Source: a virus
Reading direction: 5' to 3' (one strand)
DNA length: 36,484 bases
Virus record (IMG/VR): IMGVR_UViG_3300030090_002511
Location: 1 to 36,484 of that record
Of this stretch, positions 1-36,484 are shown one piece after another. A model generated the notes under the pieces. It did no database searches, had not been told where the DNA came from, and saw only the letters and a program-made list of their open reading frames with translations. The translations under genes and the position numbers were made by a program. Each line of letters begins with the position of its first letter. Positions within the stretch are counted from its first letter, which is position 1.

Positions 1-547
1 CCTGTGTGCCAGCTTCTACACCAGCTTCAAGACCGCTACTGATGCCAGCGTTTGTAAGCGCATATTTCTCAAGCGCAGACTGTGTACGTAGCGGAGCGTT
101 CTTTATAGCACCGGGAAGTGCTTTGAGCTGTGTTAGTGATGGTCTAGCAAGTAGCAGCGAAGGAGCTACCTGTGAAAAGAATGTTGTTGTCGGATATTTC
201 TGAGCCGCTGCCTGACGCTCTAGCATGAGAGCCGCTTGATCTGCCTCGTCGAGTGCAGCTTCTTCTACAGCGGATTGAACAGCGCCACCACCGAAACCTC
301 CTGCGATACCACCAATGAGACTGCCAGCGAGCGCACCGATAGGGCCACCTACAGCGCCTACCTTTGCACCGAGTAACGCACCAGCAGCGCCACCTGCGGT
401 AGGGCCAACTGACTGCTTAACGCCAGTAAGCGCAGCACTACCCATCGTGGTGCGCTCAAGAGCTTCTTCCTCATTAGTAACAAAACGATACTTCGCAGGG
501 TCTAACCCCATACGAAGTAGCTCCTGTCTGCGCTCTTCTTCGGTCAT
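1..547 (-). CDS. Internal virion-like protein, N-terminal part (cut by window edge)
   Basis: An open frame of 182 codons starts at 547 and runs off the left edge, so only the N-terminus is visible. Its ATG overlaps the stop of the upstream gene in an ATGA. The product begins MTEEERRQELLRMGLDPAKY. A Gly/Ala-rich stretch at about residues 43-80 contains GGAAGALLGAKVGAVGG and LAGSLIGGIAGGFGGG, which look like glycine-zipper membrane-insertion segments. A charged helix follows (EEAALDEADQAALMLERQ). Being last in the virion operon, after the tail genes, and carrying glycine zippers fits a large internal virion or DNA-ejection protein, but this is inference. The first residues resemble those of the next gene (MTEEER), which may be shared ancestry or coincidence. 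Confidence 0.7.
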   Translation of the reverse strand, partial: MTEEERRQELLRMGLDPAKYRFVTNEEEALERTTMGSAALTGVKQSVGPTAGGAAGALLGAKVGAVGGPIGALAGSLIGGIAGGFGGGAVQSAVEEAALDEADQAALMLERQAAAQKYPTTTFFSQVAPSLLLARPSLTQLKALPGAIKNAPLRTQSALEKYALTNAGISSGLEAGVEAGTQ

Positions 548-1461
548 TGTCTACTGCCAGTAGGACTGTAAAGTTCTGCGGTGCTTTCTAACTGTTGCTT
601 CTGCGCTTGAAGTTCTTTTAAACGAGCTTTGGCTAAGTCTAACTCTTTAATAGTAGCTTCCCGTGAACCAACTACTTTAGGAGGAACATACTGATAACCT
701 GCACCATAAGCACCGGAACCAGCAGCTAGCTTAGGAAGCATTCCGGTATCAATAATCTTTTGTTGCTCTGCAATGGCGCTATCAAGCTCAGCTCCCTTAG
801 CTGCTGAAGCCTCACGAAACTCTGTTGGAGTCATGTCACTTATGTTAGTAAGTGCAGGAGTTACAGTAGCTGGTGCTGTAGGAGTAGCGCCTTCAGCGCT
901 GACAGGTTTAGCAACACCTCGCTGACTGCGTTTTTCTTGGTCAAACAGCATCCCATGGAGGTCTTGCCCTTGTGGCGCTACTCTGCCGGTAGCAAGGCCG
1001 ATCTCACGCAACCTATCAGCAGCCTCTTTAGCACCTGCACCACCCTCCGCTACTGTGCGCTGCAAACCCGCGACGGCAGCATCCGCTTGCATCTTCTGGC
1101 CTTGCGCCTCTATCAACTGGCGCTCAGCTAATGCACGGCGCTGGTCAGAATCACGTTGAAGCAGTCCCTCCATGTACTCGCGGTTCATGCGATCTGCCAT
1201 ACCAGCACGACCGGGACGTAGCATTCGATCAAGTATGCTGTAAGCCGGACGTACGAGCGCAGGGCTAGAAGCAATCATCTCGTCACGAGGGTCAACGTAC
1301 TTTTGAAGTGTTCTATACTCTGGCCCTGAGTCAGTATCTACTTGTGTGATCGGACGAGGTTCATTCACACCTGCGGCTCTCGCAGATAAAACATCCTGCA
1401 CGTAGCGTTCGTACTCGTCTGTGAGCTGTAAGCCTCTACGTTTTCTTTCTTCTTCAGTCAT
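544..1461 (-). CDS. Hypothetical virion-operon protein, helical
   Basis: 305 residues, not recognised. The middle is rich in Gln, Ala, Arg and Glu and reads as long helices or coiled coil (about residues 95-150, RQLIEAQGQKMQADAAVAGL). A Thr/Pro/Ala linker follows near residues 190-215. The C-terminus is again coiled-coil-like (LDLAKARLKELQAQKQQL). The start at 1461 is supported by AAGGA six bases upstream, and the stop overlaps the next start as ATGA. Its place between the tail nozzle and the glycine-zipper protein suggests a structural or ejected protein. No catalytic motif is visible. Confidence 0.7.
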   Translation of the reverse strand: MTEEERKRRGLQLTDEYERYVQDVLSARAAGVNEPRPITQVDTDSGPEYRTLQKYVDPRDEMIASSPALVRPAYSILDRMLRPGRAGMADRMNREYMEGLLQRDSDQRRALAERQLIEAQGQKMQADAAVAGLQRTVAEGGAGAKEAADRLREIGLATGRVAPQGQDLHGMLFDQEKRSQRGVAKPVSAEGATPTAPATVTPALTNISDMTPTEFREASAAKGAELDSAIAEQQKIIDTGMLPKLAAGSGAYGAGYQYVPPKVVGSREATIKELDLAKARLKELQAQKQQLESTAELYSPTGSRQ

Positions 1462-1469
1462 ATATATCC

Positions 1470-2420
1470 TTACCAGCTAAGACCTCCTGCGAGGCCGGGA
1501 AATGTTTGAGCTACACTACCTAGATTCGTAAGAAGCGAAGGCTGGTTCGCTTTAAACCCAGCGGATTGTTGCGCAGCTCCGAATACGTTACCCATAAACT
1601 GACCGGCAGCGCCTTGTGTGGGAGATACAGCCGTTGGCGGTGCAAACTGTTGCGCACCGAATTGCTGTGACGGTCTGCCCATCGCAACTTGGAACGGATC
1701 AAATCCGCTACGAGCAGCAGGAAGGAATGAGGTAGCTTGACCCAACGCTCTGCCAAGCGCATCGCGCCTGTTCTGAACACCTTGGCCAAACATCATAGCA
1801 TTGGAAACAACATCAGACATGGCCATCGGGCCACCTGTGCTTCCACTACGCGCACGATTCTGTGCAAGCGATCTTTCGATCTCTGCTCGCTCACTACCAC
1901 TCAGCTCACCAGTAAACGTACCAAAAGGATTATCTGCTGATACAGTTCCCGGCGCAGCAAAACTCCTGAGCAAGTCACCTAGCATAGCGCCCGTCTGAGC
2001 GCGACGACCGTAGAACTCTGGATCTACTTGCCGTGACTTTGCGAAAGCCTCGTCTATAAGCTGACCGCCGGGGCCACGAAGAACGTCCACCTGCTTGCCA
2101 GCTTCGGACATCGCCTCGCGGTATGCCTCGTCAGAAGCAAGCTGACCGTACTGCGGTACAAACGCTTTGGCCGCACCAAGCTGTTGTTGAGCTAGCTTGA
2201 GTTGTTCGGGGTAAAGTTCTTGCTGACGCGCTAGCTCTTTACCAGCTTCCTGACGCAACATCGCTGCATACTCAGGGTAGTTGTCCTTGTATGCTCTTAG
2301 TGCTTTTTCTGTCGTCTCTTGAACTGACGGCGTTGGCGTACGACCTAACTGCGACAAGCCATACATTACCGCGCCTGTTCCTAACAGGCCTCCAAGATCA
2401 CCTAAAAATCCGTTTCCCAT
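1470..2420 (-). CDS. Hypothetical virion-operon protein, Gln/Ala/Gly-rich
   Basis: 316 residues, not recognised. The N-terminus (MGNGFLGDLGGLLGTGAVMY) is hydrophobic and glycine-rich and could insert in or lie on a membrane. A charged helical segment follows (residues 40-120, with LARQQELYPEQLKLAQQQLG). The C-terminal third is low-complexity Gln/Phe/Gly/Ala-rich. AAGGAG lies eight bases before the ATG, a good ribosome binding site. Eight bases separate it from the next gene. The composition and position fit an internal virion or ejection protein, by inference only. Confidence 0.7.
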   Translation of the reverse strand: MGNGFLGDLGGLLGTGAVMYGLSQLGRTPTPSVQETTEKALRAYKDNYPEYAAMLRQEAGKELARQQELYPEQLKLAQQQLGAAKAFVPQYGQLASDEAYREAMSEAGKQVDVLRGPGGQLIDEAFAKSRQVDPEFYGRRAQTGAMLGDLLRSFAAPGTVSADNPFGTFTGELSGSERAEIERSLAQNRARSGSTGGPMAMSDVVSNAMMFGQGVQNRRDALGRALGQATSFLPAARSGFDPFQVAMGRPSQQFGAQQFAPPTAVSPTQGAAGQFMGNVFGAAQQSAGFKANQPSLLTNLGSVAQTFPGLAGGLSW

Positions 2421-2431
2421 ATCTTATCTCC

Positions 2432-2782
2432 TTAACTGCTGGCCATCAAACCTGCTTGTTCTAGCTTGTACGTCAGATAGTTTATTTTTTCTGACATCTG
2501 TTTAAAAGCTGCCTTAATCTCTGCCGCGTCATACGCATCACCTATTGTAGGTATTGTGGTGGGGTCTGAGCTAACGCTTGCCCCTGCTGTGACGGCTGTA
2601 GTGCCGCTGTCACCGCCTACTGTTGCAATGTCAGCCACATGAGCGCATTGCTTTGCCACACCTTCCGCTATCGTATTGCTGCTGTCCACGGTCATGGACA
2701 ATCGCCAACTGTTTGCCGCACCTTTTGTGGCAAACAAAACGTTGTCATCTGTAAACTCTGTACTCTTAACTGTTGCTCCCAT
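2432..2782 (-). CDS. Small hypothetical virion protein
   Basis: 116 residues, not recognised. The N-terminal half is Thr/Val/Ser-rich and beta-like; the C-terminus (residues 85-116, AEIKAAFKQMSEKINYLTYK) is an amphipathic helix that may be a coiled coil. It overlaps the end of the tail nozzle gene by 17 bases, so the two are probably translationally coupled. Following the nozzle gene, it could be a tail-tip or accessory structural protein. No enzymatic motif is seen. Confidence 0.65.
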   Translation of the reverse strand: MGATVKSTEFTDDNVLFATKGAANSWRLSMTVDSSNTIAEGVAKQCAHVADIATVGGDSGTTAVTAGASVSSDPTTIPTIGDAYDAAEIKAAFKQMSEKINYLTYKLEQAGLMASS

Positions 2783-5048
2783 AGGCTTGTGTCATAAAAG
2801 GGTTCTTAGGTGTTAAATCTGTAGTCTCTGCGGTTATCATAGAGAGTGTCGCATTCGTGTTCCACTCAATAGTATAACCTACTTTCAGCCCTTGCCGCCC
2901 TTGCTGAAAGTTAAAAAGAAAGTTCTGTAGCTTGTTCTCATTGTTCCACATAACAGGATACGTGTCACCGTAGCTGACGGCTGTAGCTATCGGCGCTGCA
3001 ATAGTCTTACTGATTGTTGAAGGTGTTTCTGACTTGCGAGCGTTGCTGATAACAGCAGCCCTAGCAGTTCCTTCGCCAGTAAAACGTATAAAGCCTTTGC
3101 TATAGGCTTTGTTTATGTATCCTGTGCTAGTAAGTGTGCCTGTAATTATTGTTGTACCTTCACTAGCAGCTTCTGTAAGCGTAAACGTACCACCTTCGTT
3201 TGTACCTGCTCCTGTGAAAAATATCTCTGTACCGCTAACGAGATCAAACGGTATAGCTTCAACATCTAACTCAAACGCGCTGCCTGTTTGTAATGTACCG
3301 GGGCTTGAGTGACTTACATTTACGCCATTAGGACTAACGTTTGCTCCTTCGGTCATACGAACAGCATCATACTCCCAGCGCTCAACGCTGTTAAACAGCG
3401 TACGCAACTGCATCGGCTTTTGCTCAACCTCCAACGTGCCTGTGTTGAACGCCTTCGTCTGCACAAAACTGTCATTGTACTTAGCGCCCGTGAACAGGCG
3501 TAAGAACTTACCTTGAGCAGTTACAGCATACAGTTCGTGTACCGTATCAGTATCTATCTTCGTGAACTGTGTAATCTGCCCTACTGTCTCGTCGTTATCC
3601 GTCTTGTAAAAGTCAAGCGACACAAACTTCTGGAGCGTGCCGTCAAACACAAGCACACCGTAGCCATAGATTGTCTTAACTGAAAAGAACGTGTAGTTGT
3701 CAAAGCTAATGGCAGCGCCGTCTAGCTGGACAACGTCTTCAAAAAGTTTTGCAACCTTGAGTGAGAACGCGCTGTTGCGCCCTTCGTTACGTAGCTGTCG
3801 CACAGCATTAAATGAGCGCAAACCTTCGGCATCTATGAAACCAAAGTCACCCATCATATCCACAAACGAGAACTGATTCACTACAGACGCACCAAAAAGA
3901 TAGCGCTTAGTAAATGTAGGCTCACCGTACAGCGTTTGATTGTAGTTTGGTGTAACAGCAAAAGATGCAGTCCGTGTGCTGACGAGCAAACTCTCCGTGT
4001 TAAGGGGCGCAATGCAGGTGATAGCTTCGTATGAAACTGCGTAGCTCACGGCAGTTGCACCGTGGTCTGCCTCAACAGATGAAATCTTGTTGCCACTACT
4101 GTTTATGGCTATGACAAAATCGAGAGGTCTACCGCTTACGCTGTGGTATATTGTCTTGCCATCTGGACTTACGATATAGAGCTTACCGTTGAAAAACATC
4201 ATCTGCTTTCCGACCGGCACGTACTCGCGTTCAACAACTCCGTCAATTGTTGTGCCGTGTTCTGCGAACGTACGCGCTTTCCTTACGGTTGCAGTAGCAC
4301 CTACAGAAGTAGATGAGAAAATGATTAAGTTCGGCTGGTTTACACCGTCTTGAACGACGACTGCTGCGATAGTCTTAGTCAGCATACCAGCGCTAGAGTC
4401 TATTGTAACGCTGTCAGTATCTCCGGTTGACTTGTAAGTAAACGTACAGCCACCGCTATCCGGTACAGCTTGCACATAAACGTACTCTGCAAAACTGTCT
4501 AAACGTAGCGATGCGTTTGTACTCTCATCCCAAAGCGTTGCCCATGTAGTACCAAGCCTGTGCTTGAACTTTGCGTTTCCATTTTGAACTATGATGATAA
4601 AATCACCTAACGCATAAACTGCTTGTATAGGTAGCTCGTTGTAGTCGAGTGTGTATGAGAGGCTGTTGTCGCCATTACCGGCGTGCTGTGTGCTTACGGT
4701 GGTTTGCTTGCTGTAGTTTTTGCCGCCAGTTGTAATCGTAACACCGTCTACTACACCACCACTTACTGTGTATGTCCCAGCAAAACCAGAACCACTACCA
4801 GTAGGGTCAGTCGCTACCAAGTTACCCGCACTATAGCCCGTACCTCCTGCGTGTATCGTAATGCTGTCAATGCTACCTGTCTGCGAATCTATGCCGGTAT
4901 CTATATCTTCTGGTCGTCTGATAGGACGCAGCTCACCAAACCTATTGCGCACGTTATAGCCTATGCGATACTCGTCATCTCCAATACGAGAATCGTCAAC
5001 GGCCATGTTCATGCCGCCTATAAACGAGGTTTGCGGGTAGCGAGCCAT
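2766..5048 (-). CDS. Tail nozzle / tail tubular protein B-like
   Basis: 760 residues. The N-terminus (MARYPQTSFIGGMNM, then DDEYRIGYNVRNRFGELRPI) resembles the start of podovirus nozzle proteins such as T7 gp12, in which a near-N-terminal segment counts out the genes of a beta-propeller. The length is close to that of tubular B proteins. Residues about 63-120 form a Gly/Ser/Thr-rich beta module (GGTGYS and TGGKNYS repeats) that looks inserted. The rest is beta-rich with many Val/Thr strands. It directly follows the putative adaptor and overlaps it by 31 bases, which is the expected gene order for a short tail. The assignment rests on N-terminal pattern, size and order, not on a catalytic signature. 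Confidence 0.6.
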   Translation of the reverse strand: MARYPQTSFIGGMNMAVDDSRIGDDEYRIGYNVRNRFGELRPIRRPEDIDTGIDSQTGSIDSITIHAGGTGYSAGNLVATDPTGSGSGFAGTYTVSGGVVDGVTITTGGKNYSKQTTVSTQHAGNGDNSLSYTLDYNELPIQAVYALGDFIIIVQNGNAKFKHRLGTTWATLWDESTNASLRLDSFAEYVYVQAVPDSGGCTFTYKSTGDTDSVTIDSSAGMLTKTIAAVVVQDGVNQPNLIIFSSTSVGATATVRKARTFAEHGTTIDGVVEREYVPVGKQMMFFNGKLYIVSPDGKTIYHSVSGRPLDFVIAINSSGNKISSVEADHGATAVSYAVSYEAITCIAPLNTESLLVSTRTASFAVTPNYNQTLYGEPTFTKRYLFGASVVNQFSFVDMMGDFGFIDAEGLRSFNAVRQLRNEGRNSAFSLKVAKLFEDVVQLDGAAISFDNYTFFSVKTIYGYGVLVFDGTLQKFVSLDFYKTDNDETVGQITQFTKIDTDTVHELYAVTAQGKFLRLFTGAKYNDSFVQTKAFNTGTLEVEQKPMQLRTLFNSVERWEYDAVRMTEGANVSPNGVNVSHSSPGTLQTGSAFELDVEAIPFDLVSGTEIFFTGAGTNEGGTFTLTEAASEGTTIITGTLTSTGYINKAYSKGFIRFTGEGTARAAVISNARKSETPSTISKTIAAPIATAVSYGDTYPVMWNNENKLQNFLFNFQQGRQGLKVGYTIEWNTNATLSMITAETTDLTPKNPFMTQAYGSNS

Positions 5049-6040
5049 GCGAGCTTATCGTGATTGTGGCGTTTGAAAATTACTTGTTGTTCCTGACCTC
5101 GTTCTAGATCAGCTTGTCTACGTGCCAGAGAGCGCGATGCTTTGCGGTCGTGGAGAATTGCTTCTTCCATCTTACCCTGCTCCTCAAGAAACAGCTCCAT
5201 GCACTTACTTACGAGAATGTTGTCGTAACCCGGCGCAGGAAACTCATCCGTATCATTTTGTAATCGAGGCAGCTTTTTCTTGTAGAGAACTTGTAAAGTA
5301 TGCTGATCGTCTTGTGCTGCACTAGAACTAAAAGGAAACTCGCTAACATCCACGATCAAATAACGAGACTCCATAGCATTCGACGGTATTTCAGCATACA
5401 CGATACTGTTATCTGCGTAGTCAATTAGCTGAACTTTTCCTTGAGTGCTTGAAGGCTTTGAGTCACGAACAAAACTTGTAACGCCCGTAAACGGGACGGT
5501 GAGGTTGCTTAGCGTTACTTGATTACTGCTACTTGGATTACTTGTTACAGCAACGTTGCCAACAGTTAGAGTGTAACCAGCACTAATTGTCGTAGTAACT
5601 ACTATGCTAAAAGTGTCAGTAGCGGCTGTAATGCCATACCATTTAACAATTAGCTTGTTTGTACTGTTGGCTGCTTCCGTAATAGTCGTGGGCAATGAAC
5701 GCTGCAATGCGTTGTAGCCTTTGATACGAAACTTGTTGTGGTCTGTGTCCCACCCATTCTCACGGTAGCGAGCTGTCATCGGCTCCGTGTCCCAGATGTC
5801 GTTGTTGCTCGCCTTCTCACGGATGCCGCGTATCGCGTAGACATCTGCTGGCATGGCAATCGTCTTGTCACCTTGCACGTAGAACTCCGCTTCTTCTAAG
5901 CAACCCGGCATATCGGACTGCTCATAAAGTTCCTGCGCAGCCTCGTTAAGGTAGTCAAGCAACAACGAACGCTGGTTGGTATCACTCGGAAGCATACCAA
6001 CCTTCTTACCAAACCTATTTAATATATACTCTACGCTCAT
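5018..6040 (-). CDS. Head-to-tail adaptor / tail tubular A-like protein
   Basis: 340 residues. The N-terminal domain is helical (YILNRFGKKVGM, then LLLDYLNEAAQELYEQSDMP), the type seen in podovirus adaptor proteins that bind the portal ring. A beta-rich middle follows, with an insert near residues 130-200 rich in Thr/Ser/Val. The C-terminal part is helical and charged (ILVSKCMELFLEEQGKMEEAILHDRKASRSL in two pieces), as in tubular A-type proteins. It is longer than T7 gp11, consistent with the central insertion. It starts by ATGA overlap with a 30-residue ORF and precedes the nozzle gene. The call is from pattern and order. Confidence 0.6.
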   Translation of the reverse strand: MSVEYILNRFGKKVGMLPSDTNQRSLLLDYLNEAAQELYEQSDMPGCLEEAEFYVQGDKTIAMPADVYAIRGIREKASNNDIWDTEPMTARYRENGWDTDHNKFRIKGYNALQRSLPTTITEAANSTNKLIVKWYGITAATDTFSIVVTTTISAGYTLTVGNVAVTSNPSSSNQVTLSNLTVPFTGVTSFVRDSKPSSTQGKVQLIDYADNSIVYAEIPSNAMESRYLIVDVSEFPFSSSAAQDDQHTLQVLYKKKLPRLQNDTDEFPAPGYDNILVSKCMELFLEEQGKMEEAILHDRKASRSLARRQADLERGQEQQVIFKRHNHDKLAWLATRKPRL

Positions 6041-6129
6041 CGTTTTACTGCTGGCGCTACCGCAGGTTTATCGCGCTTCGTAGGAGGCGCGGTTTCTTTC
6101 GTAGTAGTTACCTTTACTGCTGGTGTCAT
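6037..6129 (-). CDS. 30-residue micro-ORF, basic Pro/Thr/Ala peptide
   Basis: A frame of 30 codons starts at 6129 and is joined by ATGA overlaps to both neighbours (the lipoprotein stop upstream and the adaptor start downstream). The peptide begins MTPAVKVTTTKETAPPTKRD and ends AVAPAVKR. It has no membrane segment. Perfect double ATGA coupling argues that it is translated; it may be a real small protein or serve mainly to carry ribosomes to the adaptor gene. Function unknown. Confidence 0.5.
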   Translation of the reverse strand: MTPAVKVTTTKETAPPTKRDKPAVAPAVKR

Positions 6130-6314
6130 TTTCTCTCCAACTCATACTCAAGATGGTTGATCGTCTTGAGCGCTTCGCGTGTGAAGTCCGGTGCGTGAAA
6201 CGCTGCCCTCGGAAACTGCGGATGTTTTATCAGACGCTGACTGTTTTCCAACTTCGTCGTTGTCGTGCATCCGCTCGCTAGGAAAACTGAGAGCGTCAGC
6301 AATAGCGCTGTCAA
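6126..6314 (-). CDS. Nested o-spanin-like lipoprotein (Rz1-like)
   Basis: The frame carries a hydrophobic segment ending in a lipobox, LSVFLASGC, followed by a 47-residue mature part (CTTTTKLENSQRLIKHPQ onwards), typical of an outer-membrane spanin subunit that helps breach the outer membrane at lysis. It lies out of frame inside the 6148-6438 gene, as Rz1 lies within Rz. An ATG at 6422 would give an overlong 51-residue leader. The TTG at 6314 has AAGGA eight bases upstream and puts the cysteine at residue 16, so I prefer it, although the resulting signal lacks N-terminal lysine or arginine. The stop overlaps the next ORF as ATGA. Confidence 0.6.
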   Translation of the reverse strand: MTALLLTLSVFLASGCTTTTKLENSQRLIKHPQFPRAAFHAPDFTREALKTINHLEYELERK

Positions 6315-6438
6315 CGAGATCGTCCTTCGCTGTACGCCGTGCCGCAGCCGTATGCTCCTTAGCAACTCCGAACAACTTGTCCAGAATTTGCTGAAGAGCA
6401 GGGATGGCTTTGGCAATAGCATACAGGAATTTTAACAT
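6148..6438 (-). CDS. Spanin-partner / lysis-associated small protein
   Basis: 96 residues. I start it at 6438, one base after the stop of the preceding gene, rather than at the longer upstream frame inside that gene. The N-terminus (MLKFLYAIAKAIPALQQILD) is a hydrophobic to amphipathic helix. A charged helical part follows (HTAAARRTAKDDLVDSAIAD) and the tail is hydrophilic and Ser-rich. An out-of-frame lipoprotein nested in its 3' part suggests it is the inner-membrane spanin partner, but the membrane helix is weak and the coiled coil short. A different peripheral membrane role is possible. Confidence 0.55.
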   Translation of the reverse strand: MLKFLYAIAKAIPALQQILDKLFGVAKEHTAAARRTAKDDLVDSAIADALSFPSERMHDNDEVGKQSASDKTSAVSEGSVSRTGLHTRSAQDDQPS

Positions 6439-6439
6439 T

Positions 6440-7216
6440 TTATCTATAACCAGCAGAGCCAGTTCTGTTACGCATCGTAACAGTACCGCCGCCACGTAAC
6501 GTAGCTTGACGACGCTGTGTGCGACGACCTCTTGCTGCACCCGCACGGCGCTTCGCCTGACCTACACGCTTGCGACCTCCTGCTACACGTTCTTTACGCT
6601 CATCACGCTTCTTACGTTTAGCTGTGCGATCTGCTGCTTTGTTAGTAGCAGTCTGCTTTCGCGTAGTGCGTGAACCGGGGCCAGTTGGCTTCTTAGGTGT
6701 TTTACTGCCGGGGCCAGAAGGCTTACGCGGTGTCTGCACACTAGGCTTGACGGTTCGTCCTGCTGCTTTAGCACCGAGGCGGCCTCCTGCTACACCTGAT
6801 GCTGGCGCTAACGCTTTTCTTATAGCAGCCGTGCCTAATCTACCAGCAGTACCAATCGCTCTACCGACAGGGAACGCTCCAGCAACTTTTAAAATGTTAC
6901 CCGGCAATTCACTCAGCGGTTTAAACTCTAAACCACTACGTCCTGCCATCTCTTTCGGTAATGGTGCTGGGCCGCTAGATACTTTCTTCTTAGCAGCAGG
7001 TTTAGTTGCAGGTTTAGCAGCAGCTACTTTCTTCTTCGGCGCAGCTTTAGCTGGTGCAGCTTTCTTCTTCGCACCACCTCGTGTAACTGGGCCTTTAGCT
7101 ATGTTAGCCTTCGCTTGTGCAAGCGTCTTCGCTTTACGAGCCGCCTTACGCTTAGCACCAGCGCGAGACATCTCCATCAAGCGCTGGCCACCTTTTTTAC
7201 GTTTACCGTATGCCAT
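6440..7216 (-). CDS. Very basic histone H1-like Lys/Ala/Arg-rich protein
   Basis: 258 residues dominated by Lys, Arg, Ala, Gly and Pro. The N-terminal third has AKKKAAPAKAAPKKK-type repeats like bacterial histone H1-like proteins. A less charged, Gly/Ala-rich core lies at about residues 90-150 (LPGNILKVAGAFPVGRAIGT). The C-terminal third carries two PRKPSGPGS / PKKPTGPGS repeats and an Arg-rich tail. GGAG lies upstream of the ATG. Such a polycation could condense or coat DNA, be packaged in the virion or bind nucleic acid during lysis. The exact role is unknown. Confidence 0.7.
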   Translation of the reverse strand: MAYGKRKKGGQRLMEMSRAGAKRKAARKAKTLAQAKANIAKGPVTRGGAKKKAAPAKAAPKKKVAAAKPATKPAAKKKVSSGPAPLPKEMAGRSGLEFKPLSELPGNILKVAGAFPVGRAIGTAGRLGTAAIRKALAPASGVAGGRLGAKAAGRTVKPSVQTPRKPSGPGSKTPKKPTGPGSRTTRKQTATNKAADRTAKRKKRDERKERVAGGRKRVGQAKRRAGAARGRRTQRRQATLRGGGTVTMRNRTGSAGYR

Positions 7217-7217
7217 G

Positions 7218-7394
7218 TTATTCTCCGTCTAACTTCTTCTCCACCTTCTTCACGCCATGCCTCACGAAGATGGCAAGCGCAGATGTGATAGCTACGTTAA
7301 TCGCAGCACCTAACTCCAGTTCACCTGTGAGATAACCGCTTATAGCGCCCACCAAACCAGTAACTCCTGCCCAGAATGTTTTACTCTTAATCAT
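7218..7394 (-). CDS. Small two-span membrane protein, holin candidate
   Basis: 58 residues, starting MIKSKTFWAGVTGLVGAISG. Two short hydrophobic segments (about residues 7-22 and 30-46) are joined by a polar turn (TGELELG), and the tail is strongly basic (VRHGVKKVEKK). This size and topology fit a small phage holin, which would form inner-membrane holes to time lysis, but many phages carry similar small membrane proteins that are not holins. It starts by ATGA overlap with the upstream gene and ends one base before the basic protein gene. Confidence 0.6.
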   Translation of the reverse strand: MIKSKTFWAGVTGLVGAISGYLTGELELGAAINVAITSALAIFVRHGVKKVEKKLDGE

Positions 7395-7519
7395 TTGCGT
7401 TTTTTCTTTGGAAACCCTGCTTTCATATTAGCGTATGCTTTTTTAGAAATTGTAGATTTAGACTTTGGCCGACTCGTGCCAGCCTTCTTACGTTTATTTA
7501 TGTTTCTGTAGAGACTCAT
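7391..7519 (-). CDS. 42-residue conserved-type basic protein
   Basis: I start this at 7519 (MSLYRNINKRKKAGTSRPKS), one base after the preceding stop, not at the longer upstream frame that lies inside that gene. The peptide is highly basic and ends AGFPKKKRK, with SRPKSKSTISKKAYANM in the middle. Similar short Arg/Lys-rich proteins of unknown function recur next to the following protein type in marine podovirus genomes, from memory. It could bind nucleic acid or be a minor virion protein. Confidence 0.6.
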   Translation of the reverse strand: MSLYRNINKRKKAGTSRPKSKSTISKKAYANMKAGFPKKKRK

Positions 7520-7520
7520 C

Positions 7521-7778
7521 TTACCACTTCTTACACGACCAATAACGCGCAGACAACTTACTTGGTGGACGTTTGTCGCAACCATGCCTCGCTCTAAAAT
7601 TCTTTCTACGCGCAGGATTGTCCTTCTTTATTTCCATGTTCGCGTCACCGTACCGTATGACCTTTGTCTGACTGCCCTGCTTCGCATTGACTACAAACTT
7701 TTTCTTACCGTACCCCGGCTCACCTGCTTTGATGCGCCGTGGTTTGTTGTAAGCTGTCGGTATGCCTTTAGCTGCCAT
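7521..7778 (-). CDS. Conserved-type basic phage protein with Cys/Trp C-terminus
   Basis: 85 residues. The C-terminal half carries a compact pattern PARRKNFRARHGCD followed by ARYWSCKKW. I recognise this as widespread in phages of aquatic bacteria, without a known function that I can name. Two Cys and a His near Arg-rich segments could bind a metal or nucleic acid. The middle (KKKFVVNAKQG, VIRYGDANMEI) is beta-like. It overlaps the stop of the upstream small membrane gene by 11 bases. Confidence 0.65.
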   Translation of the reverse strand: MAAKGIPTAYNKPRRIKAGEPGYGKKKFVVNAKQGSQTKVIRYGDANMEIKKDNPARRKNFRARHGCDKRPPSKLSARYWSCKKW

Positions 7779-7923
7779 TCTTCAAAAGCTGTCTTATCTT
7801 TAAGCCTATGTAGATCAAACTTGCAACAGATATAGCTACCTTCAGTACGAGGTCTATCTCAACCATCCAGTTACCCAAACCAGTAACACTAGCGATTGCA
7901 ACTTTAAGATCATCTAAATTCAT
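7768..7923 (-). CDS. Single-span small membrane protein
   Basis: 51 residues, starting MNLDDLKVAIASVTGLGNWM. One hydrophobic helix at about residues 25-42 (LVLKVAISVASLIYIGL) is followed by a basic tail (KIRQLLKNGS). The start is in ATGA overlap with the lipoprotein gene. Size and location among lysis-type genes make it a second holin or antiholin candidate. Nothing in the sequence decides between these and another membrane role. Confidence 0.55.
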   Translation of the reverse strand: MNLDDLKVAIASVTGLGNWMVEIDLVLKVAISVASLIYIGLKIRQLLKNGS

Positions 7924-8072
7924 TCACTCTTTTCGCCTTGGTACTCTATGTCAAAGAAAGGCGTGTCTACTTCCAAAGTACCCGGCAACGACTTACAGCC
8001 ACTTGCCAGCACGACGATAAGCACCATCGCTCCTATGAAAATTCCTAACGTTATTTTATCAGTCCTGTCCAT
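7920..8072 (-). CDS. Short lipoprotein
   Basis: 50 residues: MDRTDKITLGIFIGAM, then a hydrophobic run ending VVLASGC at residue 26, a good lipobox. Only 25 residues remain after the acylated cysteine. The gene overlaps the MscS-like gene by 14 bases and the next gene by ATGA. It could be a second outer-membrane lysis lipoprotein, or a superinfection-exclusion lipoprotein like those of several phages. The mature part (LEVDTPFFDIEYQGEKSE) is acidic and unrecognised. Confidence 0.6.
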   Translation of the reverse strand: MDRTDKITLGIFIGAMVLIVVLASGCKSLPGTLEVDTPFFDIEYQGEKSE

Positions 8073-8454
8073 CTTTTACCAGCTCCACTTTCATTACACC
8101 ACCTTCATCACCTTTCGGCAAGTAGGCTTCGCCACCGTTGACAGGTAGCCTTTTCTCTACGACAAGAGCCTTTAACTGCTCATTCGGCACGATCATTTTG
8201 GTGTTCCTGTCTGTCATAAAAAATGTAGTAGACGTTAAGCCAAGTCGTATGACCCGCGCTTGCCGTCCACTAATGTAAAGTATCTCATCGTTCTCAAAGT
8301 CGCTGCCCCAATAGATCAGCAAACCTTGAGCGAAGTTGAACAAGATGTCCTTAAACAGCAGCGCACAGAAAGCAGCAATAAGCAACCAGCCATAATGACC
8401 GATTGCTTGTTCTGCTACTTTCTCAAGTGCTGCATGATCTAGGACATTAGTCAT
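8059..8454 (-). CDS. MscS-like minimal mechanosensitive channel-type protein
   Basis: 131 residues. One hydrophobic segment (about residues 23-48, WLLIAAFCALLFKDILFNF) is followed by a beta-rich domain. Its core, DEILYISGRQARVIRLGLTS and then MIVPNEQL, follows the MscS beta-domain pattern: a Gly turn, a V-x-x-I-x-L strand, then the hallmark PN at residues 90-91. Bacterial MscS proteins have three or more membrane helices and a C-terminal vestibule; this has only the pore-helix-plus-beta-domain equivalent. It sits among lysis-type small genes, so it may alter membrane permeability or be a diverged membrane protein with another role. Confidence 0.55.
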   Translation of the reverse strand: MTNVLDHAALEKVAEQAIGHYGWLLIAAFCALLFKDILFNFAQGLLIYWGSDFENDEILYISGRQARVIRLGLTSTTFFMTDRNTKMIVPNEQLKALVVEKRLPVNGGEAYLPKGDEGGVMKVELVKDGQD

Positions 8455-8686
8455 TAACTGCTTTGTCTACCGTGGCTTCTTGAGCTTCTAGTGACTGATT
8501 CAACAAACCCATGAAATGATTTCTCGCTCCAAGCGTCTGTTCTAAACTGAAGTTAATCTGGCTAGCTTTACGCTCAAGATCACTTACATGGTTTATTAGC
8601 GTGACTTGTTCGCTCGTCAAATCTGCTAAGTTGTGTTCTTCCCCGTTAATGATAACGGTTTCCTTTTTTGAGTTTTCTGTGGCCAT
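8447..8686 (-). CDS. Small conserved-type protein, possible DUF6447 relative
   Basis: 79 residues. The N-terminus is KKETVIINGEEHNLADLTSE, followed by a helical segment (VTLINHVSDLERKASQINFS) that could be a short coiled coil. The 'V-x-I-x-G-x-E-x-x-L-x-D-L' start is like a small family common in marine phages (I think DUF6447), whose function is not known. It lies five bases after the fibre gene start-to-stop order and overlaps the MscS-like gene by eight bases. AAGGGA lies upstream of the ATG. Confidence 0.6.
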   Translation of the reverse strand: MATENSKKETVIINGEEHNLADLTSEQVTLINHVSDLERKASQINFSLEQTLGARNHFMGLLNQSLEAQEATVDKAVND

Positions 8687-8691
8687 AAAAA

Positions 8692-11600
8692 TTATCCCTT
8701 GAGTGCCTTAACTTCTGCACTTAATTCCTGCACCGCTTTTAGTAGCGGAATTACCAGTTGGCTGTATTCAACCGATAACTTGCCATTCGGGTCTTCAGCA
8801 ACCAAGTTGCAGTCGTAGCCAACTTCATCCATCGCAGCTTGTACGTCCTGCGCGATTAAGCCGATGCAAGTCGTTTCGTCATCAGCCGGTCTATCGTTAG
8901 CTGGTTTTGTGATTGTCTTGTAAACAGCTTCTTGTGCCTCAACTGCCGGTGATACCAAGCGACGTTCAGTTACTTCCTTAACTGCTGGAGCGGCTGGTGT
9001 GATCACGCGGACTTCAGTTCGTGCTGCAACCGCTGGTGATACCAAGCGGCGTTCAGTACGTTCCGGTTCAGCTTCCCGTACAACAACCATCTTGCGAACT
9101 TCTTCCTGCGCTTCTTGAACAACGTACTCTTCGCAGTCAGGGCATTTGTAAATCTCTTGTTCGGTAACTGCCGCTTTAGCTTCTACTGCTGGTTCTATTT
9201 CATTGCCGTCTTCATCAAGAACCGCCTCTTTAGCTTCAACAGCCGATTCAATGATTTTCACTCGCGGAGTACCGTCCTCGTTAACTACTGGGTGTTCGAT
9301 GTACAGCGGCGTGCGCTCAATGCGAGTGACTGTTTCGGTAGTGACTTTGCGAACGTATGTGTCGCCTTCGCCCTTAACCATCTCCACCTTTTCGACTTCC
9401 TCAGTGACTTCCTTCTCGTCACACTTTTGGCGTTCGCCTTTAATCTCCTCGCGGGCTTCTTGAACTACACGTTCTTCTGTAACTTCTTCAACAGCCGGTA
9501 TCACCACATCCTCGTAAACCGCTTCTTTCGCTGGGTGTTCAATTGTCTCTGTGACTTCCTCAACAGCTTCGTGTGCTTCAACAACGACAACGTCCTCATA
9601 CACGGCTTCAGCAGCCTCAACGGCTGGCTCAACAAGTTCTTGACGTTCAATTTCTCGGAACCGACTTTCTAGAAGTTCTTCAGGATAGTCGGCTGGGTTT
9701 AATCGCTTAAACGTAACTGGTTGCAGTTTTTCAATGAACGATAAACCAACGTTTGAGTTTTCAATATCACGCTTGATGCGACGATCAGAGTAGGTAGCAA
9801 ATGCCACCTGACCTTTGATCGCTGTCATGCTGGTGTTGCCGAGCGCTACTGTGTTAGTTCCAATTCCGTTTGTAGAATAACCAATCGCTATTTCATTAGA
9901 AATTCCGCTAGCAGCAGACGCTTCTGTATCAGAACCAATGTATACAGATGTATCAACATCAATGACATTATTAGTTCCCCCAGCATAACGTGCCGCACTA
10001 AAACCAATAGCAACATTATCATCACCATTCGCATTGGTTAGTTCAGTTAATGCTGCATACCCAATAGCTACGTTATTGCTTTCTGCGCCGTCAGCAGCGT
10101 CTAGTGCGTACGTGCCTACGGCTACGTTGTTAATTCCAGAAGTCAACAAAGCTGCGGCTGAATTACCAAGCGCCACATTTCGCGAGCCGGTTGCTGCTTT
10201 AAGTGCATTGTATCCTACCGCAGTACAATTATTACCTGTGTCAGTAGTGCCAGCCGCAAGCGCACTTCCTGCTTCGTAGCCAATTAGTACATTGCCTGTT
10301 CCATCTGTAATTGCGTCACCGGCCAAAGCACCAATAGCCAAGTTATTTGCACTAGCACCGTTTTGCAGCTTTAGTGCGTCACGACCAATTGCGACACAAT
10401 TGTCTGCGCCACTTGCTTCAGCGCCTAAAGCGTCCGATCCAATCGCGACATTGTAATGCGAATCAGCAACCATGTTGTCAGCCGCTTGAAAACCGATGGC
10501 GACGTTGTAATCGCTGGTTGTCATATTTTGGCCGGCCAAATATCCTATCAACACGTTGCCGGGGCCGTCAGTCAGGTCGTAGCCAGCGCCATAACCTACT
10601 AAAACGTTGTGATCGCCAGTCATTGCTGCGGCACTGTTTCCTGCAGAAGAACCAGCAAACGTACCAATCACGGTATTGCTACCACCAGTGCCTTTAGCAA
10701 ACGCCCGATCACCAACAGCTACGTTGTAATTACCAGCTGCTGCGCTGCAAGCGAGATAACCAACAGCCGTATTGCCAGTAGCGTTCGTAATACTATCACC
10801 CGCAAGTCCACCAATTGCGGTGTTTGTGACGTTGGCGTTTTGGCTGAGTAATGCGTCTTTACCAATGGCTACACAATAAGCTGCGCCAGATGTTTCTGAA
10901 CTCATCGCAGCACTACCAATAGCCACATTGTAGTTTTCATTACCATTTGCAGCGTCCAATGCCAAGTAGCCAATGGCAACATTAGCGGCATTGTTTGTCA
11001 TTAACTGACCAGCACCTTTGCCGATAATCACGTTTTCATAACCCGTCGTAATGACCTCACCAGCTTTAAAACCAATGCAAGTGTTACTATCGCCGGTTCC
11101 TTGGTGAAACGTCAGCGTAACCCCAGAGGAATGAGTTTGTGTCGAAGCAATTGCGAGTTCAAAGTGTGTTGCGTCGGTTACTGAAGCAACGTAATTACCA
11201 TACGGAATGCCGTTACCGAATACTGATTGGCCAGCCAGTATGTTACTGGTTGAATCGACCTCTACGGTTGTTGAACTGGTTGTTGTTTCGCAAGTACCGT
11301 TGGAAAATGAGGAACTTTTGTATGCGCGATAACCAAGGACTGTATTATTCGCAGCGTTACCAGTGTTACGGCCAGCTTCATGCCCAACCCAAGTGTTGTA
11401 ATTATCTGTATTTGCGTAACCCGCTGAAGTGCCTATTGCAGTAGATCCCGTGCCTAGCTTGTTGTGAAACAACGCTTCCCAACCAACTCCGACATTTCCC
11501 ACGTTGCCGTTTTGGCCAAGTAACGCACGATAACCAATCGCAATACATCCATCAGCACCCGTTGTTTCATTTTCTAACGCACTTGACCCAATAGCGACGT

Positions 11601-13275
11601 GTTGGGTCACGCCACTAGCTGCATAAAGAAGTGCGTTGTAGCCAATTGCTACGTTGTTGCTTGAGTCAGTTAAGTTGCCTCCAGCGTTAGCACCGACTAA
11701 CGTGTTAGAAGCACCAGTAGTTAAATCGAAGCCAGTACTATGTCCCAGTACAGTATTGTAATCACCAGTAACCGTGCCTGAGCCAGCGGCGTTGTACCCC
11801 ACGAAAACGCCTTTGGTTGCATTTGTTAAAGCCTTCGCTGCTTGAAAGCCGACGGCTGTGTTTTGTCCGCCGCCGTTTTGTGTTTTAAGCGCGTAATAAC
11901 CAACAGCCACATTACCATCAGTACCACTTGTTTCGGTGTTCAGCGCAAACGAACCAATAGCTACGTTGTAGTTTTCGCCATCATTTGCGTTAGCAAACGC
12001 CCGATGACCAATCGATACATTGTCGTAATTATTCGTAATTGCTGTTCCAGATTGATATCCAATAGCAATATTTTGATTCCCCGAAGTAGTTGCATCAAGT
12101 GAGTAACTGCCAATTGCTATGTTGTAGTTGCCGGTAGCGTTGTCAGAATTATCGCCAGCACTATCGGCGGCTTGTAGTGCGCTGTAACCAATCGCAATAC
12201 AATCGTCTGTGGTGGTTGCGTATAAGCCAGCACTTCGGCCAAGGTATATGTTACGACTTCCGGTTGTGCTGTACCCAGCAGAAGCACCCAGTGCAACATT
12301 GTTATCACCACCAGTACCCGCGCTAGTACCCGTTCCTACAAGCGAAGCAAGTGTGTTTGATCCAACCGCCGTGTTACTTGAACCTTCCGAACAAGCACCC
12401 AACGCATTAAACCCAACCGCAGTCGTGTACGCTGCACTCGTTGCTGCGTATGCTGCACCCGATCCGACTGCTACTGCATTCGATCCGGTGAATACATTCA
12501 ATGCACTTGAACCAATTGCTGTATTGTCATCCCCGCAGTCGCTGTTGCTGATCGCTGCATAACCCATTACTGTGTTACGCACACCGTCGACAGTTCCAGA
12601 TAGTGCTTGTGAACCGACGGCAGTATTATTTGAACCGCTTGTAGCTGCGTCTAATGCGCCATAACCAACGGCAGTACAATCAGCTTGAGTTCCTGCTACA
12701 CCAAGTGCGTCATAACCAATTGCTGTTAATCGTGCTGCGCTAGTCGCTGCGTCTGCTGCAAAAGCACCTACTGCTACTGCGTCTGATCCGGTATAAGATA
12801 ATAGTGCATCATAACCAATAGCGACGTTGAAGTCAGTAGTAGTGACTGAACTTAATGCTGAGTCACCAACAGCGGTGTTTTTCGCGCCCTCTGTAATTGC
12901 GTCTCCAGCGTATGCGCCCACGGCTGTGTTTCTATCGGCGTCCGCGTGATTAAGGTCGTTTAACGCATCATAACCAATGGCTGTGTTTCGTGTAGACGTT
13001 GAAAGGCTTGCGGCTAAAGCGTTTGTGCCAACAGCCGTGCTTGATGCAGCACCACCTAAACCGTGACCGATGTCGAGTGAACCAACTGTGACTGAGCCGC
13101 CTACAGACAAATTTAATTTGTTAGCGGAGTCTTCTGTAATTTTTACGTTACTACTCCCAGTAGAAGCGGCCCACTCCATAACATCAGAAGATGCGCCATC
13201 CGACTTAACAATCGGTTCGTTCTCGAAAGAAGTCCCTGTTGTACCTATAGAAGATTGTTGTGTAATTCTAGCCAT
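8692..13275 (-). CDS. Giant tail fibre: adhesin-type head repeats plus S74 chaperone
   Basis: 1527 residues. Residues about 60-1150 are several dozen degenerate repeats of the form N-x-A-[IV]-G-x-x-A-L, the pattern of trimeric autotransporter (YadA/Hag) head domains that fold as left-handed beta-rolls. A Ser/Thr-rich insert at about residues 655-727 (NILAGQSVFGNGIPYGNYVA) breaks the repeats. At residue 1163 begins SDRRIKRDI, the peptidase S74 self-cleavage motif (Ser1163, Lys1168), so the C-terminal part is an intramolecular trimerisation chaperone probably released after folding. The chaperone is split by a roughly 250-residue acidic insert of EAVYEDVV and PAVEA repeats containing a CPDC pair; CIGLIAQDVQ resumes near 1470. 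It presumably binds the host surface. Confidence 0.85.
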   Translation of the reverse strand: MARITQQSSIGTTGTSFENEPIVKSDGASSDVMEWAASTGSSNVKITEDSANKLNLSVGGSVTVGSLDIGHGLGGAASSTAVGTNALAASLSTSTRNTAIGYDALNDLNHADADRNTAVGAYAGDAITEGAKNTAVGDSALSSVTTTDFNVAIGYDALLSYTGSDAVAVGAFAADAATSAARLTAIGYDALGVAGTQADCTAVGYGALDAATSGSNNTAVGSQALSGTVDGVRNTVMGYAAISNSDCGDDNTAIGSSALNVFTGSNAVAVGSGAAYAATSAAYTTAVGFNALGACSEGSSNTAVGSNTLASLVGTGTSAGTGGDNNVALGASAGYSTTGSRNIYLGRSAGLYATTTDDCIAIGYSALQAADSAGDNSDNATGNYNIAIGSYSLDATTSGNQNIAIGYQSGTAITNNYDNVSIGHRAFANANDGENYNVAIGSFALNTETSGTDGNVAVGYYALKTQNGGGQNTAVGFQAAKALTNATKGVFVGYNAAGSGTVTGDYNTVLGHSTGFDLTTGASNTLVGANAGGNLTDSSNNVAIGYNALLYAASGVTQHVAIGSSALENETTGADGCIAIGYRALLGQNGNVGNVGVGWEALFHNKLGTGSTAIGTSAGYANTDNYNTWVGHEAGRNTGNAANNTVLGYRAYKSSSFSNGTCETTTSSTTVEVDSTSNILAGQSVFGNGIPYGNYVASVTDATHFELAIASTQTHSSGVTLTFHQGTGDSNTCIGFKAGEVITTGYENVIIGKGAGQLMTNNAANVAIGYLALDAANGNENYNVAIGSAAMSSETSGAAYCVAIGKDALLSQNANVTNTAIGGLAGDSITNATGNTAVGYLACSAAAGNYNVAVGDRAFAKGTGGSNTVIGTFAGSSAGNSAAAMTGDHNVLVGYGAGYDLTDGPGNVLIGYLAGQNMTTSDYNVAIGFQAADNMVADSHYNVAIGSDALGAEASGADNCVAIGRDALKLQNGASANNLAIGALAGDAITDGTGNVLIGYEAGSALAAGTTDTGNNCTAVGYNALKAATGSRNVALGNSAAALLTSGINNVAVGTYALDAADGAESNNVAIGYAALTELTNANGDDNVAIGFSAARYAGGTNNVIDVDTSVYIGSDTEASAASGISNEIAIGYSTNGIGTNTVALGNTSMTAIKGQVAFATYSDRRIKRDIENSNVGLSFIEKLQPVTFKRLNPADYPEELLESRFREIERQELVEPAVEAAEAVYEDVVVVEAHEAVEEVTETIEHPAKEAVYEDVVIPAVEEVTEERVVQEAREEIKGERQKCDEKEVTEEVEKVEMVKGEGDTYVRKVTTETVTRIERTPLYIEHPVVNEDGTPRVKIIESAVEAKEAVLDEDGNEIEPAVEAKAAVTEQEIYKCPDCEEYVVQEAQEEVRKMVVVREAEPERTERRLVSPAVAARTEVRVITPAAPAVKEVTERRLVSPAVEAQEAVYKTITKPANDRPADDETTCIGLIAQDVQAAMDEVGYDCNLVAEDPNGKLSVEYSQLVIPLLKAVQELSAEVKALKG

Positions 13276-13277
13276 TG

Positions 13278-13634
13278 TTAGCTTCCGTAGGAGGTTGCAC
13301 CCTGACTTACAGAGTCGTTAACTTGCACATTAAAAACAACTGCTGAAGATGTTACTGCGCCATCACCGCAAGCTGTTACATCTACATAAGCAGCATCATT
13401 GATTTCTGCTTGTGACATCGGAGAAAGTTTTATGTGATATACAGAAGACGTAGCGGTTCCACCTACGCGAATGCAAATGTTGTTGCTGCCAACGTTTTGC
13501 ACAAGTGCTGCGCTATATCTATAGCGACCATCCAATAAAGTAACTGAAGAACCTGTTGCTGGTACGGTAAGTACGGAAGGTGTATTAACTGTACCGTTTT
13601 CTGTAAGACCTAAAGGTAATTTGACTGTAGACAT
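13278..13634 (-). CDS. Small beta-rich virion protein, decoration candidate
   Basis: 118 residues, rich in Val, Ser, Thr and Asn. The pattern VTLLDGRYRYSAALVQNVGS and then ICIRVGGTA looks like a beta-sandwich. It lies between the capsid and fibre genes, separated from the capsid gene by a strong hairpin and from the fibre gene by two bases. No Shine-Dalgarno is visible (TTTTTTTCAGTT precedes the ATG). A capsid decoration or head-fibre base role is plausible from position and composition, but not shown. Confidence 0.6.
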   Translation of the reverse strand: MSTVKLPLGLTENGTVNTPSVLTVPATGSSVTLLDGRYRYSAALVQNVGSNNICIRVGGTATSSVYHIKLSPMSQAEINDAAYVDVTACGDGAVTSSAVVFNVQVNDSVSQGATSYGS

Positions 13635-13639
13635 AACTG

Positions 13640-13689
13640 AAAAAAATTTAAAAGAGGAGGTAGGGAGCTAACCACAACTCCCTACCCCC
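13640..13689 (-). terminator. Rho-independent terminator after the capsid gene
   Basis: Read on the minus strand, GGGGGTAGGGAG (13689-13678) pairs with CTCCCTACCTCC (13667-13656) with one G-U pair, giving a 12-bp stem and a 10-base loop. TCTTTTAAATTTTTTT follows. It lies 17 bases beyond the capsid stop. It should end or reduce transcription into the small virion and fibre genes, setting the capsid:fibre ratio. Confidence 0.75.
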
Positions 13690-13706
13690 ATGACAACAAC
13701 ACAGAA

Positions 13707-15128
13707 TTAAGCCGTACGACGACGCAAGAAGGATATAGGCAAGCAGTATCGTGTATCGCCAGCGATACCACCAATAACAGCCTGTGAGATAAACTTCAAG
13801 TAGTCACCATAAGTGTTAAGCTCAGTACCAGCAGCATCAGTCAATGGATTTGACCCGCTACCTGTCGGTATCAAGAACTGGTCAGTAAGGTGAACCTCAC
13901 CGTTCCACTTCATGTCGTAGAACTTCTTGGCACTCATGTTCTTAGACGCAAACTCTTTGGGCGGCGGCCCAACTTGAATCGTCTTGAACGCATCAGCACC
14001 TACCAAGAACGCAATCTCATGCGAACCTACCGTATCGGAAGACGCTTCAATCTTCGTATAGTTCGGATTAGGTATAACCTTACCAGTAGCGCTATCGACT
14101 GACTGCGGTGCAATAAAGTCACCATTAGCAGAGAAGCGTAACGGATACGGGTCAAACTTAGCGGTAATCTTACCAAACAAGTCGCCAGCAAAACCATCTT
14201 GCAGAAGGTTCATGTTAGCTGGAGCAAGCTGGGTAGCTGCACCAGTACCAGTACCAGTTCGCAAGTTGGTATCCCACAACAACGAAGCCCAAGCCTCTGT
14301 AGAACAGATAAGAACATACTTGCCCTTAATCATTTCAGAAGTTTTTGGAACACCATATTGACGATCAAACGTAGGAGCTTGAATATCCTCCTGCAACACG
14401 AGCATAGCCTTGAAGAGTTCCTTCAAAGACAGCGCCTCTGACACAGCAGTACCAGTACCGCCAGTAGCTATATCGTTACGGAACGTATTACCAGCCGAGA
14501 CTGTAATAGTTTGTCCAGCGCTACCGCCAGTAATAACATCAGTAGAGCTATCTCCACCATTCTCAACCTTACGTATGTCCGACTGAGCTAACTGACGTTT
14601 ACGTGTATGCACATCAGCGTGATCAACTTGTGAGCTAAGCCCCTTACCAGAAATATAAAGATCTGGCGCTTGATAGTACATCAGCGTACGAATAAAAACG
14701 TTATTCGCGCATTGAATCTGACGTACAATATCAGACTGAGCGTAGCTTAGATGATCTCTCCAGAAGGCTTCAAAGTTGTTTAAGAAGCGGAAACGGTTAG
14801 ACTCAAATCGATGCATACCGAGAGCAGCGTCTTCCGTGCGCTCACCAACTGTGAACTGATCTTTCTTCGGATAGTTCGTAAGAACTTCTGGCATGAAGGT
14901 CATACGTAATACCGGAGAGGGCGTTGGAGTTGTACCCGTCAGGGTATTTCCCATGTTAGGCTCCCACTTAATCGAACCAAAAAGTGTATCGTACACATTC
15001 CACTTCGGATAAAGGGCAACCTCGTTTTTTGCTAGATAAAAGTCTAGCTTCTTGAAATTACCGCCAGTTGGGCTGGCGGCATCAGCAGCGGCATTAGCTA
15101 CCGATGCTGCTGTTACTGAACTAGGCAT
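13707..15128 (-). CDS. Major capsid protein
   Basis: 473 residues. Gene order (terminase, portal, scaffold, then this), its own long leader and a terminator at its end all mark the major capsid gene. Features fit an HK97-fold shell protein: a Pro/Phe-rich segment (LRMTFMPEVLTNYPKK), a helical spine-like region (FWRDHLSYAQSDIVRQIQCA), an internal SLKELFKAMLVLQEDIQAPT helix, and a C-terminal beta part. No protease-type N-terminal delta domain is evident. The stretch before the ATG is A/T-rich (ATATAAAACATT) without a Shine-Dalgarno, odd for a gene that must be highly expressed. I did not see a specific family signature. Confidence 0.75.
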   Translation of the reverse strand: MPSSVTAASVANAAADAASPTGGNFKKLDFYLAKNEVALYPKWNVYDTLFGSIKWEPNMGNTLTGTTPTPSPVLRMTFMPEVLTNYPKKDQFTVGERTEDAALGMHRFESNRFRFLNNFEAFWRDHLSYAQSDIVRQIQCANNVFIRTLMYYQAPDLYISGKGLSSQVDHADVHTRKRQLAQSDIRKVENGGDSSTDVITGGSAGQTITVSAGNTFRNDIATGGTGTAVSEALSLKELFKAMLVLQEDIQAPTFDRQYGVPKTSEMIKGKYVLICSTEAWASLLWDTNLRTGTGTGAATQLAPANMNLLQDGFAGDLFGKITAKFDPYPLRFSANGDFIAPQSVDSATGKVIPNPNYTKIEASSDTVGSHEIAFLVGADAFKTIQVGPPPKEFASKNMSAKKFYDMKWNGEVHLTDQFLIPTGSGSNPLTDAAGTELNTYGDYLKFISQAVIGGIAGDTRYCLPISFLRRRTA

Positions 15129-15155
15129 AATGTTTTATATGTAAGTATGTTAAAC

Positions 15156-15187
15156 AAAAAAGCGAAAGACATCTCTGCGCGTCTTTC
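15156..15187 (-). terminator. Terminator-like hairpin just upstream of the capsid gene
   Basis: On the minus strand GAAAGAC (15187-15181) and GTCTTTC (15170-15164) form a perfect 7-bp stem around a 10-base loop, followed by GC and six T. It ends 27 bases before the capsid ATG. By form it is an intrinsic terminator, but a full stop here would silence the capsid gene, so an attenuator or an RNA-processing/stabilising hairpin is more likely. Confidence 0.6.
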
Positions 15188-15224
15188 CTACGCTGCGATG
15201 CCCTTCGCCTATTAGAAGCAAGTC

Positions 15225-15263
15225 TTACTAAGTTTCCTCAGTAAAGTGGGTATGCCCTTACCC
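15225..15263 (-). promoter_or_regulatory. Two hairpins in the capsid mRNA leader
   Basis: On the minus strand GGGTA-AGGGCA-TACCC (15263-15248) is a 5-bp hairpin. Four bases later TTACTGAG-GAAA-CTTAGTAA (15244-15225) forms an 8-bp stem (one G-U) capped by a GAAA tetraloop. With the downstream hairpin at 15187-15164 they give the capsid leader three consecutive stems. Confidence 0.6.
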
Positions 15264-15275
15264 GAATTGAAGCAC

Positions 15276-15320
15276 GCTTAAAAACAAGCACAATCCATGC
15301 CAAGGGCGCTATCTTCTAAA
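15276..15320 (-). promoter_or_regulatory. Candidate sigma-54-type promoter for the capsid unit
   Basis: On the minus strand TTGGCATGGATTGTGCTT begins at 15303, with GG and GC separated by ten bases as in -24/-12 promoters; the -12 box is TGTGC rather than TTTGC/CTTGC. Predicted start near 15276. A TTTAGAAGATAG box begins at 15320, 17 bases upstream of TTGG. The same box at the same spacing precedes the plus-strand candidate at 31383. It overlaps the scaffold stop codon. Confidence 0.5.
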
Positions 15321-16479
15321 GGTTCATCCACTCTGGTATACTGAGATCATCGTTAGAAGATTCAGTAGCTCCTACGCTAGCCTTACGCTTAGCTTTTGGC
15401 TCCTTACGCACTTCTTCTTTTACAGCGGCTTTCTCAGAATCTGCGTGAGCAGCCTGTAGTTGCAGCGTGACGAACAAGTTAGAAGCAAGCTCAGCAAGCG
15501 GATGCTTCTGAAATGTCTTCGGCAATGCGTTAGAGAATGTGGTTTTTATCTGCTGGATTGTAGTTGACCCTACGTTAGGCAGCACCAGTTCTTGCTTTGC
15601 GACGGCATCGTCAGTTGTCCATGCGAAGTTAGCTTTCTGTTCGCGGTCTAGAAGCGTGACAGCATCTTGGTAAGTGTCTTTGTACGATTTGCTGACGTTA
15701 TCGAGTTCGCTGTTGAATTTGCGGCTAAGTCCTGCTGCTTCTTGCATGGCCATCTCCACATCAATCTCTGATTGCTGCGTAGGCTTGAAGGCATCCTTAC
15801 CGATAACGAGCTGACCTGCATCGTTATAGCCTTCGATGTTCTGCCAGTTCTCGCCGTTGCGTATCTTGATGAGCTGCGCACGCCAATGCTGCTGTTCCTG
15901 CTGAGCCTTGGACATATTAGCGTACGTGTCCTTGTACTCGTCGCTCAGAATGTAAGCGTCGGGGTGATCGGCTGTCGTGACTTCTTTTGCCGCCTGTTGC
16001 TTGACGGCCTCCATCTCCTCTTGCAGCTTGTTGCTCTTCTCGGATAGCTTGCTGAAGTGTTCAAACGCCTCATTAGACATTTGCTTCAGATACTTCGCGT
16101 CTTCCTCGCTGAACTTACTGTAGTCGCGACCTTTCGGAGTCTTCAGCTTTCCAAGGTTTTCAGATAACGCTGATACTTCTTCACCTTCTTCACCATCCTC
16201 TTCATGTCCTTCTTCATCAGCTCTGTCAGACGTTCCTGCGTTATCCCCTCCTCCATCGCTATCTCCGGTATCTGATCCTTGTTCAACGACATCGCTATCA
16301 GCATTATCTGATTGTGATGTAGTCTCCTCAGATACATCTCCCGATACGTCTGCTTCTCCTTCGTCGTCATCTATTAGTTCTCCTTCAAGTGGATTAAACC
16401 CTGTGTTCAAGTTGTCATCAGCTTCTGCCTGTTGTGTCAATGACTCCTCTAATTCCGTGTTCTGTAATGATGTTTGCAT
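15316..16479 (-). CDS. Scaffolding protein
   Basis: 387 residues lying between portal and capsid genes. The N-terminal 115 residues are very acidic and low-complexity (ELIDDDEGEADVSGDVSEE). The middle is helical, with coiled-coil-like LSEKSNKLQEEMEAVKQQAA. The C-terminus is Lys-rich (RKEPKAKRKASVG) before a short SIPEWMNL tail, matching the common scaffold plan in which a basic C-terminal end binds the capsid protein. It would drive procapsid assembly and then leave. It overlaps the upstream 88-residue gene by 62 bases in another frame. No protease domain is seen. Confidence 0.75.
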   Translation of the reverse strand: MQTSLQNTELEESLTQQAEADDNLNTGFNPLEGELIDDDEGEADVSGDVSEETTSQSDNADSDVVEQGSDTGDSDGGGDNAGTSDRADEEGHEEDGEEGEEVSALSENLGKLKTPKGRDYSKFSEEDAKYLKQMSNEAFEHFSKLSEKSNKLQEEMEAVKQQAAKEVTTADHPDAYILSDEYKDTYANMSKAQQEQQHWRAQLIKIRNGENWQNIEGYNDAGQLVIGKDAFKPTQQSEIDVEMAMQEAAGLSRKFNSELDNVSKSYKDTYQDAVTLLDREQKANFAWTTDDAVAKQELVLPNVGSTTIQQIKTTFSNALPKTFQKHPLAELASNLFVTLQLQAAHADSEKAAVKEEVRKEPKAKRKASVGATESSNDDLSIPEWMNL

Positions 16480-16684
16480 CTTTTGTGTGTGCTAGAATTT
16501 CATCTAGTTCTGTCAGTTTTGCTACCAGCCTCACGGTAATTTCTGGGTTATCGTGTTTGGCTGTAGCAAATTTCATTTCCTTTAGTAAGCGCTCTCTTCT
16601 ACTTTCGAGCAGCTCGCGGAAAATTCTTGTTGTGTGGTTCTCACACCATATATCAACCTGCTGGCGTAGTATTTCCTTGGTCAT
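16418..16684 (-). CDS. Small helical protein between portal and scaffold genes
   Basis: 88 residues: MTKEILRQQVDIWCENHTTR, then RIFRELLESRRERLLKEM and a charged helix ending LTELDEILAHTKDAN. It overlaps the portal gene by 32 bases and the scaffold gene by 62 bases, so it is tightly embedded. Small helical proteins in this position occur in several marine podoviruses; function unknown. It could be a portal or scaffold partner, by position only. Confidence 0.6.
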   Translation of the reverse strand: MTKEILRQQVDIWCENHTTRIFRELLESRRERLLKEMKFATAKHDNPEITVRLVAKLTELDEILAHTKDANIITEHGIRGVIDTTGRS

Positions 16685-18344
16685 TTCCTAGAACGTCCTG
16701 CACCTGTGATTGCAGTAACTGTAGTTGTTGTGCGAACGGCTGTGCTTCTTCCGAGAGCTGACCTGTCTGCTGGTCAACCACAAGGGAATTCACAACCTGA
16801 AGTAGCTGCTGCAAGAGCGCGTTCTTGCGGTCGTCTGTTTGTAGCATCTCTGCGTACTCTTCACCTTCGTCAGGGAACATCAGCCTCATCATGTTCTGCA
16901 AGAACTTCGGAGCTAATCCTGTCTGCGAGACAACGGGCCACGCTTGCATCATCTTCTGCGACTTCTCAGCACGCTCGATTACATCTACGTCACCTGCCGG
17001 TTTGATGCTAAAGGTGTGGTTAAGGTAGAGATCGAGTGAAGCCGTAGGCCGCAGTACCCCTGCTATCACACGCGCTTGGTAAATGCGGAAGCAAATCTCG
17101 TAGACATCCTTGAGCGCAATGCTAAAGAGCGACACTTGCGTAGACGAAAGCATCTGCGCCTCACTAGAAGCTGCTTGAATCTCTGTGGCAGTCTTTCGGC
17201 TGTCACGCCGGTTCATCGCCGCATAGTTTATCTGAGACTGCTCTTGAGCGTTTTGGCTGATAAGTGATTGAATCGCACCAAGCATAGAAGAATCTGGCGG
17301 CGAAAGTTGAAACTGCTTGATGTTTGAGTCAATGAGCGCTCCCGGCTGGAACTTAACGCCCGTTTGTACATTAGTGTTGTTGGGGTCTTCATTGTCCTTG
17401 GCAAAGTAAAAGTTCGAGGCGCGTCGATGCGCTGTCACGAACGATGACATCAGCGAGGTGATCGTTTCCTGCGCTGTGCGGTCTAAAAATGCACGGCCCG
17501 ATGCGTTCTGTATGGCGCTGTCCTCGTGAATGTTGTAAGGAAAGATAACATACGGGTACTCTGTCTCGTCTACGAAGGTATCACCCAAGCGCCGTCCAAG
17601 ATAGAGAGGTCGCGGCTCACGCAGCCAATCATCACACTTATCACAACACGACCAGCCTACGAAGACTTTGCCGTCCTGCTTAAACATCACCTTCTCTATA
17701 CGATAGAGTGACTCATCATGCAGGTATGTACCGGAGTCTCCGTCAGGATTGTCGTCCAGCAATATCTCTACAACGTCCTTGTTGAAGTCTTCTGTCTCAC
17801 GTAGTTGCAAAGCCGTGAAGTAATGGCGATGCACAAGCATCTCACACGCTTGTATGTCGCGTGTATCTGCTGGAAAACCGAAGTCTTCGTAATTGACGGC
17901 TTCAACGGCAAAATGCCCCGGCTTCTCGGTGTCAAACAAGACCTCTGCTACACTGTAGCCGTGCAGTTGCATACCGTCAATGACCTTAAACAGCGGAACC
18001 TGCCAACCTGCATAACGGCTCTTATCAGTAAAGTCGCGTTCAAGAGCGCCGGTAGCTGCTGTCGGTTCTGTGATAGAAGTGAAGATCGCGGAGCGTCTGC
18101 TACCCGTTACATAAGCCACGTACTTCGACTGTTCGCGTCGAATGTTCGTGTCAATGATATGTGCAGGTACGAGAAACTCGTCCTCATCTAGGTAGCCGTC
18201 AGCTCGCTCAGCTTCAACGTTAACGTCCAGCTTGCGCGAGTTTCTGTTCTCATCCGCAACAGTCTCTAAATCCGAGACAACATTAAGAAGCTCTCGGATT
18301 TTAACCGTTGCATCTTCGTAATTTGTTAAATCAGTCGTTTGCAT
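16653..18344 (-). CDS. Portal protein
   Basis: 563 residues directly downstream of large terminase, overlapping it by 14 bases. A charged N-terminal part contains HIIDTNIRREQSKYVAYVTG; the centre has the wing/stem arrangement (DRTAQETITSLMSSFVTAHR, then YAAMNRRDSRKTATEIQAAS, the portal stem-like segment); the C-terminus is Gln-rich (LLQQLLQVVNSLVVDQQTGQ). A CDKCDD cluster at about residue 235 is a possible metal site. As portal it would form the dodecameric ring at one capsid vertex for DNA packaging and tail attachment. Size and gene order support the call. Confidence 0.8.
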   Translation of the reverse strand: MQTTDLTNYEDATVKIRELLNVVSDLETVADENRNSRKLDVNVEAERADGYLDEDEFLVPAHIIDTNIRREQSKYVAYVTGSRRSAIFTSITEPTAATGALERDFTDKSRYAGWQVPLFKVIDGMQLHGYSVAEVLFDTEKPGHFAVEAVNYEDFGFPADTRDIQACEMLVHRHYFTALQLRETEDFNKDVVEILLDDNPDGDSGTYLHDESLYRIEKVMFKQDGKVFVGWSCCDKCDDWLREPRPLYLGRRLGDTFVDETEYPYVIFPYNIHEDSAIQNASGRAFLDRTAQETITSLMSSFVTAHRRASNFYFAKDNEDPNNTNVQTGVKFQPGALIDSNIKQFQLSPPDSSMLGAIQSLISQNAQEQSQINYAAMNRRDSRKTATEIQAASSEAQMLSSTQVSLFSIALKDVYEICFRIYQARVIAGVLRPTASLDLYLNHTFSIKPAGDVDVIERAEKSQKMMQAWPVVSQTGLAPKFLQNMMRLMFPDEGEEYAEMLQTDDRKNALLQQLLQVVNSLVVDQQTGQLSEEAQPFAQQLQLLQSQVQDVLGNDQGNTTPAG

Positions 18345-19884
18345 TTTCTAAAAGTCTTTCATTCATCTGCTCTACTTCATAAATTAAATCTTCGCTCCAT
18401 CCAACAGACTTAAAGTGTCTGTGTGTTTCTCGTGGTCGCTGTAGCCGAGCGCGTAACGTAGAGTGCCGCTCTGGTTCTGGCTCGCTGATCTCGTTTAACT
18501 CGTACTGCACTACATCCCGTGAGACATAGCGCTGAGGCATTACGCCACGGTAGTCTGCAAAAGCAAGCACGAAAGCGTCTGCCCTGTCAGGTGAAGCATG
18601 GCCTTTAGCCTTGGCCTGACGTTTGCTTTCCAACTGTATCTTGTTTTGCGGCGTGATCGTGTAATAACGTGACGCAAGTTGTTTACGTAACGTAGTGTCT
18701 TTTGGGAGTATAATCTCACAGTTTTCTATATGTTTGCCTACGCTAAACCATAGCTCAGCGCCTCTATTTAGGTACGCCAGCTTGTTGTAAGGAGCTGCTT
18801 GGTTGAGGACATAATTGACAGGCCAACCATCACGACGCAACTGATCAAGTATAGGCTTACCAAGCCCACCAGCATCACCGTAAATAACGCTATTTGGATT
18901 ATCCAAATCATACTTGTAGAAAACTTCTCCCAGCTTATCGAGCAATACCGTCGTATCTGCATACTTAAACGCCTCCACACCAATCACTTTGTTACCGTTG
19001 CGCACCACGACTACCTGCTCATCGCCACCTGCTGACAAGTCAAGGCCAGCTATGTTGTAGCTGTCGGGTGCGTGTTCTATCTCCATACTGTCAAGTTCTG
19101 CAATTGCGGAGAAGTTTATGACAACCTGCTCTTCCAAGCCGCCAAAGTCTGCAAGAACCATCGAGCGGTAGAGCGCAGAGTTCTCACCGTAGGTGCTGCG
19201 TATGTCGTTGATGTAGTCCTCGCTCAGGTGAGGACAGTCAAAAGCTGTTATATGGTGTTGTTTCCATTGGCCGCCAACACAAGCGTTGTAGAAGTGACCG
19301 GATGGTAGACCGGGACTGCTAACGTCAATGCGCTTGGTAAAACCTGTGCAACGTGCTAGCGCCGTAAAGATGTCGTCGTGTATGGACTTGGCCTCACTCA
19401 CCAATATGGCCATCTGACCTCCCGGTACAGGAGGATGCCAGCCCTCTGCTCGTCCAGCCTCATCCGTGACGAACATCTCTATCGTCGAGCCGTTGATGAG
19501 GTTCTCGTAGCGCCGGTAGTTTTGCTTCCAAATCTGCGTGCCAAAAATTTTGTTTTGCGCATTGGTCAGTTGCTTGATGTATTTGTCGGTTTGCCGGTCT
19601 AGCTGATTACCGGATGCCGAGGTTATGACCGTGAGAGAGTTCTCGTAGCGCAGAGAAAGCCAGACAGCGCAGGGCGCAACGATGAAGTTGTCCTTACCGC
19701 TACCGTTAGCTGCCCGAACTACAGCCTTGTACGGCTCGTCGGAGGTGGATGGCTCTGCGAACTCACGCAGTATCTTATCCTGCCACGGATGTAGACTGAG
19801 ATGACCGTCTAGAAGGTTATCATCGCACACGAGCAACATCTCGTGCGGGTTTTCAAACTTGATAACATTGTTTTCGTAGTTCAT
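18331..19884 (-). CDS. terL: Terminase large subunit
   Basis: 517 residues. The N-terminal ATPase shows an adenine-binding-type start (LHPWQDKILREF, 31-42), a Walker A-like RAANGSGKD (58-65) with Asp in place of Thr/Ser after the Lys, and a Walker B-like QMAILVSEAKS (157-167). The C-terminal nuclease has the expected acidic triad: LDLSAGGDE (Asp282), YGDAGGLG (Asp337) and SPDRADAF (Asp433/436). It cuts and translocates DNA into the procapsid through the portal. It starts by ATGA overlap with the putative small subunit. Confidence 0.9.
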   Translation of the reverse strand: MNYENNVIKFENPHEMLLVCDDNLLDGHLSLHPWQDKILREFAEPSTSDEPYKAVVRAANGSGKDNFIVAPCAVWLSLRYENSLTVITSASGNQLDRQTDKYIKQLTNAQNKIFGTQIWKQNYRRYENLINGSTIEMFVTDEAGRAEGWHPPVPGGQMAILVSEAKSIHDDIFTALARCTGFTKRIDVSSPGLPSGHFYNACVGGQWKQHHITAFDCPHLSEDYINDIRSTYGENSALYRSMVLADFGGLEEQVVINFSAIAELDSMEIEHAPDSYNIAGLDLSAGGDEQVVVVRNGNKVIGVEAFKYADTTVLLDKLGEVFYKYDLDNPNSVIYGDAGGLGKPILDQLRRDGWPVNYVLNQAAPYNKLAYLNRGAELWFSVGKHIENCEIILPKDTTLRKQLASRYYTITPQNKIQLESKRQAKAKGHASPDRADAFVLAFADYRGVMPQRYVSRDVVQYELNEISEPEPERHSTLRARLQRPRETHRHFKSVGWSEDLIYEVEQMNERLLENAND

Positions 19885-20240
19885 CCCTCCATAACACGCA
19901 GCTCGTTTATACGATCTTGAGCCTTTTGCAGACGATCTGTGAACTGTGAAAACTCCATAGTCGCCTTCGACTTCTCCTTATCGTACTGCTTATCGACGAT
20001 AAACTTGGCTGCATCAGCACGCACACGCTCGTTCTCGCCATAGTGCATCAGTTCCTCCAGAACCTTAATAGCAGCGTCGCCAAGGTCGTCCAGCTTCTGA
20101 ACTGCTTGACTAGCAGATGGCGAGTCAGGTGCTACGACATCCACGATCTCCTTGTCATAACGCAAGTCTTTGGAGATTTCCTCGTTAGAAAACCCCATGC
20201 GCTTTAGTTGGTAGATTTGCTCGTTTGCTGTACTCATCAA
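19881..20240 (-). CDS. terS: Putative terminase small subunit
   Basis: 119 residues ending in ATGA overlap with the large terminase gene. The N-terminus (YQLKRMGFSNEEISKDLRYD) fits a helix-turn-helix DNA-recognition domain; the middle (KLDDLGDAAIKVLEELMHYG, RVRADAAKFIVDKQYDKEKS) is helical, and the C-terminus (FTDRLQKAQDRINELRVMEG) is a coiled coil suited to ring formation. This plan matches small terminases, which recognise the packaging site. The call rests on architecture and position, since these proteins diverge strongly. Confidence 0.7.
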   Translation of the reverse strand: MMSTANEQIYQLKRMGFSNEEISKDLRYDKEIVDVVAPDSPSASQAVQKLDDLGDAAIKVLEELMHYGENERVRADAAKFIVDKQYDKEKSKATMEFSQFTDRLQKAQDRINELRVMEG

Positions 20241-23200
20241 TCTCCCGGCCCTTTTTCAGGTGGGCCAATAAACTCATCAGCAATCATATCAATAGTAAGC
20301 CAGTCAGGTAAATCGAATTCAGCAGACGCATCATCAATCTTCGCAACAGGAAAGTCATCAAACTCACTTACATCAAAATTCTGTGATCTGTAATAGTCTA
20401 CTAAGTCTTTACGCTGGTCTTCTCCCATATTACGTAAAGTCTGCAAAGCTATGTCATCTAGGCGCATAAGCTCATTTAGCTTATCTGACGTAAACTGCTC
20501 TTCAAAAATCTCTCTTGCAGGTTCTCTGTAAACGTCTGGACGCTCGCCTGAGAAATCTGTACCTACATTAGTCAACCCTTCTATGCGAATACCCATGCGA
20601 TCAAGTATTGCGCTGTTGTCTATGTTTACTGACTCTTCTATGTTGTCTAGGTTTAAAGGCTTATCGAGTTCTGAGAGAATTGTTTTATCCTGAGCAAAAT
20701 CTTTAAGGGCTTCTGTAAAATTGTCTTTAAACGCTTGCTGCTTAGCTTTTCCAGCAATTTGAGGGTTATTACGTAATGTCATGTAGAGACTAGCAGATAA
20801 CGGAAAATCGTCACCAAAACGTTCTTTGTAATACTCATGATTTCTGTTTATTGTATTTTTAGTTGATTTATAGAAATTCGGAAATAACTGTTTAAAGCCT
20901 TCTGGATCGCCTGTCGTTTCTAGCCACGCATCCATAGCCTTAGTCTTTAACTCATCTTCTAGTGTTTGAGTTTGCTGAATGTTCCATTGCTCGCGTAGTT
21001 CTGGCAGTGGGTTGCCGTATTGTGGGCCAGCGCCAGCAGCAATTGCACCAGCAGCCCTCGCACCAGCTTCTCCTCCACCAAACATTTCTGTCAAACTTTC
21101 TGTGTTAGTTGAAAAGTTACGAAAGCCTACAATATCTTTTATGTTTGTAGTTACTTGACCGTTTGCGTCAACAGGTAAGGAAGCGTTTATGGCATCTGCT
21201 GGCTCTCTTGTAACAGGCTCAAGCGAAGGTCTTGGCGCAACCTCAGTAAAAGGTGTTGTACCTTCAGTAGCTCCACGTGTTTGTGGTCGTGGTACTCCAA
21301 GCTGTATGTTATCTGCTATAGGTATGCTATCAGAGTCTACTGGTATTAACTCAACACCCGGTAACGTAGACATCGGACGATCTAGCGCCCCAGCACTCAC
21401 ACCCATGCCAGTAAACGGACTTGGCATAGTTGCTGTGTCTGGCACAAATGTAAGCTCATCTAGCGTGGGTATCACGCGACCGAAAGCATCTGTAGATTGT
21501 AAGGGGTCTATTCTAGGTTGTGATAAATCCAACACATCACCACGGTCAAAAGGCACTTCTGTTAGAGGTGACGTAGCAATATCACCCAAACTAATAGGCG
21601 CTCTGCTTTCTACAACAGTCTGCGGAGCGCCAACAACTGGCTGTGTGCCACCAATTGCTGTAGGTTGTTGAGCAGTTTCAAACTCAACTTCTATTGGCGT
21701 TAGTGTTCTAGACGTTATAGGTGTTTGTGTTGTCGGCCTTTCTATGTTTAACGCAGGAGTAGGTGCTGAAGGCACTCCTACATCAGGAACCTCTAGCGTT
21801 ATCTGCCCTGTCGGGTCTTGCTGCGGCCCTTGAACAGGTTCTTGGTCAGTTATGGCAAACTGTTTTGGCCCTTCCATTTCCCCTACTTCACGGCCAAAAA
21901 CCGCTTGCAGCTTTTGCCTTACGCTAGCATCTGCTGGAACATCTTTAGCTAACTTGTCTAAAGTGTATTTAGAGATGGTTTTAGCCATCGGACGCAACAC
22001 ATCTCCTACAAACTCAATCGAGTCTCTGTAAGCTGCGTCGAACGATGCTTCATTACCAGACTCATACAAGGGGCTGTCAAAAGTTGACACGTTTACAGTA
22101 GATTTACCCCAATCTTTGATTGTATTCGCTAGCTGCATAGCGCCGATAGCGTTGCCTATAGGAGTTCCGTACTCAGCTATCGCGATGGCTACTGCTGCCC
22201 ATTGAATGTCGCCCTGCGTTTGCTTATCAAAGCCCTTTAAATCACCTGTAAGTATGTCCGTAACGCCAAGAAGTGTTGGCCCCCAAGCCTGTTGCTCAAC
22301 GGAACTACGGCCACCGTTACGTTCTACAAAGCGCGTAAGCTCGTCTGTAAGCCCTTTTAAGTGCTTTACTGCAACTTCTACACCATCACCTGCTTTAGCG
22401 ACAGCGTTCTTAATGTTTCCTATTATGTTTCCTACAACAGCTTTAGTTTTCGGATGTTCGTAAAACTTGAAGCCTTCAGCTTCTCCGCTTCTAAGGTCAA
22501 CGGGATATGGTGAAAGTTCACCGGCTTCTGGCATAAAAGAGTCTATGCGATTTTTTAAGTTTTCTTTGCGCTCTATCTCAAGTTCGCCGTAATCCTCTCT
22601 GACACGGTCAAACAGATTGTCTCTGTCTATCTCAACAAGCTCTGCTGTTGTATCTGCAAAAGCTTTTGGTGTAGGTGGCGGTGGTGGCGCTAGCTTCGGG
22701 TCAACTTTGGGGATGTTAGCGAGGATGTCATCTACTGAGATGTCTGGAAATTCTGTCCCAAGGTAAATGTCTGACGGAGCTGGCTGCGCTAGCCGTTGCC
22801 AATCTACCTCTGGCCCCGTGAATACGTCAGCAGGTTCTCCTAAAAGGCGTTGCCTAACATCAGCGTAGCCTTGAGGGCCGCTGTAAGCAAAAGCATCTAA
22901 GCCGCCTCTCAGATATTGCTGCCCTGTAGAGTCTGGGTAGCGGGACGTTAGAGGCATATCAAGCACTAAGCCCTGCGTTGGCGGTCTTTCTGCTGCTACC
23001 TCACGTGTGATTGCTGTGGTCGCTGCTGGATCGCGTGTTAGCGAACGTTTTAAAACTTCTTCTCCACCGTACTTTACGCGGTTAACAAGGTCAAAATACT
23101 CGTCTAAGTCTTTTTCACCTTGAGTGCGTGTATCTATTGGAGTTGGCTGAGCTTGTGGCGGCGTTGGCTCAGCTACGCGATCTACAACAGGCAACGGCGT

Positions 23201-23758
23201 TGCTGGCTGTGTTGGGGTTGTTGGCGTAGCTGTTAAAGCGCTTTCTAAAGTTTGGCGTTCAGTAGGTATGCTTGGCTGGGCTGCTTCTGCAATGCGCGGC
23301 GATGGCTCCAACGGAACTGTAGCTGGAAGTGGCTGTTGCGTTTCACCTATGATGGGGTCAACTGCTGGCCCTGCTTTAGCTACGGGTCGGGTTGCGCCGT
23401 AGTTGGGTCTGCTAGCGTAACCTGTTTGTTCAAGTGTTTGTTGGGGTGCTTGAAGTCCTGTCAGCGTTGGCGACAGTATGTTTGTGTAAATGTCCTTAAA
23501 CGCTGGCGTACTGTACAAGTAGTCGTAGTAACCACCTCCTACTGTCGGATTGGCAAGCGTTGAAGCATAGTTCATCGGCCTACCAGACGACATGAACTCA
23601 CCCGGCACGTACAACGAGAAGTCGTCGCCTCGTGGAGTTGCTGTTAGACCTTGATCGCCAAAGCGCTCGACAGCTGCGTCTATAAGACCTTGAGGCCCAC
23701 CGGGAAATTCAGAAAGCGCAGAGAGGTAGTCAACTCCCGTAAAAGCTGGCGTTGCCAT
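20237..23758 (-). CDS. Very large Pro/Thr/Gln-rich protein at the head of the packaging operon
   Basis: 1173 residues, not recognised. The first 380 residues alternate structured pieces with Pro/Thr/Gln-rich linkers (PTTPTQPATPLPV). About 390-620 is more globular, with KNAVAKAGDGVEVAVKHLKG and TQGDIQWAAVAIAIAEYGTP. Residues 650-850 are again Pro/Thr-rich and disordered-looking. The last 300 are helical and charged (WLETTGDPEGFKQLFPNFYK). It ends in ATGA-like overlap with the small terminase and has AGGA before the ATG. It may be an ejected or internal virion protein placed upstream of packaging genes. No catalytic motif was found. Confidence 0.7.
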   Translation of the reverse strand: MATPAFTGVDYLSALSEFPGGPQGLIDAAVERFGDQGLTATPRGDDFSLYVPGEFMSSGRPMNYASTLANPTVGGGYYDYLYSTPAFKDIYTNILSPTLTGLQAPQQTLEQTGYASRPNYGATRPVAKAGPAVDPIIGETQQPLPATVPLEPSPRIAEAAQPSIPTERQTLESALTATPTTPTQPATPLPVVDRVAEPTPPQAQPTPIDTRTQGEKDLDEYFDLVNRVKYGGEEVLKRSLTRDPAATTAITREVAAERPPTQGLVLDMPLTSRYPDSTGQQYLRGGLDAFAYSGPQGYADVRQRLLGEPADVFTGPEVDWQRLAQPAPSDIYLGTEFPDISVDDILANIPKVDPKLAPPPPPTPKAFADTTAELVEIDRDNLFDRVREDYGELEIERKENLKNRIDSFMPEAGELSPYPVDLRSGEAEGFKFYEHPKTKAVVGNIIGNIKNAVAKAGDGVEVAVKHLKGLTDELTRFVERNGGRSSVEQQAWGPTLLGVTDILTGDLKGFDKQTQGDIQWAAVAIAIAEYGTPIGNAIGAMQLANTIKDWGKSTVNVSTFDSPLYESGNEASFDAAYRDSIEFVGDVLRPMAKTISKYTLDKLAKDVPADASVRQKLQAVFGREVGEMEGPKQFAITDQEPVQGPQQDPTGQITLEVPDVGVPSAPTPALNIERPTTQTPITSRTLTPIEVEFETAQQPTAIGGTQPVVGAPQTVVESRAPISLGDIATSPLTEVPFDRGDVLDLSQPRIDPLQSTDAFGRVIPTLDELTFVPDTATMPSPFTGMGVSAGALDRPMSTLPGVELIPVDSDSIPIADNIQLGVPRPQTRGATEGTTPFTEVAPRPSLEPVTREPADAINASLPVDANGQVTTNIKDIVGFRNFSTNTESLTEMFGGGEAGARAAGAIAAGAGPQYGNPLPELREQWNIQQTQTLEDELKTKAMDAWLETTGDPEGFKQLFPNFYKSTKNTINRNHEYYKERFGDDFPLSASLYMTLRNNPQIAGKAKQQAFKDNFTEALKDFAQDKTILSELDKPLNLDNIEESVNIDNSAILDRMGIRIEGLTNVGTDFSGERPDVYREPAREIFEEQFTSDKLNELMRLDDIALQTLRNMGEDQRKDLVDYYRSQNFDVSEFDDFPVAKIDDASAEFDLPDWLTIDMIADEFIGPPEKGPGD

Positions 23759-23764
23759 ACATTA

Positions 23765-23923
23765 TTATTCCTGTTTCCCCCCTAGGAAACTGTTGGAAGA
23801 AGAATTTTGCTGTGCCGCCCAGTAACGAAGCAACGGAGTGTTTTCGCAGAGCGTGATAGTATCGGTCGAGAAGTTGTTGTCCATACCCCCGCCAAATAGC
23901 AATTCCCGTGCCACGGCGCTCAT
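23765..23923 (-). CDS. 52-residue small ORF with strong ribosome binding site
   Basis: MSAVARELLFGGGMDNNFST begins at 23923 with GGAGG seven bases upstream, overlapping the preceding small ORF as ATGA. It ends six bases before the 1173-residue gene. The peptide is soluble, with LLRYWAAQQNSSSNSF near its end. A competing longer frame (23730-23960) overlaps the large gene and lacks a ribosome site, so I prefer this one. Function unknown. Confidence 0.5.
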   Translation of the reverse strand: MSAVARELLFGGGMDNNFSTDTITLCENTPLLRYWAAQQNSSSNSFLGGKQE

Positions 23924-23988
23924 CTTCTACCCTCCCGCTGTAGCGTAGCACGTAGCGCATCTTCTAACCAAAAAGTTTCAGAAGTCAT
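23920..23988 (-). CDS. 22-residue possible leader peptide
   Basis: MTSETFWLEDALRATLQREG plus two Arg, joined by ATGA to the next small ORF. It is the first open frame after the presumed transcription start of the packaging operon. The ATG follows a run of A (GAAAAAATG) with no Shine-Dalgarno. It may be a leader that couples translation into the operon, a true micro-protein or chance. Confidence 0.3.
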   Translation of the reverse strand: MTSETFWLEDALRATLQREGRR

Positions 23989-24087
23989 TTTTTCAGAGCA
24001 GGTTATAGTTCTGTACAGTAACTCATTCTGGGCGTAGCCCACACTTCCAGAGGCGCTTTGCAAATGAGACTCAGTATCAATAGTATA
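23989..24087 (-). other. Intergenic promoter region of the packaging operon, no clear promoter
   Basis: Because a terminator lies just upstream, the packaging operon should start here. On the minus strand there are TATACT (24087-24082) and TATAAC boxes but no good TTGACA-like partner at 16-18 bases, a small GGGC-TAC-GCCC hairpin and a CTGTACAG palindrome. I see no phage or sigma-54-type signal. A promoter is expected but I cannot assign it. Confidence 0.35.
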
Positions 24088-24126
24088 CGCTAAGAAAGGG
24101 GGCAGGTGTTAGCCCGCCCCCTAGCG
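24088..24126 (-). terminator. Strong terminator after the 24133-24600 gene
   Basis: On the minus strand GGGGGC (24121-24116) pairs with GCCCCC (24103-24098) round a 12-base loop and is followed by TTTCTT. Outer CGCTA/TAGCG (24126-24122 with 24092-24088) can extend it. It lies six bases past the stop of the 155-residue gene and isolates it from the packaging operon. Confidence 0.75.
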
Positions 24127-24132
24127 TAGTGA

Positions 24133-24600
24133 TTACTTCGTAGCTTGTCGTTTCATCTCCTGACGCATGACCTCGTTGAGTTGCTCCTGCAATTCACTTT
24201 CGCGTTTCTTATCGCCCTTCGCCTTGGCCTTGTCCATCGCCGCGATGATCTCGAAGCTACTGGTCATGGCTTTCTTTTGCTTGGTCGCATCGCTCTCTTT
24301 TGCGGTGAACATGGTGTCCACTAGGTTTTCGGCGGCGGCCCGCTTCTCGTCAAGGTCTAGCGTGTCTCTACGCTTAGACTCGCCCTTGGCTTGTACTGTT
24401 TGCGCCGTCTTGAACTTCGTATTGAAACGGTTTGCAACCTCGTCTTGGTATTTGTCATGCGCTCCGCGCTCATCTGCTAGGTCAGACAGCAGTTCAATAT
24501 CCGCTTTCGCGATACCATATATCTGCAAGCCGTTGCTGTTGGTGATTAACACGAGATTGCTTTTGATCTCGTCCGTCAGTTTCTTAATATCGTTACTCAT
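24133..24600 (-). CDS. Small charged helical protein next to the divergent control region
   Basis: 155 residues starting MSNDIKKLTDEIKSNLVLIT at 24600. An ATG at 24633 lies inside the -10 box of the promoter at 24632-24659 and cannot be on the transcript, which decides the start. The N-terminus may be globular (LITNSNGLQIYGIAKADIEL); the rest is Lys/Glu/Ala-rich helix or coiled coil (AMDKAKAKGDKKRESELQEQ). It is a monocistronic unit with its own promoter and terminator. Function unknown; its location suggests an early or regulatory role rather than a virion part. Confidence 0.7.
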   Translation of the reverse strand: MSNDIKKLTDEIKSNLVLITNSNGLQIYGIAKADIELLSDLADERGAHDKYQDEVANRFNTKFKTAQTVQAKGESKRRDTLDLDEKRAAAENLVDTMFTAKESDATKQKKAMTSSFEIIAAMDKAKAKGDKKRESELQEQLNEVMRQEMKRQATK

Positions 24601-24631
24601 TTTAGTATCGTCCCGATTCAGGACAGCCCCC

Positions 24632-24659
24632 ATCGTATCACGGTCTAGCGTAGAGTCAA
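24632..24659 (-). promoter_or_regulatory. Sigma-70-type promoter, leftward
   Basis: On the minus strand TTGACT (24659-24654), 16 bases, then TACGAT (24637-24632) preceded by TGA as an extended -10. Predicted start near 24626, giving a leader of about 25 bases to the ATG at 24600. The leader contains a short GTCCTG-AAT-CGGGAC hairpin. AGAAGAT boxes lie further upstream near 24687-24696 and 24710-24716. Confidence 0.65.
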
Positions 24660-24735
24660 CCCCTTATTTTAAAAAAGTTTCATTACATCTTCTAAAGTTT
24701 TTTGTCACTATCTTCTGCGGCTCGACGGCGTAGAA

Positions 24736-24786
24736 GTTCCCAGTAGTTAACAGACGCGGCAGCGACAGCCGTTCCTAGTAGTTAAC
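24736..24786 (+). repeat. Direct repeat pair GTTCCYAGTAGTTAAC
   Basis: GTTCCCAGTAGTTAAC (24736-24751) and GTTCCTAGTAGTTAAC (24771-24786) match at 15 of 16 bases with starts 35 bases apart. They may be iterons or operators. Confidence 0.7.
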
Positions 24787-24807
24787 GTAGGGCGGCGTAG
24801 AAGATAT

Positions 24808-24842
24808 GTTGCCAGTTGCGTTATGCAACATATTTTGGCAAT
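24808..24842. repeat. Nested inverted repeat, copy 1
   Basis: Outer GTTGCCA...TGGCAA arms enclose an inner TTGC-GTTAT-GCAA palindrome. The same 35-base element occurs at 24979-25013 with small differences. Confidence 0.75.
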
Positions 24843-24887
24843 GGCGTGATACACACCTCGCTAGGGGTGCGTTGTAGGGTATGTGGT

Positions 24888-24945
24888 TCTATATGTTAAT
24901 ATATATATAATTGTATATATATCTACATATTGTATAAAAGAATAC
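24888..24945. other. AT-rich tract
   Basis: A nearly pure A/T stretch with alternating TA runs (ATATATATATAA at 24899-24910 and TATATATAT soon after) lies about midway between the two nested inverted repeats. It would melt easily and is a candidate DNA-unwinding element. Confidence 0.6.
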
Positions 24946-24978
24946 ACCATACACCCATTCCCCCACGTAGGTACTCAC

Positions 24979-25013
24979 GTTGCCAAATTGTGTTACGCAA
25001 CATAACTGGCAAC
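24979..25013. repeat. Nested inverted repeat, copy 2
   Basis: Outer GTTGCCA...TGGCAAC arms enclose TTGT-GTTAC-GCAA. Compared with copy 1 the core TTGYGTTAYGCAACATA differs at two positions and is shifted by one base, so total length stays 35 bases. Confidence 0.75.
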
Positions 25014-25092
25014 GCTGCTTCTACAGCGCTCGCTACGCTCGCTCAGCGCCGTAACCTAGAAGATAACACCCCATCCGCTAGAAGAAAAAAGC

Positions 25093-25121
25093 TTGACATC
25101 GCAGGGCGGTTGTGGTAGTGT
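25093..25121 (+). promoter_or_regulatory. Sigma-70-type early rightward promoter
   Basis: TTGACA (25093-25098), 17 bases, TAGTGT (25116-25121). Predicted start near 25128. A CTAGAAGA box ends a few bases upstream. The expected transcript covers the membrane peptide, helicase and following genes, and begins with a possible GAGC/GCTC hairpin (25136-25151). Confidence 0.7.
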
Positions 25122-25168
25122 GTTAGCGGTTGTTGGAGCAGACAATAGCTCTGGCAGCTACGCTAGAT

Positions 25169-25315
25169 ATGAAAGACAACAAACATAGAAGATACGATGG
25201 GCTAGAGCGAGTTCTAGCAGAGCGTCGCCGTGAGGCGGCATTGGTGTTTGGGAGTATGCTATTGCTGTTTGCTACAGTAGCAGCGCTCTTTGTGCTATTA
25301 GGAGGGAAGTCATGA
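25169..25315 (+). CDS. 48-residue single-span membrane protein
   Basis: MKDNKHRRYDGLERVLAERR is a charged N-terminus, followed by a hydrophobic helix (LVFGSMLLLFATVAALFVLL) and GGKS. A longer frame from a TTG at 25130 would begin at the predicted transcript start, so the ATG at 25169 is preferred. First gene of the early transcript, and its stop overlaps the next start as ATGA. It may be an early membrane factor such as an exclusion or host-takeover protein; function unknown. Confidence 0.55.
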   Translation: MKDNKHRRYDGLERVLAERRREAALVFGSMLLLFATVAALFVLLGGKS

Positions 25316-25749
25316 TTACGCTAGACGAGAAGCTATTCGCAGACCTTGTTATCGGTGGCCGCTCATGGGTTATCGTAGACGAGGAGGTCAAAGCTGCGAT
25401 AGACAACAGCGACTACGGTAGCGACAGTATGGTATGCGAGAACGACCCTGACGTTGTAGGATGGAGCGGCGTTCGCATAGGCCAAGTCCCTGCTGTAGGC
25501 ATCAGCGATAGCGGCAAGCAGCTCTATCGGCTATGGCGGCGCGAGGAGTACAAGATCGTTGGCAACCTAGCACGGGAGCGACGCGCTCAGCGAGAAGCTG
25601 CAATTGCCAAGCGAGAAGCTGCGGCCCAAGCTGCAATAGACGAGCTACGAGATCGCATGAAAGCCCTTGGCATAGACGAGAAACTAACCCAGCAGATGTT
25701 TGACACTATGAACGTTGATGACATACGCAAACTCATAGGCTTAGCATGA
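25312..25749 (+). CDS. Early hypothetical protein with helical C-terminus
   Basis: 145 residues, not recognised. Residues 1-80 look globular (MITLDEKLFADLVIGGRSWV, VGWSGVRIGQVPAVGISDSG); residues 85-115 are an Arg/Ala/Glu-rich helix or coiled coil; the end (LGIDEKLTQQMFDTMNVDDI) could be a small helical domain. It is ATGA-coupled to both neighbours. Being immediately before the helicase, it may be a helicase partner, but nothing shows this. Confidence 0.65.
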   Translation: MITLDEKLFADLVIGGRSWVIVDEEVKAAIDNSDYGSDSMVCENDPDVVGWSGVRIGQVPAVGISDSGKQLYRLWRREEYKIVGNLARERRAQREAAIAKREAAAQAAIDELRDRMKALGIDEKLTQQMFDTMNVDDIRKLIGLA

Positions 25750-27239
25750 CCGCAACAACGAAAGACATCCCCTTTCAGAAGACAGCAGCCCTTGAACTAG
25801 CAGATAAGCTACTGAAAGAGCGAGGCGCTCTGTTACAAGCTGGAACTGGCGTAGGCAAGACCTACATTACGGCGCAAGCTCTCAAGCAAGTGATCCCTAC
25901 GCTACTGGAACGCGAAGCACCGGACACGCCCTTTCCTATCTTATGGATTGGCCCCGCTGCTACGATGATCCAAACGCAGCGTGTGCTGAAAAGCTACGGC
26001 ATTGCTCAGTACGTTATGACGCTCAGCTACTCCGCGCTCACTTCTCCTAAGACGGGCGGCGCTATGTTCTACCAGACGCGCACCGAAGTAACATACGGTC
26101 AGGAGCAGATAGTGTACGACTGGCGCGAGTGTATGTTGCCTCGTCTTGTAGTCTTCGACGAATGCCAAGCGCTCAAGAACGAGGAGTCTACGCGCACGGC
26201 TATCGCACGGGGTCTACCGGATAGCGTCAAGCGTCTGTTTATCAGCGCCACACCCTACCAGCGAGTATGCGAGGCACGTACGGTGATGGTTGGCGTAGGT
26301 ATGCGCTCCGAGTACAACGTCCTGCCGCTATCGCAAGGGACAGCGCCCTCGGTTATGCGCTCCCTCGCAACCTACGGTAACACCTCAGCGTACAGCCCCA
26401 AGGCAATGGAGAAAGTCAAAGGCGTTATGCAACCGTATACGGTAAACGTCAAAGGCATACGCTTCAAACACAAGGCGCATACAGAGTGCGTACTCATAAA
26501 CTTCCAGCGCTCCGAGGAACGCCAAGCGTACGAGAACGCATACAACGAGTACCTAGAAGAGCTGTTCAAGCTGCGAGGCCAGACGGGTCACGGTATTCTA
26601 GCAGCTCGGCTAGTAGCGATGCAGAAGTTTCGCCAGAAAGCTGAGGAGATACGCTCGCCCATCGTAGCCGGTCGCGCACACAACGCCATACAAGAAGGCT
26701 CGCAGGTTATCATAGCCAGCAACTTCAAGAATATGCTGCGCGGTGCATGGCAAGCTCTCACTAAACGCTACGGTTACGACTCCGAGCGTATCGGTTTTGT
26801 TACCGGAGGCCAGACAGCAGAGCAGCGCCAACGTCACGTAGACGAGTTCCAAGCTGGTAAGCGAGACGTTATGCTACTGACGATGCAGGCCGGTGGCGTA
26901 GGCATTAGTCTACACCACGAGCAGGACGAGGCTCGACCTCGCCATATCATACTGCCACCCACGTGGTCTGCGATAGACCTCATCCAATGTCTAGGCCGCA
27001 GCCATCGCATAACCTCACGTAGCAATACGCTCCAAGAAGTCCTGTGGTACAGGAACACCATCGAGGAGCGAGTCGCTGCTGTCGTAGAAAACAAAGTCAA
27101 GTGCATTAACAAAGCCGTCTCCGCTAAGGAACAATGGGCATCGCTGTTCGCACCGAACGTAGACGATGACCTCGGTAACGTAGATGCTGACACGGACAGC
27201 GAAGTTGACTACGGTCTGGACGAAGGGCTACTGCAATGA
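25746..27239 (+). CDS. SF2 DNA helicase (DEAD/SNF2-type)
   Basis: 497 residues with the full superfamily 2 motif set: a Q-like residue at 11, motif I AGTGVGKT (32-39), motif II FDEC within VVFDECQALKN (135-145), motif III SATP (167-170), motif V QAGGVGISLH (381-390) and motif VI QCLGRSHRI (414-422). DECQ rather than DEAD/DEAH and the spacing resemble phage SNF2/ERCC3-like helicases. It should use ATP to unwind or remodel DNA during replication or recombination. The acidic C-terminus (DDDLGNVDADTDSEVDYG) may bind a partner. It is ATGA-coupled on both sides. Confidence 0.85.
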   Translation: MTATTKDIPFQKTAALELADKLLKERGALLQAGTGVGKTYITAQALKQVIPTLLEREAPDTPFPILWIGPAATMIQTQRVLKSYGIAQYVMTLSYSALTSPKTGGAMFYQTRTEVTYGQEQIVYDWRECMLPRLVVFDECQALKNEESTRTAIARGLPDSVKRLFISATPYQRVCEARTVMVGVGMRSEYNVLPLSQGTAPSVMRSLATYGNTSAYSPKAMEKVKGVMQPYTVNVKGIRFKHKAHTECVLINFQRSEERQAYENAYNEYLEELFKLRGQTGHGILAARLVAMQKFRQKAEEIRSPIVAGRAHNAIQEGSQVIIASNFKNMLRGAWQALTKRYGYDSERIGFVTGGQTAEQRQRHVDEFQAGKRDVMLLTMQAGGVGISLHHEQDEARPRHIILPPTWSAIDLIQCLGRSHRITSRSNTLQEVLWYRNTIEERVAAVVENKVKCINKAVSAKEQWASLFAPNVDDDLGNVDADTDSEVDYGLDEGLLQ

Positions 27240-27616
27240 AAACGACACGCGATCTCATTAACTACGTTCGCAACCATCTTGTAGCGCAGGGCGAGCGCTG
27301 CGCAAACGAACACGGTAACTGCCGCTACAGGTTTGGCACGAAGTCTTGTGCGGTAGGCTGTCTCATAGATGATGACCTCTACAGCGAAGAGTTGGAGGGC
27401 GGTAGCGTATTACGTTGCGAAGTAACAATGGCAATACAGATAACGCATCGGATAGCGTTGAGCAACGCGCAGCTACGTGTGCTACGTAAGCTACAGTACA
27501 TACACGATGAGCGAGAACCGAAGCATTGGAGTATGTATATTGCGCAGTACGTTAGTGACCTAGAGCCTAGCGTACTGGACGAGCCACTTAAACCCGCAAA
27601 ATACATGAGCGTATGA
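27236..27616 (+). CDS. Conserved-type phage protein with four cysteines
   Basis: 126 residues. C22, C29, C38 and C42 (ERCANEHGNCRYR ... SCAVGCLIDDD) plus HDE near residue 90 make a pattern I associate with a recurrent phage protein in which 'CRYRG...CAVGCLI' precedes a 'LQxLHD' motif. Its function is not known to me. The cysteines could bind zinc. ATGA-coupled to the helicase and to the next gene. Confidence 0.65.
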   Translation: MKTTRDLINYVRNHLVAQGERCANEHGNCRYRFGTKSCAVGCLIDDDLYSEELEGGSVLRCEVTMAIQITHRIALSNAQLRVLRKLQYIHDEREPKHWSMYIAQYVSDLEPSVLDEPLKPAKYMSV

Positions 27617-27930
27617 ACTGGATACAAAAAGCGTGTGAGTCTATGAAAACTCACCCTAACAACGTACGCTCAAACTTTAACGTAGCAGATTTAAGCAAGC
27701 TAAACCGTGAGAAAGCCTACGTAAGAATGACGGCTGGCAAAGGTGACTACGGTATCGTACGTGAGCCGTGTCCCGTACACCTAAGAAACCATGACGGAGG
27801 CGCATTTCATCTCACAGACATTACGCTAGGAGATGCCCCCGCGTACAAACTATTCAGTCCCAACGAGAAGCTAAGGTTTGACAATGCCTATCGTAGGTTC
27901 TGGTTAAAGCGAGGCTATGAACCCATATAA
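27613..27930 (+). CDS. Small hypothetical protein, paralogue of the next gene
   Basis: 105 residues, not recognised. The central TAGKGDYGIVREPCPVHL matches TAGHGDYGTLDGEPYVCHL in the next gene, and both end with a basic aromatic helix (FDNAYRRFWLKRGYEP). It overlaps that gene by 14 bases. The pair looks like an old tandem duplication. Confidence 0.6.
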   Translation: MNWIQKACESMKTHPNNVRSNFNVADLSKLNREKAYVRMTAGKGDYGIVREPCPVHLRNHDGGAFHLTDITLGDAPAYKLFSPNEKLRFDNAYRRFWLKRGYEPI

Positions 27931-28204
27931 ACGTATTAACGGAGGCCGTCCGCTAGAGTGGTATCTCGGCGTGACAGCGGGGCATGGCGACTACGGTACA
28001 CTTGACGGTGAACCGTACGTCTGCCACCTCCCCGAATACGAGAGCGACTACGCTATGGACGGCGACCCCGACGCTATGATCTGCTTTGCAGATTTCGCAC
28101 GGAAGTACGTAGCATTTATGGAAAAGCGTGGTATCGTAGACTTCACCCTCATGGACTACCGAAGCGCCTACCTTAGAAGAAAAGGTTTCGACGTTAGAAA
28201 ATAA
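27917..28204 (+). CDS. Small hypothetical protein, paralogue of the previous gene
   Basis: 95 residues: MNPYKRINGGRPLEWYLGVT, then AGHGDYGT, an acidic middle (ESDYAMDGDPDAM) and a helical end (MDYRSAYLRRKGFDVRK). It shares the AGxGDYG...HL core with the previous gene. It closes the first early transcription unit; a new promoter follows its stop. Confidence 0.6.
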   Translation: MNPYKRINGGRPLEWYLGVTAGHGDYGTLDGEPYVCHLPEYESDYAMDGDPDAMICFADFARKYVAFMEKRGIVDFTLMDYRSAYLRRKGFDVRK

Positions 28205-28207
28205 AAC

Positions 28208-28236
28208 TTGACATGGTAGGAACCTTGTGTTATACT
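28208..28236 (+). promoter_or_regulatory. Consensus-like sigma-70 promoter
   Basis: TTGACA (28208-28213), exactly 17 bases, TATACT (28231-28236). Predicted start near 28243, 58 bases before the next gene. A GTTAGAAAATA stretch just upstream resembles the TAGAAGATA box of the other promoters. Confidence 0.8.
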
Positions 28237-28246
28237 ATGTTCTCAC

Positions 28247-28260
28247 GTTCCACTAGGAAC
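28247..28260 (+). promoter_or_regulatory. Hairpin at the 5' end of the transcript
   Basis: GTTCC-ACTA-GGAAC is a perfect 5-bp hairpin starting about four bases after the predicted transcription start. It may protect the mRNA 5' end. Confidence 0.5.
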
Positions 28261-28300
28261 ATAACCACTACGCCTAGCGTATACAAAAAGACAACAACAT

Positions 28301-28828
28301 ATGAACATATTCACAGTAGATCACGACCCTACGGTAGCAGCTCAGCAGCTATGTGATAAGCACATCGTGAAGATGCCGCTAGAAACTGCACAGATGCTAT
28401 GCTCTGCGTTCGACCCACTAGACCTAGCGCCGTACAAGCGCGTACACTACAACCATCCGTGTACGCAATGGGCTAGGCAATCGGAAGCCAACTTTGATTG
28501 GCTTGTAACTCACGGCCTTGCGCTCTGCGCTGAGTACACCAAGCGCTACGGTAGCGATATGATACAGCACGCCAGCGAAGTACCTATCAAATGGTGCAAG
28601 GCTATGAAACGTATGCTGTCGTTCCCAGACAAGGGACTAACCGAGCATCCGCAATGCTTCGGAGACTACCAAGACAGATGCTACGTTCCCGGCGATCCCA
28701 TCGCAGGATACCGTCGCTACTATCGCACAGCCAAGCGTCGCTTCGCCCGATGGGCTACACCCACAGCGCAGGAGCCGTCATGGTTCAACGAGAACGTAGA
28801 CCTTGCACTACGGGAGGGCCAGCTATGA
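28301..28828 (+). CDS. Conserved-type phage protein (CDKH-VKMPLE family), function unknown
   Basis: 175 residues. MNIFTVDHDPTVAAQQLCDK, HIVKMPLETAQMLCSAF, then NHPCTQWARQSEANFDWL and ALCAEYTKRYG are the hallmarks of a protein widespread in cyanophages and other phages. It is sometimes loosely annotated as a DNA repair protein, but I do not know an established activity. The many invariant Cys, His, Asp and Trp suggest an enzyme or a metal site. First gene after the promoter at 28208; no Shine-Dalgarno is seen (GACAACAACAT before ATG). ATGA-coupled to the next gene. Confidence 0.7.
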   Translation: MNIFTVDHDPTVAAQQLCDKHIVKMPLETAQMLCSAFDPLDLAPYKRVHYNHPCTQWARQSEANFDWLVTHGLALCAEYTKRYGSDMIQHASEVPIKWCKAMKRMLSFPDKGLTEHPQCFGDYQDRCYVPGDPIAGYRRYYRTAKRRFARWATPTAQEPSWFNENVDLALREGQL

Positions 28829-29163
28829 GCTTCGCAGCATCACCGTACATCTTCAAGATACGCTTCGACTACACGCAAACGCCGAAGCCAGAGTATAGCG
28901 AGCCGAAGGTAGACTTGAGCATCACCGTCTCCGCTATACACGGTGACGGCTATGAGCAGACATTCGCGGAGGTCGCCATCTACGATAACAACGACAACTG
29001 GTATACGTTCGACGTTCACGGCGAAAACTACGAGGACATCGTAACACACGGACACGACTCCGATGTGATGACCGGTGTTAGCGCACGACAGTACGCTGCG
29101 ATACTCGATAGCATAGACAACATCGCTAACCTCGTTAGCATAGTACCACTACAGAAGATATGA
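28825..29163 (+). CDS. Small beta-rich hypothetical protein
   Basis: 112 residues from the ATGA at 28825 (MSFAASPYIFKIRFDYTQTP). A longer upstream frame lies inside the previous gene and is rejected. The composition is beta-rich and acidic (FAEVAIYDNNDNWYTFDVHG). Its stop overlaps the next start. Function unknown. Confidence 0.65.
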   Translation: MSFAASPYIFKIRFDYTQTPKPEYSEPKVDLSITVSAIHGDGYEQTFAEVAIYDNNDNWYTFDVHGENYEDIVTHGHDSDVMTGVSARQYAAILDSIDNIANLVSIVPLQKI

Positions 29164-29312
29164 ACCACACTAACCCAACAAAAGCAGAAGCATACCTTAA
29201 CAGGTTAATAAACAAAACAGGTATGCTTAATAAAGATAAGTGGGCTAAACCAGCCAACACTAACAAAACACGGGCAACTAACCGTACAAAACCAAAGAAA
29301 CGTAGGAAATGA
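29160..29312 (+). CDS. 50-residue basic protein
   Basis: MNHTNPTKAEAYLNRLINKT then a Lys/Asn/Thr-rich tail ending TKPKKRRK. ATGA-coupled on both sides, with no internal stop, which supports translation. It is strongly basic and could bind nucleic acid. Not recognised. Confidence 0.6.
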   Translation: MNHTNPTKAEAYLNRLINKTGMLNKDKWAKPANTNKTRATNRTKPKKRRK

Positions 29313-29575
29313 AAATAAAACTAGACTACAAACTAAACCCCGACAAGGAGTACACGCCAAAAGATATTGAACTATACCTCTACGCTTACTGTGAAGAAAA
29401 AGATCCAGAGGTAGCACAGAAACTATACGAGCCACTCCTAACGTTGGTAGCTCATGTTATGCACTTGGCTATGCACTACGATATAAACAAGATACTCGTA
29501 GAGTTGCCAGAGTTTGGGCGAGAGGTGCAGGAGCTACGGGAAAAGCGACAACGACGCTTGAGCCATGTGGGATGA
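29309..29575 (+). CDS. Small hypothetical protein
   Basis: 88 residues, helical (DIELYLYAYCEEKDPEVAQK, then LLTLVAHVMHLAMHYDI) with a basic end (REKRQRRLSHVG). ATGA-coupled to the previous gene and overlapping the next by up to 11 bases. Not recognised. Confidence 0.6.
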   Translation: MKIKLDYKLNPDKEYTPKDIELYLYAYCEEKDPEVAQKLYEPLLTLVAHVMHLAMHYDINKILVELPEFGREVQELREKRQRRLSHVG

Positions 29576-30002
29576 TAGAAAAATGACAGCAGATGAGATA
29601 GCAATAAAAGCGGATGCGATAGTTGACAAAGAGACTATGCGCATAGACCTAACGAAACAACTTAGCCGTAGCATGGCGCTGCAAGCTGCACTAGGTAAGG
29701 AGATATGGAGCGATGGCCCTGTGCGTTCGCAAATATCACGCTGCCGCTACGGCATATCTGGACACGAGAAGCGAAAGTCTATGAACGTTTCGCAGCGCTA
29801 CAACAACCAGTTCCGAGTGAAGATATGGAGCGGTAGCAAAGACAACCCTACTAGAGTACACTTCTCAGGGCCGCTAAATGAACTGTTCGACGATAACCCA
29901 GCGCTGTATGCTTGGGTTATAAAACACACTACGATAGCTCCGTTCTTTCAAGACGAGCTGAAATCACCCTACAACCGAAACTCAAACTACATACTACAAT
30001 GA
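29565..30002 (+). CDS. Hypothetical protein, start uncertain
   Basis: 145 residues from 29565, or 139 from an ATG at 29583 (MTADEIAIKADAIVDKETMR); neither has a clear ribosome site. The second half (SQRYNNQFRVKIWSGSKDNP) is beta-like. Ends as ATGA with the next gene. Not recognised. Confidence 0.6.
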   Translation: MWDDRKMTADEIAIKADAIVDKETMRIDLTKQLSRSMALQAALGKEIWSDGPVRSQISRCRYGISGHEKRKSMNVSQRYNNQFRVKIWSGSKDNPTRVHFSGPLNELFDDNPALYAWVIKHTTIAPFFQDELKSPYNRNSNYILQ

Positions 30003-30358
30003 GAAAGATAACTAGACTAGCAAGCGAGGCGTTCATAGCGAACGTGGACTGGCACTTGGACAATACACGAGTAGCCGTAGAGGAGAACCGTACAGTTCTC
30101 TATCTGCACAACAACATCATAGCGCTCAAGCAGAACGACGCTCCTGACGGTGTACTGCTGACGCTAGCAGGTTGGGGAACACCTACGACACGCGAGCGCC
30201 TCAACGGGCTACTGTCTGAGCTAGGCCATCCCACCGTAGGTTTCAGCCAACGCAAAGGCGAGCAGTACCTACGCACCACTAGCGCTGGTCGTCGGGTAGC
30301 TGACGATGAACTCATAAGCATAAACCTACTTACTGGAGATGAGTGTAGTAAGGGTTAA
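29999..30358 (+). CDS. Small hypothetical protein
   Basis: 119 residues from the ATGA at 29999 (MRKITRLASEAFIANVDWHL), rather than the longer frame overlapping the previous gene. It has a helical start, a beta middle (RTVLYLHNNIIALKQ) and a GWGTPTTRERLNGLL segment. A relative of small phage proteins that share a GWGTPTTRERLN-like segment, as far as I recall; function unknown. Confidence 0.6.
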   Translation: MRKITRLASEAFIANVDWHLDNTRVAVEENRTVLYLHNNIIALKQNDAPDGVLLTLAGWGTPTTRERLNGLLSELGHPTVGFSQRKGEQYLRTTSAGRRVADDELISINLLTGDECSKG

Positions 30359-30620
30359 CTTCCGCACACCAAGCGGCGCACATAAGATAGGTGACATCGA
30401 CGACGACACGGAGATAGCTATGCTTAGCCCCGGCGATACGACATACGACAAGCGTGACGTAGTGTTCACCAGCGACAAGTCTGAGATGCTTCGGCTACTC
30501 AAGGAAGGCTGGGACGCTATGCTAGGTCGCCACTACCGTGAGCGTAAGGCTCTCGAAACGTTTACGCCCACAGACTACAGCCGCTACCGTGGTTTCACAG
30601 ATCATCTATACCATGACTGA
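30339..30620 (+). CDS. Small hypothetical protein before the AAA+ activator
   Basis: 93 residues, overlapping the previous gene by 20 bases and the AAA+ gene by 8. The sequence is acidic in the middle (IGDIDDDTEIAMLSPGDTTY) with a helical, basic C-terminus. Not recognised. Tight overlap suggests co-translation with the activator. Confidence 0.6.
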   Translation: MSVVRVNFRTPSGAHKIGDIDDDTEIAMLSPGDTTYDKRDVVFTSDKSEMLRLLKEGWDAMLGRHYRERKALETFTPTDYSRYRGFTDHLYHD

Positions 30621-31356
30621 GAAAGAAAGATACCTAGCGTTTGCGCAAGCTGTCCAAGACTACAGCACAGTTGACGCTGCAACAAAGCGCACGGTAGAAG
30701 CTGCCGTCAAGCTAGCGCCGCGCAGCGAACCCGTACTCATCACAGGTGAGACAGGCACAGGTAAGGAACTCATCGCTCGTATACTTCATGGTACACGTAG
30801 CGGTGAGTTCTCTACCGTGAACACGACAGCCGTAACCGATACGCTCTTTGAGAGCGAGCTGTTCGGCCACCTCAAGGGTAGCTTCACCGGCGCTTTTCGA
30901 GACAAGACCGGCCTCGTAGAACACGCCGCCAACGGTACGCTGTTCCTCGATGAGATAGGCGATATGCCCTACGACCTACAGGCCAAGGTGCTACGCTTCA
31001 TCCAGTTCGGCACGTACCGTAGAGTCGGTGACAACGAAGAGCGCACAGCCAACTGCCGAGTTATCGCAGCAACCTGCGCTCCGCTACAAGACCTGATCGC
31101 CTCCGGTCGCTTTCGTAAAGACCTATACTACCGACTCTCCACATTCAACCTACACCTAACTCCCCTACGTGAGCGGCCTTACGATGCTGTTCACTACGTA
31201 GGCGAGAACCTAGATAAAAGTATTGAAGACTCCGACTACGATACCTTCCTAGACTACGCTAGCAATGCGACCTTAGAAGGTAACTACCGTGAGCTAGAAC
31301 AAGCGATCCTACGATACGACGTTCTAAAAGAATTACCGGCACAGTTTAGAAGATAG
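30613..31356 (+). CDS. Sigma-54 activator-type AAA+ ATPase (NtrC/PspF central domain)
   Basis: 247 residues, starting in overlap with the previous stop. It carries the complete bacterial enhancer-binding AAA+ core: Walker A GETGTGKE (45-52), the ESELFGHLKG block, a GAFTGA-loop variant GSFTGA (89-94) which contacts sigma-54, Walker B TLFLDEIGDM (109-118), sensor I RVIAAT (149-154), arginine-finger region FRKDLYYRL (167-175) and a sensor II GNYREL (223-228). It ends soon after the lid, with no response-regulator domain and no C-terminal Fis-type helix-turn-helix. As known for this family it should use ATP to open sigma-54 RNA polymerase complexes. A sigma-54-like promoter lies 27 bases beyond its stop. 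Confidence 0.9.
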   Translation: MTEKERYLAFAQAVQDYSTVDAATKRTVEAAVKLAPRSEPVLITGETGTGKELIARILHGTRSGEFSTVNTTAVTDTLFESELFGHLKGSFTGAFRDKTGLVEHAANGTLFLDEIGDMPYDLQAKVLRFIQFGTYRRVGDNEERTANCRVIAATCAPLQDLIASGRFRKDLYYRLSTFNLHLTPLRERPYDAVHYVGENLDKSIEDSDYDTFLDYASNATLEGNYRELEQAILRYDVLKELPAQFRR

Positions 31357-31375
31357 AAAAAAAGTTTTAGAAGAT
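31345..31375 (+). repeat. Tandem TTTAGAAGATAGAA repeats
   Basis: TTTAGAAGATAGAA starts at 31345 and again at 31366, 21 bases apart, about two helical turns. The second copy ends just before the TTGGCAT promoter element. One copy overlaps the end of the activator gene. They may be binding sites for a regulator. Confidence 0.65.
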
Positions 31376-31382
31376 AGAAGAT

Positions 31383-31400
31383 TTGGCATGAATCTTGCTT
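31383..31400 (+). promoter_or_regulatory. Sigma-54-type promoter (GG-N10-GC)
   Basis: TTGGCATGAATCTTGCTT: TGGCA, five-base spacer region, TTGC; the GG and GC are separated by ten bases exactly as in -24/-12 promoters. Predicted start near 31410, 51 bases before the next ATG. An alternative sigma-70 reading (TTGGCA, 16 bases, TATGGT) is possible and weaker. A 5-bp AGTGC/GCACT hairpin (31414-31435) would lie at the transcript 5' end. Confidence 0.65.
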
Positions 31401-31460
31401 TATATATGGTGTAAGTGCATCAGATGTAAAGCACTAGCGTAGAAATAACCACATAAGATA

Positions 31461-31868
31461 ATGGCACAGTATAAAGTACAAGAGTACAAGGACGGCGATT
31501 GGAAAGGCTTCCGATTCACCGTGAAGGAGTTCGATAGCGCAGCAGAAGCTGTAGATTCTATCGGAGAAGCAAACGTTCTAGCGTTGCTCAACCAGCAAGT
31601 AGCTAGTCGTATACGAGCGAAGGTCAAGAACTCGCTACCGAAAGGGCTTAGCGGAGATGACCTGCTGACCGCACAATCACGCCACCAAGAGAAGCACCCA
31701 GACGGTGTGCTATTCTCTCAGGAGGACGCTGATAAATGGAAACCGGATGCTAGGGATTTAACTCCTAACGCATTGTTCAAACAGGCGCAAGCTGCGTTTG
31801 CTGCCGGTGATACCGATAAGGGTACTGACTTGCTCCGTCAGATGAAAGAGCTGATGGCTGGCAACTAA
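31461..31868 (+). CDS. Hypothetical protein, first gene after the sigma-54-type promoter
   Basis: 135 residues, not recognised. The N-terminus (MAQYKVQEYKDGDWKGFRFT) is beta-like; EAVDSIGEANVLALLNQQVA and the C-terminal LFKQAQAAFAAGDTDKGTDL are helical, the latter like a TPR-type helix pair. It has no clear Shine-Dalgarno (CATAAGATA before the ATG). Its position as sole gene before a large hairpin suggests it is the most abundant product of this promoter. Confidence 0.65.
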   Translation: MAQYKVQEYKDGDWKGFRFTVKEFDSAAEAVDSIGEANVLALLNQQVASRIRAKVKNSLPKGLSGDDLLTAQSRHQEKHPDGVLFSQEDADKWKPDARDLTPNALFKQAQAAFAAGDTDKGTDLLRQMKELMAGN

Positions 31869-31875
31869 CCTAGCG

Positions 31876-31937
31876 AGGGGAGCGAGCGTCTTGTGCAGTG
31901 TGCAACTCGTGCATCTTGTGCAACTCGCTCCTCCCCT
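31876..31937 (+). terminator. Hairpin with repeated loop sequence, terminator or attenuator
   Basis: AGGGGAGCGAG (31876-31886) pairs with CTCGC-TCC-TCCCCT (31924-31937) with a 3-base bulge. The loop holds direct repeats CTTGTGCA (31890, 31915) and TGTGCAACTCG (31899, 31917). No long T-run follows, so termination would be partial. It separates the 135-residue gene from the rest. Confidence 0.45.
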
Positions 31938-31948
31938 ACTTTACTAAA

Positions 31949-32542
31949 ATGGACAACGACACTATAGATATTGTAGTAGGCAAGCTCAAGAAACCTGATC
32001 GTAAGGCAAGCTCTCCGATCAAAGTGAAGCGCTCAACCTACACAGAGACTAGCGCAGAGTCTGTCAAACCTATCATAGACAAGCTCCTAGCTGAACCTAA
32101 AGACGTATTCGTACCGTCACTTGGCACAGGCTACACACCCCGTACGCTACTCGTTAAGATAAACGATGCGCTACTTTGGTACGAAGAAAACACCGACGAG
32201 CCAGAGGACTACATCTTACTGCGCTCTCAAATTTCCTCACGTATCATACAAGACGACGAGAATCCCGGTGTTCTAGTGTACTTCAAGCGTGGTATGCGTA
32301 AGATGCGCCGTAAAAACTACGAAGGCAAAGCGCTAGAGTTTCACACAACCGACAGCTCACTCTGGCGACATAACGTAGTGCGCTGGTTAGAGTCTGCCAC
32401 GGAAGGTAAGATGTTTGAGAGTGGTAACATAGAAGAGCCGCTAACAGATGACGACGAGCGCTGGCTACGTGACACGCTGGCTACGATGGCTCCCGATGCG
32501 GAGATGTTATTCAAGGACAATAGCTTCCGCATCATACGATGA
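31949..32542 (+). CDS. Hypothetical protein
   Basis: 197 residues starting MDNDTIDIVVGKLKKPDRKA. A GTG-initiated longer frame would begin inside the upstream hairpin and is rejected. The sequence has a basic linker, then LIKINDALLWYEENTDEPED-like helical parts and a charged domain ending DAEMLFKDNSFRIIR. No motif is recognised. ATGA-coupled to the next ORF. Confidence 0.65.
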   Translation: MDNDTIDIVVGKLKKPDRKASSPIKVKRSTYTETSAESVKPIIDKLLAEPKDVFVPSLGTGYTPRTLLVKINDALLWYEENTDEPEDYILLRSQISSRIIQDDENPGVLVYFKRGMRKMRRKNYEGKALEFHTTDSSLWRHNVVRWLESATEGKMFESGNIEEPLTDDDERWLRDTLATMAPDAEMLFKDNSFRIIR

Positions 32543-32616
32543 GCGCATCAACTTTCGGTTGTCTGTTCTGGACGGTAGTCATCATAGCTTTTTGGTACAA
32601 CTACATTAAAGAATGA
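32539..32616 (+). CDS. 25-residue membrane micro-protein
   Basis: MSASTFGCLFWTVVIIAFWY then NYIKE. One hydrophobic helix, ATGA-coupled to genes on both sides, with no intergenic space. The double coupling and clear membrane character support a real small membrane protein, function unknown. Confidence 0.6.
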   Translation: MSASTFGCLFWTVVIIAFWYNYIKE

Positions 32617-32876
32617 CGATAGAAGAACTACTGAACTGCGACATCGCAGAGCTGGAAGAGATGAGTGACGACGAGCTACGTGAGCATTTCAAGCCTTACC
32701 TAGCTGTAACGCAGCCTGACCCTAACGTGTCAGTTGCAAAACCTAAACGTAAGAAAAGCTCAGCGATGAGCAAAAAGAAAAAACAAACACTAGAAGAACA
32801 GATGCAGGAGCTAGCTAAGCTGAATGGCATAGACCTCGACAACGCATCTGACAACCTGCCCTCTAACCTACGATGA
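32613..32876 (+). CDS. Small charged hypothetical protein
   Basis: 87 residues. An acidic N-terminus (LLNCDIAELEEMSDDELREH) is followed by a Lys-rich linker (KPKRKKSSAMSKKKK) and a helix (LEEQMQELAKLNG). ATGA-coupled both ways. It may bind DNA or a nuclease partner; not recognised. Confidence 0.6.
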   Translation: MTIEELLNCDIAELEEMSDDELREHFKPYLAVTQPDPNVSVAKPKRKKSSAMSKKKKQTLEEQMQELAKLNGIDLDNASDNLPSNLR

Positions 32877-33811
32877 CACAACCTTTAACACTAAAGAAGA
32901 CTAGCGACGGTCGCTACATAGTTAAGATAGATGCTTCGCTCTACAGCCAGACGGCTTGTCCTCGGCGCTTGTGGTACATGGGCGCTCGTGGCCTCACGTA
33001 TGAAGCCAAGTCGCACAAGATGGAGTATGGCACAGCCTTTCACAAAGCGCTTCAAGAGTTCTACACTACAGGCAATGAGAAGGCTGCGACAGCCATTGCG
33101 ATAGAACACTTTGAACAGGATGACATCCACGTACCGGACAATGACTTCCGTAACATGGGACATCTTGTTGCTACGCTCCAACAATACTTCATGGCCTACG
33201 AGCAGTTCGATGGCCTCAAGGCAGACGTTGGCCCAGACGGGCCGCTACTGGAGCAGCGCTTCGCCGTGCCGTACATCACCGATGGTGAGCTACTTGACGT
33301 TGTGCTTTGCGGTACAGTAGACATGATCGGCACGTACAACGGATTACCTGCGCTCATAGATCACAAGACAACCTCACTTAATCAAGTGGAGAAGTACCTA
33401 GATAGCTACCAAAACTCTCCGCAGATGATGTTCTACAGTATGATATGGAAGCGGCTGTTCCCTGACGAGAAGCGTAACGTTGTTATCAACGGTATCTTTC
33501 TCAACCGTAGCGGACGCAACAAGTTCCAACGCTCGCCGTTCATCACGTTCAGCGATCACGTACTCGGAGAGTTTGAGCAGCACCTACGCCAGACGATCAG
33601 CCAGTACACAGCTAACCTACGCGCCGTCATAAAAGATGGGAAAGACCCAGACGATATGTTCTTTCCTAACTTCACTTGCTGCGAGACTAAGTTCGGTAAG
33701 TGTAAGTTCTCTCCAGTTTGTACTACGCCACGCAAGGAAGACCGCGAGACTATTATAGATTCTTTGTTCACAACCACAAACACCTACGACCCATTACTTT
33801 TTCAAGCATGA
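32873..33811 (+). CDS. Cas4/RecB-like PD-(D/E)XK nuclease with likely Fe-S cluster
   Basis: 312 residues. Nuclease-fold signatures are GTAFHKAL (His57), LLEQRF (Glu127), GTVDMIG (Asp150), and LIDHKTTS (Asp163, Lys165), followed by DSYQNSPQM (Gln180). Cysteines flank the domain as in Cas4/AddB proteins: Cys29 (TACPRRLWY) and a C-terminal set CC-x6-C-x5-C (Cys269/270, 277, 283), able to hold a 4Fe-4S cluster. It should be an ssDNA or dsDNA-end exonuclease preparing substrates for annealing. ATGA-coupled to both neighbours. Confidence 0.85.
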   Translation: MTQPLTLKKTSDGRYIVKIDASLYSQTACPRRLWYMGARGLTYEAKSHKMEYGTAFHKALQEFYTTGNEKAATAIAIEHFEQDDIHVPDNDFRNMGHLVATLQQYFMAYEQFDGLKADVGPDGPLLEQRFAVPYITDGELLDVVLCGTVDMIGTYNGLPALIDHKTTSLNQVEKYLDSYQNSPQMMFYSMIWKRLFPDEKRNVVINGIFLNRSGRNKFQRSPFITFSDHVLGEFEQHLRQTISQYTANLRAVIKDGKDPDDMFFPNFTCCETKFGKCKFSPVCTTPRKEDRETIIDSLFTTTNTYDPLLFQA

Positions 33812-34134
33812 TAACTGACGAAGAGATACGAGACTTGGCGCAGCACCGCTATTCGATAGAAGCTGTAGCTAAATTTAACAAGGGCATTGCTGAGCATAAC
33901 CCTAACGGAGACAAGGGGCTGTACCGTATGTCACCCTTGCAGATACTCAACGCCATCGACGAGGAGTTGATAGACGCATGGCACTACTCTGTAGCGCTGC
34001 GCATGAAGATAACCACACTGCTGCTGGATTGTGATGACTACCGTAAGCAGATAGCAAAACTGGAGAAGGAAATCTCTGACCTCAAGAAGGTCAACAAACC
34101 AAAGAAAAATGACAACAACAAAAAGAAAAACTGA
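33808..34134 (+). CDS. Small protein with coiled-coil C-terminus
   Basis: 108 residues from the ATGA at 33808 (MITDEEIRDLAQHRYSIEAV); a longer upstream frame overlaps the nuclease and is rejected. PLQILNAIDEELIDAWHYSV is helical, and the C-terminus (YRKQIAKLEKEISDLKKVNK) is a coiled coil with a Lys/Asn-rich tail. Not recognised; perhaps a partner of the nuclease. Confidence 0.65.
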   Translation: MITDEEIRDLAQHRYSIEAVAKFNKGIAEHNPNGDKGLYRMSPLQILNAIDEELIDAWHYSVALRMKITTLLLDCDDYRKQIAKLEKEISDLKKVNKPKKNDNNKKKN

Positions 34135-34267
34135 CGCTAGGGTAAAAGGCTACCGTGCAGTTATGATACCGGAGCGGCTACACGCACGCTTGAAGAAGCT
34201 CGCCAAGCGCGAGGGTAAACGACTCAACGGCTTAGTGCCAGATCTACTGAAGGAGGCGCTACGATGA
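34109..34267 (+). CDS. Ribbon-helix-helix (Arc/CopG-type) DNA-binding protein
   Basis: 52 residues: MTTTKRKTDARVKGYRAVMI then PERLHARLKKLAKREGKRLN and GLVPDLLKEALR. A beta strand (YRAVMI) followed by two helices joined at a GKRLN turn is the RHH pattern; such proteins bind DNA as dimers over short repeats. It overlaps the previous gene by 26 bases and is ATGA-coupled to the Sak4-like gene. It is a candidate regulator, possibly of the repeated boxes in this genome. Confidence 0.65.
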   Translation: MTTTKRKTDARVKGYRAVMIPERLHARLKKLAKREGKRLNGLVPDLLKEALR

Positions 34268-34920
34268 GTAGTCCTATCATAGGAGTCGTGGGTAGCAGCG
34301 GCACGGGTAAGTCAACATCCCTGCGCAATCTATCTCCCGAGGCCACGCATATCATAGACCTTGAGCGCAAAGGCTTACCGTTTCCTAACGCAAGCAAGTT
34401 CAAGGTTACACCATGCTCCAACATCAAGGAGTTCGACAAAGCGCTAGACGCTGCGCTGGGCGATGAGAAGTGTGAGGTGATTGTCATTGAGTCATTCACC
34501 AAATACACCGAGACGCTCATAGCGTTGGCACAGGCTAGCTTCAAGGGCTACGATGTGTGGTCATACTATAACCGTATGATTCGGGCTACACTCGACAAGG
34601 TTAAGAACGACCGTGCTGTCGTAGTGTTCACCGGCATCGACGAGATTGTGCAGATAGCACAGCCTAGCGGTGACACGTATAACGTACGCCGCGTCAAGGT
34701 GCAGGGTAAGCAACACGAGGGCTGCATTGAGAAGGAGTTCCTTATGGTACTGTTCACCGAGGTCAAACGCGACAAGGATGGTAAGGTAAGCTACGTCTTC
34801 CAGACGAACAGCGACGGCATCACCTCCGCTAAGACTCCGATGGGTATGTTCGACGAGCCGTACATTGACAACGACATCGCCGCTGTCATCGACGCAGCCA
34901 AGAAATACTACAGCGCATGA
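34264..34920 (+). CDS. Sak4-like RecA-fold ATPase (single-strand annealing)
   Basis: 218 residues. Walker A is GSSGTGKST (10-18), Walker B VIVIESFTK (72-80) with catalytic Glu76, then WSYYNRMIRATLDKV and a beta segment with VVFTGIDE. The size and the 'GVVGSSGTGKST ... IIDLE' opening match phage Sak4/AAA_24 proteins, which assist single-strand annealing together with an SSB. It sits near the Cas4-like nuclease and the DUF669-like protein, as expected for a recombination cassette. Confidence 0.8.
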   Translation: MSSPIIGVVGSSGTGKSTSLRNLSPEATHIIDLERKGLPFPNASKFKVTPCSNIKEFDKALDAALGDEKCEVIVIESFTKYTETLIALAQASFKGYDVWSYYNRMIRATLDKVKNDRAVVVFTGIDEIVQIAQPSGDTYNVRRVKVQGKQHEGCIEKEFLMVLFTEVKRDKDGKVSYVFQTNSDGITSAKTPMGMFDEPYIDNDIAAVIDAAKKYYSA

Positions 34921-35210
34921 TAACACAGCGTAACGTATCCGACTTGTTTCAGCGGCTAGACGATGCAGTTACCGATCTCGGTAACGCTAGGCAACAGGTT
35001 CAGACTGCGATGGACGAGTTCCCCGCAGCGCCTGATTGGCCATCGCCGCTAGACCTCAACACAATCCTAGAGGACATTGAGGACTTGTACGGTGTGCCTA
35101 CAAAAGAGTATGACGCTGGCCAACTGCGCAAGCTACGCCAGCTCAAGAACGTCTTAGCTTCTGCTAACATAGACACGATAGATAAACTTATTGAATACAT
35201 CGAACGATGA
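34917..35210 (+). CDS. Small helical hypothetical protein
   Basis: 97 residues. The N-terminus (VSDLFQRLDDAVTDLGNARQ) is helical or coiled; a DLYGVPTKEYDAGQLRKLRQ segment follows. ATGA-coupled to both neighbours in the recombination cassette. Not recognised. Confidence 0.6.
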   Translation: MITQRNVSDLFQRLDDAVTDLGNARQQVQTAMDEFPAAPDWPSPLDLNTILEDIEDLYGVPTKEYDAGQLRKLRQLKNVLASANIDTIDKLIEYIER

Positions 35211-35449
35211 TTAACGAAGAAAAACACTACAAGGAAATAACCATCACGGTAGCGAAAGCTGCTCACGATCTGGTTAAGGAAATCGCAAGCGAGTTGAAGA
35301 TAGAGTATAGCGATGCTATGACTTTGCTTCAGACGATCACGGTAGACAAGCTAACCTACGGTATAGCTCAAGCATTTTCTCCAGAAGACAGCAGGAGCGC
35401 GGTTGACGGGGAACATATAAACGAAGACGCTCCCTCTAATAATAAATAG
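35207..35449 (+). CDS. Small hypothetical protein
   Basis: 80 residues: MINEEKHYKEITITVAKAAH, then DLVKEIASELKIEYSDAMTL. A short strand followed by two helices recalls an RHH-like or swapped-dimer DNA-binding fold, but without basic residues on the strand. The end is disordered. ATGA-coupled to the previous gene; nine bases separate it from the next. Confidence 0.6.
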   Translation: MINEEKHYKEITITVAKAAHDLVKEIASELKIEYSDAMTLLQTITVDKLTYGIAQAFSPEDSRSAVDGEHINEDAPSNNK

Positions 35450-35458
35450 TAAAACATA

Positions 35459-35944
35459 ATGGCAATCATCAACTTAGATGACATCGCAGATAACGTAAGA
35501 CCTTATCTGAAGAAGGACACATACACAGCTCGTATCATCGAGGCTGAGTTCACCACGAGCAAGGCCGGTGCGCCTATGATCGTGATACAATGGGAGGTCG
35601 TAGCTCCAGAAGCTACAGAAGACCTCGAAGGTAACACAGTCCGTATCGCTGGGCTACAGTTCCGTGACTACTGGTCATTCAGCGAGCGTGCTATGGAGAT
35701 CACGTTGAAGAAGATCAAATCGTTTCACCGCGCATTCGATCTCTCCGCTTCCGTAGACACGGACAACCCTGACGTAGATCAGTACACCGGCTTGGCCGCT
35801 GACGTAACCATCGAGACTGAGCAGAGCGCTCAGACTAGCGACGACGGTAGCCCGGTTCTCGACGACAACGGTAACGCTGTGATGAACAACAATTATCGCT
35901 TGAAACGTGTTCTGCGTAAGAACGCCGATCATACGATAGGTTAA
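35459..35944 (+). CDS. Candidate ssDNA-binding protein (DUF669-like)
   Basis: 161 residues. It is beta-rich, with AIINLDDIADNVRPYLKKDT, then YTARIIEAEFTTSKAG and PMIVIQWEVVAPE, the opening typical of DUF669-type phage proteins that often accompany Sak-family ATPases and serve as SSB-like proteins. An acidic linker (QTSDDGSPVLDDNGN) precedes the C-terminus. No Shine-Dalgarno (AGTAAAACATA before the ATG). Role inferred from fold pattern and neighbours. Confidence 0.55.
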   Translation: MAIINLDDIADNVRPYLKKDTYTARIIEAEFTTSKAGAPMIVIQWEVVAPEATEDLEGNTVRIAGLQFRDYWSFSERAMEITLKKIKSFHRAFDLSASVDTDNPDVDQYTGLAADVTIETEQSAQTSDDGSPVLDDNGNAVMNNNYRLKRVLRKNADHTIG

Positions 35945-35955
35945 GGGTAGGTCAC

Positions 35956-36031
35956 GTTATAGTCTTGGTACATACTGCTATTAAGATGCAGACAGGTTTG
36001 ATATCCCTGCATTGATCGCCAAGGCTATAAC
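35956..36031 (+). ncRNA. Structured RNA element A
   Basis: GTTATAGTCTTGG (35956-35968) pairs with CCAAGGCTATAAC (36019-36031) over 13 positions including one T-G wobble. Inside are CTGCTATTAAGATGC, AGGTTT and TTGATCG, shared with element B. A second stem forms from TGCAG/CTGCA. No known family is recognised. Confidence 0.6.
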
Positions 36032-36033
36032 AT

Positions 36034-36115
36034 TTATTTGAGTTGACGGAGTTAAAGACCCCTGCGATACACTCGCGCCCGTTTTACTGCTGGTGGTGCG
36101 GCAGCAACTCAATAA
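36034..36115 (+). other. Long-range stem between elements A and B
   Basis: TTGAGTTG (36038-36045) pairs with CAACTCAA (36105-36112), extendable with a one-base bulge to about 11 bp. The interior contains CTGC/GCAG pairing (CTGCTGGTGGTGCGGCAG). It does not share the A/B core. Confidence 0.4.
36043..36071 (+). promoter_or_regulatory. Weak sigma-70-like promoter between elements A and B
   Basis: TTGACG (36043-36048), 17 bases, GATACA (36066-36071). If used, the transcript would start near 36078 and carry element B as its leader. Confidence 0.3.
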
Positions 36116-36120
36116 TTTCC

Positions 36121-36211
36121 GAAACGTAGGGTACAGAGCTGCTATTAAGATGCGCCGAGGTTTCGAGGTTTAGCTTTCACCTCTTCCCCCTAGTTGATCG
36201 CCCTGCGTTTC
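36121..36211 (+). ncRNA. Structured RNA element B in the leader of the last gene
   Basis: GAAACGTAGGG (36121-36131) pairs with CCCTGCGTTTC (36201-36211), 11 positions with one T-G wobble. The core carries the same CTGCTATTAAGATGC, AGGTTT and TTGATCG blocks as element A, with a longer internal arm (GAGGT/ACCTC). It ends 10 bases before the ATG at 36222, so it probably acts in cis on that gene. Confidence 0.6.
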
Positions 36212-36221
36212 ACTATTTAAA

Positions 36222-36484
36222 ATGTCTGTAGAAACTGTCAGATACAAGATGTCAACCCTACCATACAAAGGGTTGACCGTTGTTTTAGGGAAGCCATCTC
36301 GCTTCGACCGTGCGCAACTGCTTAGCGGCTACGGTGGCCAGATGTTTTTCAATGCGCTCTCGCCGCTGGCTCGGCAGAGTGTAGATGTATTTCTAGCTGA
36401 CGCGCTAAAGAACGGCGAGGTCAGTTACAAGCCGGACACTAAGGTTGTCCTGCTGTTAGGTCAGAAGGCTCTGGATATGGTAGC
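36222..36484 (+). CDS. Possible UDG-like or polymerase-associated protein (cut by window edge)
   Basis: 87 complete codons, open to the right edge: MSVETVRYKMSTLPYKGLTV, then LGKPSRFDRAQLLSGYGGQM, LADALKNGE and TKVVLLLGQKALDMV. 'Strand-L-G-x-x-A-L' with an earlier GYGGQMFFNAL recalls the uracil-DNA-glycosylase fold, which precedes or is fused to phage DNA polymerases in some marine phages. No catalytic residues can be checked in this fragment. No Shine-Dalgarno is present; element B lies immediately upstream. Confidence 0.55.
   Translation, partial: MSVETVRYKMSTLPYKGLTVVLGKPSRFDRAQLLSGYGGQMFFNALSPLARQSVDVFLADALKNGEVSYKPDTKVVLLLGQKALDMV

Follow-up and report, generated by a model that had tools for sequence, protein, structure and literature searches.

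A minimal MscS-like membrane protein of phages whose gene is linked to that of a small lipoprotein

What would a phage do with a small membrane protein that resembles the core of a mechanosensitive channel? This question is raised by a gene in a virus record of 36,484 bases (here referred to as "the window", meaning the whole stretch of DNA that was analysed), which is classed as linear and is therefore probably a fragment. The encoded protein has 131 amino acids; a short helix at its N-terminus is followed by a single membrane helix that corresponds to TM3 of MscS, then by a beta-domain and a short disordered tail. The gene, its parts and the other features of the window are compiled in Table 1.

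Table 1. Features of the window considered in this study; counts refer to 88 related loci.
Feature	Position	Strand	Remarks
mscS-like gene	8059..8454	(-)	Minimal MscS-like protein, 131 aa; ATG start
TM3-like helix	8305..8394	(-)	Residues 21-50; offset 77 to E. coli MscS; from AF2 model
MscS beta-domain	8146..8304	(-)	Residues 51-103; invariant R64, R67, R70; V89-P90-N91 turn
50-aa lipoprotein	7920..8072	(-)	Lipobox ASGC; 14-nt overlap with mscS-like gene; conserved partner
51-aa protein, one membrane helix	7768..7923	(-)	4-nt overlap with lipoprotein gene; in 61/88 loci
58-aa holin-sized membrane protein	7218..7394	(-)	In 63/88 loci; no named family
79-aa protein, upstream	8447..8686	(-)	8-nt overlap with mscS-like gene; in 26/88 loci; phrog_21153, unknown function
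Candidate Rz-like inner-membrane spanin, 132 aa	6148..6546	(-)	No family match
Lipoprotein, candidate Rz1-like spanin	6126..6422	(-)	Other frame, overlapping the 6148..6546 ORF
Tail-spike-like protein, 1527 aa	8692-13275	(-)	Many AVGxxA-type repeats; S74 chaperone domain
AAA+ protein, 272 aa	30538-31356	(+)	Sigma-54 activator look (GSFTGA loop)

In sequence searches, PF00924 (MS_channel_2nd) was the sole Pfam match of the protein, with 23.9 bits and E 4.6e-5 against Pfam-A (curated cut-off 20.2), and residues 36-94 were aligned with positions 1-58 of the 68 in the profile. When the window alone was searched, the same family gave 25 bits and E 7.1e-7. Alignments to MscS sequences from the PDB extend from residue 26-31 to about residue 93-101 with few gap positions, beginning within the membrane helix and continuing into the beta-domain; the best of them is with plant MSL1 (E 0.017), and 4hw9, the MscS of H. 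pylori, has E 0.1. Both marks of the MscS superfamily, the PF00924 beta-domain and a TM3 running directly into it, are therefore present. PHROGs contain no family for the protein at E 1 or better, and the E. coli MscS sequence has no PHROG over its own beta-domain either, its best match (E 0.0016) covering residues 197-270. Two parts of canonical MscS are absent: the TM1-TM2 sensor paddle, as the single membrane helix has only about 20 residues before it, and the C-terminal alpha/beta cage, as the protein ends at 131 amino acids with a tail that is disordered beyond the last strand. Because of these absences, we filed the protein as a variant of MscS and not as a canonical member. The sensor paddle is also reduced in TcMscS (PMC12334622) and in microsporidian MscS2 (PMC11262690), according to the accessible parts of the two papers.

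The predicted structures are single-chain models of middling confidence, with a pLDDT of 60.8 for the first AF2 model (35 relatives) and of 68.8 overall for the second (66 relatives), in which the means of ten-residue blocks are 73-84 over residues 21-100. The second model has a helix at residues 5-50, followed by strands at 58-61, 64-71, 75-80, 85-90 and 99-102; a short helix precedes the last of these five strands, and most of the final 25 residues are disordered. Foldseek compared the first model with the PDB, and all of the 50 listed matches are of the MscS type, 47 of them by title; the other three (3udc_A, 3t9n_A and 3t9n_D) are titled just "membrane protein" and are presumably an MscS. 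With the second model, rows 1-46 of the 50 listed by VIA-align are of the MscS type, two of them by our own assumption, with Z from 10.0 to 6.5, and the first other fold appears at rank 47 (Z 6.1). The matches include 7n5d_B as the best (Z 10.0, rmsd 6.2, 100 residues aligned), 8jwe_A (Z 9.8, rmsd 2.2, 72 aligned), 4hw9_A (Z 8.2, rmsd 2.9, 86 aligned), 6rld_A (Z 8.0, rmsd 2.8, 86 aligned) and 9bgt_A of TcMscS (Z 7.4, rmsd 2.4, 63 aligned). The tool cautions that Z below 8 can reflect a common arrangement, and we assigned the MscS fold because VIA agrees with the sequence profile.

These results confirm the preliminary description, in which a phage protein with one membrane helix and an MscS-type beta-domain had been noticed, and extend it to a family. 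The PN turn named there is V89-P90-N91, with P kept in 64 and N in 63 of the 66 aligned relatives, and the comparison of a predicted structure with MscS, proposed there as a check, recovered the beta-domain in the AF2 model together with top matches of the MscS type. Could the likeness be accidental, the beta-rich half of a small phage membrane protein being merely MscS-like? The single-sequence scores quoted above (23.9 bits, and E 0.017 for the best PDB sequence) are modest, and the caution of the tool about Z below 8 applies here too. However, sequence profile, Foldseek and VIA concur, the join of TM3 and beta-domain is nearly gapless, and the signal is repeated in 25 of 25 relatives, PF00924 being above its cut-off in each of these records (32-170 kb). 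We consider a chance resemblance very improbable.

Relatives are found in many uncultured marine phages. A single-sequence search of IMG/VR gave 52 relatives among 66 candidate stretches, and profile searches gave relatives in 226 of 248 and then in 358 of 381 candidate stretches, the best 80 being kept from each of the two; contigs with the family are up to 170 kb long. Moreover, BFVD contains two unnamed viral proteins (104 and 129 aa) with matches to the model (E 1.8e-7 and 1e-5). Among bacterial genomes (one per species, 84,980 species), a single relative was found in 51 stretches. It is L120, which lies on a phage-like contig and, like its counterparts in the larger phages, has a PhoH-like gene nearby. 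In 148 genomes of the order to which the L120 MAG belongs, the profile of 66 relatives found the L120 copy and a 295-aa frame (E 3.9e-6), the latter in one genome other than the L120 MAG. No match to three family members was found by tblastn in 50,697 phage records; in the same records the window terminase found 101, all distant phages (< 60% identity), and E. coli MscS gave 17, of which two are records named as Salmonella enterica strains. A search with the sigma-factor-like protein of the 170-kb relative, as a clue to the host, gave no match. The mscS-like gene is under purifying selection: against nine relatives, dN/dS was 0.03-0.11 in the seven comparisons that were computable, one of them with near-saturated dS, and the other two were saturated. 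In 12 loci of the L125 type (L122-L129, L131, L132, L134 and L135), two mscS-like copies, mostly of about 140 and 106 aa, stand head to head on opposite strands, and the short copy stops soon after the beta-domain.

We then tabulated the pore helix of 66 aligned members in register with E. coli MscS, in which N40 corresponds to N117 and G44 to G121. At the kink, the Q112 position (residue 35) is K or R in 66/66, and the G113 position (residue 36) is D, E or N; a K-D pair at the kink is also present in H. pylori MscS (4hw9). The equivalent of L105 is A or G in 63/66 rows, and that of L109 is I, L, F or V in 66/66 (A28 and L32 in the window protein). Judged from this alignment, the double hydrophobic gate L105/L109 of E. 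coli has been cut to one bulky ring throughout the family. A comparable gate is described in TcMscS, which has A60/F64 and for which the authors report a single bulky residue and reduced gate hydrophobicity; this channel without an alpha/beta domain is a mechanosensitive, lipid-plugged heptamer of 478 pS in the accessible part of the paper (PMC12334622). Likewise, MscS2 of Nematocida displodere, which consists of TM3 and beta-domain, is a homo-heptamer in the text available (PMC11262690). The small residues by which MscS TM3 helices pack are replaced in the window protein (Y21, L24, L25 and F29), so the ring may differ. Net charge is on average -3.3 (-7 to -1) ahead of the helix and +0.6 (-1 to +4) behind it in the 66 rows, and the protein would span the inner membrane such that the acidic N-terminus faces outwards and the beta-domain lies inside the cell.

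The beta-domain is conserved far more than the pore helix in these rows, and its RxxRxxR motif (R64, R67 and R70) is invariant in 66/66. The former pattern would suit a phage fragment that enters the MscS rings of the host through TM3 and beta-domain and locks them open or shut, altering ion flux or disarming a membrane-based defence; the protein is, moreover, essentially the core that all MscS share. Against such poisoning of host rings, the invariant arginine motif has no counterpart in E. coli MscS, the TM3 packing residues differ, and the lipoprotein described below is left unexplained. The window protein also has no PADLOC match at E 1 or better, a search that tests families of defence and not of counter-defence. 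We regard this explanation as unlikely. A role in anti-phage defence itself was rejected: PADLOC gave nothing for four window proteins (the mscS-like, lipoprotein, 51-aa and 58-aa products), and a weak BrxB row for one relative (E 0.0071) was disregarded.

The neighbours of the gene provide the second result of this study. The cluster of the 50-aa lipoprotein occurs in 71 of 88 related loci and is the commonest neighbour. We seeded a lipoprotein HMM from eleven members, trimmed it to the part after the lipobox cysteine and ran it on all loci, dropping a locus when the last 100 MscS residues were identical to those of a locus already counted. Of 136 distinct loci, 96 have a related lipoprotein gene directly beside the mscS-like gene, on its downstream side in 88 cases and on its upstream side in 8; because the HMM was built from adjacent cases, the 96 are not an independent count and measure linkage, not a rate of discovery. 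In three further loci the lipoprotein is farther off, and in 37 there is none. The 40 loci without an abutting related lipoprotein, which include the whole L046-type and L125-type clades, are absences at the HMM sensitivity used, except for four with less than 700 bases downstream. Conversely, of the 168 matches of the mature-part HMM, merely four are not beside an mscS-like gene. The two genes overlap by 4 nt in 47 cases and by 14 nt in 21, which suggests translational coupling, and the 170-kb record also has such a pair with a 4-nt overlap. On a tree of 66 rows, for which the tool warns of long branches, the upstream arrangement requires 2 changes, against a shuffled mean of 6.8, and is confined to one part. 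The linkage thus persists across a change of gene order and makes the lipoprotein a concrete candidate partner. We read the two genes as a putative phage module of a minimal MscS pore plus a lipoprotein.

When three lipoproteins and several of the small membrane proteins were compared with Pfam, no family exceeded its cut-off. We also considered the pair as a two-component spanin and rejected this, as such a spanin needs an inner-membrane protein that extends far into the periplasm to an outer-membrane lipoprotein, whereas in the window about 20 residues precede the membrane helix and the mature lipoprotein has about 25 aa. Encoded by overlapping genes, the small lipoprotein and the inner-membrane protein might instead change the envelope or exclude superinfection, jointly blocking the entry of other phages' DNA, and there are known cases of small phage lipoproteins that prevent superinfection. 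However, the gene position in the window phage looks late, which is atypical for exclusion genes, and we hold this reading to be decidedly unlikely.

The surroundings in the window agree with what had been described, a place among lipoproteins and holin-sized proteins, and the 50-, 51- and 58-aa products recur in 71, 61 and 63 of the 88 loci, respectively. The mscS-like gene stands between a tail-spike-like gene and an SU10-type adaptor gene, with virion genes on the same strand, from which we infer late expression. In larger relatives its neighbours are phoH-like genes and others unrelated to lysis. Of 62 distinct loci, mostly of larger phages, 4 have T4-type late promoter words upstream, which is no enrichment over the background of 4.6%. 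Several other observations were made in passing. A dyad, TACACT...AGTGTA, lies upstream in 27 of the 62 loci, for instance in the larger-phage loci L118 and L159, and has few other copies in two large genomes. Beyond its S74 start, the tail-spike-like protein has an acidic stretch of EAVYEDVV-type repeats. The AAA+ protein of the window (Table 1) looks like a sigma-54 activator, and in the related record G005 one ORF has a match to Sigma54_activat (E 1e-47); such an activator encoded by a phage would be unusual.

Is this, then, a lysis gene group, as had been proposed? In its favour are the membrane-rich cluster of the window and, at 6126-6546 (-), an Rz-like frame and a lipoprotein frame that resemble an embedded spanin pair, the lipoprotein frame matching phrog_456 (Rz-like spanin) with an E of just 0.24; against it, no endolysin was found. 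In detail, PF13539 had no match in 26 records, and PF08291, PF01510 and PF00959 had none in 23. The cell-wall hydrolase family PF07486, which was searched after 69 of the 128 ORFs of the 170-kb relative had been scanned with Pfam, is present in 7 of the 23 records; in each of these it follows an mscS-like gene on the same strand at a distance of 11-17 kb. It occurs in 7 of 12 other records and is absent from all eleven of the window lineage (G000, G001, G003-G007 and G009-G012). None of these five families was therefore found in the window or in ten related records of 35-66 kb, all of which may be fragments. In one 46.6-kb relative, no endolysin was found among 43 of 46 ORFs by Pfam and PHROGs (for PHROGs, among the 25 of 55 families listed), or among ten proteins at a laxer threshold; in both this and the 170-kb relative the ORFs were scanned in bulk as an "alignment", so the family tallies are not assignable to single ORFs. 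For the window lineage, the hydrolase may be of an undescribed kind, may reside inside a virion protein or may have been lost with the record ends. As to holins, the 131-aa protein matches no such family, having no PHROG at E 1 or better and PF00924 as its Pfam match. Since no close linkage with an endolysin was found in these records, the lysis reading depends on the setting in the window and on the mechanism; the lysis-type character of the gene group is suggestive, and a lysis role of the gene is plausible.

As the best explanation of the whole, we tentatively favour a unit of pore core and lipoprotein that permeabilises or depolarises the host inner membrane in the manner of a pinholin. 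The gene product would be a phage MscS cut down to TM3, which lines the pore, and the beta-domain on the cytoplasmic side, and its subunits would form a conducting ring, probably a heptamer, with a small pore gated by tension or lipid. In most lineages it would be made together with the lipoprotein of the overlapping gene; the two probably act as one unit and may touch each other, and the lipoprotein, on the periplasmic side, may control the opening of the pore or its location. Given the virion genes and small membrane proteins around the gene, the window phage probably makes the protein late, and its most likely use would be a timed permeabilisation or depolarisation of the inner membrane.

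A contrary use is also conceivable. As an osmotic safety valve, the pore would vent solutes and keep an infected cell with a remodelled envelope from bursting early, so that lysis is delayed and not caused. This is the known job of MscS in the accessible text of PMC11262690, and TcMscS, similar in size and with the same reduced gate, is tension-gated in that of PMC12334622. A valve needs no adjacent endolysin and fits the larger phages. However, a reduced hydrophobic gate (63/66 rows) would by itself make the pore leakier, and the lipoprotein again has no explanation; we think such a valve rather unlikely. Returning to permeabilisation, a bolder form of it, which we regard as doubtful, is a two-part lysis device, in which a one-helix, tension-gated ring of the inner membrane is shut or triggered by its dedicated lipoprotein and, when infection ends, depolarises the cell. 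Such a device would differ from all known classes of holin, and in the L125-type lineage two head-to-head genes would supply divergent subunits of about 140 and 106 aa. Should the pair permeabilise membranes, the phage lysis proteins would gain a new mechanistic kind; if it protects, it would show that phages manage the turgor of their hosts.

Finally, we compared the family with known systems. Bacterial MscS (E. coli 6rld, H. pylori 4hw9) shares the TM3-beta join and the PN turn, and that of H. pylori also the K-D pair at the kink, but these are host housekeeping proteins with TM1, TM2, a C-terminal cage and a two-ring hydrophobic gate. Giant viruses also encode MscS-type channels (Sylvanvirus and Aureococcus anophagefferens virus, rows 3 and 4 in BFVD); they differ in having 651 and 261 aa and in belonging to eukaryotic viruses. 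Pinholin S21-68 is likewise small and encoded by a phage, and it forms heptamers that open narrow pores in the inner membrane according to the accessible text (PMC9636201). However, it works with a SAR endolysin, and none was found for the window phage. To our knowledge, it has no beta-domain.

Two minimal channels of eukaryotes come closer. TcMscS of Trypanosoma cruzi (9bgq, 9bgt and 9bgu) is a miniature without the alpha/beta domain, with A60/F64 in place of A28/L32 and VIA Z of 7.3-7.4; it differs in keeping the TM2 helix and in its 165 aa, and the part of the paper available mentions no lipoprotein partner (PMC12334622). MscS2 of N. displodere shares TM3, beta-domain and, presumably, a heptameric state, but it is a eukaryotic protein of bacterial origin, for which the accessible text mentions no lipoprotein partner and shows no conductance (PMC11262690). 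Among phages, the sole earlier case that we found is gp51 of PANV1 (Paraglaciecola Antarctic GD virus 1, a cultured myovirus of 150.8 kb), for which HHpred gave MscS (6RLD) with a probability of 99.7 and in which a single membrane helix is doubtful; like the window protein it is a phage match to MscS and may be a relative of the family, and it receives one sentence in the accessible text, with no family, partner or function given (PMC9239159). Viral mechanosensitive channels are also touched on in a 2026 paper on estuarine viruses, which names MscL and gives no further detail in the part available (PMC13288924). In the open-licence literature, we found no description of a phage MscS family or of its link with a lipoprotein. 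The linkage is new with respect to this literature, and the mention of gp51 and the minimal eukaryotic analogues were known already. Within the literature searched, no phage family of MscS-type channels would have been described before this one. With about 106-131 aa and one membrane helix, it offers a natural test of the minimum of MscS needed for a mechanosensitive pore. The extreme truncation of MscS has been called unique to microsporidia in the text available (PMC11262690), and the phage family would be its counterpart in the viruses of bacteria.

Follow-up and report, generated by a model that had tools for sequence, protein, structure and literature searches.

Usual accounts of phage late genes have them turned on by polymerases of the phage, by sigma factors or by antiterminators of the Q/N type. 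Among bacterial leader RNAs, the ANTAR dual-hairpin antiterminators (the eutP, nasF and amiE leaders, with EutV, NasR and AmiR) have two small hairpins with similar loops, the second of which excludes an intrinsic terminator. In the nas case a sigma-54 promoter lies upstream of the ANTAR leader, as one is predicted to do before most copies of the phage element described here. A C:G pair closing the loop was selected in NasR SELEX (PMC7496416). For sigma-54-driven late genes of phages, the literature yielded only Aeromonas phage phi1422, in which a sigma-54-type regulator gene is noted as an annotation, with no regulon described (PMC3391216).

The window, i.e. the whole stretch of DNA analysed, is an uncultivated phage record of 36,484 nucleotides (IMGVR_UViG_3300030090_002511). 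Its structural-half genes lie on the minus strand in the order terminase, portal, scaffold-like gene (15316..16479; 387 aa; named by position and present in 18 of 18 compared genomes), a 187-base gap and a 473 aa gene (13707..15128, with its ATG at 15128). The product of the last has no match in Pfam or PHROG; from the gene order behind terminase, portal and scaffold-like gene, we infer that it is the major capsid protein. Capsid similarity revealed no relatives among isolated phages, and the terminase matches only Akkermansia phages, at about 30%. Such host hints point weakly to Verrucomicrobia. Elsewhere, the window encodes a 1527 aa repetitive fibre-like protein (8692-13275, minus strand) with many NTAIGY-type repeats; its translation also contains the stretch SDRRIKRDI, as is typical where a protein ends in a chaperone of the S74 type. 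A pyrimidine dimer DNA glycosylase domain (PF03013) is present at 28301-28828 (plus strand).

The 187-base gap as a whole is predicted to be more stable than shuffled sequences (z -4.69), as is the transcript from a predicted start at 15276 (z -3.14). This start, proposed in an earlier sequence-only reading, fits a predicted sigma-54 (-24/-12) promoter, TTGGCATGGATTGTGCT, at 15287..15303 (minus strand), with GG at 15301-15300 and GC at 15289-15288. It has the GG-N10-GC arrangement, matches the TGGCAC-N5-TTGC consensus in 10 of 12 positions and is conserved in position. The same reading placed three hairpins after the start, one with a GAAA loop and the last terminator-like with six Ts, and folding of the minus-strand RNA bears this out: exactly three hairpins are found (15263-15161). 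Hairpin 1 is at 15248..15263 and hairpin 2, with the GAAA loop, at 15224..15245. Hairpin 3 (15161..15210) stands directly before a U6 tract (15156..15161), an arrangement characteristic of an intrinsic terminator; alone it is predicted to fold with -25.5 kcal/mol (z -5.78), a stability equalled by none of the shuffles, and its core was also flagged by a simple terminator scanner. The U run is 27 nt from the capsid ATG, not 22 as had been stated. The capsid ATG does indeed lack a Shine-Dalgarno sequence. This was rejected as a sign of RNA-level control and carries no weight, because most genes in these phages lack one too: such a sequence precedes 6/36 window genes and 1/44 distinct capsid starts.

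The sequence-only reading missed that hairpins 1 and 3 share one loop sequence, AAGGGCAU, in two repeated units, all on the minus strand. Unit 1 consists of box 1 (GCUUC, 15269..15273), proposed here as the pseudoknot strand for loop 1, and a stem (P1, equivalent to hairpin 1) of the form GGGU-AAGGGCAU-ACCC, identified by fold and covariation. Unit 2 consists of box 2 (GCUUC, 15215..15219), identified by box/loop pairability, and P2 (15195..15208; GCG-AAGGGCAU-CGC), identified by covariation. P2 lies inside the 5' arm of hairpin 3, which can fold by itself as unit 2, and is the proposed antiterminator. The GCY of the boxes is conserved 5' of both stems. Conservation of the hairpins among relatives, set as a test in the earlier reading, holds for hairpin 1 and the base of hairpin 3 but not for hairpin 2. 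The latter is a spacer between the units in the window's clade only, varying in loop and sequence, and a conserved GAAA hairpin was accordingly rejected.

In 12 capsid relatives, a AAGGGCAT loop is present in hairpin 1 and in the 5' part of hairpin 3, each in a short stem behind a GCTTC or GCTAC box; the stems differ yet stay complementary. The element can be defined as two tandem units, each with a GCYWCU box, a 3-7 bp stem and the loop AAGGGCAU. Scanning viral contigs for the pattern produced 64 stretches, of which about 44 are real. At all of the real loci the gene that follows is homologous to the window capsid gene (27-70% identity), whereas chance matches precede unrelated genes. To avoid circularity, loci were also collected by a capsid-profile search in which the motif was not used. 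Two units precede the capsid ATG in essentially all 64 loci found in this way, with capsids down to about 27% identity and rare loop variants. L149 has one clear and one degenerate unit, and L157 was read from a wrong upstream ATG, the same contig (L056) showing both units. The link between element and capsid is therefore not circular, because loci found by capsid similarity alone carry the element. Strong model matches occur once per phage genome, at the capsid; an extra match in L027 was judged to be chance. Rfam gave no match at gathering scores, and membership of a known RNA family was rejected: the best permissive match, whalefall-1, scored 10.7 bits against the 37 needed, and a snoRNA match was also far under threshold.

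There is strong evidence, from massive compensatory change in the stems, that the tandem units are a structured RNA. Base pairs 1-3 of P1 are paired in 38/38, 38/38 and 38/38 distinct units, and those of P2 in 33/33, 33/33 and 32/33, with three or four Watson-Crick types at each position; shuffle maxima were 24-29. An alignment of 29 leaders has the named structure paired in 97.3% of cells. Its covariation score is 0.654, compared with 0.172 +/- 0.018 in shuffles and at most 0.10 when slid, and it contains 97 double changes compared with 28 in shuffles. Box and loop are also complementary: GCY in the box and RGC in the loop can pair in 72/72 distinct units, as GCU-GGC (56), GCC-GGC (13), GCU-AGC (2) or ACC-GGU (1), and no unpairable combination was seen. 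This suggests that GCY:RGC pairing closes each unit into an H-type pseudoknot. Box and loop vary little, and the most informative changes are confined to three units; the pseudoknot is thus suggestive rather than conclusive, because independent box/loop changes are few.

In the window and its clade, P2 forms the 5' arm of the terminator, and the two structures are mutually exclusive. Any fold in which P2 is retained is predicted to be less stable than the terminator fold of the window by about 11 kcal/mol or more, as calculated for L193, which is the same leader. Unit 2 is likewise part of a terminator in several other clades, and strong U-tailed hairpins on P2 are also present in the distant loci L188, L135 and L151. 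Amongst 49 leaders, 14 have a competing hairpin with a U tail that at most 5% of shuffles can equal; with no U tract demanded, 19 have a competing fold of some kind at the same level. Several competing hairpins lack a U tract, and these may act on translation instead. Two clades keep the element and have no terminator, namely the short-leader MAVTAV clade, in which only 26-34 nt separate P2 from the ATG, and the MPSSVAADSV clade. Attenuation therefore cannot be the only function of the element, and the tandem unit occurs more generally than the terminator does.

The predicted sigma-54 promoter is found just upstream of the element in most clades. A match of at least 10/12 occurs upstream in 43 of 54 distinct capsid leaders, compared with 0.4% of shuffled regions. 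In 30/47 leaders, the first base of box 1 falls between +2 and +5 of the transcript predicted from this promoter. The MPSSVAADSV clade (L159, L162, L163, L173, L182, L185 and L189) has no sigma-54 site before the capsid, and here the final codons of the scaffold gene run into box 1 and stem 1. The window also encodes a sigma-54 activator consisting of the AAA+ core only (30538..31356, plus strand; PF00158, E 1e-56). It is 272 aa as called, with a true start possibly at 30613, and its alignment shows a GxFTGA-type loop and no added C-terminal DNA-binding domain. The gene is present in 7/7 near-relative records over 29 kb (window included), in 20/22 element-bearing records (the two without it being both under 25 kb) and in 11/15 more distant records (the four without it being of 12-41 kb); every tested related record of at least 42 kb encodes a sigma-54 activator. 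The phage appears to activate the capsid promoter itself.

Two further conserved sigma-54 promoters are predicted in the window, one directly after the activator gene (31384..31399, plus strand) and one before a 1173 aa gene (23898..23913, minus strand). The leader of the latter (23760-23890, minus strand) has a different short stretch, resembling GATAGAGATTTGCG, that is common to several relatives; the homologous leaders compared, before genes of 904-1173 aa, were those of G002, G004, G006 and G011. Beside the activator gene, a protein of about 197-198 aa and of unknown function (31949-32542, plus strand) is encoded in 18/18 compared genomes. The order of its predicted helices and strands looks winged-helix-like, and a fold search with it gave no significant match. 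A small lysine-rich protein of 87 aa (32613-32876, plus strand), present in 17/18 genomes, is a candidate RNA or DNA binder.

Outside viral records, an exact-pattern scan of 84,980 species found 29 stretches. With the exception of one contig from Verrucomicrobia, these appear to be due to chance. When 384 Verrucomicrobiae were searched under strict filters with a covariance model in which A-U-closed loops predominate, the element was found only in that contig (CAIWJG010000468.1, from a Verrucomicrobia subdivision 3 MAG). Here, three units lie in a row (L308:8037-8139, minus strand), two with AAGGGCAT and one with a C:G-closed AGGGCA. Phage structural genes were not found in the contig, and the three-unit stretch is absent from 12 family members and the 383 other Verrucomicrobiae searched. 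These units may be what is left of a phage, or they may represent a decoy RNA or an RNA of the host.

We slightly favour, at a little better than even confidence, the interpretation that the leader is a phage-specific capsid attenuator, made up of the sigma-54 promoter, the tandem element and the terminator, and relieved by a factor that holds both units. Host RNA polymerase would transcribe the capsid mRNA from the sigma-54 promoter, turned on by the phage's own AAA+ activator. Units 1 and 2 would fold first in the nascent RNA, each probably as an H-type pseudoknot. By default, with the units unheld, P2 would be consumed by the terminator and transcription would stop ahead of the capsid gene. 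A putative factor, either a protein or a ligand, could hold both units and so bar unit 2 from the terminator, allowing read-through into the capsid gene. Attenuation or antitermination is the best supported of the options in the sequence-only reading, and strong covariation across divergent phages supports structure at the RNA level, but the conserved feature is the tandem box-plus-hairpin unit and not the three hairpins. A bolder proposal, which we regard as tentative and rather less probable, is that the element represents a viral RNA switch of a new class, one that serves a large phage family with no cultivated members. Tandem pseudoknots in the 5' end of the capsid mRNA, bound by a phage protein or small molecule, would then form, with the sigma-54 activator, a two-key lock on capsid synthesis.

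Membership of the ANTAR system was at first strongly considered. A host ANTAR protein, NasT/NasR-like, would bind both hairpins and prevent termination, tying the capsid to the nitrogen state of the host. The architecture is similar, with two small tandem hairpins of at least 3 bp, a sigma-54 promoter upstream and, in the window and several clades although not in the two clades without a terminator, a second hairpin overlapping an intrinsic terminator (PMC3369931, PMC7496416). If the A-U is counted as closing the stem, most units have an ANTAR-like AGGGCA hexaloop with A1 and G4, and in the deep clade L263 a C:G pair closes the AGGGCA loop of each of the two units. The closing pair is, however, A-U in 28/29 and 26/29 rows of the alignment rather than the selected C:G, which is restricted to L263 and unit 3 of L308. 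The hexaloop is not kept in the deep clades L231, L234 and L238, loops such as CUGGGC and UUGAGCA lack A1, and the element has an extra conserved box. No ANTAR domain (PF03861) was detected in 35 related virus records or in the element-holding bacterial genome G050; as a control, the same search matched 7/57 Verrucomicrobiae (1e-18 to 1e-21). No canonical dual hairpins were found within 3 kb of two Verrucomicrobia ANTAR genes. Our estimate was lowered by the A-U closure, by the additional box, by the altered loops of deep clades and by the lack of an ANTAR gene in the virus records and the one bacterial genome searched, and a true ANTAR target now seems distinctly improbable.

The two clades that keep the element and have no local terminator bear on two other explanations, each of which we consider unlikely, to an equal degree. 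One is that the element serves processive antitermination of a nut- or put-like kind, or otherwise modifies RNA polymerase for the late operon, the local terminator being one of several stops overcome. Tandem box-plus-hairpin modules near the mRNA 5' end, inside the structural-gene region, are consistent with this. By inspection, however, the box is not boxA-like and the loops are not boxB-like, the element is confined to the capsid, neither of the two further sigma-54 promoters having one behind it, and the overlap of P2 with a terminator in many clades suggests local control. The other is that a phage protein binds the element, which would serve as a translational operator or in mRNA stability; autoregulation by the capsid would be one example. 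This agrees with the capsid gene being always downstream, with the closeness of unit 2 to the ATG in short-leader clades and with some competing hairpins that end beside the ATG with no U tract, but it leaves unexplained the strong U-tailed P2 hairpins of the window's clade and of L188, L135 and L151. Another explanation would be a DNA element, for example a site for an activator or a recombinase, or a hairpin promoter like those of phage N4; inverted repeats whose centre is constant, lying near a promoter, are consistent with this. Here, though, the arms change freely yet stay complementary, which is needless for a double-stranded DNA site, and the element lies downstream of the predicted +1 in strict orientation with the gene; we regard this explanation as very improbable indeed.

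Under the favoured attenuator model, a widespread, never-cultivated phage family appears to put its coat gene under host sigma-54, its own activator and a leader RNA switch. If this is right, a further family of structured RNAs comes to light, together with a new way of timing capsid production, and the switch is testable in a reporter with no need for phage culture. The sigma-54 promoter and the leader attenuator are parts of known kinds, while the RNA element and the combination of these parts appear new.

Comparison with described systems reveals partial likeness to each. The phage element shares with the ANTAR leaders the two similar-loop hairpins and the exclusion of a terminator by the second, and differs from them in its A-U closure, its GCYWCU box with a probable pseudoknot, deep-clade loops without A1/G4, the lack of an ANTAR gene and its viral capsid target. 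Tandem-aptamer riboswitches with terminator platforms (guanidine-II, glycine) likewise have two like units in tandem followed by an expression platform; unlike these, the phage element has no known ligand, no sequence match and no Rfam match. The nut and put antitermination sites of lambda and HK022 are also box-plus-hairpin modules in phage leaders. In contrast to a lambda-type nut site, with boxA and a boxB pentaloop hairpin, the loops here are of 6 or 8 nt and GCYWCU takes the place of boxA, again by inspection, and the element serves one gene only and overlaps a terminator. As in T4 late transcription and other phage late switches, a phage-encoded activator would turn on the structural genes, but here it is the AAA+ core of an enhancer-binding protein and would act at a promoter of the sigma-54 type.
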